Positions 1 to 64,000 of a DNA stretch of 64,000 bases are shown here, in pieces. Each line of letters starts with the position of its first letter. Positions within the stretch are counted from its first letter, which is position 1. A model generated the notes under the pieces. That model was not told the origin of the DNA, ran no database searches, and saw nothing but the letters and a program-made list of their open reading frames with translations. Origin of the DNA: Cristatella mucedo (lineage: Eukaryota > Bryozoa > Phylactolaemata > Cristatellidae); NCBI GenBank assembly GCA_009760855.2, contig WPIO01000123.1, forward strand, positions 1 through 64,000, read 5' to 3'. The position numbers were made by a program, and so were the translations under genes.

Positions 1-640
1 GCTATCAGCCAGGCTTTACTGTGCATATTGGTCTCGTTCACGAGCCTCCTGAAAAATTTGGTCTTCTGAAATCAACTGATACAGTGGACGGCCTGGCCAT
101 CGTGTCCTGCTCCTCTTTTGATGCTCCTGAGTGCGTGTGAATGATGAGGCATTACTGGGTCCAATGCCTGTTTTGTTGAGTCAAACCAGACGCTGCTCTC
201 CTGGGTATCAAATATGGAACGCGGTTGCCCAGTATGGCCACAAGTCACGAACCCCTCGCACAAATAAGGTGAGAGACAGACACAATAAGGGTCATAGGCA
301 CATCTGCATCCAGGTGTGTGCTGGAAGGGGTGTGCTTAGAGGAGGGTGTTGGACCGGGTCAAGGCTCGCTCCAATGGAAAAGGGCCGATGAGGACCGAAA
401 CAATATCACAATCTGTAGGGAGTTCTCATACTTCTCGCACACAGCATCGCGGGTCATGAAGCTCTATTTTCTGGCAACAACGTACAGGATCGGCAGGCCT
501 GGGTTGAAACAGCCAAATCCTGAATACATGGGCTACTACTATACCAACCTCGGCTGCATCGGTAGCTAGCTCATACTAGGTTTGGTCCCCATCAAATTTT
601 TGGCCCTTTTAATAGCACGACCTTAAGATCCTATTCACTT
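1..640. other. Unassigned sequence
   Basis: No coding exon, repeat family or RNA gene could be recognised. Open frames here are short and overlap on both strands without family resemblance. Confidence 0.5.
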
Positions 641-735
641 AATAATCCACTAGACTCAAGGCCCACGACCTCAGCCAGACCTTGGTCTGGGCGACCACCT
701 TGACCAACTAGCGAGGCCAAAACCAGGCTCGACAG
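641..735 (-). mobile_element. SINE-B fragment
   Basis: The + strand reads CCCACGACCTCAGCCAGACC...TGGTCTGGGCGA, matching the tRNA-like part of SINE-B copies at 26125, 30700 and 47555 in the same (minus) orientation. The LINE-like tail is not clear in this copy. Confidence 0.5.
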
Positions 736-1104
736 AATTTCATTTTTAAAAACCCACCGATCCATCAGCGCTGTTTTCCCCCAGCTGCCTGATGTCCCCT
801 ACTACATGTAGATCGGTTCCCATCGCCGTTTGAGCAAGGCTCATAGTGTACGACCTAGCAATTTCATCTTTGTCATGGACCTATGCTATCGGCTGCGGCA
901 TAGCTTTGAGCATCTTGGCCTCCCAGACAGCTGGCAGGAGTCGCACCCGTGTCACTTCCTCCTCGAAGGCAACGCGCGCATACGCATCGTGGAACGGCAG
1001 CGAATCGGCCCTGAAAGTTGATGGCGATAAAGCCAACTTCTGTGCTTTCTGGACCCGAGACTCTAACCTAACCGAATGCCAGGCTAATTTTAGCAGTCCC
1101 TTGT
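736..1104. other. Unassigned sequence
   Basis: A 112-residue open frame (846-1184, +) runs through this part but shows no recognised motif and continues into a LINE-B fragment. I see no supportable gene. Confidence 0.4.
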
Positions 1105-1332
1105 GTAATAGGCGAGTAGACTACCCTCCAACTGCTCTCACTGACTCCGCTATGCTGTCCCACTTTCTTCCTCTTGTGGCGTGATAACGAAGTCTGTTGG
1201 CTACCGCATGCATACCGAAAAGCCGCTTAGGCTGTGAGTTGCGCTATACAAAACCTCTCCTGCGTAACAACCCACATGGGGTCCTTTATGACTTTGGTGA
1301 GTTACTGACGAATATACATTACATTAACACAG
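1105..1332 (+). mobile_element. LINE-B 3' end, decayed
   Basis: It matches the conserved 3' segment of LINE-B (CTCTCACTGACTCCGCTATG, GTCTGTTGGCTACCG, GCTTAGGCTGTGAG, TATACAAAAC). It ends in the typical ATACATTACATTAACA tail, with several single-base insertions. Confidence 0.7.
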
Positions 1333-1690
1333 AAGAGCCTTTACGGCTATCCATCAACGTGCTTCAGCAGCATAAGGCTGCCCCTCCTTCTGGATTTTGA
1401 AACCACCCCCATCTAAACAAATTCATATCAATTTAACAGTCTGAATTTAACAGCAGATTTAACAACTGATTTAACGATTTAGCATTTGCTTGCAAAGGAA
1501 AACGTGAGGGAATGCTAAAAAAATTCTAGCTGTTTTAACACCTCTTTGTATAGCGGCAGAAGAGCCTACACTATCATCACCGCTTGCATCAGCAATAAAG
1601 GATTGCCGACACAAGATTCGAACCCCACACTTGGGACTGAGATCGTAGCAACCGCCTACCAACCTTACGTCCACCGCGGCTCACCAATGT
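1329..1690 (-). mobile_element. SINE-A copies (fragment 1329-1375 and longer copy 1535-1690)
   Basis: Both begin on the + strand with AGAAGAGCCT, the reverse of the SINE-A AGGCTCTTCT motif. The longer copy keeps a reversed B box (GATTCGAACCCC near 1616) and the CCACCGCTTGCA-type linker. Between them is about 160 bases of unassigned sequence. Confidence 0.6.
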
Positions 1691-2004
1691 TCTCTGAATG
1701 TAATGCTCTATCATATCTTTTATCCTAACTTAGAAGAGCAACTTTGACCAAAACTGGCTGATTAGCAAAGAGCTTGCAGCCATCCAAATCATAATCACCT
1801 CCATTTCCGCAAACTATTGATCATCACAGACCCACAACTAACACACTGAAAGCTATAGCATCAGTCACTGGTTGAGGAAAAGAGGCTACACGCCGACTCG
1901 GTCGGCTCAGCATTTGCTCAGAACTCGCGGATTGTAGTTTACTGCACTTTCCAGCGCATGACATTGCAAACAATCTCGGGCTCTTCTGTAGTACAGGGAG
2001 CTGG

Positions 2005-2795
2005 CCACATATGAATGCAACCATGGACGTTTGTGACATCCGATCTCGCCTGTCTGTAACTCTCACCACTTGCTGGTCCATACAACCGGCCTGCAAATCC
2101 TCCACGCTCGCAAGCTCTTCAGTTCAGTCTGTTGTTGAGCTTCCCAGTTGCCACATCATACCACTTCTTGGCCGACTTACACTGGCTATACCAGTGGAAG
2201 CAACTTCGAGGTTTAGGCATCGGCTTTCAAGTCCCTTTCATACTTTGGCTCCAGCCTTCCTATCAGATCCATTGTCCCACCAGGCTAAGCACCCGTACAG
2301 GGCACACTAGAGGCAGGCTGGTTCTGCTTTCACGACCTCGGTCTCGCGTCGTGGTTCCGATTCCTGAGGTGGGCGATCGTTTATCGCCAGTGCAAGCGGT
2401 TGGTTGATAGCACGTACAAAGGCTCTTCTTCTGTTTCTTCTTATGCAGAGGCTGCTTAATGAGCCGTAGGAATGTGGTGTATTATGTAAGTACCTTACCA
2501 CCAGCTGGGGGGTTTCGAAATTACTGTCAACGCCATGAGATCGGTGTCAAATCTCAAATCTTCTGGAGCCGGTCGCCATTTAGTTCGTAACACTCCCAAA
2601 GCTAGAACTCCTTTCCGACTTGAATCACGACATATCTCCTCTGACTTGTCCAAATTAAAAAGAAAAAAACCCGTCTTTTTTGACACATGTTTAGTGTGTG
2701 CCTGTGATTCGTCCCTTTGGCCAACTTAGCATGCTGACGTGTGCAGATTCCACTCTATACTCATACTGGCCTGTTGACCCTTCATGCCCACCAGC
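2005..2795 (+). mobile_element. LINE-A copy split by a SINE-A
   Basis: Bases 2010-2299 align with the LINE-A segment encoding the region after the RT domain (CTTCTTGGCCGACTTACACTGGCTA, then CTATCAGATC). Bases 2480-2795 continue with the C-terminal part (CCAAAGCTAGAACTCCTTTCC) and the 3' untranslated part. The intervening 2300-2475 is a SINE-A. The 3' untranslated region runs straight into the pyrimidine tract instead of reaching the ATT tail. Confidence 0.65.
2300..2475 (+). mobile_element. SINE-A inserted in LINE-A
   Basis: It starts at GGCACACTAG and carries a B-box-like GGTTCCGATTCC near 2353, then GGTGGGCGATCG, AAGGCTCTTCT and AGAGGCTGCTTAA. The 5' tRNA part is shortened. Flanking LINE-A sequence resumes directly after it, so it is a later insertion. 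Confidence 0.65.
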
Positions 2796-5330
<2,535 letters not shown>

Positions 5331-6379
5331 TCTCTGTTAACGTCGGACTCAGAATGCGCTGCTGAGGATTATCGGCGAGGGGCAGGCATCAACTGCGACT
5401 ACATTCAAATTATGTGCCTTAATCGGCGAGACGCATATTTAGAGCCTGCTACACCAGACCTCACAGGTAATCATAGGAATGCACCATCATTTCGTCACCT
5501 TTCGCTGACCATTTTACTTTAATCGCCAGCAGATAGCCAATGCTTGCTCTACGCAGGCCGACCATAAAAGATGGCCGAGCTTATTAACAGTGTCACTTTT
5601 AAATAGACCTGCTAGCGACGTCGTGATACAGCTCTGGCATTGCTGCAGCAGCTAGGTTGAAACAGATAGCGCCACGAAACGTACAGACGAATTGGATAGA
5701 ACTTCAGAGAGCTACTGGGCCGTTTGGGAAAATAGAGGCATTTAAGGGGTATAGAGAGCGTGAAGGCGTCTCGCACTAAGCAACTCGGACACGCTGGCGA
5801 TGGCTCGGGAATAAGAGGAAACGCCGGCGGCGGCTAAGCGAACTCGAGCGATTGAGCACACGCCGGTATACTGGGCTAGCAGTCGACTCCTGCTTGTCAC
5901 GTGCCAATTACTAGCTAGGGTGAACTGCATCGCCGGTGCATCAAGGCTGCTAAAATGGAAGCACGAGCTTAACTGCACAGTGGGAGCTGGTGAACTTTCA
6001 GGAAACCGCAGACACAGCGCTCCACGCACGTTCAGTTCCGGCGAAGACGAGCGCCGTGTCTACCCGACTCACGCATCTTGGGAGCCGGCAGTCGCGACGC
6101 GGCCGCTTACCTCTCTGCGTTGCCGGCTGCGTACGAACCAAGTGGCGCCGACGCAGAATGCTGCCTGCTAATACCGAAATTCCCCACTAGCGTGCAGCGC
6201 CGGCGTGCGTCGGAGGGTGCGGCAGGGCGCGACGCGCAGCGGCGGATGGCGCACGCTGCCGCTCGCTCGCGTCGGGATCTTTTGGCAGAGCGCCGAGTTT
6301 GCCGGCGTTGCGTCGGAAAGTCCCAGCTCCCTCCACGCACGCATCCCCTCCCACTCAGTCCAGCCCGACGGAACATCGA
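5331..6379. other. Unassigned, GC-richer sequence
   Basis: Bases 5740-6340 are rich in CpG (for example GCGGCGGATGGCGCACG) unlike most of the window. Several overlapping short open frames exist on both strands, none with a recognisable domain. A CpG-rich promoter or an old element is possible, but nothing decides it. Confidence 0.35.
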
Positions 6380-6690
6380 CAGACTGTGGAACTCGCTTCC
6401 ACAATTCTTGCGCAACGACAACTACTCTCCTACTGCCGACTATGGCTCATCTTTTTCAGCGGTCCTGAGCTGCTACTTCCATGCTGCTCACTATCTCAAT
6501 TGCTCTCCTGACTCTGCTATGCTGCCCACTTTCTCTTTGTTGCGTGAGACAAAGTCTGTTGGCTACCGAATGCGTACGGAAAGCCGCTTAGGCTGTGAGT
6601 GTGCTATACAAAACTCTCCTGCGTAACACCCACATGGTCTTTATGACTTTGTGGAGTTACAGACGGAGATACATTACATTGACAGGCATT
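6380..6690 (+). mobile_element. LINE-B 3' end
   Basis: The reading frame gives LWNSLPQFLRNDNYSPTADYG and RETKSVGYRMRTESRLGCECA, the end of the LINE-B protein. The 3' untranslated part follows (TAACACCCACATGGTCTTTATGACTTTG) with a GAGATACATTACATTGACA tail. It is truncated at 5' and joins the GC-rich segment directly. Confidence 0.85.
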
Positions 6691-6913
6691 CGCGAGACAC
6701 GCCCTCGTCCGGCTCGTCGACGTAGGCGTGACTTTCGCAGCTGAGCAATGCCTCGGTGTTAAAAAAATACTTGTCACGCATTTGCATCGCACCATCGGCA
6801 AACTGAATAAATTTCTACATACGCTCAGCAAATGGCGGCAAGCGTCAAACGAGGATTCGTGCTTGTAATCCGCTCGCAATATGCTCTTGACGTCTTTGCA
6901 AACGCACTTGCAC

Positions 6914-7818
6914 CCTAACGACTATTGAGAACGCTCAGGTCTGCTATTGATAGTACTCGCTGCAGCCTTTCTGAAGGAACGAGTCCTCCTCACCTCCGTA
7001 TTCCGCCGCTCAGAGCCTAGGCACTGCCGCCGCTCCGCGCCTCCACTGTACTAAGCAGTGCAAGAATTCGAGCCCTAAGTTCTTGGAGCGCGAACAAGCA
7101 AGTCGGAAGGAGGAGACGCGCCGCTTTGTGGGCGTCTTCAAAAACTACCTACTTGCCCGACGGTAGTAACCCTATGCAGTCAGAAAAAGGAAGGCGTCGG
7201 CGGCTAAACGTGCCCTTTGAAATCTGCAGCTCTTAGTGCCACAGCGTCGCTTCTGGATCGATATGGGAAAAAAAGTTCTCGCACATTCCCAAAACAGCAC
7301 CTTGTTACGAAAATCGCACGTCTACCAACTTTCTATCCGAGCCTCCTCACGCCACAATGTTCGTAGTTTCCGTTAAAAATATTTATTGGCTTAAATTTGA
7401 ACGTTGTATCCCGGACTCGGAATGGAGGTGACCACATACAATTTAATATAATTGTTATTTTTTATTAAAGACAAATAATTATATTACCTTTTAATTATGT
7501 TAGCGTACAATGTTTAGGAGGTTGCCAAATTCTCACTTGATGCTGCTCATTCCGCCTTGCTACGGTGCGGACGTGGAGCGACTACCTACGACCCAGTTAG
7601 TCGTTGCGACTCAACAACGGGGATTCAATGAGCTGATCACTTCGAGGCTAGTCTCCGAGCCTCGAATTCGAGGCTAGTCTCCGAGCCTCGAATTCGAGGC
7701 CAGTCTCCGAGCCTCGAAGTGAGCGGCGCAATACGGAAGCGAGGAGCTCTCGTTCCTTCAGAAACGCTGTAGTGAGTACTATCAATAGCAGACCTGAGTA
7801 TTCTAAATAGTCATTAGG
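6914..7818. mobile_element. Inverted-repeat (MITE-like) element
   Basis: Bases 6914-7012 and 7720-7818 are inverted copies of about 99 bases, sharing CTCAGGTCTGCTATTGATAG, TTTCTGAAGGAACGAG and CTCCGTATT on opposite strands. The 700-base interior has no transposase-like frame. The layout fits a non-autonomous terminal-inverted-repeat or fold-back transposon. No clear target-site duplication was seen at the ends, so the true boundaries are uncertain. Confidence 0.55.
7641..7718. repeat. Three tandem 26-base palindromic units
   Basis: TTCGAGGCT + AGTCTCCG + AGCCTCGAA is repeated three times with an exact 26-base period (7641, 7667, 7693). Each unit is itself a hairpin with a 9-base stem and 8-base loop. 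The third has one base change in the left arm (GCC for GCT). The array sits just inside the right inverted repeat of the MITE-like element. Confidence 0.95.
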
Positions 7819-9320
7819 ATAGTCAGAGGCGAGCCTCGAAGTGAAGCCGGAAGTTGCGAATGCCAAGGATGTAAGTAGCGGGTCACTTGGAGGCTCCAAG
7901 TTAATGCCTGCTGGTAGAATCTGTGGAGAAGATCCAACCCTCGTTATAAAAATGTATCAGCTTCTTTCCCAGAGTTCAAAAGTTATCATAATATAATTCA
8001 TAGCTGTTCGAGGTTCACTCTCGCGAAGCCGTAAACAGTCCTTCTCGCCTCGGCAATGCAGGGCCGGCAGTTCTCAGACACACAGCGAAGTATGGTATCA
8101 GGGCTCCGCCGTCAGCTGACCAGGTGCTGGCTTCGCTTCCGCAAGACGCGTTCACTCAGTCTGTCTTGATTCTGCTCTGCTTCCGCCATCCTTGTGCCCT
8201 ACGTGGGATTCTTGAGAGAAGTTTACATTGCCAGCTACACTGTATTCTCCCATCTGCTATATCCACCCACAGATTGATCTCGGAAAACGCTCTTTGGTTG
8301 GGGAGGAAGAGAGTGGCCCTCAGCAATGCACCTGCCGCCACTGAATATAAATCGCCCGAGATTGCCTCCGCCGCCCTCTGCCTTGCGGTCTGATTCCATT
8401 ACAGTCTTACTCTCATTTGTGAAAGACTAGCAATTTCTCATTACGAGACTCACGAGACTCGCGTAACGCACGATTGATTTCGGCGTTCAGTTCATCCGCC
8501 ATGCTTGTCAAAGCGACGATGGAGGCGCCTGCCCGGACGGCGCCCCCGAGTTTTCACTGGTTTGGTCTTGCCTCAATCTTCGCCTAGCAAAGGAGCAGAG
8601 CTCTGCTGTATAAGAATGCTACTCCTCGAGCAATTTACCTTTTCCATCACTCAGGTTTGCTTTTCTCGCCCCCCCCCGTCTGCCAAAACTCCGAAAGTGA
8701 CGTTTCCACTGCAGCTAGTGTTAACCAACACCTCACTCTCCAACCTATTATCATTGCAACGTATTTTATATGAAACAAATTTCTGACAGTTCTATAGAAG
8801 TTACGAATAAAAGTGATCAGACCGAAGAATGACGCACTCTGATTACAAGAGAAAAAACTAGATGCGATTTAGAGGGTCTATTATCAATTAAGAGTCAGTT
8901 TTGATTAGATTCTTATAGTTGTTTTGAATTTAAAGATGAGTGTTATCGATCCCTATAAATCTTAATTGAAAACTAGTCAAGATATTTGTTGTAAGATTAG
9001 GTTTGTCACAAACTTTCTATGCTCTTAACGATACGAATAGTCATCAATTATTCACTTTTACTTTCCATTTATAGCTTAGATGTCAAGTTATAATAATAAC
9101 CTTTGATAAGTTGTATTATGTCTGCTTATTTTATTTATTCGTTGACATTTTCCTCTTATCTGATGTGAAATATATACGTCGGTCCTGCATCGAATTGATC
9201 GGATAGAACGACTTCATTTTCTATTGATTGGCTTACAAAACTAAAAATCGCCGACGTTATTTGCTGATATAATTTAATTTTGACGTTTTACTTTCGGATC
9301 TCTTTTGAAATGATTTTAAA
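7819..9320. other. Unassigned sequence, AT-rich from 8800
   Basis: No exon or repeat family was recognised. The first part is mixed-composition with short unrelated frames (8124-8393, 8505-8786). The second part (8800-9320) is AT-rich with frequent stops in all frames. Confidence 0.45.
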
Positions 9321-9324
9321 AATA

Positions 9325-9440
9325 GTAATAATAGCAATGCACTTGAGAAAGCGCCCTCATAGAACTCAATCTTTTAAGCTGTAGATTTCGGTCTCCCGTG
9401 CCTCCCATTATGCACACGAACCATTCCTCGTTTTCTTAAA
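9325..9440 (-). mobile_element. LINE-A 3' tail fragment
   Basis: The + strand shows ATAGTAATAATAGCAATGCACTTGAGAAAGCGCCCTCATAGAACTCAATCTTT, the reversed ATT tail and 3' hairpin of LINE-A. Similarity fades after about 9390. Confidence 0.5.
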
Positions 9441-9629
9441 GCTTGCATTAAGCCAAGGCATTCTCAAACAACATCAAACAAGGCATTCTCGGATGGCAAT
9501 CGACGAAGTGACGGACTGTGAGAACCAATGATAACGAAGCGAAGTGCGTTGAAAGAGCTCTAATTGGATAACATAAGGAACGCTGACAGCGTAACGTATA
9601 AATATGTGACATACTGCATATGCAGACCG

Positions 9630-9992
9630 CGCATTTAGTTCGCATGCTCCCAAAGTCTGGAACTCCCTCCCGACTTGCGTCATAACATCTCCTGACCTGA
9701 CCACGTTTAAAAGGAACTTAAATACACACCTATTTAGGACAGCATTTGTTGGGTCCCTGTGATTTGTCCTTCACGTGCTTATGCGTGCTGACAATGTGCA
9801 TGCTGCCACTAACCACATTTGCTTGCTGACCATGTGCATGTCACCCCTAACCATATTATTCATTTTGTTTGTTTTTCAAGCATGATTTTACTTACCATTC
9901 AATTTGCATTTCCCTTTGCAGCAAATGTAAAGCGCCTAGAAAGAGATTAAGCTCTCTGGGGGCGCTTTATCAAGTGCATTGGTATTATTATT
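9630..9992 (+). mobile_element. LINE-A 3' end
   Basis: It begins in the C-terminal coding part (AGTTCGCATGCTCCCAAAGTCTGGAACTCC) and runs through the full 3' untranslated region to the hairpin GCGCCTAGAAAGAGATTAAG and an ATTATTATTAAT tail. It is well preserved and therefore relatively young. Confidence 0.85.
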
Positions 9993-10314
9993 AATATTAG
10001 TCAATACGGTAGCAATTTCGCTCCACATCAAACCAAGGCAGGCTCAACGTGATAGGATCAAAACAGGAGGGAGGCAGAGAGATGGTGAATAGCACGTCGA
10101 GATCACTCCAAGGCCGCGAATGAATGCCGGCCTGAGAATATGGAAGGTCGGAATTCTCGTTTCCCGGCCTATGGTGCCTTCAGAGTCCTCGCCGCAATAC
10201 TGCTGAGTGCAATTCGCTTCTCTGCAGAGGGCTCTTTCTCCACCTGACGGCTCCTTATGCGTACGAGCTAAGCTTGCGTGTCAGTATAATGTATCTATTA
10301 ATGCCGACGTGATT

Positions 10315-11445
10315 GCCTATATTGCACTGTCTCGTTTTCACTGCTCAGCGGAAGACACTCAGCTGTGCCTTTGCTTTGATCCCTCCCAGCGATCGAGCGA
10401 AGAGTCGAATCCTCTCGTCTCCCTTGCTGCATTATATTAAGGACATCAGCACACGGGTGCAAAACCAAATTTTCTTAAGTTGAATGATGATAGAACCTAG
10501 AACCTGCTAGTTATGGGCAAACCAAGTGCGATTCAAAAATTGGAAAGGCTTGAGCTCACAATCGGCTCTGCAAGCATATCTCCTGTTGAATCATCACGAA
10601 ATATAGGTGTCATGTTCCGAACTGAACTTTCTTAAGACGACCACATCAGCTCCAAAATCAAGTCTGCCTACTTTCAGCAACATAGCTTTGCTAAAACACG
10701 GGCTTGTTTACGAAGAGATAATACATCTAAATTGGTCCATACATTTTTGAAATTCAGTCTTGACTTCTGTAACTCACTGTTTGCTCCTCTACCGGCATGT
10801 GCAATCAGGCAATTACAGCTGGTACAAAACTCTGCAGCTAAGCTTGTCTGTCCTGAGCATCACGTGTCTGTCCTGAGCCTCAGCACACCACTTCTTGCCG
10901 ACCTGCACAAGCTACCGGTCAAGCAACGCATCAAGTTCAAGGTTTCGCTGCTCACTTTTAGGTCATATCATTCTTCGGCTCCAGCCTACCTATCAGATCT
11001 ACTGCCCCGCCAGGCTTAGCATTGTACCACCAGCTTTTCGGAATATAACTGATTACCTACACCTCCTACAAACCTGAAATACTTTGGAGACCATGCATTT
11101 AGTTTGTGTGCACATAAATCCTGGAACTCACTCTCGACTTTCATTATGACACCCCCTGACTTGACCACATTTAAAAATAAACTTAAAACGCACCGATTAT
11201 CACAGTATTTACTGGGTCCCCGTGATTCGACCGATACGTGCTTGTGCTTGGTGACACAGGGACATGCTGCCACTAACCATACTTGCATGCTGACCCTGTC
11301 CATGTAACCCATAACAAAGCTATTCTTGTTGTTTAGTGAGCATGCCACAACTAACCATTCGATCGTGCTTCCTTTGCAGAGAACTTAAATCGCCTGGAAA
11401 GATATTGAGATCTGTGAGTGAGCTGTATCAAATGCATTATTATTA
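10315..11445 (+). mobile_element. LINE-A RT C-terminal half to 3' tail
   Basis: Reading starts at the RT catalytic region (GAAGACACTCAGCTGTGCCTTTGCTTTGATCC, so the YADD box is damaged). It passes through LDFCNSLFAPLPACAIRQLQLVQNSAAKLVC and LNSRLSSFIMT-like remains and ends at a degraded hairpin and ATTATTATTACT. Many stops and shifts show a dead copy. A duplicated CTGTCCTGAGCxTCxxC segment lies near 10850-10880. Confidence 0.8.
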
Positions 11446-11654
11446 CTTGTAACTATTGGTTCACAATATTTTAACAACAGAATAATAATACATTTGTATA
11501 GCTGCTTCGGAGTACTGAATCTCTGCCTGTGCACTTTAATAATAGGAATGGTAATGCAGTTGGCATAGTGCTCATAAAGAACTTATTGCATTTCCAGTCA
11601 TTTTACATTCGCTATACAGGAAGCGTGATCGAATGGTTATTCTTTTGCTTTCTC

Positions 11655-12250
11655 TGTGTGTACCTCCGTCAGTAACTCCACAAAATCATAAAGACCATGT
11701 GGGTGTTACGCAGGAGAGTTTTGTATAGCGCACTCAGCCTAAGCGGCTTTCGGTACGCATTCGGTAGCCAACAGACTTTGTCTCACGCAACAAAGAGAAA
11801 GTGGGAAGCATAGCTGAGTCAAGAGAGCAGTTGAGGTAGCGAGTAGCATAGAAGTAGCAGCTCAGGACCGCTCAAAAGGATGTGCCATAGTCGGCAGTTG
11901 GAGAGTATTTGTCGTTTCGTAAGAATTGTGGAAGCGAATTCCACAGTCTAGGACCTGCAGAGCTAAAGCTTCTGTCGCCAACAACTGTCTTTAAGAGGAG
12001 GAATGGGACAGCTAATTTATTGTCCACACAGGACCTGAGGGCGCGAACAGGCTCAAACTGATGCGGCAGCTCAGCTAAGTATGAAGGAGCCAAGCCGTGG
12101 CGGGCCTTGTGGGTCAGCGTAAGAACTCTGCTCTGTATCCTTTGCTCAACCGGCAACCATCCTTGCTTTTTCAGCAAAGGAGACACGTGCTCAAACCGCT
12201 GGGACTTGAAGACCAGCCTTGCAGCCATATTCATTGTCCGCTGTAGTGGC
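11655..12250 (-). mobile_element. LINE-B C-terminal end, minus strand
   Basis: Minus-strand reading gives NMAARLVFKSQRFEHVSPLL, PVEQRIQSRVLTLTHKARHG, LAPSYLAELPHQFEPVRALR and GPRLWNSLPQFLRNDKYSPT, the region after the RT domain of LINE-B. The 3' untranslated part extends to about 11655. It lies head-to-head with another LINE-B copy starting at 12255. Confidence 0.85.
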
Positions 12251-12254
12251 ATTA

Positions 12255-12895
12255 AAATAGGCTACTTATGCCGTTATGAGGCTTCTAGCCTCGGATTACT
12301 TCCTGGCTTACAAAGTCAAGTTCTTACTCTGAAACACGAATCCGGCAACGGCTTGCCTCTTCCACATCTGAAGCTGAACTGCAGCACCAGTTTCTCGTGC
12401 CCTCGGGTCCTGAGTGGAATTAAATTAGCTGTTCCATTCCCCGACCCAGAGACCGCTGGGGACTGAAGCTTTCGCTCTGCATGGCCTATACTGTGGAATT
12501 CACTTCCAAGACGCCTATGCAACGACAGCTACCCTCCTGCTGCCGACTGTAGTGAATCCTTTCCAGCCGTTCTGAGCAGCAACATTCACGTTACTGACTA
12601 CCCCAACTGCTCTCCTGACTCAGCTATGTTTCTCACTCTTGCTCTTTGTTGTGTCAAATGGTGAGCCGTGATGGCAGACTAGGGTAGGCGGTTGTTTTTC
12701 ATGACCTCGACCTTCCGCCGTCGTTGGTTCGAATCCTGCGGTGGGTGATCTTTTATAGCTGCTGCAAGGTAGCCATAAAGGCTTTTCTATCGCTGTACAA
12801 AAGAGGCTGTAAAAAAAGAAGCTTGTATTTCTTTATTTATGAAGTCTATGGACTACCGAATGCATACCAAAGGCCGTTTAGGCTGTCAATTACCC
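12255..12895 (+). mobile_element. LINE-B C-terminal end, plus strand, split by SINE-A
   Basis: It is more diverged than its neighbour but colinear: LQSQVLTLKHESGNGL, KLAVPF, TVEFTSKTPMQRQLPSC-type remains, then CTCTCCTGACTCAGCTATG. At 12658 a SINE-A interrupts it, and LINE-B resumes at about 12839 (GAAGTCTATGGACTACCGAATG). Confidence 0.75.
12658..12838 (+). mobile_element. SINE-A nested in LINE-B
   Basis: It starts GTGAGCCGTGATGGCAGACTAGGGTA and has a good B box (GGTTCGAATCC near 12725), then GGTGGGTGATC, AAGGCTTTTCT and AAGAGGCTGT. It ends in TTTATTTATG. Its host LINE-B sequence continues on both sides. Confidence 0.8.
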
Positions 12896-13686
12896 AATAG
12901 GCCACTCTGCTGCATCGTAACACTCACGTAGACTTAGATGCTGTGTGCAACTACAGGCAGGTGAACAAAGATGCCGGTCACTAGCTGCCCATCTAGCTTC
13001 AAATCTGGTATGAGGGTCAGGTCTGGATAAATTGAAGTTTGATCCAACGGCACACACAGACGACGGCACACATACGACTTGGTGAGCTTCAGAAAAAAGT
13101 GTATTCGGCAGCTGACGCTCGCAGTGCACCAGCACTCTGTGCTGCTCTCTCCAGCTTCGCGGTCGTAGCTCGGCTGCACATGCCAGTCGGCTCCTCCCCC
13201 ACCCTCGGGGTTTCCCCCATGGGCAGGCTACGTAACGTCAAGGGCGAGCCAGGCCAAGGTCCATCCAAGGCCCATCCAAGACAGGCTTTGCGAACTGAAC
13301 TGGGTTTGCCAGCCTCGCAGAGAGGCCGCCCCAACAAGCGTAGGCCAGGCAATGCCAAGGGCAGGCCAGCCTGCAGCCGGCCGAGCCGTTAGACCCTACC
13401 TGCCCATCCAGCGATCTCAAGATTTCAGGCCTAGACGGCCCAGCAAAAAAAAACCTCTCCACAGGAATGCTCGAAACGGCTTGATAGGCACCGTGCTAAT
13501 AATCAATTTATTTAATAAATAAGTATGTACAATTAATGCACCCGGCCAATCAGGTTTTTTCACGCCAGCTCTTCCGGCTGGTAAAGGCATTCCTTCAGCC
13601 CAGAGACCGGTGCCAGAGGTCAGCCCCTGATTCAGCGTTCACCACCACCGCATTACTGACATGCTGCATCAGGCGGCGGCAGAGAA
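12896..13686. other. Unassigned sequence, GC-rich 13170-13470
   Basis: Bases 13240-13300 contain short repeats of CCAAGGTCCATC / CCAAGGCCCATC. The 117- and 89-residue frames on opposite strands look composition-driven (Arg/Pro/Gly). No domain is recognised. Confidence 0.35.
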
Positions 13687-13862
13687 TAATAATAATAATA
13701 ATAATAATTCACTTGATAAAGCGCCCTCAGAGAACTTAATCTCTCTCTAGGCGCTTTACATTTGCTATAAAGTGAAATGCAATTGAATGGTAAGTAAAAT
13801 CATGCTTGAAAAACAAACGAAATGAATAATATGGTTAGGGGTGAAATGCACAGGGTCAGGAT
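13687..13862 (-). mobile_element. LINE-A 3' tail
   Basis: It reads (ATA)n, CACTTGATAAAGCGCCCTCA, GAGAACTTAATCTCTCTCTAGG and CGCTTTACATTTGCT, then the 3' untranslated region to GGTGAAATGCACAGGGTCAGG. The hairpin is fully preserved. The element is truncated after about 175 bases. Confidence 0.85.
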
Positions 13863-14572
13863 CAAGCTTTAGCCTCGGTCGAAGCCAAGCAGTGACAGGC
13901 AGGACACGCTGGCCGGCCACCTATCGGCCGAGCCCTCCGACGACTGTGGGAATGTGGGCACGGCATCATGCCACGCCCACGGTGGCACTGCAGCTCAATT
14001 ACAGTACAATAAGCCAGCATGAATCGGGCATTATAACTCTGCAGCATCGGCGCTCGGCTGCCGGGCGAGATCTCTGCCTTAGACTCACTCTTGGGACGGT
14101 CCTTTTCGACGGCTCCCAAGAACTCACGCACTTCCATACCACATTCGGTTCCGATAGGGGCGCTTCGCTGAGGACCCAACGCTCCGAGTCCGGCGAGGAA
14201 TCCGGTGACGAGAACGAGGCCGAGAGCGGCAAAAAAGCCGGCCACGCCAAGCTGGGGGAGTTCTCGTGGCGGCGTCGCCGAGAAATTCGACAGGATGAAG
14301 ATGGCGAAGATGTCTATTCCAGTTTTCCAATCGCTCAGTTCACTCAACAATCAACCATTTTCCTGTTTCTCTTTTCTCTATTTCTGTCTCGTTCATGCAC
14401 TGTTTGTGACTCCTTTTCTGCCGACACACCTTTCTTCTGCAATGCATTTAGCCCGTCAGACAACCCACTATGTTCAGTTCAAATTATTTCGCAGCCAGAT
14501 TTTTTAGTTCAATTCCTCACGGAACAACGAATTCCGTTCACTTCCTTTACAAGTAGCCTTTCATATATATAA
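13863..14572. other. Open but unassigned GC-rich segment
   Basis: Both strands stay open over several hundred bases: + 13841-14572 (243 codons, with an acidic stretch ESGEESGDENEAESG) and - 13862-14350 (162 codons, with a hydrophobic run GVAGFFAALGLVLVTGFLAG). CpG content and lack of stops suggest either an exon or plain composition. No protein family is recognised and no splice pattern could be settled. Confidence 0.3.
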
Positions 14573-14579
14573 CAATTGC

Positions 14580-14602
14580 ATATATATATATATATATATA
14601 TA
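14580..14602. repeat. (TA)n microsatellite
   Basis: A pure run of about 11 TA units follows TCATATATATAACAATTGCA. It is the start of an AT-rich stretch that continues to about 14690. Confidence 0.9.
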
Positions 14603-14604
14603 AT

Positions 14605-15410
14605 AATTTAACGATTTAAATTGGCTGTTATCCGCTGCTTATATTAATTCAAATTATATTATGATAAAAAATTTACCATGTTTGCCGTGCATAAGCCCCA
14701 CCCCGACGATGCATGAATCTCCAAATTTTGAACCAGTATTTTGAAAAGAATTTTTATAGTAATAACAATATATTTGTTATTAGAGCATTCAGCTAACCTA
14801 ATCTCTTTCAAAGTACGTTATATTTGCTGGTCCAGAGTGAGAGAACCCTATTCAGCTTCCTGGCTGTGACAGTACAGGTCGGAGAGAAATGATGTGACGC
14901 GGCAACTACGACGTGGATATGATGAGGTTCATGAGAGACCAGCATGGCCACTGTGTTTTACAGTGAGTGCCAACTTTTTACTGCACATGCCGCATGACCT
15001 GTCAGTCACAAAACTCATAATTGGAAGCCAGAAATGCATTGACTGTGTTGGTAGTGTCATTAGTCACCAACACGGCTTAAAATTTAGCCATCGTATGCAG
15101 CCCAGGGTGCAGCTGAAGTAAGCATGGAGCTCCAGTGCTCGTCAAATAAACGGTCGCTTTGGAACAGGAAACTAAGGTTTCGTGATGCAGCTACAGAAGA
15201 TAGTCTAGTGCAAACCATTTTGAGAGTTAGTATTTTCAAATATCTGCGAACCGCCGAGTTTTCTCCTAGTTTTTATACTCTTTTTATCGGATTAAATAAC
15301 GATAAAAATTGACTCGGTGCATGTTTTTATTCTAGTAGGCAGGTCCCACTAACCAGCTGCTACCAGAGCCTTGTCGCGTCCTTTTAGTTGCGTGTTTACA
15401 CAACTGCATG
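14605..15410. other. Unassigned sequence with a faint LINE tail
   Basis: Bases 14755-14830 resemble a very old minus-strand LINE-A tail (AATAACAATATATTTGTTATTAG...CTAATCTCTTTCAAAGTACGTTATATTTGCTGG). The rest shows nothing recognisable. Confidence 0.35.
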
Positions 15411-15415
15411 CACTT

Positions 15416-16060
15416 CATAATAATATTAATAGTAGTGCACTTGATAAAGCTCCCTCAAAGAACTTAATCTTTCTCTAGGCGCTTTAAATTTGCTGCAAAG
15501 GGAAATGCAATCAAATGGCGAGTAAAATCATGATTGATAAACAAACGAAATGAATAACATGGTTAGGGGTGACATGCACAGGGTCAGCATACAAATGTGG
15601 TTAGTGGCAGCATGCACAGTGTCAGCACGCATAAGCACATCAAGGACGAATCACAGGGACCCACTAAATGCTGTCCTAAATGTGTTTTTAAATTCTTTTT
15701 AAATGTGGTCAGGTTAGGGGGTGTTTTGACGCAGGTCGGGAGGGAGTTCCAGGCTTTGGGAGCATACGAACTAAATGCACGGTCTCCGAATGATTTGAGG
15801 TTTGTACGAGGTATTTGTAGACTGTTGGATTCCGAAAAGCGGGTGGTACGATGCTTGGCCTGATGGGGGAGTATATTTGCGAGATAGACTGGAGCCAAAG
15901 AATGAAGTGACCTAAAAGTTAGCGACAAAACCTTGAAGTCAATCCATTGCTTGACTGGTAGCCACTGCCGGTCGGTGAGAAGTGGTGTAATGTAGCAACT
16001 GCGACGCTCACGACAGAAAAGCCTAACAGCGGATTTTTGCACCAGATGCTATCGCATGTT
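15416..16060 (-). mobile_element. LINE-A C-terminal end, minus strand
   Basis: The minus strand encodes SAVRLFCRERRSCYITPLLTD, WLPVKQWIDFKVLSLTFRSL, HSLAPVYLANILPHQAKHRT and FSSYAPKAWNSLPTCVKTPP in one 152-codon frame, followed by the 3' untranslated region, hairpin and ATT tail at 15416. Only the N-terminal part is missing. It is among the best-preserved copies. Confidence 0.9.
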
Positions 16061-16965
16061 TTAGTAAGGTAGAATACTGCGATTGCCATTGTATAGTTAT
16101 AATTAATAAGCTTGCAGTGCGTTAGTAAGCAGCTGCCGCATCATTATGGCAATCATGATCTCTATCTGAAAAACGTATATGAAGTAGTTTAGCAGCTCCG
16201 TGGTATGCTGTGCAGCTATCTCTCCCGGATAAATCTTCTAGGACAAATTTTTACATCAAATAACGACATGCTCAGCTAAGCTAGCCGTTGATATGATAGG
16301 TCTGCAGCTCCATGTTTAAGTGATAGGACAGGTAATTTCACTGGCAATGCTACCGTGTTACTGTCTCTTTATCACTCTCTTTCTTTCTTAGCTGCACTGG
16401 CAGTCGAACAGCAGGAAGCAGCCAGCAGTCCTTCAGCACATGCTTGGGCTGCTGCACTGCTTAAAGATCAATCGGAAAGCTTTGCAGAGCTCTCGAGAAA
16501 CTCACAGTAGATTGCGGGTGACTATGGTGCCATGGACGATCAACAGCAGCAAGTGCTAGAGGTAGAGCCTCTCACTCAAGCTGCCTGTAGCAGCAGCCTC
16601 TAAACGAGCCACTGCCAGCAATCTCATTGAAAGCACTTCAGCTGCTGGATGTCTAAGGAGGCTGGGCCGAGTGTACAAATGCACCTTCTTTGGGCTCTGC
16701 TGAAGTATAGGGTGTATTAAGCGTCGGCCGCCAGTAAATCCTACACGACCTTGCTGCTGCATGCATTGCCATACAACTGTGTCCTTCAATGGCTAAGCGG
16801 CTGCCTAATAGCCAAGCCATGTGGCTAAGAGCTGTGCTGTTTGCTGGTCTTTCGTGACTGATGATTAAATGGAGCACGTGTGCCTGCAACCTAAAAGGTA
16901 GCCCCTACAAGTGCCCAATTAAAAACCTAATGAGGCAGCTACTTCAATATGCCGGAAGCAGGGTT
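16061..16965. other. Unassigned sequence
   Basis: No repeat family or exon could be recognised. Short frames at 16556-16889 (minus) lack domain features. Confidence 0.45.
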
Positions 16966-16967
<2 letters not shown>

Positions 16968-17024
<57 letters not shown>

Positions 17025-17061
17025 TGCGCGTGCATGCGTGTGTGTGTGTGTGTGTGTGTGT
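16968..17061. repeat. (TG)n microsatellite
   Basis: Two TG runs are separated by CTTGCGCGTGCATGCGTG. Alternating purine-pyrimidine sequence of this length can adopt Z-DNA. Confidence 0.95.
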
Positions 17062-17745
17062 CACATGCAATTGCGCACGATTGAGCCGGACCTGCTAAGA
17101 CAGCTCCTTCGCTGAGCGGCCAATAGCTCCCATGCGGCAGATGCAGCAGCTGAAGGGGCAACGGATGTAGAGCGGGCCTAGCTAGCCGGCCTGAGCTGCC
17201 TCAGAGCCTGGATCACCTTGCACCTCTAGAGCCGCAGCCTAGCCTAGCAGAGCAGTGGCTACACAAACCAGAAACTGTTTCCTTGAAGAAGTGTTGTCAA
17301 ATAAGTGAGGAATATCCGTTATCTAGTAGGGCATATCACCCCATTACCTAAGCAAAAGCACATCTGAGGAATAATCGGCAGCACCGTAGTTGCTCCTTGA
17401 TCTGCATTGAGGTAGGAGGCTTGGCTATCTGCTTCTTATTTAATAAATAGCAAGCTTCGCAAGTATAAGGGCAGTGAATCAGTGTAAGTAGATTACGTAT
17501 GCTTACATGTACCACCCTTAGTAAATGGCTCAACATACCTCCAGAGATGTCATCAAATTATACCTGCATTCTTGGCATGCGTCTCAGTGAGAAAAAGAGC
17601 CCGTGTAACTATTACTAAGACTCTTAGTGGTTCTTTTCCATTCTAGTACAGTCTCAATTGCACCAGCCAGAACTTGGGTTGTGTCTATCAGGTTACCCAT
17701 AAGGAATATATTAAAGAGCAAATTTAACAGCCTTATTTCGTAAAG
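17062..17745. other. Unassigned sequence
   Basis: Nothing recognisable on either strand; frames are short and without motif. Confidence 0.45.
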
Positions 17746-17747
17746 CT

Positions 17748-17888
17748 ACTGGAGAGCCTTTACGGCTATCACCACCGCTTGCAGTGGCAATACAGGTTCG
17801 CCTGCCACAGGATTCGAACCCACGACTTCAGAACCGAGGTCGTGAACAGTAACCGACTTACCTAGTGAGCAATTACGGTTACAATATA
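17748..17888 (-). mobile_element. SINE-A
   Basis: The + strand shows GAGAGCCTTTACGGCTATCACCACCGCTTGCAGTGGCAAT and a reversed B box (GGATTCGAACCCACGAC), ending GACTTACCTAGTGAGC. All parts are in the order expected for an inverted SINE-A. Confidence 0.8.
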
Positions 17889-18224
17889 CCACTTTCTGGT
17901 TGATCACGTTAATTACTGGCTTAGTCGTTTTTTGTGGAGTACTGGAAGTAGGTATAAATAATAAATATATTGATATTTACATACAATCCTCACTTAACTA
18001 GTCTCTAACTCTAACTAACACTACACTCTCTAACTAATTCGCCGAATTTCTAATCAATTTGAGTTTAGCACTTTCAAGGGCCCGTTATAAATCCACAGAT
18101 TTGCCTAGGTGAGTATCCTCTTGCTTGCCGCAGTCATTAAAACGTTGTTTGCGTCAGGACGTGAAGCCGTAACATTGGTCGTTAAGCGTGAGCACCCTAC
18201 CCAAACGCTAAGCAATCGAACCCG

Positions 18225-18720
18225 TATTTTTTACACGTATTTACCCTATTTTTATGAGAAAAATTCGCACTTTTTTCAATTTAAAAAATAAACCTGCGAC
18301 CTATACACTTTAAGTAATGTCAAAATTTTAAGCCACTCCTTCCCTGCCAATCTAGACTGCAAATTTTGGTAATATGGAATTAGCTAGTTTATTGCATACT
18401 TTACTTTGGCTCACCATAAATCCTAATATTGCGAATTTCAAACGTGCTGGATGGAACTGGAGGTGATTCAATCAATGAGAAAGGGACGATTCAGACATTG
18501 ACAAGGCTGCTAAAGACTATGAAGATATTAGCAGTGATACTGATGACGAGTTTATTGGCAACTGTAATGATTAAAGCAAAGTTGTATTAATACAAAATGA
18601 ACTTTATACTCCATAACAATATTTTTTAATAGAAACTTGTTGTCAAAAATATTTTCCTTAAATTTACGGTGCGAAGTATACTTCGGTGATAGTAACCGTA
18701 AAAATACGGTGTATCAATAA
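18225..18720 (+). mobile_element. Probable pogo/Tigger-like DNA transposon relic
   Basis: A frame around 18450 reads LDGTGGDSINEKG and, after a one-base shift, DDSDIDKAAKDYEDISSD then TDDEFIGNCND and a stop. This resembles the acidic C-terminus of pogo-type DDE transposases, which follows a conserved LDGTEDD motif. Flanking ends share TACGGT / CCTATACAC-type sequence (CTGCGACCTATACACTTTAA near 18290 and TTACGGTGCGAAGTATACTTC near 18665). The catalytic core is absent. The assignment rests on short motifs only. Confidence 0.35.
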
Positions 18721-19420
18721 GCTTAAATCAAATTAAGATCTCAGAAAATCAAAGTATGTTGCTCAAAATAAGTAGATGTATTGGGAACGTAAGAAATACC
18801 AAATTTGAGATCCATGAAAATTAAATTTAAAGCAATAATACATTGAAGAAAAATTTTACTCACATAATCTTCCCGTGACAATTACTTTTCTCGAAACAAT
18901 ACCTGCATAGACATAGTCTGTGGCTCATGTAAATACAATTTTACTCCGAATCCATCGTAACTATACTTTCACGACAATTGATAATCACCGATAGATGACT
19001 GTCAGAACATTAAAATCGCAAGCCCAGTATTAATTACAGTGGCGCAAGTAGCCAGAAAAAAAGCTGCTGTTGGCTTTTTCACGTTGTTCAAACTTTGCTT
19101 TGTATCCCATTACTTCAGAACTCTGTCGCCGCAATAAGGCAATAAGTCGAACTTGGTCTCCTCCTTAATCATTGTATCATTTTCTTTACCAATCACGCTA
19201 CAACTAGACATTCCATAACAATTTTGGAATTGTATCCACGTTAATCGAAGAATCGAAGAAGGGGCATTAGTGAATTACAAGGCGATCAACTGGACTGAGG
19301 TGGCCTTGCATCTGTCGAGGTACACCGCATGTTTGCATAGGTTCCTGACCAACGCAGCATTAAAGCCGTCGGGTTTTCAAGAATTCTCAGACGCAGTTCA
19401 TGAACTTTATTCTTTATTAT
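18721..19420. other. Unassigned AT-rich sequence
   Basis: Stops are frequent in all frames and no repeat family is evident. Confidence 0.45.
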
Positions 19421-19421
19421 A

Positions 19422-19612
19422 TGGTAAGCCGTGATGGCACACATGGAAATGCGGTTGATTTTCACGATCCTGGTCCTGAGGTCGTGGGTTCAAATCCTTC
19501 GGTGGGTGATTCTCTATCGAAGCTTCAAGCGGTGGTGATAGCCGTTAAGGCTCTTCTGTCAATATACAGAAAAGGCTGGTAAATCAGCTTGTATTTTCAT
19601 GCGGTCAAGTAA
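19422..19612 (+). mobile_element. SINE-A
   Basis: It starts GTAAGCCGTGATGGCACACATGG, has a B box GGTTCAAATCC near 19490, GGTGGGTGATTC, CAAGCGGTGGTGATAGCCGT, AAGGCTCTTCTGTC and a TAAATCAGCTTGTATTTTC end. It is nearly complete. Confidence 0.85.
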
Positions 19613-20479
19613 AATGCGAACTTTGGTCGACTGATACGATCAAGGTCTGGCTGCATTTAGGCAACAAAAATTAATGACCCGCGACATGACAAGAGTTGCT
19701 GGTGAGCCAAAGGTTATCTAAATGGCTTAGAGGTCACTTCCGTTGCTTACACCGTTCTATACCTACCCGATCTCTTCACTCCTTGGTGGTTCATTCACAC
19801 CACCGGCTCCTCAGCATCTGGTCATCTTGCTGTATCTCACGTTGAACCTAATCTTTTTGAGCGGAAAGTCCGAAACTTGCATCCAGCTACGGTCGCAGAA
19901 TGCATCAACCTTTCATCTGACCTTTTTATAAGTTTAAGAAGTCGCGTCCGTACCGGTGTGAGATCCCTACACCCCGGAAAACTGGTCGAAGTTCTGGTTC
20001 TCTAGAGATTTTAGTTCGTGCTTGTGCGTGATGATTCAATGCATACGACTAGTCATAACTCGTATTAACCGGTGGCCATTGTGGTCGCAATGACGGTAGC
20101 GATGTGAGCATACTTTTCAAAGCGTAATACTTACTTACTTTAGAACACTAGATAACCTGAGTTTAGCTGTCCATTGGGCAGCAATTCTGCTGTAGTGAGG
20201 AATGGAGTTTTAGGTTGGAGGATATATACGCTTATTGCGTTATTCAAAAGAATTTCTATTATAATTATTAAATATATTCTGTAAGTAAAAGTTATTTCCT
20301 TACGTGCATAAACGAAATACATTATTCACCAATCAAAAGAGAAAGAAACAACTCACAATTGTGTAGCAGCCGATTTTTACAAAGAAAACGATTTACAGCA
20401 TCGATTTATGGAACTGCTATAAAGGGAGTGATATTTAAATTCATTCAGACACTAAAATGGCGGCGCAGGGAAGAGCAGC
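19613..20479. other. Unassigned sequence
   Basis: No exon or repeat identified. 20200-20340 is AT-rich. Confidence 0.4.
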
Positions 20480-20877
20480 GATACAATCGTCTCATTAGCG
20501 TGACGCTTTAAGAACTGACCTTAATTCTGGAATTGCTAGAATCGGTAGCATTGCATTGCGTCTTTTAGGGACATTAAATAAATATAAACGAAGGGCAAAT
20601 CGCAAAAACGAATCCATTAACCGCCGGAATGTGGCCGAAGCCCCAGATAATCCAAAAGGCATTTTTAAGTAGGCGAATGCACCAAGTCCTGGCCCGGGTG
20701 GAAATGGCGTCTTTTGAACATCGTCGGGATCAACCGGTACCTGCCGGTATCCCGAATTCATGTCCAGGGTGCTGAAGCGTGTCATGCAGGTGGTCCTGAA
20801 TTTCATCCAGTAATGACAAGTGATAAGCATCCTTTGCAGGACATTTATTAAGCTCACAATAGTCTACAGCTATACGC
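20480..20877 (-). mobile_element. Ty3/gypsy reverse transcriptase fragment
   Basis: On the minus strand, RIAVDYCELNKCPAKDAYHL and SLLDEIQDHLHDT are followed, after a frameshift, by FSTLDMNSGYRQVPVDP, KTPFPPGPGLGAFAYLKMPF and GLSGASATFRRLMDSFL. These are the RT finger/palm motifs of Ty3/gypsy LTR retrotransposons. The catalytic YLDD box is lost at the end (near 20565). No LTR, protease or integrase is seen. The upstream edge joins a LINE-A fragment within a few bases. Confidence 0.88.
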
Positions 20878-21340
20878 GACTGTGGAGCTGATGGTGTCAT
20901 CTGACGAAAGGTCACTTTGGAATATGACACGCACATTTCGTCCAGATTCAACAGGACATATGCTGGCAAAGCCGATAGGTTTCCAATTTCTGAATAACAC
21001 TTGGTTTGCCCATAATTAGTATGACCTAATAACTAATGTGACCGCCAAGTGAGCAACGAAACCTTGAAGTTTATCCGTTGCTTGACTGGTAGCCAGTGCA
21101 AGTCGGCGATAAGTGGTGTGATGTGGCAACTGCGACGCTCACGACAGACAAGCCTTGCTGCAGAGTTTTGCACCAGCTGTAAGCGCCTGATTGCACATGC
21201 CGGTCGGCCTGCAAGCAGTGAGTTTCAGAAGTCAAGACGGGATGTCACAAATGCATGGACCAACTTAAATGTACCTACTTAAACTTAGATTTGGTATCCC
21301 GATCTAAACAAGCCCGAATTTTAGTATTTTAGCATCAATT
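20878..21340 (-). mobile_element. LINE-A pieces, minus strand, rearranged
   Basis: Bases 20878-21020 match the segment encoding LGVMFxSDLSLDDHISST, and 21040-21340 match the downstream segment (VHAFVTSRLDFCNSLL... NSAARLVCRER). For one minus-strand copy the order would be reversed, so this is a rearrangement or two separate insertions. The first piece abuts the gypsy fragment. Confidence 0.75.
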
Positions 21341-21712
21341 TGAAAAAGAATACAGCCGAACACCATTGTTTCCTATAGTTGCATAGATCTTAAGATAATC
21401 TAATTACAATAACATCCAATTGCATTAAACTCGATACCAAGTGTATATATTAATTCACCACTGCCTATTTTTTAAAACTTTCCTTTACTTTCTACGAGAC
21501 TTACCTGCCCGCAGCACGCAATTGCCCAATCATTTGCGTCCATCATTCAGACTCACTTGTTTAATGGCAAAATTGAGCTTCTACTCAAACACCGGGCTCA
21601 TAGTTTGTGTTATACTCATGCTTTCAAAGAAATGAGCTATTCATAAAGTCCAGAATCCCCATTTGACGGTTCTCGCTTCAGAAGAAGGCAAAATTGGCTA
21701 CTTGGATGCAAA
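21341..21712. other. Unassigned sequence
   Basis: No feature recognised. Confidence 0.45.
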
Positions 21713-21713
21713 A

Positions 21714-21890
21714 GCTGAGCCGTGATGGCACATTAGGTAAGGGGGTTGCTTTCACGACGTTGGTCCTGAGGTCACAGGTTCAATTCCTGCGGTGGGCGAT
21801 CCTTTATCGCCACTGCAAGCGTTGGTGACAGCCGTAAAGGCTCTTCTGCTGCTATACAAAAAGAGGCTGTTAGATCAGCTAGGATTTATT
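21714..21890 (+). mobile_element. SINE-A
   Basis: It starts TGAGCCGTGATGGCACATTAGG, has B box GGTTCAATTCC near 21778, GGTGGGCGATCC, AAGGCTCTTCT, AAAAAGAGGCTGTTAGATC and a GGATTTATTTAG end. This is the cleanest copy for seeing the tRNA-like head. Confidence 0.88.
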
Positions 21891-21894
21891 TAGT

Positions 21895-22283
21895 TATTTA
21901 AAAGCTGCTACTTCTAAAGCTGGCTATTCTCCAGAATCAGGCTCTTCTGCCAAAGGCTTCTTCAGAACTCCACAAAGAAGTCGATTACCAACTCTCTGCT
22001 GAGAAGCTTTCCGGCGCCGAAGGCCAAGGTCGTGCCAGGCTTCAGCCATTGCCGCTACTTCCCCTGTTTACTCTGCTGCCGACGACTCCGGCGGCTGACA
22101 AAGGATTGCTATCGCTCAGGTGAGGATTCGGGTTGTATTTTGCGGTTTTGTACCCAGTGGTTTCATGTTGCTTGTGTTTGGGTCGGTAGTTTTACAGCAG
22201 AGATCAGGCGTAGAAAGTTCCTGGACTCGTTCTTGAGGCCTCACCCAACAGATCATCCTAGGGTTAGCATAATGACAAAATAG
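21895..22283 (+). pseudogene. PHD-finger fragment, probably from a LINE ORF1
   Basis: A Ser/Pro/Ala-rich stretch (21895-22085, one stop) leads into a frame starting 22032. Its residues 12-48 fit a PHD zinc finger: C12-x2-C15, then C35-x4-C40-x4-H45-x2-C48 with WFH before the second half. The final Cys pair is missing (KFLDSFLRPHP where it should be). L2/CR1-type ORF1 proteins are known that carry a PHD finger, and the repeat-rich surroundings favour that origin. A host PHD gene exon is the alternative. Confidence 0.5.
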
Positions 22284-22449
22284 AATGCTTACCCAACGGC
22301 AGGGCACCATGCAGTAGGTGTGTTAACCGACTGGTAGCTTCTCATTAAGGGTGCAGGTCCAAACTTGCCGATAGCAACTCCAAATAGCTTTTTTTTTTTA
22401 GCAAACTAGCAGCTTTTAAATGGATGGAGTAAAGTATCTTGCGAATTTC

Positions 22450-22558
22450 GTTCGATTGTGTTTCCTTTGGAGCCAATGTAAAAGGTCTAGGAAGAGATTG
22501 AGTTCTCTGACTGCGTTTAATCAAGTGCGTTATTATTATTAGTAGTATTACTAATCCT
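22450..22558 (+). mobile_element. LINE-A 3' tail
   Basis: TTTCCTTTGGAGCCAATGTAAA, then a degraded hairpin (GGTCTAGGAAGAGATTGAG...CTGCG) and GTGCGTTATTATTATTAGTAG. It is an old 3' end only. Confidence 0.65.
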
Positions 22559-24020
22559 TAAAGACAAATACAGCTCCACTCACACGCTCTCTCCGTTTAA
22601 ACTCAAATGGTGTTGCCTTGGAATAAGTTATTTAGAAGTAAGTTTGAATTTGTCTCCAGACATTCCTACAGTTCGCTCTTGCGGTTAAGTTCCGGTCTGC
22701 TTCTGCTCTATTCCAGTCTTCTTTGCTGATGAGTGCTGGTGCTGCTCTGGTTTCAGTCGGTGCTAGGCGTACTATTTGGAGGCCCAGTTTCTGCATTCCC
22801 TGGAAAAGAAAACTTGAAGAGCTCGGGTGACTTCTCTGCAATCGTTTCAAATATTTAGCATTGCAATTTATTGGGCTTGATTATATTGGGGAATAGCTCG
22901 TGGTCCGGCTTTGCCACTCACTGGAACTAGTTTACCCACTAACTATTGACCAATCATGTGCTTGGAGGCCTTTTATCCACGGTCAGGCCTGCCACGGTAG
23001 CGAACCTCGCTCTTGAGTCAAGCCTGCAATGGGAGCAAGTCTCGCTCTCGAGCCAGCAAGTCCATGATGAACCGTTTGAAGGCTCTTAAAGAGAACATTT
23101 TGATTAACAGTAACCGACTCAGCAGAAAGACTCAGTAATAATATGCAGATAAAACCTCACCTTTGTCTGCATTCCTGTGAGAAGTTCATTAATTACACAG
23201 TCCCAGCAGTGGTGACTTCGTGCAGTGATTAGCTCTAGCAATTGAGGCAAACGCAATCGCTTTGTTGTGAGCGTTAGTACGAGTTAATGTAGTCTGCCAC
23301 CACTCATTTCTATGCCTTGAATGAGAATGAAGATAGGGAGATGGGTGGAGGTTACTCAAGTTCTCTAGGACATATTGTGTCGCCGAACGTTTACATCGCT
23401 GCATATACTAGCTTGCATTCATCAAAAATCACAAAGCACGTCTACTTTGCTGTGGATGTCAAGCGTTTGGAATGTCCCCTCCCTCGTTTTGTGAGCACGC
23501 CTCACTCGGCGCGGCAATCTACTCGCGAAGAATCATGAGCAGATTTTATTGATGAATTTGCATCACCGACAAACTTTAGGCGCAGCATGACGTTTGGTCG
23601 ATCATGCTGCTTACTTTGGAAGCTCATGCAGTTTTCTGTTAAACAACTCAGCTGGTCCAAGGAGAAGCCTTTAATGAGCTTGTCATCACTGATGGCAACA
23701 GCATATAGAGAACGAAAGCCGCTTGAATAGCATGGCCATCCGTTTGGCAAACCCTTTTCACTCTATAGTCTTGTTAGCCGAGACTACCATTTAGATGTTA
23801 AGTTTAAACTGCAAAAGTACATGCTGCAGCCGTATGGCAAATTATCTTCCCTTTCACACATTTTTGACAGTCATCATTGTATACTAACATAAATACCACA
23901 CCGAGGCATCTATTAAAACGTAACGCAAGTGACCGATAAAAAGGCTAACTAGCGGATTGAGAAACCAAGCCTTTAACAGGGCTAGGTAGATAGCAACTCT
24001 GTCTTTCTCCTTTTCTTCTT
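22559..24020. other. Unassigned sequence
   Basis: Two minus-strand frames look slightly protein-like (22632-22850, with SKEDWNRAEADRNLTARANC; 23502-23750, with GWPCYSSGFRSLYAVAISDD) but match no family I know and have no settled splice sites. Confidence 0.3.
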
Positions 24021-24029
24021 TCCTTATTC

Positions 24030-24126
24030 TCTTTCCGCGTCCCCTTTCACTGTGCCTCTCTGTCTCTCTATCTCTGTCTCTCTTTCCCTCTATCTCTCTG
24101 TCTCTGTCTTTGTCTCTCTGTCTCTG

Positions 24127-24217
<91 letters not shown>

Positions 24218-24220
24218 CTC

Positions 24221-24292
<72 letters not shown>
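24030..24292 (+). repeat. (CT)n microsatellite
   Basis: It starts impure with GTCTCTCT units and becomes pure CT from about 24130, with one GTTTCTCTCACT interruption near 24212. The Ser/Leu and Arg/Glu frames here are artefacts. Confidence 0.95.
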
Positions 24293-24295
<3 letters not shown>

Positions 24296-24487
24296 CACAC
24301 TCGTCTCGGACCATCCATTGTCAGTTGTCCATTGGCCTTTCATCGGCATTTGTCTCTTCATTCCTTCATTCCTTTACCAACGAGTTCTCATTATAGCTGA
24401 AGAGCTCATTACTTCGCGGGAACTTAATTAGGCCATCCGATTGAATTTGAAATATAAATAATTGCAAACCAGGTAAGCTTATTTGAA

Positions 24488-24960
24488 ACCTTATTATTAC
24501 TCCCCCATCAGGCCAAGCATCGTACCACCCACTTTTCGGAATCCAACAGTCTAGAAATACCTCGTACAAACCTTAAATCCTTTGCAGACCGTGCATTTAG
24601 TTCGTATGCTCCCAAAGCCTGGAACTCCCTCCCGACCTGCGTCAGAACATCCCCTGACCTGACCACATTTAAAAGGAACTTAAAAACACTCCTATTTAGG
24701 ACAACATTTAGTGGGTCCCTGTGATTCGTCCTTTGCGTGCTTATGCGTGCTGACACTGTGCATGCTGCCACTAACCACATTTGCATGCTGACCCTTTGCA
24801 TGTCACCCCCTAACCATGTTATTCATTTTGTTTGTTTTTCAAGCATGATTTTACTTACCATTCAATTGCATTTCCCTTTGCAGCAAATGTAAAGCGCCTA
24901 GAAAGAGATTAAGTTCTATGAGGGCGCTTTATCAAGTACATTATTATTATTATTATTATA
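24488..24960 (+). mobile_element. LINE-A 3' end
   Basis: The C-terminal coding part (frame reads FSSYAPKAWNSLPTCVRTSP and LTTFKRNLKT) is followed by the complete 3' untranslated region, hairpin with GCGCC / GGCGC stem and (ATT)n. It is well preserved. Confidence 0.9.
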
Positions 24961-25139
24961 AGCCTTCAAATATATAGATCTGAAAGACTCTTATCGGCTT
25001 ACATACCACATTCAGAGGAGCAGCTTGCCTTACGCTTGTGCTGAGAAAAGAACCTTATCTAACTTAAGGTTCCTAAGAATTTGTTTTTGCGTGCACAGTG
25101 AGCCGAGGCGAACCAGCGCAGGCAGCTCTAGGGAACTCT

Positions 25140-25225
25140 GCTGTCCGTGTTTCATTTGCAGCAGATGTAACGCACATAGAAAGAGATTGATTTCTCAGAG
25201 GGCGCTTTATAATGCGTGTTATTAT
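25140..25225 (+). mobile_element. LINE-A 3' tail
   Basis: TTTCATTTGCAGCAGATGTAA, ACATAGAAAGAGATTGATTTCTC and GGGCGCTTTATAATGCGTGTTATTATAATTATT: a short, old 3' end. Confidence 0.65.
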
Positions 25226-25985
25226 AATTATTTTCTTATAATTACCCACGGTGCTCCTTAGTCATGTCGCACTATCCTGCTCACAAACGCTCGAATAGTC
25301 GGAAGGGACTAGTGTTCTGATCGCCTTAACCTTCCCTAGCTAGTTGCGATAGCTGCACATTAATCTTGCCTAGCTAGTTAAGATAGCTGCATATTTGCAG
25401 TTTGAAAGCTGGAAAGTTTCAAAACGTAGTGACTGAAACGTTGAAATTCCGACAGCAATAATGAATACAAACTACCAAAACTGCGGAAATGAAAGGAATC
25501 GCATGTAAGCAAACAGCTGGTTTGACAGAGGACTTCGGGGTGTTTAGTTTCGAGGCTCCAGACAATCAGCTCAACAACATACCGATTAGCTGCCACTTGA
25601 AACAGGGCACACGTCAAGTAGTATTGGGTCTATTCAGACTCTCTAACTCTATACCGAGAAGGTCTTAAGTTATGCTAAATTTGGCTACTTACTAAAATTA
25701 CACAGCCACGGTCATCCAGATTGTCGTGGCTATTTCATCAGCAGTCACCAGTTAAAATTCAGTTACAAAGCTCACATATGATGACTAATGGGGGGTGTTG
25801 TGCCAGCATGACTAGGCGCAGGCTTGATCAGATGATGGCAGTGAAGTATATCTGCCGAGATGAGCTGGCTCCGGAACAGGGATATTGTCGCTAAGCTGCT
25901 TGAAGCCCACATTTAAAATAACGTAGTGTACAATAAATTTCAGTCGGGATTCAATCAATGCTTCGCTTAATGACCGTTGGCGGCA
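25226..25985. other. Unassigned sequence
   Basis: TAGCTAGTTxxGATAGCTGCA occurs twice (25336-25354 and 25373-25390). Otherwise nothing recognised. Confidence 0.4.
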
Positions 25986-25987
25986 TA

Positions 25988-26098
25988 AGCTTTATATATA
26001 TATAAATATATAAATATATATAAATATATATAAATATATATAAATATATATAAATATATATAAATATATATAAATATATATAAATATATATATATATG
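25988..26098. repeat. (TATATATAAA)n minisatellite
   Basis: A unit of about 10 bases is repeated roughly ten times. It directly adjoins the 3' end of a minus-strand SINE-B. Confidence 0.95.
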
Positions 26099-26119
26099 TA
26101 TGTATAATTCATGTGTATA

Positions 26120-26245
26120 TTGCCCCAAGAGAACCTAATCTCTATTTAGGCGCTTAACACATGTCTCGGGGCTCGAGCCAACGACCTCATTAAGACCTTG
26201 GTCGGGGCGAGCCCCTTTACCTCTGGACCAAACCTGCTCGGCTAT
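26120..26245 (-). mobile_element. SINE-B
   Basis: The + strand shows GCCCCAAGAGAACCTAATCTCTATTTAGGCGCTTAACAC (the LINE-like hairpin), GTCTCGGGGCTCGAGCC (reversed B box) and CGACCTCATTAAGACCTTGG, ending CTCTGGACCAAACC (reversed A box). Confidence 0.8.
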
Positions 26246-26548
26246 GCCTGTCCAAGACTATGAAACTCACTTCTAAAATTCTTACACAACGACTACTATT
26301 CTCCTGCTGCCGACTACGGCTCATCTTTTTCAGCTGTCCTGGGCTGCTACTTCCATGCTACTCACTACTTCAACTGCTCTCCTGGCTCTGCTATGCTTAC
26401 CACTTTTTCTTCAGTCTGTTGGCTACCGAATGTGTACGGAAAGTCGCTTAGGCTGTGCGTGGGCTATACAAAACTCTCCTACCTAACACCCGCACAGTCT
26501 TTATGACTTTGTGGAGTGACAGACGGAGATGCATTACAGTGCATTACT
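26245..26548 (+). mobile_element. LINE-B 3' end
   Basis: Starts at GTCCAAGACTATGAAACTCACTTC (RLWNSL region) and continues with CTGCCGACTACGGCTCATC, TCTGTTGGCTACCG and GCTTAGGCTGTG to GATGCATTACAGTGCATTAC. Confidence 0.8.
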
Positions 26549-27170
26549 ATTTCACTGAAGCCGCTCTCCTCAATTCACTTCCGAAAGCGGTAGCAAGATG
26601 GCTGCAAGAGTTTCTTGTCCTAGCTCAGGTATATTTCTCAACTGGACTAGGTACGAACGATTACGAAATCCTAACCGAACCAAATCTCGCACGGGTAAAG
26701 GAGGCAATGCCAGTTTTTGAATCGTGCTAGTCCGATCATGTTCAATACGTTTCGTGCTGTGGTCAAGTTTCAACCTGCAGAAATTTCACCAGCTGCGTCC
26801 AACAAGGTCTGCTCTCGACAGTTCGCTGTTCTTCATATTAGCCGAACCTGTGGGTTGAGTAGCTGGGGTCCATGGAATCGGCTATCACTTCCTCGCTGAA
26901 GATTCGCCACTTTGCTTGTCATTTAGACCGGCAGAGTCAGCTGTGGTCACTGAAAAACTAAATACTTACAGCTCAAAAATTTGATCGTGGATGTAGGCTA
27001 GTTTTTTTTAGCCAGACTCAACTAAACTAAACCGCTACTTGTATGAATCTCTGGGCGTGTGATTGACTAGCAAACTCTTTTCTAATAGTACGTGCTGCTG
27101 GGCGACCGTCATCGTGTGGTCGAACTGAGGTGTTGTGTGTGAAAAGCTTTAGGATTTAAAAGTTTCATAA
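26549..27170 (+). mobile_element. LINE-B RT fragment (mosaic unit, copy 1)
   Basis: Decayed RT-region sequence: GAATCGGCTATCACTTCCTCGCTGAAGAT corresponds to the YRFYAxDA region containing the catalytic box. It aligns with 34800-35130 and 61000-61540. No long frame remains. Confidence 0.6.
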
Positions 27171-27204
27171 TGATGACTGCCTTTGCAGTAATAATAACAG
27201 TAAG

Positions 27205-27795
27205 TATAATATTGATACATTTATTTAATTCCCTCGGAGAACTGAAACTTATCCTAGGCACTTTGCAGATGTTACATATAAAGTGCACTCGCAATGTCAT
27301 CAAGCGTAACATTGTTAGTTGTGACCTTCACAGGGTCAACATGCACGTACAGTTGATAGCAGCAAGTGGCGTCTGCCGACATAAACGCTCAAACTAAGAA
27401 TCGTAAGGACCCACTAAATGCTGCGAAAAAAGTGCGTTTAGGCTTCTTTTGTAAAAGAAGTCGTGTCGGGGGTTTGTGGCGTAAGTCGGGAGCGAGTTCC
27501 ACAGTTTGGCAGCTTGCAAACTAAAGGTGCTGTCTATACATATTTTCACGTTAATACGAGCGACCGATAAACGATTTTTATAGTACACGCTGACAGTATT
27601 CAAAAAATTATCTTTGCTAGAGTTTAACTCTCGACCCAAGTACAAGCTGTTAATATACTCCCATGTGAGTTCTGCAGGTCGCAGCTTCAAAAAGAATTTT
27701 CCCCGCCGATGAGTCATACCATATAAACTATCATTGACAACACGGAAGTGCTGTTCCAAAACATGAGCTCGTATATTTGAAGAGGAGCTCACAGT
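27205..27795 (-). mobile_element. LINE-C end, minus strand (mosaic unit, copy 1)
   Basis: One minus-strand frame of 149 codons reads FSLQAAKLWNSLPTYATNPR and SLNALFSQHLVGPYDS, the C-terminus of an L2-like protein. It continues upstream in a part unlike LINE-A (GKFFLKLRPAELTWEYINSL). The 3' untranslated part reaches a tail near 27205. Matching copies: 35157-35755 and 61545-62165. Confidence 0.65.
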
Positions 27796-27945
27796 CATCG
27801 ATCTCCCTGCTGCTGACTGTGGCTCATCCTTTACAGTTATCATGAGCAGCTAATGCCGTGCTACATCACTTCTTTATTGCCTTCCCTGCTGGCTCAGTCA
27901 TGTTTCTCCCTTTCTGCTACTTCGCGTGAGATGAAATGTGTTGGC
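27796..27945 (+). mobile_element. LINE-B variant 3' part (mosaic unit, copy 1)
   Basis: CTGCTGCTGACTGTGGCTCATCC corresponds to the SPTADYGSSF-coding segment of LINE-B. It continues to GTGAGATGAAATGTGTTGGC and then breaks off. The later part of the same unit reappears at 28410-28570. Confidence 0.55.
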
Positions 27946-28186
27946 AGCAGCAGCAGTTTTTCCTTTTTTTGACCACCAAAAGTTCCATGGCTCGCTTTGT
28001 GTGCAGAGCTATACAGCGCTTTTGGCGTACTGAACGACAATACAAAAGACAATCACAGCCACTGGCTTGTTAGCAGCTCAACGACGCTGATTGCACCTGA
28101 ATGCACTACCTTCGTTTTGCCCAGGCTCCCGCTACACCGACTACGCAGTTTAAGCACTAGCGTAATGCTAGGCAGGTCATGTGACA

Positions 28187-28400
28187 ATTGGTGGGTCTTA
28201 GGGATTTGTCCTTTGTGTGCATGTACCTGCTTCCCCTTAGCCGGCTGCTTGCCGATGGTACCACCTAACTTCAGGTAATGCGTTACAAGTGGCATGTGCA
28301 AAGTACCTGTTGAGAAATTTTGTTCTCTGAGAGTGCTATACGAATGCATTAATATACTGGCCGAATGCCGAATTGGCGTTGAACTCGACAACTTTTCAGC
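28187..28400 (+). mobile_element. LINE-A 3' end, old
   Basis: GTGGGTCTTAGGGATTTGTCC, then GTGCAAAGTACCTGTTGAGAAATTTTGTTCTCTGAGAGTGCTATACGAATGCATTAATAT. The hairpin is partly mutated. It appears to split the LINE-B variant. Confidence 0.55.
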
Positions 28401-28409
28401 AAAACCACC

Positions 28410-28572
28410 ACTTTGTCTCTGTGGTTTTGTGGAGTTAGAGACGAAGGTACGTTATGTTACATCGCAATGTATATACACAGCCTATATTTTCGGACCATTT
28501 GAACGAGCTGCTGAATGAAAGTGGACGCCAAGCCAAGCAGTGGCTGGCTGAGCAAATTAGATGTGATACTTC
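28410..28572 (+). mobile_element. LINE-B variant 3' untranslated fragment
   Basis: GTGGTTTTGTGGAGTTAGAGACG, ACGTTATGTTACATC and GGACCATTTGAACGAGCTGCTG align with 36180-36330 and 62430-62580. Confidence 0.5.
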
Positions 28573-29818
28573 GATCTTTTGCATGGTAAGCCTAGCTTGA
28601 CTTGGGGCATGTGAATGAACCTTGACGATAGGCTTGCGAATTCTAGAAATCCTTAAACAATCTAACTTTGAAGGCACGAAATTGGATAGCAATTTAGAGC
28701 TTTGTCGTAAATGGTAATCTTTTTCCTTAAACTCATACAAATGCCAAAGCTATATCCACTTGTGCCTCACACACCTGGAATTGCCTTATCGCTGGCAAGG
28801 TATCTATCTCATCGAAGTAATATTAATCAGAATACGTTTGATGTAGCAACCTCAGAGCACGCCGCCGCTTGCCACGCGGCTAAGCTAGGGTAAGACGAGC
28901 AGCCGTCAGGTTAGATCTCTTTATGTTATCGCATGCGCCAAGGAAAACAGGGGAACTAAACAAGTCTACAGGGCGGGTTACATACAAAGTACACTATGGG
29001 GCGCAAGACGAAGCAGCAAGCCAGAACAAACGCGGTAATTTGTCGGTCGGCTTCCCTAGCCTTGCCGTTGAACTGACTCCGTTCCAACAGTACGAGCCAA
29101 CGCCGTAAAAGATCCGGCTATAGCTGAGGAACTGCTTGGCTAGTCAAAGTCGACATCCGCCGTAGTCAATAGCTTCCGGCTAAAGACATCAACTCACTGG
29201 GGCCATTAACGCGCTACACGGGGAACGCGGAATCGGGAATTCACAACAGCGAGCTTGCTATTCAGCTGCGCTCGTGCCTTGGGCACTCGTCGCCTTGCAT
29301 GCGTGGCCGCATCGCCGCAGCACGCCTGCAACCATCCCGGTGCATAACTCGGCGAGACCGGGAGCCTCCAACTCCACGACTTAGTCGGCCAATATATCCT
29401 ACCCTCGAGCCCCGGTGACCTCACGTCACCGCACATCCGGCCATGCCTTAGGTCAGACCCCGGCCTAGCCTGTGACCCTTAACATAGCCGTCCTGTCCCA
29501 GCCAACTGAACCTAGCCTGGGTAAACGATGGGTGCGGCATCGATACAATGGCTGCACCAATCGGCAATCCAGAATTTAGCGTCTATGACACCAACATCCA
29601 ACATGAGCCGAGGCAGCCAAGTCCAGCACACGAGGATGGAGGCCTCTAGAAGGCCGTATACAGCGAGCAAGATTAATCGCTTGGTGATTGAGATCGGCAG
29701 CACTAGGTGCTGTGTGGTTTCCTACGATTAGTCCTGATAAAGCCGTCTCATTCCATCCCATCTGAACGGATTATGGAGCCACCAGGGACTCTCACGAAAG
29801 CAAGCACTGCATTAGCCT
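28573..29818. other. Unassigned sequence
   Basis: 28920-29750 is richer in GC and CpG. Several frames overlap on both strands (for example 29206-29436 minus, 29528-29731 plus) with no recognised family. A promoter or exon cannot be excluded. Confidence 0.35.
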
Positions 29819-29819
29819 A

Positions 29820-30352
29820 AATTGACTTCAAGGTTTTGTCGCTCACTTTTAGGTCACTTCATTCTTTGGCTCCAGCCTATCTCTTAAATATACTCCCCCA
29901 TCAGGCCAAACATCGTACCACCCACTTTTCGGAATCCACCAGTCTACCAATATCTCGTACAAACCTCAAATTCTTTGGAGACCATGCATTTAGTTCGTAT
30001 GCTCCCAAAGCCTGGAACTCCCTCCCAACCTGCGTCAGAACATCCCCTGACCTGACCACATTTGAAAGGAACTTAAAAACACACCTATTTAGAACAGCAT
30101 TTAGTGGGTCCCTGTAATTCGTCCTTGATGTGCTTATGCGTGCTGACACGGCGCATGCTGCCACTAACCACATTTGCATGCTGACCCTGTGCATGTCACC
30201 CCCTAACCATGTTATTCATTTTGTTTGATTATCAAGCATGATTTTACTCACCATGTCAATTGCATTTTCCTTCGCAGCAAACGTAAAGCGCCTAGAGAGA
30301 GGTTAAGTTCTCTGAGGGCGCTATATCAAGTACATTATTATTATATTATTAT
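29820..30352 (+). mobile_element. LINE-A 3' end
   Basis: The frame from 29836 reads MSLTFRSLHSLAPAYLLNIL, PHQAKHRTTHFSESTSLPIS and SYAPKAWNSLPTCVRTSPDL without stops. A full 3' untranslated region, hairpin (GCGCCTAGAGAGAGGTTAAG) and (ATT)n follow. It is one of the youngest copies. Confidence 0.92.
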
Positions 30353-30356
30353 TTTT

Positions 30357-30600
30357 TAAAACTGAGCATGCGGCTGCAAGATTAGATTACAAGCATGCAG
30401 AGACTAAACTATGTACAACCACGCTTCCTAGCAAGCTATCACTCTGAAGATCGTATCCTATTGTAGGAGAGTGCTGAGTACAATACTCCTGAATATCTAT
30501 GCTAGCTTACTCTGCAGTAAAAAGGCCTCGGCACTTATTTAGCTGCTTGCTGCCGATCAGCGATGGATGGCCTCCTTTAAGTCTCGAACACACAACCAGC
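30357..30600. repeat. Duplicated low-copy block, copy 1
   Basis: This stretch aligns with 38150-38405 in the same orientation, sharing for example CGTATCCTAT and a GGCCTCCTT..GTCGAACAC-type segment. Together with the neighbouring discoidin exons it marks an old segmental duplication. On the minus strand a short peptide (TIGYDxQ) is conserved between copies, hinting at a former exon. I do not recognise it. Confidence 0.5.
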
Positions 30601-30699
30601 TTTGTAAGTATAACAATAGTTAATAAAAAAGAATAATAATAATTATTATTATAACTAATAATAATATTTTCATAAATATAATAACAATAATTAATAGTA

Positions 30700-30838
30700 A
30701 TATTTTACTTGTATAGCGCCCCAAGAGAACTTTGTCTCTATTCAGGAGCTTCAGATATGCTTCGGGGCTCCAGCTCAAGACCTCAGTTAGACATTGATCG
30801 GGTCGAGCACCTGAACCGCTGGACCAAACCAGCTCGGC
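30700..30838 (-). mobile_element. SINE-B
   Basis: GCGCCCCAAGAGAACTTTGTCTC, TTCAGGAGCTTCAGATATGC, TTCGGGGCTCCAGCTCAAGACC and CGAGCACCTGAACCGCTGGACC give the whole element in reverse. Its tail lies in AT-rich DNA (30615-30700). Confidence 0.75.
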
Positions 30839-30937
30839 AGATTTGTACCGTACCTCGAAGCGAAGTCTTCATACTAAGTTGGTGCTGCTTATCGTCTGGC
30901 AGTGACGATTAGTGCATGGCATAGCGGCTACAGTAAC

Positions 30938-31065
30938 CAGTTTCTGTTCGAAAGGAGCGTAATTTTTGAAAATTGAATACATCTCTATTGAGAGGAAATT
31001 CTTTAGGTCAAAACACAGAGGAAGTAGTGTTCTCTCAGCCGTCTTCCAGCAGTTAAAATCTTAAT
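30938..31065 (-). pseudogene. Third, strongly decayed discoidin exon
   Basis: The minus strand reads KILTAGRRLRE, then stops and a frameshift, and ends with KNYAPFEQKL before a GTTACT donor position. It aligns along its full length with the exon at 40139-40267, to which it is closer than to the intact exon at 53678-53797. It has several stops, so it is non-coding. It sits at the same side of a shared block (30357-30600 versus 38150-38405), showing that the two pseudogenes came from one duplication. Confidence 0.6.
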
Positions 31066-31165
31066 CATAACAATAAATTATATATAGCGCTCTCACACAG
31101 CTCAATCTCTCTCTCTCTAGGCGCTTTAAGTTTGCTGCAAAGGAAGCACGATTTTGCATAGACAT
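31066..31165 (-). mobile_element. LINE-A 3' tail
   Basis: ATATATAGCGCTCTCACACAGCTCAATCTCTCTCTCTCTAGGCGC followed by TTTAAGTTTGCTGCAAAGGAAG. A short inverted copy next to the third discoidin exon. Confidence 0.7.
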
Positions 31166-31429
31166 ACAAAGTCGTAAACGTCGTCTAGTCCCGAATGATG
31201 CCCGTCGACAGTCGAGTGTATGAGGTTCTCAGAAATTTCTATTTTAGGAAGAACTAAAGAATGCACCGGAAATGCGTGGAGCGCTTGGTGTGCCGCAGCA
31301 AATATGAAATTTTCAAAAAATTCGAAAGTTTACGGCAGAGCCTCGCACTAGAAGATGCTTATGACTTTCTATATAAGCAAAATCACTCGTGAATCGTGAA
31401 ACCTCAAGACTCTTGACATCGTTGCGGTC
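31166..31429. other. Unassigned sequence
   Basis: No feature recognised between the LINE-A tail and the long LINE-A copy. Confidence 0.4.
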
Positions 31430-31640
31430 CGTGCAAAAATATCCCCTTCACCCCTGCTGCTCAATTCCCCTTCTGACCTGGCATCATTGGCAGATTGCTA
31501 CAACATGACACTAGCTGAACTGCTTGATGAGTTGGCACCTCCGAGTAAGCGCCCTATTCACCCTCGCCCAGACTGCTTATACTTAACCACAGACATTAAA
31601 CTAGCTAGGTCTACTAGGCGCGAGCTTAAAAAGCATACAC

Positions 31641-31770
31641 AAGATGCCTAGCTGGTTTGGCCCCGTGCTTAAAGTGCTGGCTCCGAAAAAGGCCTGGCTA
31701 AGGTCGTGGGCTCGAGCCCTGCGCCGTACGTGAAGCGCCTGAATCTAGATTAAGTTTCCTTCGGGCATAT
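31641..31770 (+). mobile_element. SINE-B nested in LINE-A
   Basis: GTTTGGCCCCGTGCTTAAAGTGCTGGCTCC (A-box region), GGTCGTGGGCTCGAGCCCTGCGC (B box) and GAAGCGCCTGAATCTAGATTAAGTTTCCTTCGGGC (LINE-like hairpin). ATGCCTAG before and ATGCCTGG after the insertion with its microsatellites could be an imperfect target-site duplication. Confidence 0.75.
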
Positions 31771-31918
31771 ATAAATGATTTATATATATATTAATTGTAT
31801 ATATATACATATATATATATGTATATATGTATATATACATATATATATATAATGTGTGTGTGTGTGTGCGTGCGTGCATGCGTGCCTGTGTGCGTGCGTG
31901 CGTGTGTGCCTGCGTGCG

Positions 31919-31952
<34 letters not shown>

Positions 31953-31960
31953 GTCAGGTC
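31771..31960. repeat. (TA)n followed by (TG)n microsatellite
   Basis: About 80 bases of TA with ATAC/GTAT breaks, then about 95 bases of TG with CGTGCG breaks. They directly extend the 3' end of the SINE-B. Confidence 0.95.
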
Positions 31961-34059
31961 TAACTGTTTATTGACAGCATGCCTGGACTACTGAGATGGC
32001 ACCGATCGATCCTAGTATAGACCATGTCTGGCTTCAAGAATGACATTGTTGAATCACACATGCACAATCCAAATATGCTGATGCTGGTATCGACTATCCG
32101 CCATCTCCTCTGCAGCTCCCAGGTGAGCTCCTTACCTGGTGATCCCTGTGATCATATTGCTGATCGCTTCTATAGCCTCTTTTTCAACAAGATGGACAAG
32201 AAAATGGAGTCAATCCCTAAAATTGCAGCATCCTCTAGAATGCTTTCACTCAATTCGATACAGCACCTCAATGTCTACATTCAAGCTGGTCACTACTGAC
32301 CTAATCGTGAAGGTGAAATCCAAATTAATGAACACAACTAGTCCTCTGGATGCTATTGCCACTGTCCTGATACTACGATGCATTGATCTGCTGCTGTCCT
32401 ACACAACTAACTTCATAAACACGTCATTAGCCTCAGGTCATGTCCCAGCACCTTAAAAACCAGCTGCACTCAGGCTACTACTTGAGAAAGAAATACTACA
32501 CCATGAAAACTTGAGTAACTTTTGCTCAGTCTCTCTTCTACCGTTCTTATCGTTCCACGCCAGCTGAATTCATACGTTGAAACTTCAAACCTCGCTAGCA
32601 AGTTCCAATTTGGTTTTAGAGCTAATCAGTCCACAGAGACAGCATTGCGTCGAGTATATAACGACCTACTTAAAAATGAGGACTCATGTAGATTATCTCT
32701 GCATTCTTTGCTCGATCTTTCGGCGGCTTTTGATAGTATTATTCGCTTATGCCCTTCTTGAGCGCCTCTCATCTCGCCTGGGCATCACTGGCACTGCACT
32801 GAATTTTTCCAGGTCCTATCTCTGTAGGAGATACCAGAGTACTGATGCGAATGGACAAATATCATCCTAGAAACCTCTGAAATTTGGGGTACCGCAGGGA
32901 TCTGTGCTTGGTCCTGGTCTTTAAACGGCTTATTTTCTTCCTCTTGCCAATTTTGATTGCCAAGCACAATCTAGGCTCTCACTTCTCAGTAGACGACACT
33001 CAACTGTACCTTTGCTTTGATCCCTCCCGGTCCTCCAGCATGTCAAATTCTGTCAACTCTCTTTCTGCATGTATTGAAGACATCCACACATGGATGTCAG
33101 AAAAAGTTACTAAATTGAATGATGATAAAATCCACTTAGGGGTAAACTATGGGTAAACTTGCTATAGGTAAACTGAGGGTAAACTTAATTTGGGTAAACC
33201 AAGTGTGATTCCGAATTTGTAACGGTTACCACTTAAATTCCACTCTGGAAGCTTTTCTCCAGTTGAATGTGCATGAAATCTAGGTTTCGCGTTCTAAAGT
33301 GACTTTTCATTAGTCAACCGCATCTGCTCCACAGTCACGTCTGCTTACTTTCAACAGCGAAACATTGCTAAAGTCGAACTTTGGACAGGGATACCACATC
33401 TAAATTTATCCTTCTTATTGACATCCCTTATTGACTTCTGTAACTGACTACTTGCTGGCCTAGTGCCCTGTGTACTCGGGCGCTTACTGCTGGCAAAAAT
33501 TTCGGTATCTAGGCTTTTTTGTCGTGAGCGTCGCAGTTGCTCCATCTCATCTCTTCTCGCGGACCTGCACTGGCTTTGATTAAAGCAACGCATGAACCTT
33601 AGGTTGTTGTCTCTCACTTTTAGGTCACTTCCTTCTTTCGCCCCAGGCTGCCTATCAAGTCTACTCCCCAGTCAGGCTAAGCATCGTACCACCAGCTTTT
33701 CGGAATCTAACTGTTAACCTATACCTTGTGTAATCATCAAATTCTTCCCAGACCGTGCCTTTAGTTCGTAGTCGCCAAAGCCTACAGCTCATTCCCGACT
33801 TAAGTCATGACATCTTCTGACTTGACCACATTTAAAGAGAAACTGAAAACCATATATTTATAACAGAATTTAGTGGGTACCTGTGAATCGTCCTGTATGT
33901 GCTTATGCGTGCTGACACTGTGCATGCGGCCACTAACCATACTTGTATGCTGACCCTATGCATTTTACCTTAACCGTAAAATTTCAATTTTTAGAGAGTA
34001 CCATTGATCTCTCTCTCTGATTGTTGTCAATCAAGTGCATTTTTTTATTATCATAAGAG

Positions 34060-34612
34060 TTCAGGTGGTCAGGTACTAATCGTTCCAGGGTTTTTTCTAG
34101 GAACAGTAGGATTGAGACTGGGTGGAAGTTCCTAAGTTTCACCCAGTCTAGTTTTGCTTTGTTAAGTAGTAGCCTGACTACAGACTTCTTGAAGGATGCA
34201 AGGACATGACCAGAGGCTAATGACATGTTTATGATTTTATTTATGCATTGAAGCTGCAGATCTATACCTGGTTATGACGTGTGGAAGTAACTTTTGCAAC
34301 CTTGAACGTGCAAACCAGATGTTCCTTTCATCTGCGGTCTTTAAGTTAGGTAATGGATCACTTACTGTAAGTTTGAGGAGAATGTAAGAACACGAGGAAG
34401 CATGAAAATTGCGCAGCAGTTCTGCTATTCATCGTGAAAATAAGCGATTCTTTCACTTAGTCTCAGGCATTGGCTCCCACGCCGTCGCCAATCTGTCTCG
34501 CAATCAATCCGCAAAGGAAATGCATAGTCAAATTGATATCTGTACCTAGTCGGCAGCCATATTACTTACCGTCAGCGCTGTTACGGTCACTGTTTTCGGT
34601 AGCTCAGATAAA
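34060..34612 (-). mobile_element. LINE-A RT N-terminal part, minus strand (segmental duplication, copy 1)
   Basis: Minus-strand reading: MSLASGHVLASFKKSVVRLL, LNKAKLDWVKLRNFHPVSIL and LERLVPDHLNSY, the fingers region of L2-like RT. It aligns with 58970-59515. Confidence 0.75.
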
Positions 34613-35156
34613 ATAAATCTAGTAATAATAATACGTTTGTGTGGCACCCTCGGGGAACTCAAGCCTTTCTTGGTACTTTACATATTCTGTGAAAAAACGC
34701 GGTCAAATAGGTATAGCTAGCAAGCACAATATCCACAAGCATAAATGCTTAGAGGTGGCTTGCTAGGGGCAGCATGAAAATACGGTTAGTGGCTGCATGC
34801 ACTGAGTTAGTGGAATCAGCTATCACTTCTGTGCTAACTGTGCTCAGTTGTATTTGTCGTTTAGGCTATAAAAACCAGCTGAGGCAACTAAAAAACTAAA
34901 TACTTGCCGTGCAAGCATTTAGCCCTTAACGCAGGCTGATTTCTTTCGGCTAACTATCGATCAAACGAAACTGCTACTCAAAAGAATCTCTAGGCATGTC
35001 ACTTGAATAGCAAAAGTTGCTCTTCGAACAGGACGTGCAGCTGTGCGAACGTCACCAAGTGCACGGAATTTACGTGATATCTCCGACAAGCGCCAAGGTT
35101 TGAAAGTTCTATAAATGATGACTATCTCGACAGCTATATTAAAGAAATTATGATAA

Positions 35157-35755
35157 TACATTTTAGTAGTGCCCTTGGAGAATTGAATCTTTTTCTACGC
35201 ACTTTACATATGCTGTAAAGAAAGCATGACCAGAAGGGAATCGCCGTCTTGTGCAATGTCGTCAAGTGTAGCATTGTTAGTTGTGTCATGCACAAGGTCA
35301 GCATGCATATATTATTGGTAGCAGCAGGCAGTGTCAGCACACAAAGTAAGAATCAAGAGGACCTACTAAATGATGCAAAGCAGCGGTTGGTTTAAGCTTC
35401 TTATCAAAAGTAGTCCAGTCATGGGATGTCGTGACGTCAGTCGGTAGTGATTTCCAGGCTTTGGGAGCATGCGAACTAAAGGTACTGTCTATAAGCATTT
35501 TCAGGTCAGTAAGAAGAATGGCTAAACTATTTGAATATTACATGCTGAATGCATTAATACAATTGGCTTTGCTAAAGTTTCATTTGTGACTCAGGCAGAA
35601 ACAATAAATATACTCCCATATGTCATTCTGCAGGTCGCAGCTTCGAAATGAATATTTCTCGCTGACGTTGCAAATATTAAATACTACCAGCAAGACCACT
35701 GAAGATTTGTGGCAAAAAATGAGCCTTGATATTTAAAGAGGAGCTCCCAGTCATC
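35157..35755 (-). mobile_element. LINE-C end, minus strand (mosaic unit, copy 2)
   Basis: Aligns closely with 61545-62165 and more loosely with 27205-27795. The + strand shows GCCCTTGGAGAATTGAATCTTTTTCTACGCACTTTACATATGC, the reversed tail. No intact frame. Confidence 0.7.
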
Positions 35756-35995
35756 GATTTCACTGCTGCTGGCTGTGGCACATCCTGTACAGCCATGTTT
35801 TCCTGCTGCTGGCTGTGGTACATCCTGTACAGCCATGTTTTCCTGCTGCTGGCTGTGGCACATCCTGTACAGCCATGTTTTCCTGCTGCTGGCTGTGCAC
35901 ATCCTGTGCAGCCATGTTTTCCTGCTGCTGGCTGTGGCACATCCTGTACAGCCATGTTTTCCTGCTGCTGGCTGTGGTACATTCTTTGCAGCCAC
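35756..35995 (+). repeat. Six-copy 40-base minisatellite
   Basis: Unit CTGCTGCTGGCTGTGGCACA + TCCTGTACAGCCATGTTTTC, six copies with a 40-base period (one of 39). The paralogous site at 62176-62240 has two units and 27796 has one, so this is a local expansion inside the LINE-B variant. Because 40 is not a multiple of three, all frames read through it and produce spurious proteins. Confidence 0.95.
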
Positions 35996-36470
35996 AATGA
36001 GCTGTTCCAGCCGTGCTACGCCACTTCCTCACCGCCTGCCTTGCTGAGGAGTCAGTCATGCTTCTCACATTCTCTATTTTTGCGTCAGATGAAGTCTGTT
36101 GGCTATGGCATGCGTGCCAATTGCTACTATGACTTTCAACTCGCTCTAGACAACTCTGCAGCGCAGCAGCTACTTTGCTTCCGTGGCTCTGTGGAATAGC
36201 AGACGAAAATGTATTACATTACAACACACAAAATATATAAATGTATATATGTGGCATAACTCCGTTCGGTCTGTTTGAACGCACTGCGGATAGAAAACGG
36301 ACGCCAGGCCAATCCGTCGCTGGCTAAGCAAATAAATATCGAGCTGGAAACCATTTGTCGCCTCTTGGAATCAGACGGACAAGGTTCGAAAGATGTTAAA
36401 TGTATGTGCCGCATGAGTTAACGGAGAACCTCAAACAAACGGTCATATGTGTGACCTAATATTTCGCTAA
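35996..36470 (+). mobile_element. LINE-B variant 3' end (mosaic unit, copy 2)
   Basis: GCGTCAGATGAAGTCTGTTGGCTATGGCATGCGTGCCAA corresponds to RETKSVGYRMRTE of LINE-B. The 3' untranslated part (GTGGAATAGCAGACGAAAATGTATTACATTAC) is longer than in standard LINE-B. Confidence 0.65.
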
Positions 36471-36670
36471 AATGCAATAAAAGTGACACAAATCTTACCG
36501 TGATTACCCAGTGATGGCCGGAATTTTCAATCCAATGCATCTGTTTATGTTAAATAAAGAGACAAGGTGCACCAAGCCTTGGTGATTATTGAATTCTAAT
36601 AAACACTTTGAAGAGTTTAAAGATTAAAGACTGCGAATAGTTTTAGGTTGGAGCATATTTTTCAATTATG

Positions 36671-36705
36671 ATTGATTCAATTATGAAAAAGAGAGCAGGA
36701 GAAAA

Positions 36706-36742
<37 letters not shown>

Positions 36743-37317
36743 TAGCTTGCATGCAGGCCGACCCGCGGGCAGAATGTAGGCCGCCGCAGGACTATCGGGT
36801 AATGCGACCACATCTGACCCGTCGCAATTGAATCCAGCTACATCGGTCGATACAGTCCAACTGCAGCGCTTAACGAGGTGGTCCTCAGCACGCTCGTTGG
36901 CCGGGCAGAATGGTGTGAGTCCCGCCGAGGCAGAACGACATTGCGGGAGTGACCAAGCCCACAAGCTTATAGCTGGCTTCAGCCTCCGTCGTTCTTCCAG
37001 CGCTCGTTAAGCACCGGTGCACGCCCTTGCTTTAAATGAGCAAGCTCGTGGGCTCGAGCCCAGCAAGATGTATAAAGCGTCTTGATAGCGATCGAGTCGT
37101 CTTTGGGCGCTATGGGAAAAGCTGCATATTTACGTAACCCCAGCTCCTCGGCTTCATGTCACGCAGCCGTTCCCACAGTCAACTTTAATCTCTCGGTTTT
37201 TGATCTTATGCGGAAATGTCTTTGATTATTAGAATACTACTATGAAAGACCAACCAGTTGGATATTTCCTAAACGATATAAAAAATATTAATCTTAAAAA
37301 ATATTCATCAGAAGGTG
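36671..37317. other. (GA)n, SINE-B fragment and unassigned sequence
   Basis: (GA)n occupies 36708-36738. At 37020-37110 a SINE-B fragment is visible on the + strand (GCTCGTGGGCTCGAGCCCAGC then AAAGCGTCTTGATAGCGATCGAG...TTTGGGCGC). The rest is unassigned. Confidence 0.55.
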
Positions 37318-37770
37318 AGCAATTACTGTACCTAGCTAAACTGCTGCATCAGTTTCAGCCTGTTCGCGCCCTCAGGTCCTGTGGGGACAATACATTAGTT
37401 GTTCCGTTCCTCTGCTTGAAGACCGCTGGCGACAGAGGCTTTAGCTCTGCAGGTCCGAGACTGTGGAACTCGCTTCCACAATTCCTACGCAACGACAACT
37501 ACTCTCGTACTGCCGACTGTGGCTCATGCTTTTCAGCGGTCCTGAGCTGCTACTTCCATGCTACTCGCTACCTCAACTGCTCTCCTGACTCTGCTATGCT
37601 TCCCACTTCCGCTTTGTTGCGTGAGACGAAGTCTGTTGGCTACCGAATGCGTACCGATAGCCGCTTAGGCTGTGAGTGAGCTAGACACAACTCTCCTGCA
37701 TAACACCCACGTGGTGTTTATGAATTTGTGGAGTTACAGACGGAGATACATTATATTACATTACTTTGCC
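37318..37770 (+). mobile_element. LINE-B 3' end
   Basis: A 145-codon frame (37242-37679) contains LLHQFQPVRALRSCGDNTLV, VPFLCLKTAGDRGFSSAGPR, LWNSLPQFLRNDNYSRTADC and LLRETKSVGYRMRTDSRLGC; only its first part is unrelated. It ends at GATACATTATATTACATTAC. Well preserved. Confidence 0.9.
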
Positions 37771-38149
37771 GATGGTTAGAAGTCTCACTTCCAAGATAGT
37801 GACAAATCGGCTGGATGGTTTTCTACTTTTTTTGCTGAAAACATTGCTTGAATTCCTTACAGGTTCCTCCGACTAAAGCATTTGTTTAATCGCAACCGTT
37901 CACTTTCCTATAGAGATTGTCCGAGTCAAACGTCCTGTGCTTGCAAGCGAGGAGGCGGCATATAGATTTCCTCGCGAAGGCGTCATTCAGCGTGATCTCC
38001 AAGTACTTGGATGTCTTCAGCGAGCCTAATTGTTTCGCGATGGGCAGTGGCAGCCTCGGGTGCCATTAAATCCAGATAAACTGTGACTAAACTCTCTGAA
38101 CCGATCACGGAGCTACCAGAGGATCCCACTAAAGCTCTCTGTTATCGTC
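37771..38149. other. Unassigned sequence
   Basis: A short + strand frame near 37990 reads YLDVFSEPNCF, faintly like the start of gypsy polyproteins, but it is too short to call. Confidence 0.35.
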
Positions 38150-38405
38150 AAAACTAAGCACTGCAGACGTGCGTTTAGGTTGGGTAAGAGCCTGCAGAGA
38201 ATAAGTATGTACAGTTGCGTTCCCTAGCACATTATCAATCTGAACATCGTATCCTATCGTAGAGAAGTGAAGTGTGAAATGTTGGTGATTTTTCACCTTT
38301 GCTTACGCCGTGGCAGAAGAGCCATGGTGCCAATTTGACCCATTGCAGTAGTCCTAGACGGACGGGTGGCCTCCTTCAGGTGTCGAACACGCAACTAAGA
38401 CCAGC
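38150..38405. repeat. Duplicated low-copy block, copy 2
   Basis: This is the partner of 30357-30600. The minus strand keeps a longer open run here (starting STIGYDVQIDNVLGN) than in copy 1, where a stop intervenes. No family is recognised. The distance to its discoidin exon was enlarged by the LINE-A insertion at 38830-39955. Confidence 0.5.
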
Positions 38406-38781
38406 GGACTATTTTCAAGCATGGTTGGTCTCTAGTAACCTTGCATCTAGGATGCGAGACCAACTGGGAACTAGCACGAACGAAACACAAGTGAGCTTGG
38501 ACGAGCGGACGATTATTTATTGTGAAAATGAACTGTCAACAGCTCCTGCCCTGCAACTTCAGTTCGCGAGAGACAGCAATCATTTCTAAATACATTTCGT
38601 ATTTCGCATATTGCGAACTAGCAGAACCCTGTCAACGAACATGTGAAATTATCAGCCAAGCTCTTCAAATTTTAGCACTAAATCTAAATCTTCGCTTAAG
38701 GTAGACGAATTGGTAGCGGCAGCAAGTTCTGATGCACCGAGATGGGATCTTGGTTTCCTTGTAGTACATATACGGATATAT

Positions 38782-38825
38782 ACGGATTGAACTACACCTG
38801 CACGAGCAGGTGTAGTTCAATCCGT
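38782..38825. repeat. Perfect 20-base hairpin with 4-base loop
   Basis: Left arm ACGGATTGAACTACACCTGC, loop ACGA, right arm its exact reverse complement; five further TATAT/ATATA pairs extend it after one mismatch. The LINE-A copy starts at about 38835, eleven bases later. Confidence 0.97.
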
Positions 38826-38834
38826 CTATATATA

Positions 38835-39957
38835 TGCCAAGCACAATCTAGGCTTTCACTTCTATGCAGATGGCACTCAGTTGTACCTTTGCTTTGATCT
38901 CTCACAGCCTTCAAGCACCTCAAATTCTCTAAACTCACTAGCTGCATGCATTTATGACATCCGCACATGGATGGCAGCAAATTTTCTAAAACTTAACGAT
39001 GATAAAACTAACTTACTAGTTATGGGCAAACCCAGTGTGATCCAGAGATTGGAAAGGCTGACTCTCAAAATTGGCTCTTCTAGCATATCTCCCGTTGAAT
39101 CAGCTCAAAATCTAGGTGTCATATTCCAAAGCGACCTCTCGTTAGACGACCACATCAGCTCCACAGTCAAATCCGCCTATTTTCAGCTTCATAACATTGC
39201 TAAAATTCAGGCCTGTTTAGATAAAAATACCACGTCCAAGTTAGTCCATGCATTCGTGACATCTCGTCTCGACTTCTGCAACTCACTGCTCACTGGCCTA
39301 CCAGCATGTGCGATCAGGCGATTGCAGCTGGTGCAAAACTCTGCAGCTAGGCTTGTCTGTCGTGAGCGTCGCAGTTTCCACATTACTCCACTTCTCGCCG
39401 ACCTGCACTAGCTACCAGTCAAGCAACGGATTGACTTCAAGGTTTTGTCGCTCACTTTTAGGTCCCTTCATTCTATGGCTCCAGCCTATCTGTCAGATAT
39501 ACTACCCCATCATGCTAAGCATCGTACCACCCGCTTTTCGGAATCCAACAGTCTAGAAATACCTCATACAAACCTTAAATCCTTTGGAGACCGTGCATTT
39601 AGTTCATACGCTCCCAAAGCCTGGAACTCCCTCCCAACCTGCCTCAGAACATCCCCTGACCTGACCACATTTAAAAGGAACCTAAAAACACACCTATTTA
39701 GGACAGCATTTAGTGGGTCCCTGTGATTCGTCCTTGATGTGCTTATGAGTGTTGACACTGTGCATGCTAACCACATTTGCATGCTGACCTTGTGCATGTC
39801 ACCCCTAACCATATTATTGTATTCGTTTGTTTTTTCAAGCATGATTTTACTTACCATTCAATTGCATTTCACTTTACAGCAAATGCAAAGCGCCTAGAGA
39901 GAGATTAAGTTCTCTGAGGGCGCTTTATCAAGTGAATTATTATTATTATTATCTGTC
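38835..39957 (+). mobile_element. LINE-A RT C-terminal half to tail, well preserved
   Basis: Frame: GFHFYADGTQLYLCFDLS (motif C, second Asp changed to Gly), LKLNDDKTNLLVMGKPSV, LGVIFQSDLSLDDHISSTVK, LDFCNSLLTGLPACAIRRLQ, NSAARLVCRERRSFHITPLL, one TAG at 39409, then KQRIDFKVLSLTFRSLHSMA and AWNSLPTCLRTSPDLTTFKR. The complete 3' untranslated region, hairpin and (ATT)n follow. Only two damaging changes are obvious. Confidence 0.93.
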
Positions 39958-40138
39958 TATTATGTATCGTAAATATCTGTATATTAGGTATTGCATATCC
40001 GTATATATCTGTATACATCTATATATTAGGGAGCAGGAGAGCGGGGATTTATGGAGCAGGATAGCCGGGATCAGGGGGAGATCGTGGGATTATGGGGAGA
40101 TCGTGGGATCATTGGGGAGCGACGGAGCTGGGATTTAC

Positions 40139-40267
40139 GATCTTCGTTCCGAAAGGAGCGTAGTCTTGAAAAGTATTTCCGTCCGTGCTGAATGAAATTC
40201 TGTAGGTCTAGACAAACTGGGAGTAGTCGTCCCTCAGCGGTCGTCCAGATGTTAAAATCTTGCGTAC
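40139..40267 (-). pseudogene. Discoidin-domain pseudogene, middle domain exon
   Basis: On the minus strand, TTTGCAG opens a 43-codon exon reading VRKILTSGR, TYRISFSTDG and YAPFGTKI, and closing on a GTAAAT donor, exactly the donor used by the homologous exon ending at 53797. One in-frame TAG stands where the intact gene has lysine (FLTKYR). The intron separating it from the upstream exon is 89 bases; the matching intron in the intact gene is 94. No convincing C-terminal exon was found downstream, where a LINE-A copy (38830-39955) has inserted. Confidence 0.75.
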
Positions 40268-40356
40268 CTGCAAAGTTATAACCACTAATTCTAAATCCAG
40301 ACTCCCCATTTAGTCGCTCAGAAAGGTTTTTCGTGACTACATTGGAAGCAGTTTTA

Positions 40357-40520
40357 CCGTACGAGAACACCGAAGGAGAACTAAATGTATAAGGTCCCCA
40401 TTTCGTTGAATGAATGTGCCCAGGCATAAGCGCCTGGGTTGAAGATTCTGGCGTACGGTCGTAGTTCAAAAACATTAGGCCGAGATGAACTGGCCGTGAA
40501 GGCACTGTCTGGCAGCAGAG
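40357..40520 (-). pseudogene. Discoidin-domain pseudogene, N-terminal domain exon
   Basis: Read on the minus strand, an acceptor (AAATTGCAG) precedes a phase-1 exon that begins ALLPDSAFTASS and continues to an F-x-FGVLVR end. It matches, position for position, the second coding exon of the discoidin gene at 53417-53583, including the same acceptor phase. There is an in-frame TAG where the intact gene has glutamine (Tyr-Val-Gln), and the expected donor is degraded (CGG followed by TAAAAC). The signal-peptide exon was looked for at higher coordinates and not found. A decayed paralogue is the best explanation. Confidence 0.72.
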
Positions 40521-40734
40521 CTGCAATTTGGAGTGGATTGGCAGATATCGCCCTAAGATGCGGTTCGTGAAGTTTAAACCTTGCAGTTGCTCAACAGCAT
40601 AATACCGGAAAGACCCGAAAGCATCTCTAATGATTTTAAAAATGCATCACCTGCGATGGTTACGGGTTGTCAGATAGTATGCCTAAACGCTGTTTTAGTC
40701 ATCAATGTACGTTGATTAAATTCAAGTCGTCAAT

Positions 40735-40840
40735 TTACGGTAACTAAATTCAAACTAAATGCTCTGTCGCCAAAGGATTTGAGTTTCATATGAGGTGCAG
40801 GTAGACGGTTAGATTACGAAAAGCGTGAGGTACGATGTTG
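40735..40840 (-). mobile_element. LINE-A fragment, minus strand
   Basis: AAACTAAATGCTCTGTCGCCAAAGGATTTGAG and GGTAGACGGTTAGATTACGAAAAGCG match the inverse of the FSSYAPKAWN-upstream segment. Short. Confidence 0.55.
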
Positions 40841-41745
40841 CCCAGCTTTCGGATCCTTCAAAGCTGGCCATTACGTTGCGTCACTCAGAACTCAGATGGA
40901 GACCCGTGTTTATTTCTTTTTAGCTTTCACTGCGTACCAGTGACCTTCAGTCTGGACATGGCAATAGCTTTTAACCGTTACGACGTAATTTCCTTAGCGG
41001 ATCAGTGTACTAAAAGGGAGACCCGCTTGCCTGTTGCGATATTGAAAACTACCATTGCAGTCGCCACAATAATTGTTGTGCCAAAAGCGAGTGACGATGT
41101 TCACTGCGCATGCATTGAGCAAGGCAACGACATTAGAATACTCTTAATAATGACGATTGCTGTTGAGGGGAAAATTTTTTCTCTCCCTTGTACTTTTACT
41201 GTTCTTTAGCCATCATGCAGTTTCCAAATCTATATAACCACTTGTTTTTTATCCTTGTGACTTTTTTAACCTTCCACTTTGATTTATATTCCGTTAAGCT
41301 TGGATTGATATTCCACATCGATTTCCTTCGTGGCGGTAGAATTGCGATAAACTTGAAGCCGTGACCGTCACGCGTCACGCGTCATTCGCACGACCTTCAC
41401 TTAACGTTCACATGACGTTCTCGCGACCTTCAAACTACCACTTGGTTCCTTAAGAATCAACTCCAATCGCAGAGACACGATTATTATCTAGAGGCAGGAC
41501 CTGCAAAATTCTAACGTAGGGAGCGTGACTCACAAACCTCACACGTGGGCGGAAGTAGCCCGGCAATTTATGAAGCCTTTATAGCTCTCAAGATCGTAGC
41601 GTTTAGTCACCACGAGCTCAAGGGGGAGCTGATGTAGGTTTGCTTTACCTTTAACAGCATCAAATCATTATCCCATTGCTAGCTGGCTCGGGTCGTCTAA
41701 TTTTTTTCATCGTGAAATATAAAGAATGTACATCACGGATAAGTA
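40841..41745. other. Unassigned sequence
   Basis: Contains a + frame at 40835-41209 and a basic - frame at 41196-41378. Neither shows a recognised domain. I looked here for the signal-peptide exon of the discoidin pseudogene and did not find it. Confidence 0.4.
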
Positions 41746-42735
41746 CAGTTCTGTTTTACAGTAAAAGGTAAAGAATTTTTTATTTTGAATAACTTATATT
41801 AGGAAAAACTATTCATATAGTATGAAATTGAAATAATAATTTTGCCAGATTCAATTAGAGAAAGAGATTTAAGTTTTGGAACATCTAGAAGATTTTACTT
41901 GAGAAAACGAAAAACGACATAGATATTAGCATCCTTAATTCAAAATTACAATGGGTTAAAGATTCTCTCCTTGAGCTTACTAATATTACGGAAATTTAGA
42001 ATATATCACTTTAGAAGTATTAGAAAAACTTAAAGAAGTGAATATTATGTACTAAATATCAATAAATAATTTAGCTCTTTTCCGCCGCTCACGTAAACCT
42101 CACGAAATCGAAATGGGCAAAAAGGAATATACAATGCTAAAAGACATTATCTACTCTTAAGTTATAGAGAATCAAAAGATTTCCAAGCAAATTAATTGAA
42201 GAGAGAAAACAATGAATTAAAAAACACAAGCTAGAACAATAAAATACCTTTTTAAGGAGAAAAGATGTGAAATAGGTTTTGAAGATATTGAAAAAGATAT
42301 ATTTAACCGAGCACACGAACAAGATGATCGTGACGATGAGTGGTAGTCGTTAAGAAGCCTATATAGAATGTCAGACCCAAGAAAAACATAAGCCAACTAA
42401 AGGTAGGAGAATTCGTCGTGCAATACCATATCTAAGTCAGATCCCGTCGAACAAATTTAACGAAGATAAGATACGCTCTAAAGTTTATGAATATAATCAT
42501 AGCTTTAGGAGTGACAAATACTAGCGCATATTTACCTTCCGTTTCTAATATATCTCATCTTATTCCAATATGTGCAGCAGCATCTATAGTCTTATTAACA
42601 TTTGACGGTGTTTTTTCTGAAATTGATAAACGTGAAAGACCAACTCTAGAATTTAATTCAAAGTATATTTCGAAGATAACACGTGCATTTTCTGATGAAA
42701 TAGTAACAGGAGAAGAAGAATGTAGTGATTGAAAC
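41746..42735 (+). other. AT-rich island with decayed coding-like sequence
   Basis: Base composition changes sharply to AT-rich. A clean frame at 42487-42732 (81 codons) reads NIIIALGVTNTSAYLPSVSN, ICAAASIVLLTFDGVFSEID then KRERPTLEFNSKYISKITRA. Upstream, frames on the same strand show lysine-rich protein-like pieces (LNSKLQWVKDSLLELTNITE, RRIRRAIPYLSQIPSNKF) broken by stops. It could be an old foreign or mobile gene. I do not recognise the family. Confidence 0.35.
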
Positions 42736-42859
42736 ACGAGCACTTAGAGCGCTTAATCCTGCTCGATAACTTGTAACTCTTCTCCAACAAAAATTGACTT
42801 AATTTTTCTCGTGGAAAATCCACTGCTGTCAGTTCCTGTCCTTTCCAGAATTCTCCTCA

Positions 42860-43160
42860 ATAATAATAATAGTATATAATAATAATAATAACAATATAAT
42901 AATAATAATAATAATAATAACAATAATAATAATAACAATAAGAATGAATTCGTTATAGCTCTTCCTCCAGACAACTCAATATCTCTACAGGCACTTTAAA
43001 TTCGCTGCAAAGTAAGCAGGATCGAATAGTTAGAGGTAGCATGCTCAATTAAAACAAGAATTACGTGGTCAGAGGTGACCGGCATCGGGTTAGCAGGCAA
43101 ACATGGTTGGTAGCTGCATCCCGAGTGGCAGCATGCATGAGAACGTAAAGAATAAATCTC
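42860..43160 (-). mobile_element. LINE-A-like 3' end with long (ATA)n
   Basis: About 90 bases of ATA/ACA repeats are followed by CCAGACAACTCAATATCTCTACAGGCACTTTAAATTCGCTGC, the reversed tail, and a decayed 3' untranslated region. Confidence 0.6.
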
Positions 43161-43179
43161 ATCGACTCACTAAGTGCTT

Positions 43180-43405
43180 TTATAGATAGGTTGTTGTTTA
43201 CTTCTCTTTTAATAAGCTCAAACGCACCTTTTTTATTCAAGCATTTGGTGGGTCTTTGGGATTTGTCCTTCATTTTCATGCTACACTCTGCCAGCCGCTT
43301 GCGGATGTTACCACCAAACCATTCCAAAGCTGTATAATGCAGCATCTGTAAAGTGCCTAGAGAGAGACTCAGTTCCCTGCGGGCGCTATACTAATGTATT
43401 ATCAT
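43180..43405 (+). mobile_element. LINE-A-like 3' end
   Basis: AAGCTCAAACGCACCTTTTTTATTCAAGCATTTGGTGGGTC, then GTAAAGTGCCTAGAGAGAGACTCAGTTCCCTGCGGGCGCTATAC and ATTATCATCATTATT. It faces the preceding inverted copy. Confidence 0.6.
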
Positions 43406-43795
43406 CATTATTCCTAAGTCAGGGGATGTCTTGACGCAAGTCTTAAGTGAGTTCCAGGTTTAAGAGCTTACAAACTAAAGGTACTGCTTCCAAACGATTT
43501 GTGCTTGGCACGAGGTATAGGGAAACGATTAGATTCCAAAAAGCGGCTGGTATTATGCTTAGCCTGGTGGGGGAGTAAATGTAAGCTGAATCCCAAGAAT
43601 GAAGGGACCTAAACATAAATGACAGAACCTTAAAGTCGATGTGCTGTTTGGCTGCGAGCCAAAACTGGACAGCTGGAAGTGGTATGATGGGGTAACTGCG
43701 GCCACATGACGGACAAGACCAGCTTCAGAGATTAGGACTAGCTGTAAGCACCCGATTCCACAACCCGGTAAACCAGCAAGTAGTGTAGTGTAATG
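43406..43795 (-). mobile_element. LINE-A C-terminal part, minus strand
   Basis: GGGGATGTCTTGACGCAAGTCTTAAG, TTCCAAAAAGCGGCTGGTATTATGCTTAGCCTGG and CCTTAAAGTCGATG mark the inverse of the C-terminal region. Many substitutions. Confidence 0.7.
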
Positions 43796-44195
43796 CCCCT
43801 CCGTCTGCAACTCCGCAAAGCCATGAAGACTGTGTGGGTGTTACGCAGGAGAGTTTTTTATAGCGCACTCACAGCCTAAGTGGCTTTCGGTACGCATTCC
43901 GTAGCCAGAGACTTCATCTCACGCAACAAAGCGGTAGTGGGAAGCAAAGCAGAGTCAGGAGAGCAGTTGAGGTAGTTAGTAGCATGGAGCTGTAGCAGCT
44001 CAAAACCGCTGAAAAGGATGAGCCATAGTCGGCAGTAGTAGAGTAGTTGTCGTTGCGTAAGAGTTGTTGGAAGCGAGTTCCACAGTCGAGGACCTGCAGA
44101 GCTAAAGCTTCTATCGCCAGCGATCTTTAAGCAGAGGAACGGAACAGCTAATTTATTGTCCACACAGGACCTGCGGGCGTGAACAGGCTGAAAGT
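43796..44195 (-). mobile_element. LINE-B 3' end, minus strand
   Basis: The minus frame (43876-44595) contains FQPVHARRSCVDNKLAVPFL, CLKIAGDRSFSSAGPRLWNS and LNCSPDSALLPTTALLREMK. Its N-terminal 140 residues are unrelated sequence, so the frame is a chance fusion. Tail at 43796. Confidence 0.85.
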
Positions 44196-44465
44196 AGTGA
44201 GTTACAGAAGTCAGACGGAATATCCCGACTTCGGGAAAAAACGTATCCCTGTCTAAACAAGCGCAAACGTTAGCAATGCACAGCCGAGTCCGGAGGGCAG
44301 CTGAAAAATAGGTACTATGCAAGCAGCAACGTAGGAACGCTGTAGGGAATTCGCTTGAACTAGCAGAATGGAACAAAGTGTTGAATAGAAATGCTTCTTC
44401 AGCAGCGAGCTTTGCTGTTTCATACATGCAGGTGTTCTCCCCCCCCCGACCTCCAGAAATGCCGA

Positions 44466-44790
44466 TCCTCTCAACTGCTTTGCTACATGTAATTAATGAC
44501 ATGCGCACACTAATGACAGCGAACTTTCCTTTAGGGAAAGATAGGTGTAATTCAGGACTGGAAACTCCATCGCTCAAAGTCGGCTCTACCAGCATAACTC
44601 CTGCTGGCTCAGGTCAAAGTTTTAATTTCCCTTTGCAGCAAATATAAAGCGCCTAGAAAGAGATTAAGTTCCATGAGGGCGCTTTATCAAGTGTATTATT
44701 ATTGTTATATTATTATAAATTAGATGTCCTATTTCAAAGTGACCTTTAATTGAACGACCGCACCAGTTCCAAAGTGAAGTCTGTATAATC
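44466..44790 (+). mobile_element. LINE-A fragment with a second LINE-A tail inserted
   Basis: 44466-44620 encodes decayed ATAC-type sequence around LKVGSTSITPAGS. At 44622-44718 a complete 3' end of another LINE-A (TTTCCCTTTGCAGCAAATATAAAG to ATTATTATTGTTATATTATTA) intervenes, and 44719-44790 resumes the first copy (LDVLFQSDL.. region). Confidence 0.7.
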
Positions 44791-44815
44791 GAACCGATCG
44801 GAGTTAAGCCATTTG

Positions 44816-44976
<161 letters not shown>

Positions 44977-44982
44977 ACTGGG

Positions 44983-45138
44983 TAAGGCGGTTGCTTTCAT
45001 GACCTCGGTCCCAAGGTCGTGGGTTCGATACCTGTGGTGGGCGATCCTTAATCGCCACCGCAAGCGGCATGATAGCCATAAAGGCTCTTCTGTCGCTAAA
45101 CAAAAAGAGGCTGTTTAAGCAGCTAGGATTTATTTTAT
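44983..45138 (+). mobile_element. SINE-A, 5'-truncated
   Basis: Starts at GGTAAGGCGGTTGCTTTCATGACC with B box GGTTCGATACC near 45022, GGTGGGCGATCC, AAGGCTCTTCTGTCGC and AAAAAGAGGCTGTTTAAGCAG. The first about 20 bases of the element are missing next to the (AT)n run. Confidence 0.8.
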
Positions 45139-45174
45139 TCTATTATATATATATATATGTATATATATATTGTG

Positions 45175-45590
45175 TTGTAATTTGATAAATTGTTGTGTGT
45201 TCAAACGGACCAAAAGGAGTTATGCCACATAAATATATTTCTACATTTGTTGTGCTGTAATGTAATACATTTTCATCTGCAATTCCACAGAGCCACGGAA
45301 GCAAAGTAGCTGCTGCGCTGCAGAGTTGTCTAGAGCGAGCGGAAAGTATTAGTAGCATTTGGCACGCATGCCATAGCTACCTGACTTCATCTCACGCAAA
45401 AAAGAGAATGTGAGAAGCATGACTGAGTCTGCAAGGCTGGCGGCAAGGAAGTGACGTAGCACGGCGGGAACAGCTCATGGTGGCTGCAAAGGATGTGCCA
45501 CAGTCAGCAGCAGGGAAATCGATGCCGGAAAGCGTCTCTTCAAATATGCAGGCATATTTTCCGAAACGCTTCGCGGGTGGCAATGTGGGT
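45175..45590 (-). mobile_element. LINE-B variant 3' end, minus strand
   Basis: The minus strand matches 62160-62560 and 35960-36280 (IDFPAADCGTSFAATMSCSR; CATGCGTGCCAAATGC; GGAATTGCAGATGAAAATGTATTACATTAC). It includes the same edge with LINE-C (ATCGATTTCC) seen in the mosaic units. Confidence 0.7.
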
Positions 45591-45624
45591 AGTTATGATT
45601 GGCGCGTGTGCTAATCATAGCTGC

Positions 45625-45945
45625 TACTGGTCGTACTGATCAGTCTACTAGTCTTTCATACAAGTGATTTTTGAGGTTAAAACTCGTGAGAATATAGTTT
45701 AAATATAGCGTTGAATCGACAAAAGATGGTCTCACTGACTGTATTTTCGTTGACCTTAGTAAACCCTAAACCTACCTATCTTATGTCTTAACTTATAGCC
45801 AATAACTAATAGCTTATAGCTTATACCTTAAAGCCTATAGCTTATAGCCTATAGCGTAGCCTTATAGCCTATTGCTAATAGCTAATAGCTTATACCTTAC
45901 AATTTTTAGCCTATAACTTATAGCCTATAGCTTATAGCTTCTTAG
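45625..45945 (+). repeat. Dispersed repeat ending in CTTATAGCCTATAG minisatellite, copy 1
   Basis: CAGTCTACTAGTCTTTCATACAAGTGATTTTTGAGGT and AAACCCTAAACC lead into about 160 bases of CTTATAGC / CTATAGC / CTAATAGC units. It aligns in the same orientation with 63028-63330. Confidence 0.85.
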
Positions 45946-45999
45946 TTGGACTGAGTAACGAACTCTTGATTCCAATGTATCATAGCCGCGGTTGTCACA

Positions 46000-46565
46000 T
46001 CGCACCACTTCTCGCCCACCTGAGCTGGCTGAAAGTAAAGTAATGCATCGACTTCAAGGTTAATCACATGGTTTCAGGTTCCGTCATCCTTTCGCTTCAG
46101 TCTGCACTATGATATCTACTCCCTCCAAGGCAAAGCATCGTACCGTCCGCATTTCGGAATCTAGATTTTAAGCTTTACTTCGTAAAAATCTCAAATTGTT
46201 GGGACGTCTTTCCTTTAGTTCGTGTGCCAATAAAGCCTGAAACTCACACGTGACTTTCGTCAGATAACCTGACTTTGCTCAATTTAAAAATAACTATAAA
46301 CGCATCTCTTTATGAGATAATTTACCGGGTCATTGTGATTCGTTCTTTCTAAACCTATTCGTGCAGACACTGTGCATGTTGCCTCTAACCGTATTTGCAT
46401 GCTGACCCTGTGCATGTCACGCCTAACCATGGTATTCTTGTTTTTATTGAGCATGCTAACACTAATAATTCAATCGTGTTTCCTTGGCAGCAAATTTAAA
46501 GTGCCTGGAAAGAGATCAACTTCTCTGAGGTCGCTATATGAAATTTATTGTTATTAGTAGTAGTA
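46000..46565 (+). mobile_element. LINE-A C-terminal half, old
   Basis: ACATCGCACCACTTCTCGCCCACC, AATGCATCGACTTCAAGGTT and AAGCATCGTACCGTCCGCATTTCGGAATC, through to AAAGTGCCTGGAAAGAGATCAACTTCTCTGAGGTCGC and ATTATTAGTAG. Colinear with LINE-A but heavily mutated. Confidence 0.75.
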
Positions 46566-47320
46566 GCAGTAGTAGTAACTGGTGCGTTTTTATCTTCTTT
46601 CATCATCGCAAAAAGACGGGAGATGTCGAGACGTCAGTAGGTAAAGAGCCCCTGTCTTTTGAGCATTAGAAGTATAGAGCGTTAGCAAATTATTTGAGGT
46701 TATCTGAAGGCGAAGCCTGGACTGGAGTCGTTTTGATACATTTCGAGATCGTGGTGATGTCTCTCGCAACACAAAAGTTACAGATGAGTAATTAGCTAGC
46801 ATTTTCTTCCTGTACAACATATTGAAGGTGCCTAGAAAGAGGCCAAGTTCTTCAAGGTTGCCTTAATGTTATAATTTTTTTAATTATTTTCCTATGTCGT
46901 GAAAAAAGATAAAGTGAAAAGCATAACTGAGTTAGTTGGGCATTCGAGGAATTGAATGGCATGGCAGTAACAGCTCACTCGTGGTGGCTGTAAAGGATGT
47001 GCCTTATTCAGGAGCAGGAAATAGATGTCGGGAAGCTATGTAAACGTGTGGGCACTTTTTTTGCTGGAAAACCTTTGTAGGAATGCGGATAACTCCTTAG
47101 TTGTGAATCATTATCGAGGATATGTTGAAATAAGTGCTGTGACCTGCTAAAAATCATAGTGGAGCATAACAATGGCTTCTGCTCAGTCGCAAGTGAAATT
47201 TCATGAAAGCCACTCTTCTGTATACTGTCACCTTCTATTAAATACATCGTTTAGCTGAAGCAAATGCCAACCTCAAAACATGCGAAGGGACGTAACTTTC
47301 GTTCATATGCTGCAAAAGCG
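46566..47320. other. Mostly unassigned, faint LINE traces
   Basis: 46600-46870 has weak LINE-C-like resemblance (AAAGGTGCCTAGAAAGAGGCCAAGTTC). 47000-47250 has a short minus frame without known motif. Confidence 0.35.
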
Positions 47321-47324
47321 TTGT

Positions 47325-47545
47325 ACTCACTCCCACCTGACGTCACCACATCCCCTGCGACGACTACATTTTAAAAGATGCGTGAAAAACGTCTGTTTAT
47401 TACAGAATCGTGTAGCTTCCAGCGATTCGTCTTGTTTGAGCTTATGCAAGCTGACACTGTGAATGCCGCCACTAACTATACCTGCATGCTGACCCTGTGT
47501 CTGTCATTTCTAAAGCAACTCAATGACTTAATAATAAATAGTAAA
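47325..47545 (+). mobile_element. LINE-A 3' coding and untranslated fragment
   Basis: CTCACTCCCACCTGACGTCACC, CATTTTAAAAGATGCGTGAAAAACG and GCTGACACTGTGAATGCCGCCACTAACTATACC follow LINE-A order. No tail remains. Confidence 0.55.
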
Positions 47546-47554
47546 CAAATAATT

Positions 47555-47690
47555 CATTTACATAGCGCCCCAAGAGAACTTAATCTCTATTCAGGCGCTT
47601 CACATATGCCTCGGGGCTGGGGCCGACGACCTCAGTCAGACCTTGGTCCCCCGGGGCGAGCACCGTAACAGCTAGACCAATGGGTTTTGT
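47555..47690 (-). mobile_element. SINE-B, nearly complete
   Basis: GCGCCCCAAGAGAACTTAATCTCTATTCAGGCGC hairpin, CACATATGCCTCGGGGC, CGACGACCTCAGTCAGACC, CCGGGGCGAGCACCG, AGCTAGACCAATGG. This is the clearest SINE-B copy. Confidence 0.85.
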
Positions 47691-48450
47691 CAGTCAGTTT
47701 CAGGTTTCGTCCTTGTTTCGCTCCTGCCTACTTATCAGATCTATTTCTGATAGACGATCAGACTTCTGTAACTCACTGCTCGCTTGTCTACTCGCCTGTG
47801 CAATCAAGCAATTACAGCTGGTGCATACCTCTGCAATTAATGTTGTCTGCATCAAGCATCTCAGTTATCACATCTCACGAGAATCTTCTCCAAGACCTGC
47901 ATTAGCTCCCAGTCCCAGTGCAACTCAGCGACTTGACGGTTGTGTCAGTCAGTTTTAGGTTTCGTCCTTGTTTCGCTCCTGCCTACTAATCAGATCTACT
48001 CCCCCACCTGACAAAGCACTTACCGTCCGCATTGCGGAAGCTGGTTGTTTATCAATACCTCGTACCAACCTCAAATCCTTAGGAAACCGAACCATTAGTT
48101 CGTCAGCTCCCAAAGCCTGGAAAACACGTGCGACTTGCATCGCGACACCTATTGACTTGACCACGTTTAAAAAGAAGCTAAAAACGCATATATTTCTCTC
48201 AGCATTCAGTGGTTCCATCTGATTCAGTCTTGATGTGCTTATGCGAGCTGCCACTGTGCATGCTGCGACTAACCATACTTGCTTGCTGACCCTGTGCATG
48301 TTACCCTTTACCATCTTACTATTGTGGTTTGGTGAGCATGCTACAACTACCCATGCGATTGGACTTGCTTCGCAGCAAACGTAACTAGCCTGAAAATAAA
48401 TTGAGTTCTCCGAGGGCTCAAAGTCAAATGCATTATTATGATTACAAATT
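47687..48450 (+). mobile_element. LINE-A C-terminal half with an internal duplication
   Basis: SDFCNSLLACLLACAIKQLQ and NSLGNRTISSSAPKAW-type remains are recognisable. A segment of about 58 bases (GTCAGTCAGTTTxAGGTTTCGTCC...) occurs at 47687-47744, before the part it should follow, and again in its proper place at 47943-48001. Confidence 0.75.
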
Positions 48451-48454
48451 TTGG

Positions 48455-48705
48455 AGATTTGATTGCAATCATAATGTACTTGATACAGTGCCCTCAGAAA
48501 ACTCAATCTTTTTCTGGGTGTTGTACATTGGTTGCAAAGGAAGCACGATCGAATGGTAATCGGTAGCGTGCACCATAAACAACAAGAATAACGTGGTTGG
48601 GGTGACATGCATAGGGTCAGCATGCAAAGGAGGTTATTTGCAGCGTGCACAGTGTCAGCACTCATAAGCACATAAAGGTTGAATCACAGGGACCTACACC
48701 GCGTG
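48455..48705 (-). mobile_element. LINE-A 3' end, minus strand
   Basis: GTACTTGATACAGTGCCCTCAGAAAACTCAATCTTTTTCTGGGTG, GTAATCGGTAGCGTGCACC and CACAGTGTCAGCACTCATAAGCACAT. It faces the preceding plus-strand copy tail to tail. Confidence 0.7.
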
Positions 48706-49685
48706 AGTCCGTTGCTGAAAGCCGCCGAGGCTACACTGACTGAGGTACACGAAGCTTTCGTTCGTGTAATATGCACGGTCTTTGCGCATTTGTAAAGCTA
48801 CAGGCGAAGATAAATGACGTGACACTTTTAATCATCGTATCTATTTATCCAATTTATTTAAAATGTAATTAGCTCGTAAAAACCTTTTTCATTTTGTAAT
48901 AAAGCTACCGAATATTGAGGAAACGAGAGGCGGCCGCTGGCTTAGGGAATGCATTATTTGTGACTTATAAGCCACAATTGAGTCTACTTTATGAACGCAT
49001 CCGTTATGATTATCTTTCTACTAACTCCATTGCCGTATTTAGTGAGGGTTCATAATCTCTAGGCTTAGTGACATGAGGATATCGTCATTAGTAACTGCAT
49101 CAATTAACATTACTATTATTATTCGATGGATTACCGAACGCCATCCGTAGAATAGGTCGATCTGGTATGTGTTACGGCTTTTAATTTAAACAAGTGACCG
49201 CTGTAGACGTTGCATTCACAGCTTCGAGTAAATACATGTGCATGTTCGGCTGCTGTCACTGTGTCTCCTATCTTTGCAAAATCTTTGCGTACGTAAACCT
49301 CTTCGATGAATCTGAGGCAATAGAGTTGTTGGTAACCTCCCCCCCTGTAGTTTCGGAAACTGCTAGGGTTATGAGTTGTGAAAGACTTATCTTCACCAGT
49401 AGCTGAGCACCTGTGTGGTTAGACTGTCCTGACATTCAAAATTTCTACGACCGTAGGGCTTAATTGTAAGTCGTGGGATTCAGGGCACTGCCAACAATCT
49501 TCACACACGTCATGATGGTGCATCAATTTTCAAGTTGCAGAAGCTGGCAATATCGTAGCAGGTAAGGAAAATGTGCCTGCATAATTGATGCGATACCATT
49601 TTAGTGGAAACGCATTTCAAATGACGTAAGTTTCCTGCATTACGAAATGATTTTTAGAACCGGCAAGCCAATCTCGGTCCACCGA
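48706..49685. other. Unassigned sequence upstream of the discoidin gene
   Basis: AATAAA occurs near 48898 but no gene ending there was recognised. A 70-codon frame at 49194-49406 (rich in Cys at its start) has no known motif. Confidence 0.35.
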
Positions 49686-49689
49686 GTCG

Positions 49690-49696
49690 TATAAAA
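49690..49696 (+). promoter_or_regulatory. Candidate TATA box of the discoidin gene
   Basis: TATAAAA lies about 430 bases before the ATG. About 42 bases downstream is a near-consensus splice donor (CAG|GTAAGA at 49735-49743). An acceptor with a CTGAC branch-like motif and a pyrimidine run (TTTTATTCTTCAG, ending 50071) opens the coding exon. I infer a very short non-coding leader exon (about 49720-49737) spliced to 50072. No transcript evidence is available. Confidence 0.4.
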
Positions 49697-50117
49697 TGGC
49701 TGCTCAACTGCTTTAACTGCAACGTGCCACAATCCAGGTAAGACAGCTGAGGGCTTCAGGTTAGTGCAAGATCGCACTTCCTACAAGCGCCTGGTAAATA
49801 CTTGTTCTGTGTTTCTGAAAATTCTTTGCTACTAAAAAGAATTCTGCAACAAGAAAATAGCGAACTCACTTTGAATGCCTGGCGACCATTGAATTACAGC
49901 TACTTAACCTATCTGATACGCTAAGTCACTCCTGCTCTAGTGATATATTTTTGCAATTCAGCTTCCACTTCTGCGTTAAAGTCTTAATAATTTTAATTAA
50001 GATACTGTTTAAATAAGCATATCAAAGTAGTATTAAGTGAATTATGGTTACTGCTGACTTTTATTCTTCAGGCAAAGGTATTTGCGGAAAGAAGCTCGCG
50101 TTAGCCGACTGGCCATC

Positions 50118-53100
50118 ATGAAGTTTCCTCTGTTCACGGCGCTTCTCGTCGTATCAGCTTTCGCAGGAGAAAGCAAAGCGGTAACAATCAAATTGGTCGA
50201 TGGCAAAAATCCTCAGCATAAAATAATTAAACATAGAAGCTGCAATCAACCTCTAATAGGTAAGAAACGAATAAGTTTACGTGACGGCAAGCTAGAGCAT
50301 TGACTCAGCCGGTTGATCCAATTTTTTTCAGACGTAGTAATTCGAGTTTTAATAATATGCATGCAATGAAATCGAGCCTAGTAGTAACCTAATCGTGTGT
50401 AATGTTTCAGGAATTGGTGAAGTTAATTTTCAAGTTTTCTTGGAACATCTAAAAAAGTGGGAAACATAATGTTAACGGAACTTTGTTTTGTCACGACGTC
50501 GTTACTGTACATTTTTAAGAAGCAATCGGCTTATAAATATGAAAGATCACAAGAATTCGCTAATCTTTCAAGAATAACATTGAAATATGTACTGATAGAA
50601 GACAATGATAGAAATATCTGGTCCGTCTTAAATATATGTATATAATTAGACAAATCCATGACAGACAAACTAGTTTTGAATTTTGATAAAGCTTGTAGAC
50701 TTACGCATTAATTTTTGTTGAGGACTCTATCCGGCTGATTTCAGGTTTGTACGACGTATAGCTAATTTATTAGATGCAAAAAGGAGGTTGGTATGATTCC
50801 TGGCCTGGTGGATGAGTAGATATGACAGGTATTCGGGAGCGAAAACTGAAGGGACCTAGACGTGAAGTGACATAACCTTAAAGTCGATGCCTTGCTCGTC
50901 TTGGAGCCAGCGCAGGTGGGGAAGAAGTTGTATGATGCAGCCACTGCGACTCTCACGAACAGTCAATCGAACTAGCGGGATTCAGGTCCTCAAATGAATG
51001 AATTATAAAGTAAAACTTGCCGACGTTCGATCCCTCAGTTCATTAGCAGAAAATGCATCGGATTCACTATCGCCTTACTTCGCCACCAGCTCTAAAGCTT
51101 TTTATTTAGAGCGCGTACAGCTTCGGTAATGAAGCATCTGCTACCATAGGTTTTCGTCGTGCCAAAGAGGAGCATTGTTTTTTTGTTCCTTTGTATTTTT
51201 CGTGCTTAGCCGTCCTCGATCAATCGCAGCTAACAGCGGCCAGCGGTCCTATACACCGGTGGCCGTGAGTGGCGTAAGATTTCCATTTGCTAGCGTAGAC
51301 GTAGAGCGACAATCGTATTCTTTTGAATGGTCTTCCAAGTCTTTAATCGGAAAAGCTAGGAAAGGTAGTTTACTTCTTCGTTTGAGGTAGTAGCTGCTAA
51401 GCTCCTCAAAGCTGAAATTTCACACTTTTCCCTCTCTCTCTCTCTTATTATATTATATTATATTCTTATATTATTATTATATTATTGGCAAAATGTTATT
51501 AAGCTTTTCAGTTTGTGCCCTCTCTCTCTCTCTCTCTTATTATATTATATTATATTATTATATTATTATTATATTATTGGCAAAATGTTATTAAGCTTTT
51601 CAGTTTGTGCCCTCTCTCTCTCTTATTATATTATATTATATTATTATATTATTATTATATTATTGGCAAAATGGTATTTAGCTTTTCAGTTTGTGCTCTC
51701 TCTCTCTCTCTCTCCCTCTCTTATTATATTATATTATATTATTATATTATTATTATATTATTGGCAAAATGTTATTTAGTTTTTCAGTTTGTGCCCTCTC
51801 TCTCTCTCTCTCTTATTATATTATATTATTATATTATTATTATATTATTGGCAAAATGTTATTTAGTTTTTTCAGTTTGTGCTCTCTCTCTCTCTCTTAT
51901 TATATTATATTATATTATTATATTATTATTATATTATTGGCAAAATGTTATTTAGTTTTTCAGTTTGTGCCCTCTCTCTCTCTCTTATTATATTATATTA
52001 TATTATTATATTATTATTATATTATTGGCAAAATGTTATTTAGTTTTTTCAGTTTGTGCTCTCTCTCTCTCTCTCTCTCTTATTATATTATATTATATTA
52101 TTATATTATTATTATATTATTGGCAAAATGTTATTTAGTTTTTCAGTTTGTACCCTCTCTCTCTCTCTCTCTTATTATATTATATTATATTATATTATTA
52201 TATTATTATTATATTATTGGCAAAATGTTATTTAGTTTTTCAATTTGTGCCCTTTCTCTCGCTCTCTCTCTTATTATATTATATTATATTATTATATTAT
52301 TATTATATTATTGGCAAAATGTTATTTAGCTTTTCAGTTTGTGCTCTCTCTCTCTCTCTTATTATATTATATTATATTATTATATTATTATTATATTATT
52401 GGCAAAATGTTGTTTAGTTTTTTCAGTTTGTGCTCTCTCTCTCTCTCTCTCTCTTATTATATTATATTATATTATTATATTATTATTATATTATTGGCAA
52501 AATGTTATTTAGTTTTTCAGTTTGTACCCTCTCTCTCTCTCTCTCTTATTATATTATATTATATTATTATATTATTATTATATTATTGGCAAAATGTTAT
52601 TTAGTTTTTCAGTTTGTGCCCTCTCTCTCTCTCTCTTATTATATTATATTATATTATTATATTATTATTATATTATTGGCAAAATGTTATTTAGTTTTTC
52701 AGTTTGTGCCCTCTCTCTCTCTCTTATTATATTATATTATATTATTATATTATTATTATATTATTGGCAAAATGTTATTTAGTTTTTCAGTTTGTGCCCT
52801 CTCTCTCTCTCTCTCTCTTATTATATTATATTATATTATTATATTATTATTATATTATTGGCAAAATGTTATTTAGTTTTTCAGTTTGTGCCCTCTCTCT
52901 CTCTCTCTCTCTTATCATATTATATTATATTATTATATTATTATTATATTATTGGCAAAATGCTATTGTCAGAGCCATTCCAATGTTTAATTTGCACATC
53001 TGTCTTTATTTTTCCCTGAAAATACGTTACTTCCGTACGATCATATACGTAACTAGGCTTCCGTCTGTCTAGAAAGTTTACAGGTGAAACCAGAGGGTTA

Positions 53101-54215
53101 CCGGGTCGTTCGTCATGTCGTAATCTCACTCGTACATAATCACCCATTGCAGTTTTCTAAAGCCTCGCTTTATTGCAGTCGTTTCCCGTGCGGCTCAGTC
53201 CTAATTCAGCGTTTGATTCAGCTCAAAGTACGGCAGAGCTTAGTGTTCGTAATCCAAGGTCTGGTGTCATTCAAGTTCAGCTGTAATTGTTCATAATCCG
53301 AGGTCAGCTTTCACGCTCATTGTCCGTAACCGCCTGGCGTGACAGCTTAGACGTTTTAGCTGCACGAATTCAATCGCAGTATGGTAAGGGATTTACGCAA
53401 TATATTTGCATTTCAGCTCCACTGCCGGACAGTGCTTTTTCGGCGAATTCAGTTTGGCCCAATAACGAACATCATCTACCCCACAAACTGAAGATCTTCA
53501 ATGAAGGTTTGGACGGCTGGGCACCTGCTAAAGATCAGTACGCTACCTCCTACGTTCAAGTTAACTTTGGTGTCCCTCGGGAGGTGAGACTGCCAATAGT
53601 ATACTTATAGGGATTTCTTTTCAAGTGAACACATAGAGAGTTTAGGATTGATCATGGTGACCTTGATGACCTTGTAGATACGCAAGATTGCTACCCTCGG
53701 AAGGGTGTCGGATGAACAGTTTCTTACAAAATACAGGCTTTCCTTCAGTACGAATGGACTTGACTTTAAGAGCTACTCTCCTTTCGGAAAAAAACTGGTA
53801 AATAGATGCGGCTGTTCGATTCACTCATTGAGATCGTGCGAGTGTCAATTCTAGTAGAACCTATCTTTATGAGAAATGCTGAGTTTTCAATGCCAAAATT
53901 AGGCTTTCTCACGTGGCGAGAACTTGTAACACGAGCACGCAGTCAGAGCTCATTTCGAGTTTGGACCATTGCCTGAAATAATAGGGGAAACATTGAGCGT
54001 GTTTTATAGTGCCTTGTCATTGCTCACCTGCATCAGCTTGGCAGTGGCTAAGAAAACGTCTCCTTCTGTAGATACTAAAAGGAAACATAAACGCTTACAC
54101 GTGGAAGGAGAACGTACTGCCTCGACCGATACTTCGAGCTCGTGCTTTAAGAATTCATCCCTTGGGCATTTACAAATTTAATGTAGTGCTGAGAGCAGAA
54201 GCGTATGGCTGCTGA
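50118..54215 (+). CDS. Secreted single-domain F5/8 type C (discoidin) protein, 4 coding exons
   Basis: Coding exons are 50118-50259, 53417-53583, 53678-53797 and 54072-54215 (stop TGA 54213-54215), giving 190 residues. All junctions are GT/AG with matching phases (1, 0, 0). Residues 1-21 are a signal peptide (Lys2, then a hydrophobic run LFTALLVVSAFAG). The discoidin domain runs from Cys42 to Cys190, the usual disulphide-forming end cysteines. Family hallmarks read in order: PDSAFSANSVW, GWAP, YVQVNFG, KIATLGR, TKYRLSFSTNG, LPRPILRARALRIHP, and a terminal LRAEAYGC. Known discoidin domains bind carbohydrate, lipid or collagen outside the cell; this ligand is unknown. There is no membrane segment after the signal peptide, so I infer a secreted, lectin-like protein. 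The 3157-base intron 2 holds a LINE fragment and a large minisatellite. The gene structure is predicted by eye; domain identity is very likely. Confidence 0.88.
50740..50990 (-). mobile_element. LINE-A fragment in intron 2 of the discoidin gene
   Basis: TTTGTACGACGTATAGCTAATTTATTAGATGC, GAAGGGACCTAGACGTGAAG and CCTTAAAGTCGATGCC match the inverted C-terminal LINE-A region. It is heavily diverged. Confidence 0.65.
51430..52965 (+). repeat. 17-copy compound minisatellite in intron 2 of the discoidin gene
   Basis: Each unit of about 85-100 bases contains a (CT)n run, a TTA/TTATA-rich block, the anchor GGCAAAATGTTATTTAG and TTTTTCAGTTTGTGCC. The anchor GGCAAAATG occurs 17 times, from 51487 to about 52953. 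The anchor is nearly invariant (a few early units have ATTAAGC or GTATTTAGC), while the CT count varies and accounts for most of the length difference. The open frames on this stretch are translation artefacts of the repeat. Confidence 0.95.
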
Positions 54216-54262
54216 GTTCTTACACTTTGTGGTGTTGTTTCTTGTGCGCAAAGTCACGGTTG

Positions 54263-54268
54263 AATAAA
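54263..54268 (+). terminator. AATAAA polyadenylation signal of the discoidin gene
   Basis: A canonical AATAAA lies 48 bases after the stop codon of the discoidin gene and is followed by a T-rich stretch. It fits a short 3' untranslated region ending near 54285. Confidence 0.6.
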
Positions 54269-54289
54269 AACTTGTTTTCAAGCATCGCA

Positions 54290-55028
54290 TGAAGTATCAA
54301 GTCACTCAGGCTTGAAAGGTTTCATTCTAAAGAGCATTGGTGACTTTTTTTCACGAGTAACTATCGTGCGATTGATATAGACCACGTCTGCTAGACTTGT
54401 GAGCACGGCTACTAGATTCTCATCAGCGATGCTTAGAATTACGTCTCCGGTCCTGGCTTAGGAGTATGGTGCTGTATCTTTATTTGTCTAGTCTTGAGTT
54501 TTAGACCGATTTAGGCAATACGTGAGCGCCTGCTGCCATTACTAAATTAGGGGCTACGGCTTTCTACCAATCGTTTGAGCAGTACTTCTACTATACAGAT
54601 CTTTAAGGTAAGTTAAAAACCTATCAATTTTCCTAACCATGACGGCATTCGTCTCATGGGATTCAAAACATATTATGAGAACCACTCCCGCTCTGAGATC
54701 CAGTGGCTCGGCAGAAGAATTAGCTCAAATGACCGGCACTATTTACTGTCTAGAATCAACCATATACTGCCCCACAGTCCACCCGGGTGCTCACTCTGAT
54801 AGGCCCACGAGCTCGATTAATGCACAAGGCCCGTCTGACATTTGATTGGTTTATCCCTAAAATACCAGCTCTTAACGAGCTGATATAATCACTGAGGGCA
54901 AACTCCTGACTTAATAATTTTATTATTTTCCGCCCCCTGACCTCTATACCGACTGAAGCACACCGACATGCAACCGCATCTCACAGAGGTTCCTTCTAGC
55001 CCCGCCCCCTGTGCAACAGATAATCTAA
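54290..55028. other. Unassigned sequence downstream of the discoidin gene
   Basis: No exon or repeat family seen. The only longer frame (54639-54845) has no motif. Confidence 0.4.
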
Positions 55029-55029
55029 A

Positions 55030-55235
55030 CTACTCACTACCTCAACTGTTCTCCTAACTCGGCTATGCTTCCTACTTTCTCTTTGTTGCGTGAGACGAAG
55101 TCTGTTGGCTACCGAATGCGTACCGAAAGCCGCTTAGGCTGTGAGTGTGCTATACAAAACTCTCCTGCCTAACACCCACGAGGTCTTTATGACTTTGTGG
55201 AGTTACAGACGGAGATACATTACATTACATTACAT
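55030..55235 (+). mobile_element. LINE-B 3' end
   Basis: CTACCTCAACTGTTCTCCTAACTCGGCTATGC through TCTGTTGGCTACCGAATGCGTACCG to ATACATTACATTACATTACAT. The tail shows three ACATT units. Confidence 0.85.
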
Positions 55236-55317
55236 AAACTCAAGATGCGTGCGTAATTCATGTCTACTACAAAAACTTGGTGTCCATGGTGCCAGTTTCA
55301 CTCATAGATGTAATATT

Positions 55318-57180
55318 AACATTAACGGCAATCATATATTTGTATAGCACCCCAAAAGAGCTCATTCTCTTGCAAGGCACTCCAAGTACGGTGTAAAGAA
55401 CTCACAATAATAAAACTACCGCTGCAATAAGGCATCAGAGAACTCAGTTTCTTTCTAGGCACCTTAAAACTGGCTGCAAAGGAAGGAAGCTTGAATGGTT
55501 AGTGGTAGTATGCAGATTGATAACAAGCATAACATTATTAGAGGCGGCATGCACACGGTCAGAGTGGAAATTTAGTTATTGGCAGAACACAAACTGTCAG
55601 TTCTCATGAGCACACAGTATATTTAGTCGCATCATGTTAGCTAATTAATGATGCGATAAATAGATGCATTTTTAGGTTCTTTAAATGTGATCAAGTCATA
55701 AGATGTCGTGACGCAAGTCGGGAGTAAGTTCCAAGCATTTGAGGCATGCGAATTTCAGGCACGGTCTCCAAAGCTTTAGAGGTTGGTACGAAGTATATTT
55801 AAACCGTTGGATTCCAAAAAGTGATTGGTGCGATGCTTAGCCGGTTGAGGGAGTCGATATGATAGGTAGGCTTGAGCCAAAGAATAAAGGGACCTAAAAC
55901 TGAGTGACAGAACTTTAAAGTCGACGCTTTTCTTGACTTTTAACAAGTGCAGGTCAGCGAGAGGTGGTGTGATTTGGCAACTGCGACGGTCATGACAGAA
56001 AAGCCTTGCTGCAGAATTCAGCTCCAGCTGTAAGCGCCTGGGTGCACATGCCGGTAGACTAGCAATCATTGAGGTATGGAATTCGGGATGGGTTGTCACG
56101 AATGTACTGACAGATTCAGAGCGTGTATCCCTGTCTGAAAGGGCCTGAATTTTAGCAAGGCTGTGCAGCTAAAAGTAGGTAGACTTGACTGTGGAGCTGA
56201 TGTTGTCGTCTAAAGAAACGTCGGTTTGGTACAGAACAAGTAGATGTCGTGCAAAATCAACATATGCACGTAAAACAGGACATACCCTGGCATAGCCGAT
56301 TGAGGACGTTACCTTTACATTTTCACAATCTTACTTGGTTATTACTGGTAAGTTGTCTTTACGATCATTTAATTTCAGAAAGTTTGCAGTAATCCTTGTA
56401 TGGATGTCGAAAATACACGAAACGAGGGTGTTGGGAGAATTCTCCGTGCTAGAGGGCTGGGAGAGATTGAAGCAAAGGTACAACTGATTTTCATCGGCAT
56501 AGAATTTAAAAGCCTAGATTGTGCCCGGTAATCGCATCGGCAAGAACGAGAGTATTAACAGTGAAAAGTACTGGACCGAGCATAGAGCTCTGAGGTACCC
56601 CATACTTCAAAGGTTCCACGGATGATATGTGTCCTTTCAGATCAATACTAAACCATCTCCTAATAGTATAGGACCTGAACCGTTGAAGTGCCGAACCATT
56701 GATTATCAGGGGAAATGAGAGATGCTCAGTAAGGGCTCATTGACCAATAAAATCAAACGCTTCAGAAATATCGAGCAAAAAAAGCAGGGGTACTCTACTT
56801 CAGTCTGAATTGCTAAATTGTAAGTTTTATTTACGGGAAGCAATGCTGGCTCTGTGGAGTGATTGGCTCTGCTGCCAGACTGGAACTTACTACAAACATT
56901 GGTAGTTTCTACACATGACGTCAGCTTCACTGCCACGACTCGTTGCAATTTCTTTGGTCGGAACGGTAGAAGGGAGACTGGGCGGAAGTTGCTCAAGTTC
57001 TTATGGTTCCAGTGCTACTTTCTCGAATAGTCGTTTGACTAAAGCCGTGTTAAAAGGCACTGAGACATAACCTAAGGCCAATGACATATTTAAAATATTA
57101 TTTATGCATTCTAGCAGAAAATGTATATGCACCAATGAAGTGTGGAATTTTTTTCAACAACCTAATACCTAAAATACGAC
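55318..57180 (-). mobile_element. LINE-A RT to 3' end, minus strand
   Basis: On the minus strand from 57180 downward: NMSLALGYVSVPFNTALVKR, MSNFRPVSLLPFRPKKLQRV, CSKFQSGSRANHSTEPALLP (RT fingers), GVPQ-like motif B near 56600, FYADENQLYLCF (motif C, second Asp changed) near 56490, and RRLQLELNSAARLFCHDRRS near 56000, to the tail at 55415. A second tail fragment lies at 55318-55400. The second-longest LINE-A copy; several shifts make it inactive. Confidence 0.85.
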
Positions 57181-57195
57181 AGATTATTTAGCCTA

Positions 57196-57384
57196 GAGGT
57201 TTTAGGTAAGGTAGCGGAACAGTGAACTTTGTTTCCCTAGAGGTTCTACGGGGGTATAGAGGTTTTAGGTAAGGTAACGGAACAGTGAACTTTGTTTCCC
57301 TAGAGGTTCTACGGGGGTATAGAGGTTTTAGGTAAGGTAACGGAACAGTGAACTTTGTTTCCCTAGATGTTCTAAGGGGGGAAG
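57196..57384. repeat. Three tandem 63-base units
   Basis: GAGGTTTTAGGTAAGGTAAC + GGAACAGTGAACTTTGTTTC + CCTAGAGGTTCTACGGGGGT + ATA, starting at 57196, 57259 and 57322. The copies differ at few positions (the last has GATGTTCTAAGGGGG). The array ends where the next LINE-A begins. Confidence 0.95.
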
Positions 57385-57945
57385 AAAATGATACAGCTCA
57401 GTTCTGCTAGTTATAAGGGCTCCGTGCTAGGGCCGGCTCTTTTCACGGTTTATAATCTTCCTCTTGCTGATGTGGTTGCCAAGCACAATCTAGGCTTTCA
57501 CTTTCATGCAGATGACACTCAGTTGTACCTTTGCTTTGATCCCTCCCAGAGTTCGAGCACCTCAAATGATCTCAACTCACTTGCTGCATGTATTGATGAC
57601 ATCCGCACATGGATGGCAGCAAATTCTCTAAAACTAAACGATGATAAAACGAACTTACTTGTTATGGGAAAACCCAGTGTAATTCAGAAAATGGAAAGGC
57701 TGACGCTCAAAATTGGCTCTGCCAGCATAACTCCTGCTGCTGAATCAGCAAAAAATCTAGGTGTCATGTTTCAAAGCGACCTCTCGTTAGACGACCATAT
57801 CAGCTCCACAGTCAAATCTGCCTACTTTCAGCTATATAGCATTGCTAAAATTTAGGCTTGTTTAGATAAGGATACCACGTCCAAGTTGGTCCATGCATTC
57901 GTGAAATTCCGTCTCGACTTCGGCAACTCACTGCTTACTGGCCTA
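57385..57945 (+). mobile_element. LINE-A RT fragment, well preserved (left arm of fold-back)
   Basis: A 156-codon frame (57388-57855) reads SVLGPALFTVYNLPLADVVA (motif B end), KHNLGFHFHADDTQLYLCFD (motif C intact), AANSLKLNDDKTNLLVMGKP and NLGVMFQSDLSLDDHISSTV. After one stop it continues with VHAFVKFRLDFGNSLLTGLP and ends abruptly at the fold-back point. Confidence 0.92.
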
Positions 57946-58440
57946 CCGGTACAACAGGCAAGCCAAGATGCAGAGTTTTGCACTCACTGTGAGTGCCTGA
58001 TTGTACGTGCCGGTAGGCCAGCAAGCAGTGAGTTGCACAAGTCAAGAAGGAATGTCACAAACGCATGGACCCATTTAGATGTGGTATCCTTAGCTAAATA
58101 AGCCCGAATTTCAGCAATGTTATGCAGCTGAAAGTAGGCAGATTTGATTTTGGAGCTAATGTACTCGTATAACGAAAGGTAACTTTGCTACATGACACCT
58201 AGATTTCGCGAAGATTCAATTGGAGATACGCTGGCAGAACCAATTTTGAGCGTTAGCCTTTGCAGTTTTTGAATCACACTGGTTCACTAGTTCAATCACA
58301 CTTGGTTTGCCCTAGTTATTAAGTTAATTTTATCATCACTTAATTTAAGAAAATATGCCATCATCCATGTGCGGATGCCATGAATACATGCAGCAAGGAA
58401 GTGGACACAATTCGACGTGCTCGAAAGCTGGGAGGAATCC
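57946..58440 (-). mobile_element. LINE-A RT fragment, minus strand (right arm of fold-back)
   Basis: The + strand reads GGCAAGCCAAGATGCAGAGTTTTGCACTC...GTGCCGGTAGGCCAGCAAGCAGTGAG, the inverse of LLTGLPA-QNSAARL. It continues back through DDHISS and LxDDK to about 58400. It overlaps in content with the left arm, so the two form a large imperfect palindrome. Confidence 0.85.
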
Positions 58441-58454
58441 AAAAATTCCCAGAG

Positions 58455-58905
58455 AGATTATTAATAATAACAATAATAATAATAATGCACTTGATAAAGC
58501 GCCTTCGGAGAACTCAATCTCTCGCTGGGCGCTTTACATTTGCTACAAGGGGAGATGCAGTAGAACGGTGAGTAAAATCATGCTTGACAAACAAACAAAA
58601 TGAATAACACGGTTAAGGGTGACATGCACAGGGTCAGCATGCAAATGTGGTTAGTGGCAGCATGCACAGTGTCACAACGCATGAGCACATCAAGGACGAA
58701 TGATGGGGACTCACTAAATGCTGTCCTAAATAGTTGCTTTTAAATTCTTTTTAAATGTGGTCAGGTCTGGGGATGTTCTGACGCAGGTCGGGAGTGAGTT
58801 CCAGGCTTGGGGGAGCATACGAACTAAATGCACGGTCTCCAAAGGATTTGAGGTTTTTACGGGGCGACTGTTGGATTCCGAAAACCGGATGGTGAACTCT
58901 CTGAT
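58455..58905 (-). mobile_element. LINE-A 3' end, minus strand
   Basis: (AAT)n, GCACTTGATAAAGCGCCTTCGG, AACTCAATCTCTCGCTGGGCGC and the whole 3' untranslated region up to the C-terminal coding part (GGTCGGGAGTGAGTTCCAGG; GGTGCGACTGTTGG-like region). Fairly young. Confidence 0.88.
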
Positions 58906-59535
58906 TGAGCAATATGAAGTGCATTATTATTATCGTTACTATTACTATGTGAGTTTTCAAATGGTTTGCCACTATTCGTTCCAAGATAGATTTTTTATAG
59001 AAACAATAGAAAGGATATTGGGTGGAAGTTCCTATATTTTATTCTAGTGTCGCTTTGTTGAGTAGTGGCCCTACTGCAGCCTTATTGAAATTTGCAAGGA
59101 CATGACCTGAGGCTAATGACATGTTTATTTTGTTATTTATGCATTGCAGCAGCAAATATATACGTATTTAAGAAGTTTGGAAGCGACCTCCACAACCTAG
59201 AACCTGCAAGCCAAATTTTTCTTTTATTTGTGGCCTTTAAGTGAACAAATAGAGCACTTACTGTATGTCCGCGGAGAATGTAACACGAGGAGGACGAAAC
59301 GTGTGCAACGGTTTTGCTTGTTATGATGGAAATAACCTATTGCAAGTCTTATGACTTAGTCTCAGAATTAGCTCTGCACCCATCGTCAATCTGCATCGTC
59401 AATCAGCAAAAGATATCCATAGTCAAATTGGTATTTTTTATCTAGCCTGAAGACATATTAATCACCGTCCGCTGTTTTCGATAGCTCTGGTAAAATATAG
59501 CTAGTAACAATAACACGTTTGTATGGCACCCTCGG

Positions 59536-60872
59536 AGATCGTGTAAACAATGACATTCTACGTGGCAACGACGACGGGAATGTCACTGCCCTAGCTCTGC
59601 TAGATCTGTCTGCTGCCATCGACACCATTGATCACCAAGTTCTGCTTGAACGATTGAGAACGACGATCGGTGTGGCTGACGAAGCACTGGCGTGGTTTAA
59701 ATCATACTTGTCTGATCGTGTTCAATCCGTGTCATGTGGGGGTCAGGTCTCACACACGAGAAGGGTCACCTGTGGAGTCCCTCAAGGGTCAGTACTTGGT
59801 CCCTTGCTGTTCTCCATTTATACACAACCTCTGGGAAAAGTGATTAAGGCACATGGAATAGGATATCGCTTCTATGCTGACGCTACTCACTTGCATTTGT
59901 TATTCAAACCGTCGGAATCTGCGGCAGCAACTGAAAAACTGAATGCTTGCTTTGCCGATATTCGATCCTGGATGTCGGAAAACTTCCTGAAATTAAATGA
60001 TGATAAAACCAAACTGCTGCTCATAGGACACCCTAAGCGTATCGCTGGATTAAAAGGCTTTGAGTTCAAATAGGTGATGCTATTGTGCGACCTTCACCAT
60101 GTGCTCGAAATTTAGGTGTCGTGTTTGTCAGCTGCCTCAATTTCAAAAGCTTCATTCAGAAGACTGCTTCTACAGCTAGCCATCTCATCCGATCCCTATC
60201 CAAAAATAGGAGCTGTCTCCCACGGGGGCTTGCAAAAAATTTAACTAGCTCTTTAGTTCTGTCTCGGCTTGATTATTGTAATTCCCTTTTGGCTGGGCTG
60301 CCAAAGAAAGCCACTACAGCCGACAATCAATATGGCTGCAAGGCTACTCTTCAAGTCCCAGCGGTTTGAGCACGTGTCTCCTTTGCTGAAAGAGCTGGGA
60401 TGATCGCCGGTTGAGCAAAGGATACAGAGCAAAGTTGAACCACAAGGCCCGCCACGGCTTGGCTCCTTCGTACCTAGCTGAACTTCTGCATCAGTGTAAG
60501 CCTGTTCGCGCCCTCAGGTGCTGTGGGACAATAAATTAGCTGTCCGATTCCTCCCCTTAAAGACAGTTGGCGACAGAAGCTTTAGCTCTGCAGGTTCTAG
60601 ACTGTGGAACTCGCTTCCACAACTCTTACGCAACGACAACTACTCTCCTACTGCCGACTATGGCACATCCTTTTCAGTGGTCCTGAGCTGCTACTTCTAT
60701 GCTACTCACTACGTCAACTGCTCTCCTGACTCAGCTATGCTTCCCACTTTCTCTTTGTTGCGTGAGACGATGTCTGTTGGCTACCGAATGCGTACCGAAA
60801 GCCGCTTAGGCTGTGATCGGGCTATACAAAACTCTCCTGCATAACACCCACGTGGTCTTTATGACTTTGTAT
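59536..60872 (+). mobile_element. LINE-B RT and C-terminus, longest LINE-B copy
   Basis: The frame 59519-60073 reads LALLDLSAAIDTIDHQVLLE (motif A), TCGVPQGSVLGPLLFSIYT (motif B), GYRFYADATHLHLLF (motif C with Ala in place of the second catalytic Asp) and LKLNDDKTKLLLIG (motif D), then a stop. After shifts it continues ARNLGVVFVSCLNFKSFI, LVLSRLDYCNSLLAGLPKK and, from 60518, a 108-codon frame to the end of the protein. The loss of the catalytic Asp and the breaks show it is inactive. It is absent from the paralogous site near 34660, so it inserted after (or was deleted from) one copy. Confidence 0.9.
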
Positions 60873-61540
60873 CAATAGTATTCAACTAAAACCACTCTCC
60901 TCCGTTCAGCCAACGACATCCTAGGCCGCAATGAAGACTGCAAGAGTGTCACTGTCCTAGCCCAGCTGGATCTATCAGCTCTGGCTCAGGACGATGGATC
61001 ACGAAAACCCAATTGAACCAATTATCGGGCGGAAAGAGGATGCAATGTCATGCTTCAAGTTATGCTAATCCGATCAAGTTCAGTGCGCTTCGTGCTGTGG
61101 TTGAGTTTCATCCTCCGGAACTTTCACCAGGAAAATTCCCCAATGGTTCGCTATCGATTCTTTGTGGTACTTCATTTGTACTCAAACGGGGGGGGGGGTG
61201 GGGTAAGTAACTGGGGCCCATTGAATCAGCTATCGATTTTATGCTGAAGATGCTCAGTTGTATTGGTCGTTTAGGCCATAAGAACCAGCTGAGGCAACTA
61301 ATAAACTCAATACTTGCCGTACCAGCATTTGATCCTTAACGTAGGCTGATGCTTTTAGCTAACTATCGATAAAACTAAACTGCTACTCGTAAGAATTTCT
61401 TGGTATGTTACTGGAATAGTAAACGTTGCTCTTCTATTAGGCCGTGCAGCTATGCGAACGTCACCAAGTGCTCGGAATTAAGGTGACACCTGCGACAAAC
61501 GCCAAGGTCTGAATGTTCTATAATTGATGACTACCTCCAC
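60873..61540 (+). mobile_element. LINE-B RT fragment (mosaic unit, copy 3)
   Basis: Decayed pieces in RT order: LRSANDILGRNEDCKS and VLAQLDLSAL (motif A region), SYANPIKFSALRAVVEF (SYLSxRxQ region), a G9 run near 61190, and YRFYAEDAQLYW (motif C). Matches 26549-27170 and 34800-35130. Confidence 0.7.
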
Positions 61541-61544
61541 AGCT

Positions 61545-62165
61545 ATAATAATAATACATTTGAATAGTGCCCTCGGAGAATTGAATCTTTTTTCTAGGCA
61601 CTTTACATATGCTGTAAAGAAAGCATGACCAGAAAGGATTCGCAGTCTTGTGCAATGTCATCAAGTGTAGCATTGTTAGTTGTGTCATGCACAGGTTCAG
61701 CATGCATATATTATTGGTAGCAGCTGGCAGTGTCAGAAAGCAAAAGCACACAAAGTAGACCCACTAAAGAGGACCCACTAAATTATGCAAAGCAGAGGTG
61801 GGTTTAAGCTTCTTTTTAAAAGTAGTCGTGTCATGGGATGTCGTGACGTCAGTCGGTAGTGATTTCCAGGATTTGGGAGCATGCGAACTAAAGGTACTGT
61901 CTATAAGCATTTTCAGGTCAGTAAGAAGAATGGCTAAACTATTTGAATTTTAGATGCTGACCTTATTAATACAATTGGCTTTGCTAAAGTTTCACTTGTG
62001 ACTCAGGCAGAAACAATGAATATACTCCCGTATGATATTCTGCATGTTGCAACTTCGAAATGAAGATTCTTCGCCGACGTTGCAAATATTAAATACCACC
62101 AGCGAGACCACTGTAGAGTTGTGGCAAAAATGAGCCTGCATATTTGAAGAGGAGCTCTCGGTCAT
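61545..62165 (-). mobile_element. LINE-C end, minus strand (mosaic unit, copy 3)
   Basis: Closest partner of 35157-35755. Reversed tail GTGCCCTCGGAGAATTGAATC...CTAGGCACTTTACATATGC at 61567, preceded by ATAATAATAC. Confidence 0.72.
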
Positions 62166-62700
62166 CGATTTTCCTGCTGCTGGCTGTGGCACATCCTGTA
62201 CAGCCATGTTTTCCTGCTGCAGGTTGTGGCACATCTTTTACAGTCACCGTGAGTGTTGCTGCCATGCTACGTCACTTCCTCGCCGTCTGATTTGCTGAGT
62301 CATTCATAATTTTCACTTTCTCTTGTTTGCGTTGAGATGAAGTCTGTTGGCTGCGGCAGGCGTGCCGAATGCCGCTTTGGCTTTCAAATCGCTCTAGACA
62401 ACTGTGCAGCGCAGCAGCTATTTTGCTTCCGTGGCTCTGTGGAATTTCAGACAAAAATTTATTACAGTACACTGCAAAAAATATTTAAATATATATATAT
62501 GTGGCAAGACTCCGTTCGGACCGTTAGAACTCACTGCTGATAGAAAATGGGTGCCAAGCCATCCTTTGCTGGCTGAGCCGACAAATATCGAGCAATGTGT
62601 CGCCGCTTACAGTCAGACGGGCAAGGTTTGAAGGATGTTAAATGTATGTGCCGCGTGAGTTAGCGGAGAACCAAAAACAACGTGTGACCTAATCTTTAGC
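62166..62700 (+). mobile_element. LINE-B variant 3' end (mosaic unit, copy 3)
   Basis: Two units of the 40-base repeat, then GATGAAGTCTGTTGGCTGCGGCAGGCGTGCCGAATGCCGC and the long 3' untranslated region (ATATATATATGTGGCAAGACTCCGTTCGG). No tail of ACATT repeats is seen here. Confidence 0.68.
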
Positions 62701-63027
62701 GAAAACGCATTTAAAGCGATACTAACGTTACCCTGATTACCCAGTGATGGCCGAAATGTTCAAGCCAGTGCATCCGGTTATGTTTAATAAAAAGACTAGA
62801 TGCTTTCAGCCTGAGTAATTATTGAATTATAGTAAGCACTGTAAAGAGTTTGAACATTAAACACTGTGGAGAATTTCAGATTTGAGCATATTTTTTCAAT
62901 TTGCAATTGCGAGGCTAATCATATTTTTAGATTATTGCTCATCCTCTGCCATTTAAAGTTAACCTACCGTAAGCCAAATATTGTATTATTTCCTACTAGC
63001 TGGTTACCAGGCTAGTCTAAAATATGC

Positions 63028-63330
63028 TAGATGGCTTATCAGTCTATTAGTCTTTCGCGCTCGTGATTGTTGAGATCAGAACTTGTACAAATACAGTTTG
63101 AATGTAGCTTTGAATAGAATAAACGATGGTCTCACTGAATAGATTTGATTTGATCTTACTAAACTCTAAACCCGCTAATTCTATGGCTTAACTTATAGCC
63201 TATAGCTAATAGGACATAGCTTATACCTTATAGCCTACAGCTTATAGCCTGTAGCCCATGACCTATAGCGTATAGCCTTTAGCTTACAGCCTATAGCATA
63301 TAGCCTATAACTTATAGCCTACAGTTTATA
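63028..63330 (+). repeat. Dispersed repeat ending in CTTATAGC minisatellite, copy 2
   Basis: CAGTCTATTAGTCTTTCGCGCTCGTGATTGTTGAGAT and AAACTCTAAACCCG are followed by about 150 bases of CTTATAGCCTATAG-type units. Partner of 45625-45945. A further short run lies at 63818-63870. Confidence 0.85.
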
Positions 63331-64000
63331 TAACGTCTATTTATTATAGACGATGTGAAGATCCTTTCGAGTTTCCTTGCCTGTGGACTTCCGTCCGGTC
63401 AGCCGAATGGAGCGCTTTTGAAAACCCGGCTAACGTAGAGCCCATCAAGCAGCATTCCAAGCTTCATTAGTAATTCGTTTAGGAGCGGTTGCCTGGAGAT
63501 TGAGGGCATAGACAACGATCGGCACTTCTGCAGCCAATGATCTACAGGCCTTTGCAGCTCAGGTAGCAGCTGATCGAAAGATTTAAACCTCGTCGGACTT
63601 TATTTAAGAGCTGAAAAACAGTGCAAGCAGGACAATATCTTATGCTACCGTAAAGAGTGATTCGAGCCCATGGAAGAGGCTATCACTTTTATGCTGACGG
63701 TACTCGGCTGTGTAGTTTGGCATTTTCTAAGCGGTAGTAACGCGATAACACACGTAACACCGAAGCGAACTCAAAGACGTTTATTCACGTGGACGCCGCA
63801 GCGGGCCAGAATTACTTGTAGCCTATTACTTACAGCCTATAGCTTAGAGCCTATAGCTTATAGCTTATAGGCGCCCGGGCTCGCGATGGCTGCGAGATGA
63901 AGAACGTTGCCCCCACAAGCCAGTGGCTTTGTTGATGACGACGGCTATATTCTATCATATGCAGGCAATCGCGTGTAAGCGAGCACATATTTATACGGAT
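63331..64000. other. Unassigned sequence with a short CTATAGCTTA run
   Basis: 63818-63870 contains AGCCTATTACTTACAGCCTATAGCTTAGAGCC units like those at 63180. Elsewhere a faint LINE-B RT trace (GGCTATCACTTTTATGCTGACGGTACTCGGCTG near 63677, YHFYADGTRL) is visible. Confidence 0.45.

Follow-up and report, generated by a model that had tools for sequence, protein, structure and literature searches.

An intronic minisatellite with repeated acceptor-like motifs in Cristatella mucedo, compared with described arrays that carry splice signals

Described arrays and the present locus

Minisatellite-like arrays in which many units carry AG/GT signals are described, in passages of a report on amphioxus (PMC3087553), as 'mirages' of the globin genes BflGb6 and BflGb9 and of Adh3: their boundary units are stated there to be excluded from homogenisation, and RT-PCR together with earlier Adh3 data indicated that the arrays seemingly do not interfere with regular splicing. 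The unit of the ABCA7 intron 18 VNTR carries a donor dinucleotide and its array adjoins an exon; according to excerpts of PMC5954066, retention of one unit was seen in transcripts, and skipping of exon 19 rises with array length. The minisatellite of IFI6 (6-16) contains multiple donor sites that are reported to be used in mRNA (Turri et al. 1995, as cited in PMC4526556). VNTR6-1, a tandem array in intron 6 of TERT, is reported to affect the splicing of an exon downstream of it, and the relevant portion of PMC11830802 proposes that it acts via an expandable G-quadruplex. Our literature searches for intronic minisatellites whose units carry splice acceptors found none, a result that does not establish their absence in print.

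The array considered here lies in the window, the first 64,000 bases of a contig (C26) of the 572-Mb genome of the bryozoan Cristatella mucedo, where it occupies, on the sense strand, the intron between an ATG-bearing signal-peptide exon and a discoidin-like exon. It resembles the amphioxus mirages in being a minisatellite in an animal gene with units that bear splice-signal look-alikes. However, whereas the units of mirages copy a true exon-intron boundary, according to the same passages (PMC3087553), the present unit is no closer to its flanking boundaries than are many shuffled sequences. Comparison with 200 bp at the acceptor gave a best local score that was equalled by 36 of 200 shuffles and that lay within the exon (53448), and on the donor side the best local score was equalled by 166 of 200 shuffles; a mirage-type duplication was consequently rejected. 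The present array and the ABCA7 VNTR are both intronic with a splice-site dinucleotide in the unit, although that of ABCA7 is described as a donor (excerpts of PMC5954066) and the present motif is acceptor-like. Likewise, the units of IFI6 carry splice-site sequence, but as donors reported to be used (Turri et al. 1995, as cited in PMC4526556), while those described here are acceptor look-alikes. With TERT VNTR6-1 the array shares its position upstream of an exon, but the AT/CT-rich composition of its unit differs from a repeat for which a G-quadruplex is proposed (PMC11830802, in the portion cited above).

The reading preferred here, to which we assign a probability of about 0.85, is that the array is an intronic minisatellite, specific to its lineage, that has no function in splicing; on present evidence it appears to behave like a neutral minisatellite. 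As it stands, the array is one of several tandem arrays in the window and matters little, though it illustrates that splice-site look-alikes can multiply, with no selection for them, when a T-rich unit is duplicated in tandem. If its sites were in fact used, it would stand beside the IFI6 and ABCA7 arrays, which bear donors, as their counterpart for acceptors.

Host gene, structure of the array and mode of growth

The features of the locus are collected in Table 1, in which the putative start of the first exon is placed by an acceptor-like CAG at 50071. The protein predicted from the two joined exons matched no Pfam family and gave a weak PDB match (E 0.0049) to the discoidin domain of CASPR2, on account of which the second exon is termed discoidin-like. 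A genome search with the joined exons yielded 14 exon-like matches, including the two exons of the query itself. Both exons are present in a paralogue on another contig, C99 (43% over 47 residues and 65% over 54 residues), with the acceptor at the identical position (CAG/CTCCGCTGCCGGACAG). The acceptor at 53416 is supported by this conservation, since C99 has both exons, the same acceptor position and a homologous intron. Some 12 kb downstream, at C26:65886-66053 on the same strand (L033, L048), another discoidin-like exon is ~50% identical to 53417-53583 and may be either a tandem paralogue or a second domain. On the − strand of the window at 40366-40530, the discoidin-like exon is degenerate and interrupted by one stop codon; it is probably a pseudogene fragment and was also recovered as a DNA match of exon 53417-53583.

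Table 1. Coordinates, within the window, of the array and of the features that surround it
Feature	Position	Strand	Remark
ATG-bearing exon, signal-peptide-like at its start (MKFPLFTALLVVSAFA...)	50072..50259	+	donor G/GTAAGA
Array-bearing intron	50260..53416	+	
5' intron flank, 66% identity to C99 paralogous intron	51063..51406	+	stops 19 bases short of array
Minisatellite array, 17 CT+AT blocks, 16 complete anchors	51426..52967	+	TRF and unit parsing
Three divergent edge units, anchor TTAAGCTTTTCAG (two) or GTATTTAGCTTTTCAG (one)	51426..51696	+	
Stretch of ~2.5 units with a second copy 374 bp (4 units) further downstream	51957..52193	+	<=2 mismatches
Anchor with CAA in place of CAG	52219..52250	+	
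Truncated final unit, comprising a CT run, an AT block with a single change and the anchor's first 14 bases	52892..52967	+	
3' flank, weak similarity to C99 intron just past LINE cluster	52982..53078	+	3/500 shuffles score as well
Next exon, discoidin-like	53417..53583	+	acceptor position common to C99/C584 paralogue

The tandem array reported in the initial annotation proved to be real: TRF called it at 51432-52967 (period 94, 16.8 copies, 92% matches), and parsing of the head-to-tail units (period ~92 bp) gave 17 blocks, each comprising a CT run plus an AT block, with 16 complete anchors and a truncated 17th. Each unit begins, as had been stated, with a CT run of variable length (12-24 bases), followed by the AT block (42 bases in 15 of 17 copies) and then the 32-base anchor GGCAAAATGTTATTTAGTTTTTCAGTTTGTGC, complete units being 86-98 bp long. 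Such repetition is far beyond chance, and head-to-tail units within the range of ~10-100 bp, with high identity, place the array among the minisatellites. The distance of about 450 bases previously given between array and acceptor holds for the end of the array (449 bases upstream of 53416); the last regular CAG, at 52884, lies 532 bases before the acceptor.

Open reading frames cross the array. Within the window ARAGORN (bacterial code) gave no tRNA. A structured RNA was rejected: no match in the window was obtained with Rfam at gathering score, and when the fold of two units was compared with that of 200 shuffles, 180 of the latter did as well or better. A different minisatellite (22-bp unit, ~24 copies) lies a few kb past the window at C26:66434-66950 (L039 6434-6950), and ~2 kb of the window at 3150-5286 is very pyrimidine-rich (TC) on the + strand and strongly skewed in both GC and AT.

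Every unit had been said to end in TTTAGTTTTTCAG; the exact sequence is found in only eight of the 16 complete anchors, or in 11 with one extra T allowed, while with the loosest pattern a CAG is kept in 15 and replaced by CAA in the other. Variants of the anchor comprise an extra T (three), a C within the T run (four) and TTAAG (two); the last is restricted to the first two units at the 5' edge, and the C to the first three units and unit 10. CT runs differ in even steps, the first run excepted, and the mean divergence between units amounts to 1.9 events per 74 bases. Internal repeats occur at a distance of 374 bp (155 bp exact; 237 bp with <=2 mismatches) and of 739 bp (167 bp exact), and blocks of several units have therefore been copied. 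The array is a local minisatellite, grown partly by multi-unit duplication. Variation and block-copying of this pattern are usual in minisatellites.

Most probably, a T-rich stretch of ~92 bp containing a (CT)n microsatellite became tandemly duplicated within the intron. Either unequal exchange or replication slippage would then have enlarged the array, in part by several units at once, and the CT run would have changed length by two-base steps. By analogy with the amphioxus mirages, the real acceptor at 53416 would normally be used in most transcripts.

Conservation and strength of the acceptor-like motif

Near-invariance of the motif had been taken as a possible sign of constraint. The observation stands relative to the CT run and fails relative to the AT block, which is the least variable part of the unit: 13 of 17 AT blocks are identical to consensus as against six of 16 anchors. 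The anchor accumulated 11 substitutions and three indels (14 events in 512 cells), and the AT block two substitutions and two indels (four events in 714 cells), a difference with a Fisher p of 0.003 on cells that are non-independent; counted as distinct variants, seven of 32 anchor positions and four of 42 AT-block positions are affected (p 0.19). Of six distinct substitutions in the anchor, one abolishes the CAG. The comparison of substitution rates had been set beforehand as one of two parts of the refutation, and anchor divergence was not below that of the AT block; constraint on the acceptor motif is therefore not supported. The anchor is at least not better conserved than the AT block, and the motif shows no sign of special preservation.

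Splice sites were scored with 3' splice-site and donor matrices of approximate human frequencies, possibly unsuited to this organism, to which all splice-site scores in bits given here refer. The 15 regular array sites reached 3.61-8.56 bits (two at 3.61), the three best (8.06-8.56) belonging to the extra-T units; the CAG at the truncated end of the array scored -0.78, and the median of all 16 was 5.98. The true acceptor at 53416, with 3.46 bits, lies below every regular array site, and the acceptor-like site of the preceding exon scored 9.63. Of seven homologous exon starts other than the window's own, five show an AG where the acceptor is expected or close to it, with scores of 4.43 (L030), 2.25 (L033), 1.55 (L032), -1.07 (L031, a TAG) and 5.28 (L036, a probable acceptor 16 bases from the match start), and two with TGA codons inside the match (L034, L035) have no AG at the expected place. 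The matrix may underrate true sites of this organism, since the acceptors of these paralogous exons also score low (-1.07 to 5.28).

The description of the motif as a good acceptor look-alike survives insofar as the 15 regular sites outscore the true acceptor, but such sites are matched by shuffled sequence: when one typical unit was dinucleotide-shuffled 2000 times, 1092 of the resulting sequences contained a site as good as its best, at a threshold of 5.98 bits only, the three extra-T units scoring higher than this. Random 94-bp stretches contained a site at least equal to that of the typical unit in 385 of 2000 cases, and 342 of 8968 AGs in the window outside the array reached the array median. 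The look-alike sites are most simply a chance by-product of T-rich composition.

It is improbable, in our judgement, that the array serves as a field of decoy acceptors in which 15 CAGs compete with a weak true acceptor, part of the transcripts are spliced into the array and destroyed on account of early stops, and array length tunes output. Such a role would be consistent with changes in splicing that have been tied to intronic array length in the human genes ABCA7 (excerpts of PMC5954066) and TERT (a portion of PMC11830802). As all 15 regular sites outscore the true acceptor, use of some of them is plausible. No donor above 4 bits was detected inside the array; the cryptic donors 3' of it score 7.3 bits (at 53083) and 9.2 bits (at 53383), and all 16 array CAGs tested (15 regular and the one at the truncated end) lead to an in-frame stop, via either cryptic donor or by read-through to 53583, so that any use of an array site would probably be non-productive. 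Against such a role stand the absence of selective preservation of the motif, the equally good sites expected from composition, and at least six non-array AGs, among those listed for the sense strand of the same intron, that reach the array median. Moreover, each regular site has a further AG 8-9 bases upstream of its final AG and a T as first exon base, and the paralogous intron is without an array.

More improbable still is a length-variable splicing rheostat, by which 15 seemingly stronger acceptors together with CU runs would divert transcripts and array length would set the amount of secreted protein, differing between individuals. More generally, splicing effects of the array are possible.

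CU-rich tracts are PTB sites, and the 17 CU runs might gather a PTB-like protein and so alter how often the following exon is included, with no part played by the acceptor motifs. The array does contain 110 overlapping CTCTCT words, compared with none in the rest of the intron, but the CT runs vary in length from 12 to 24 bases, CT-rich repeats also occur at 24056-24292 and 3150-5286 of the window, and there are only two overlapping CTCTCT words in the C99 intron; this mode of action we regard as highly improbable.

The array-free paralogous intron and occurrence in the genome

Homology between the array-bearing intron and its C99 counterpart extends from the alignable intron start through 50522-50730 (71%) to the 5' flank of the array (Table 1), past which C99 runs into LINE sequence; the 97-base stretch of the 3' flank has its weak C99 counterpart beyond that LINE cluster. 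TRF applied to the paralogous stretches of C99 and C584 (L037, L038) detected other tandem repeats only and no such array, and in the C99 intron (6354 bases) neither exact GGCAAAATG nor TTATTATATTATATT occurs and CT runs do not exceed eight bases. A constrained splicing element, the motif of which would be expected in the paralogous intron, was rejected on the basis of the absence of exact GGCAAAATG and of a best anchor alignment of 24/64 (22-25/64 across the C99 and C584 stretches). Identity of 99.6% over 1945 bases indicates that C584 is probably the other haplotype of C99, or a recent copy. As the LINE cluster fills the equivalent interval, an ancestral seed could have been present in C99 and overwritten.

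A search of the 572-Mb genome with a gapless 34-base anchor pattern (<=3 mismatches), which misses three array anchors carrying an extra T, gave 13 matches, all within the array, and the reversed pattern, used as a control, gave none. A two-unit query found 21 matches, ten in the array and 11 outside; nine of the latter, inspected in six stretches (L042-L047), proved to be AT-rich repeats with best anchor alignments of 15-26/64 and no CT run longer than six bases in those stretches, two (on C33 and at C687:9224757) having been left out of the inspection. The assembly yielded no further copy of the array locus, the flanks matching only themselves at full identity, and the tandem repeats at three further loci (L039-L041) are different arrays. 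A recently dispersed element is refuted at the sensitivity of <=3 mismatches. The recent expansion initially suggested is supported by the low divergence between units, the block copies, the uniqueness of the array in the genome and the array-free paralogous intron.

That the array belongs to a dispersed transposable element which carries tandem repeats internally is the least probable reading considered: the window is rich in LINE fragments, one of which lies upstream in the same intron (50730-50966), and the intron flanks have weak matches elsewhere, but the anchor pattern is confined to the array, the distant two-unit matches are AT-rich repeats where inspected, and the match of the 5' flank is the paralogous gene. 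An old single insertion of a transposable element as the source of the array is possible. The 3' intron flank at 53101-53269 is 70-74% alike to two places on C497 (L025, L026), 17 kb apart, at which no match to the neighbouring exons occurs within 1.5 kb; this similarity perhaps reflects an unnamed old repeat.

Fragments resembling the 3' coding part of LINEs occur in the window, in addition to that in the intron, at 10881-11080, 15785-16013, 29821-29971, 39353-39581, 43496-43700, 55780-55995 and elsewhere, on both strands and 67-75% alike. RVT_1 matches were recorded at 59501-60070 (65 bits) and, slightly under the Pfam cut-off, at 57376-57852 (29 bits).

A mitochondrial COX1 match on C688 is open throughout with TGA read as Trp, and AGA/AGG as Ser and ATA as Met give residues that we take to be fitting, as judged from known COX1 sequences; this code points to a bilaterian other than a vertebrate. 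ARAGORN (bacterial code) detected no tRNA in two mitochondrial stretches. COX1 fragments outside C688 (C166:4375626-4376390, C83:2826-3735, C549:2641741-2642010 and C299:634220-634540) contain internal TGA codons, some also TAA or TAG, and are likely to be nuclear copies of mitochondrial DNA.
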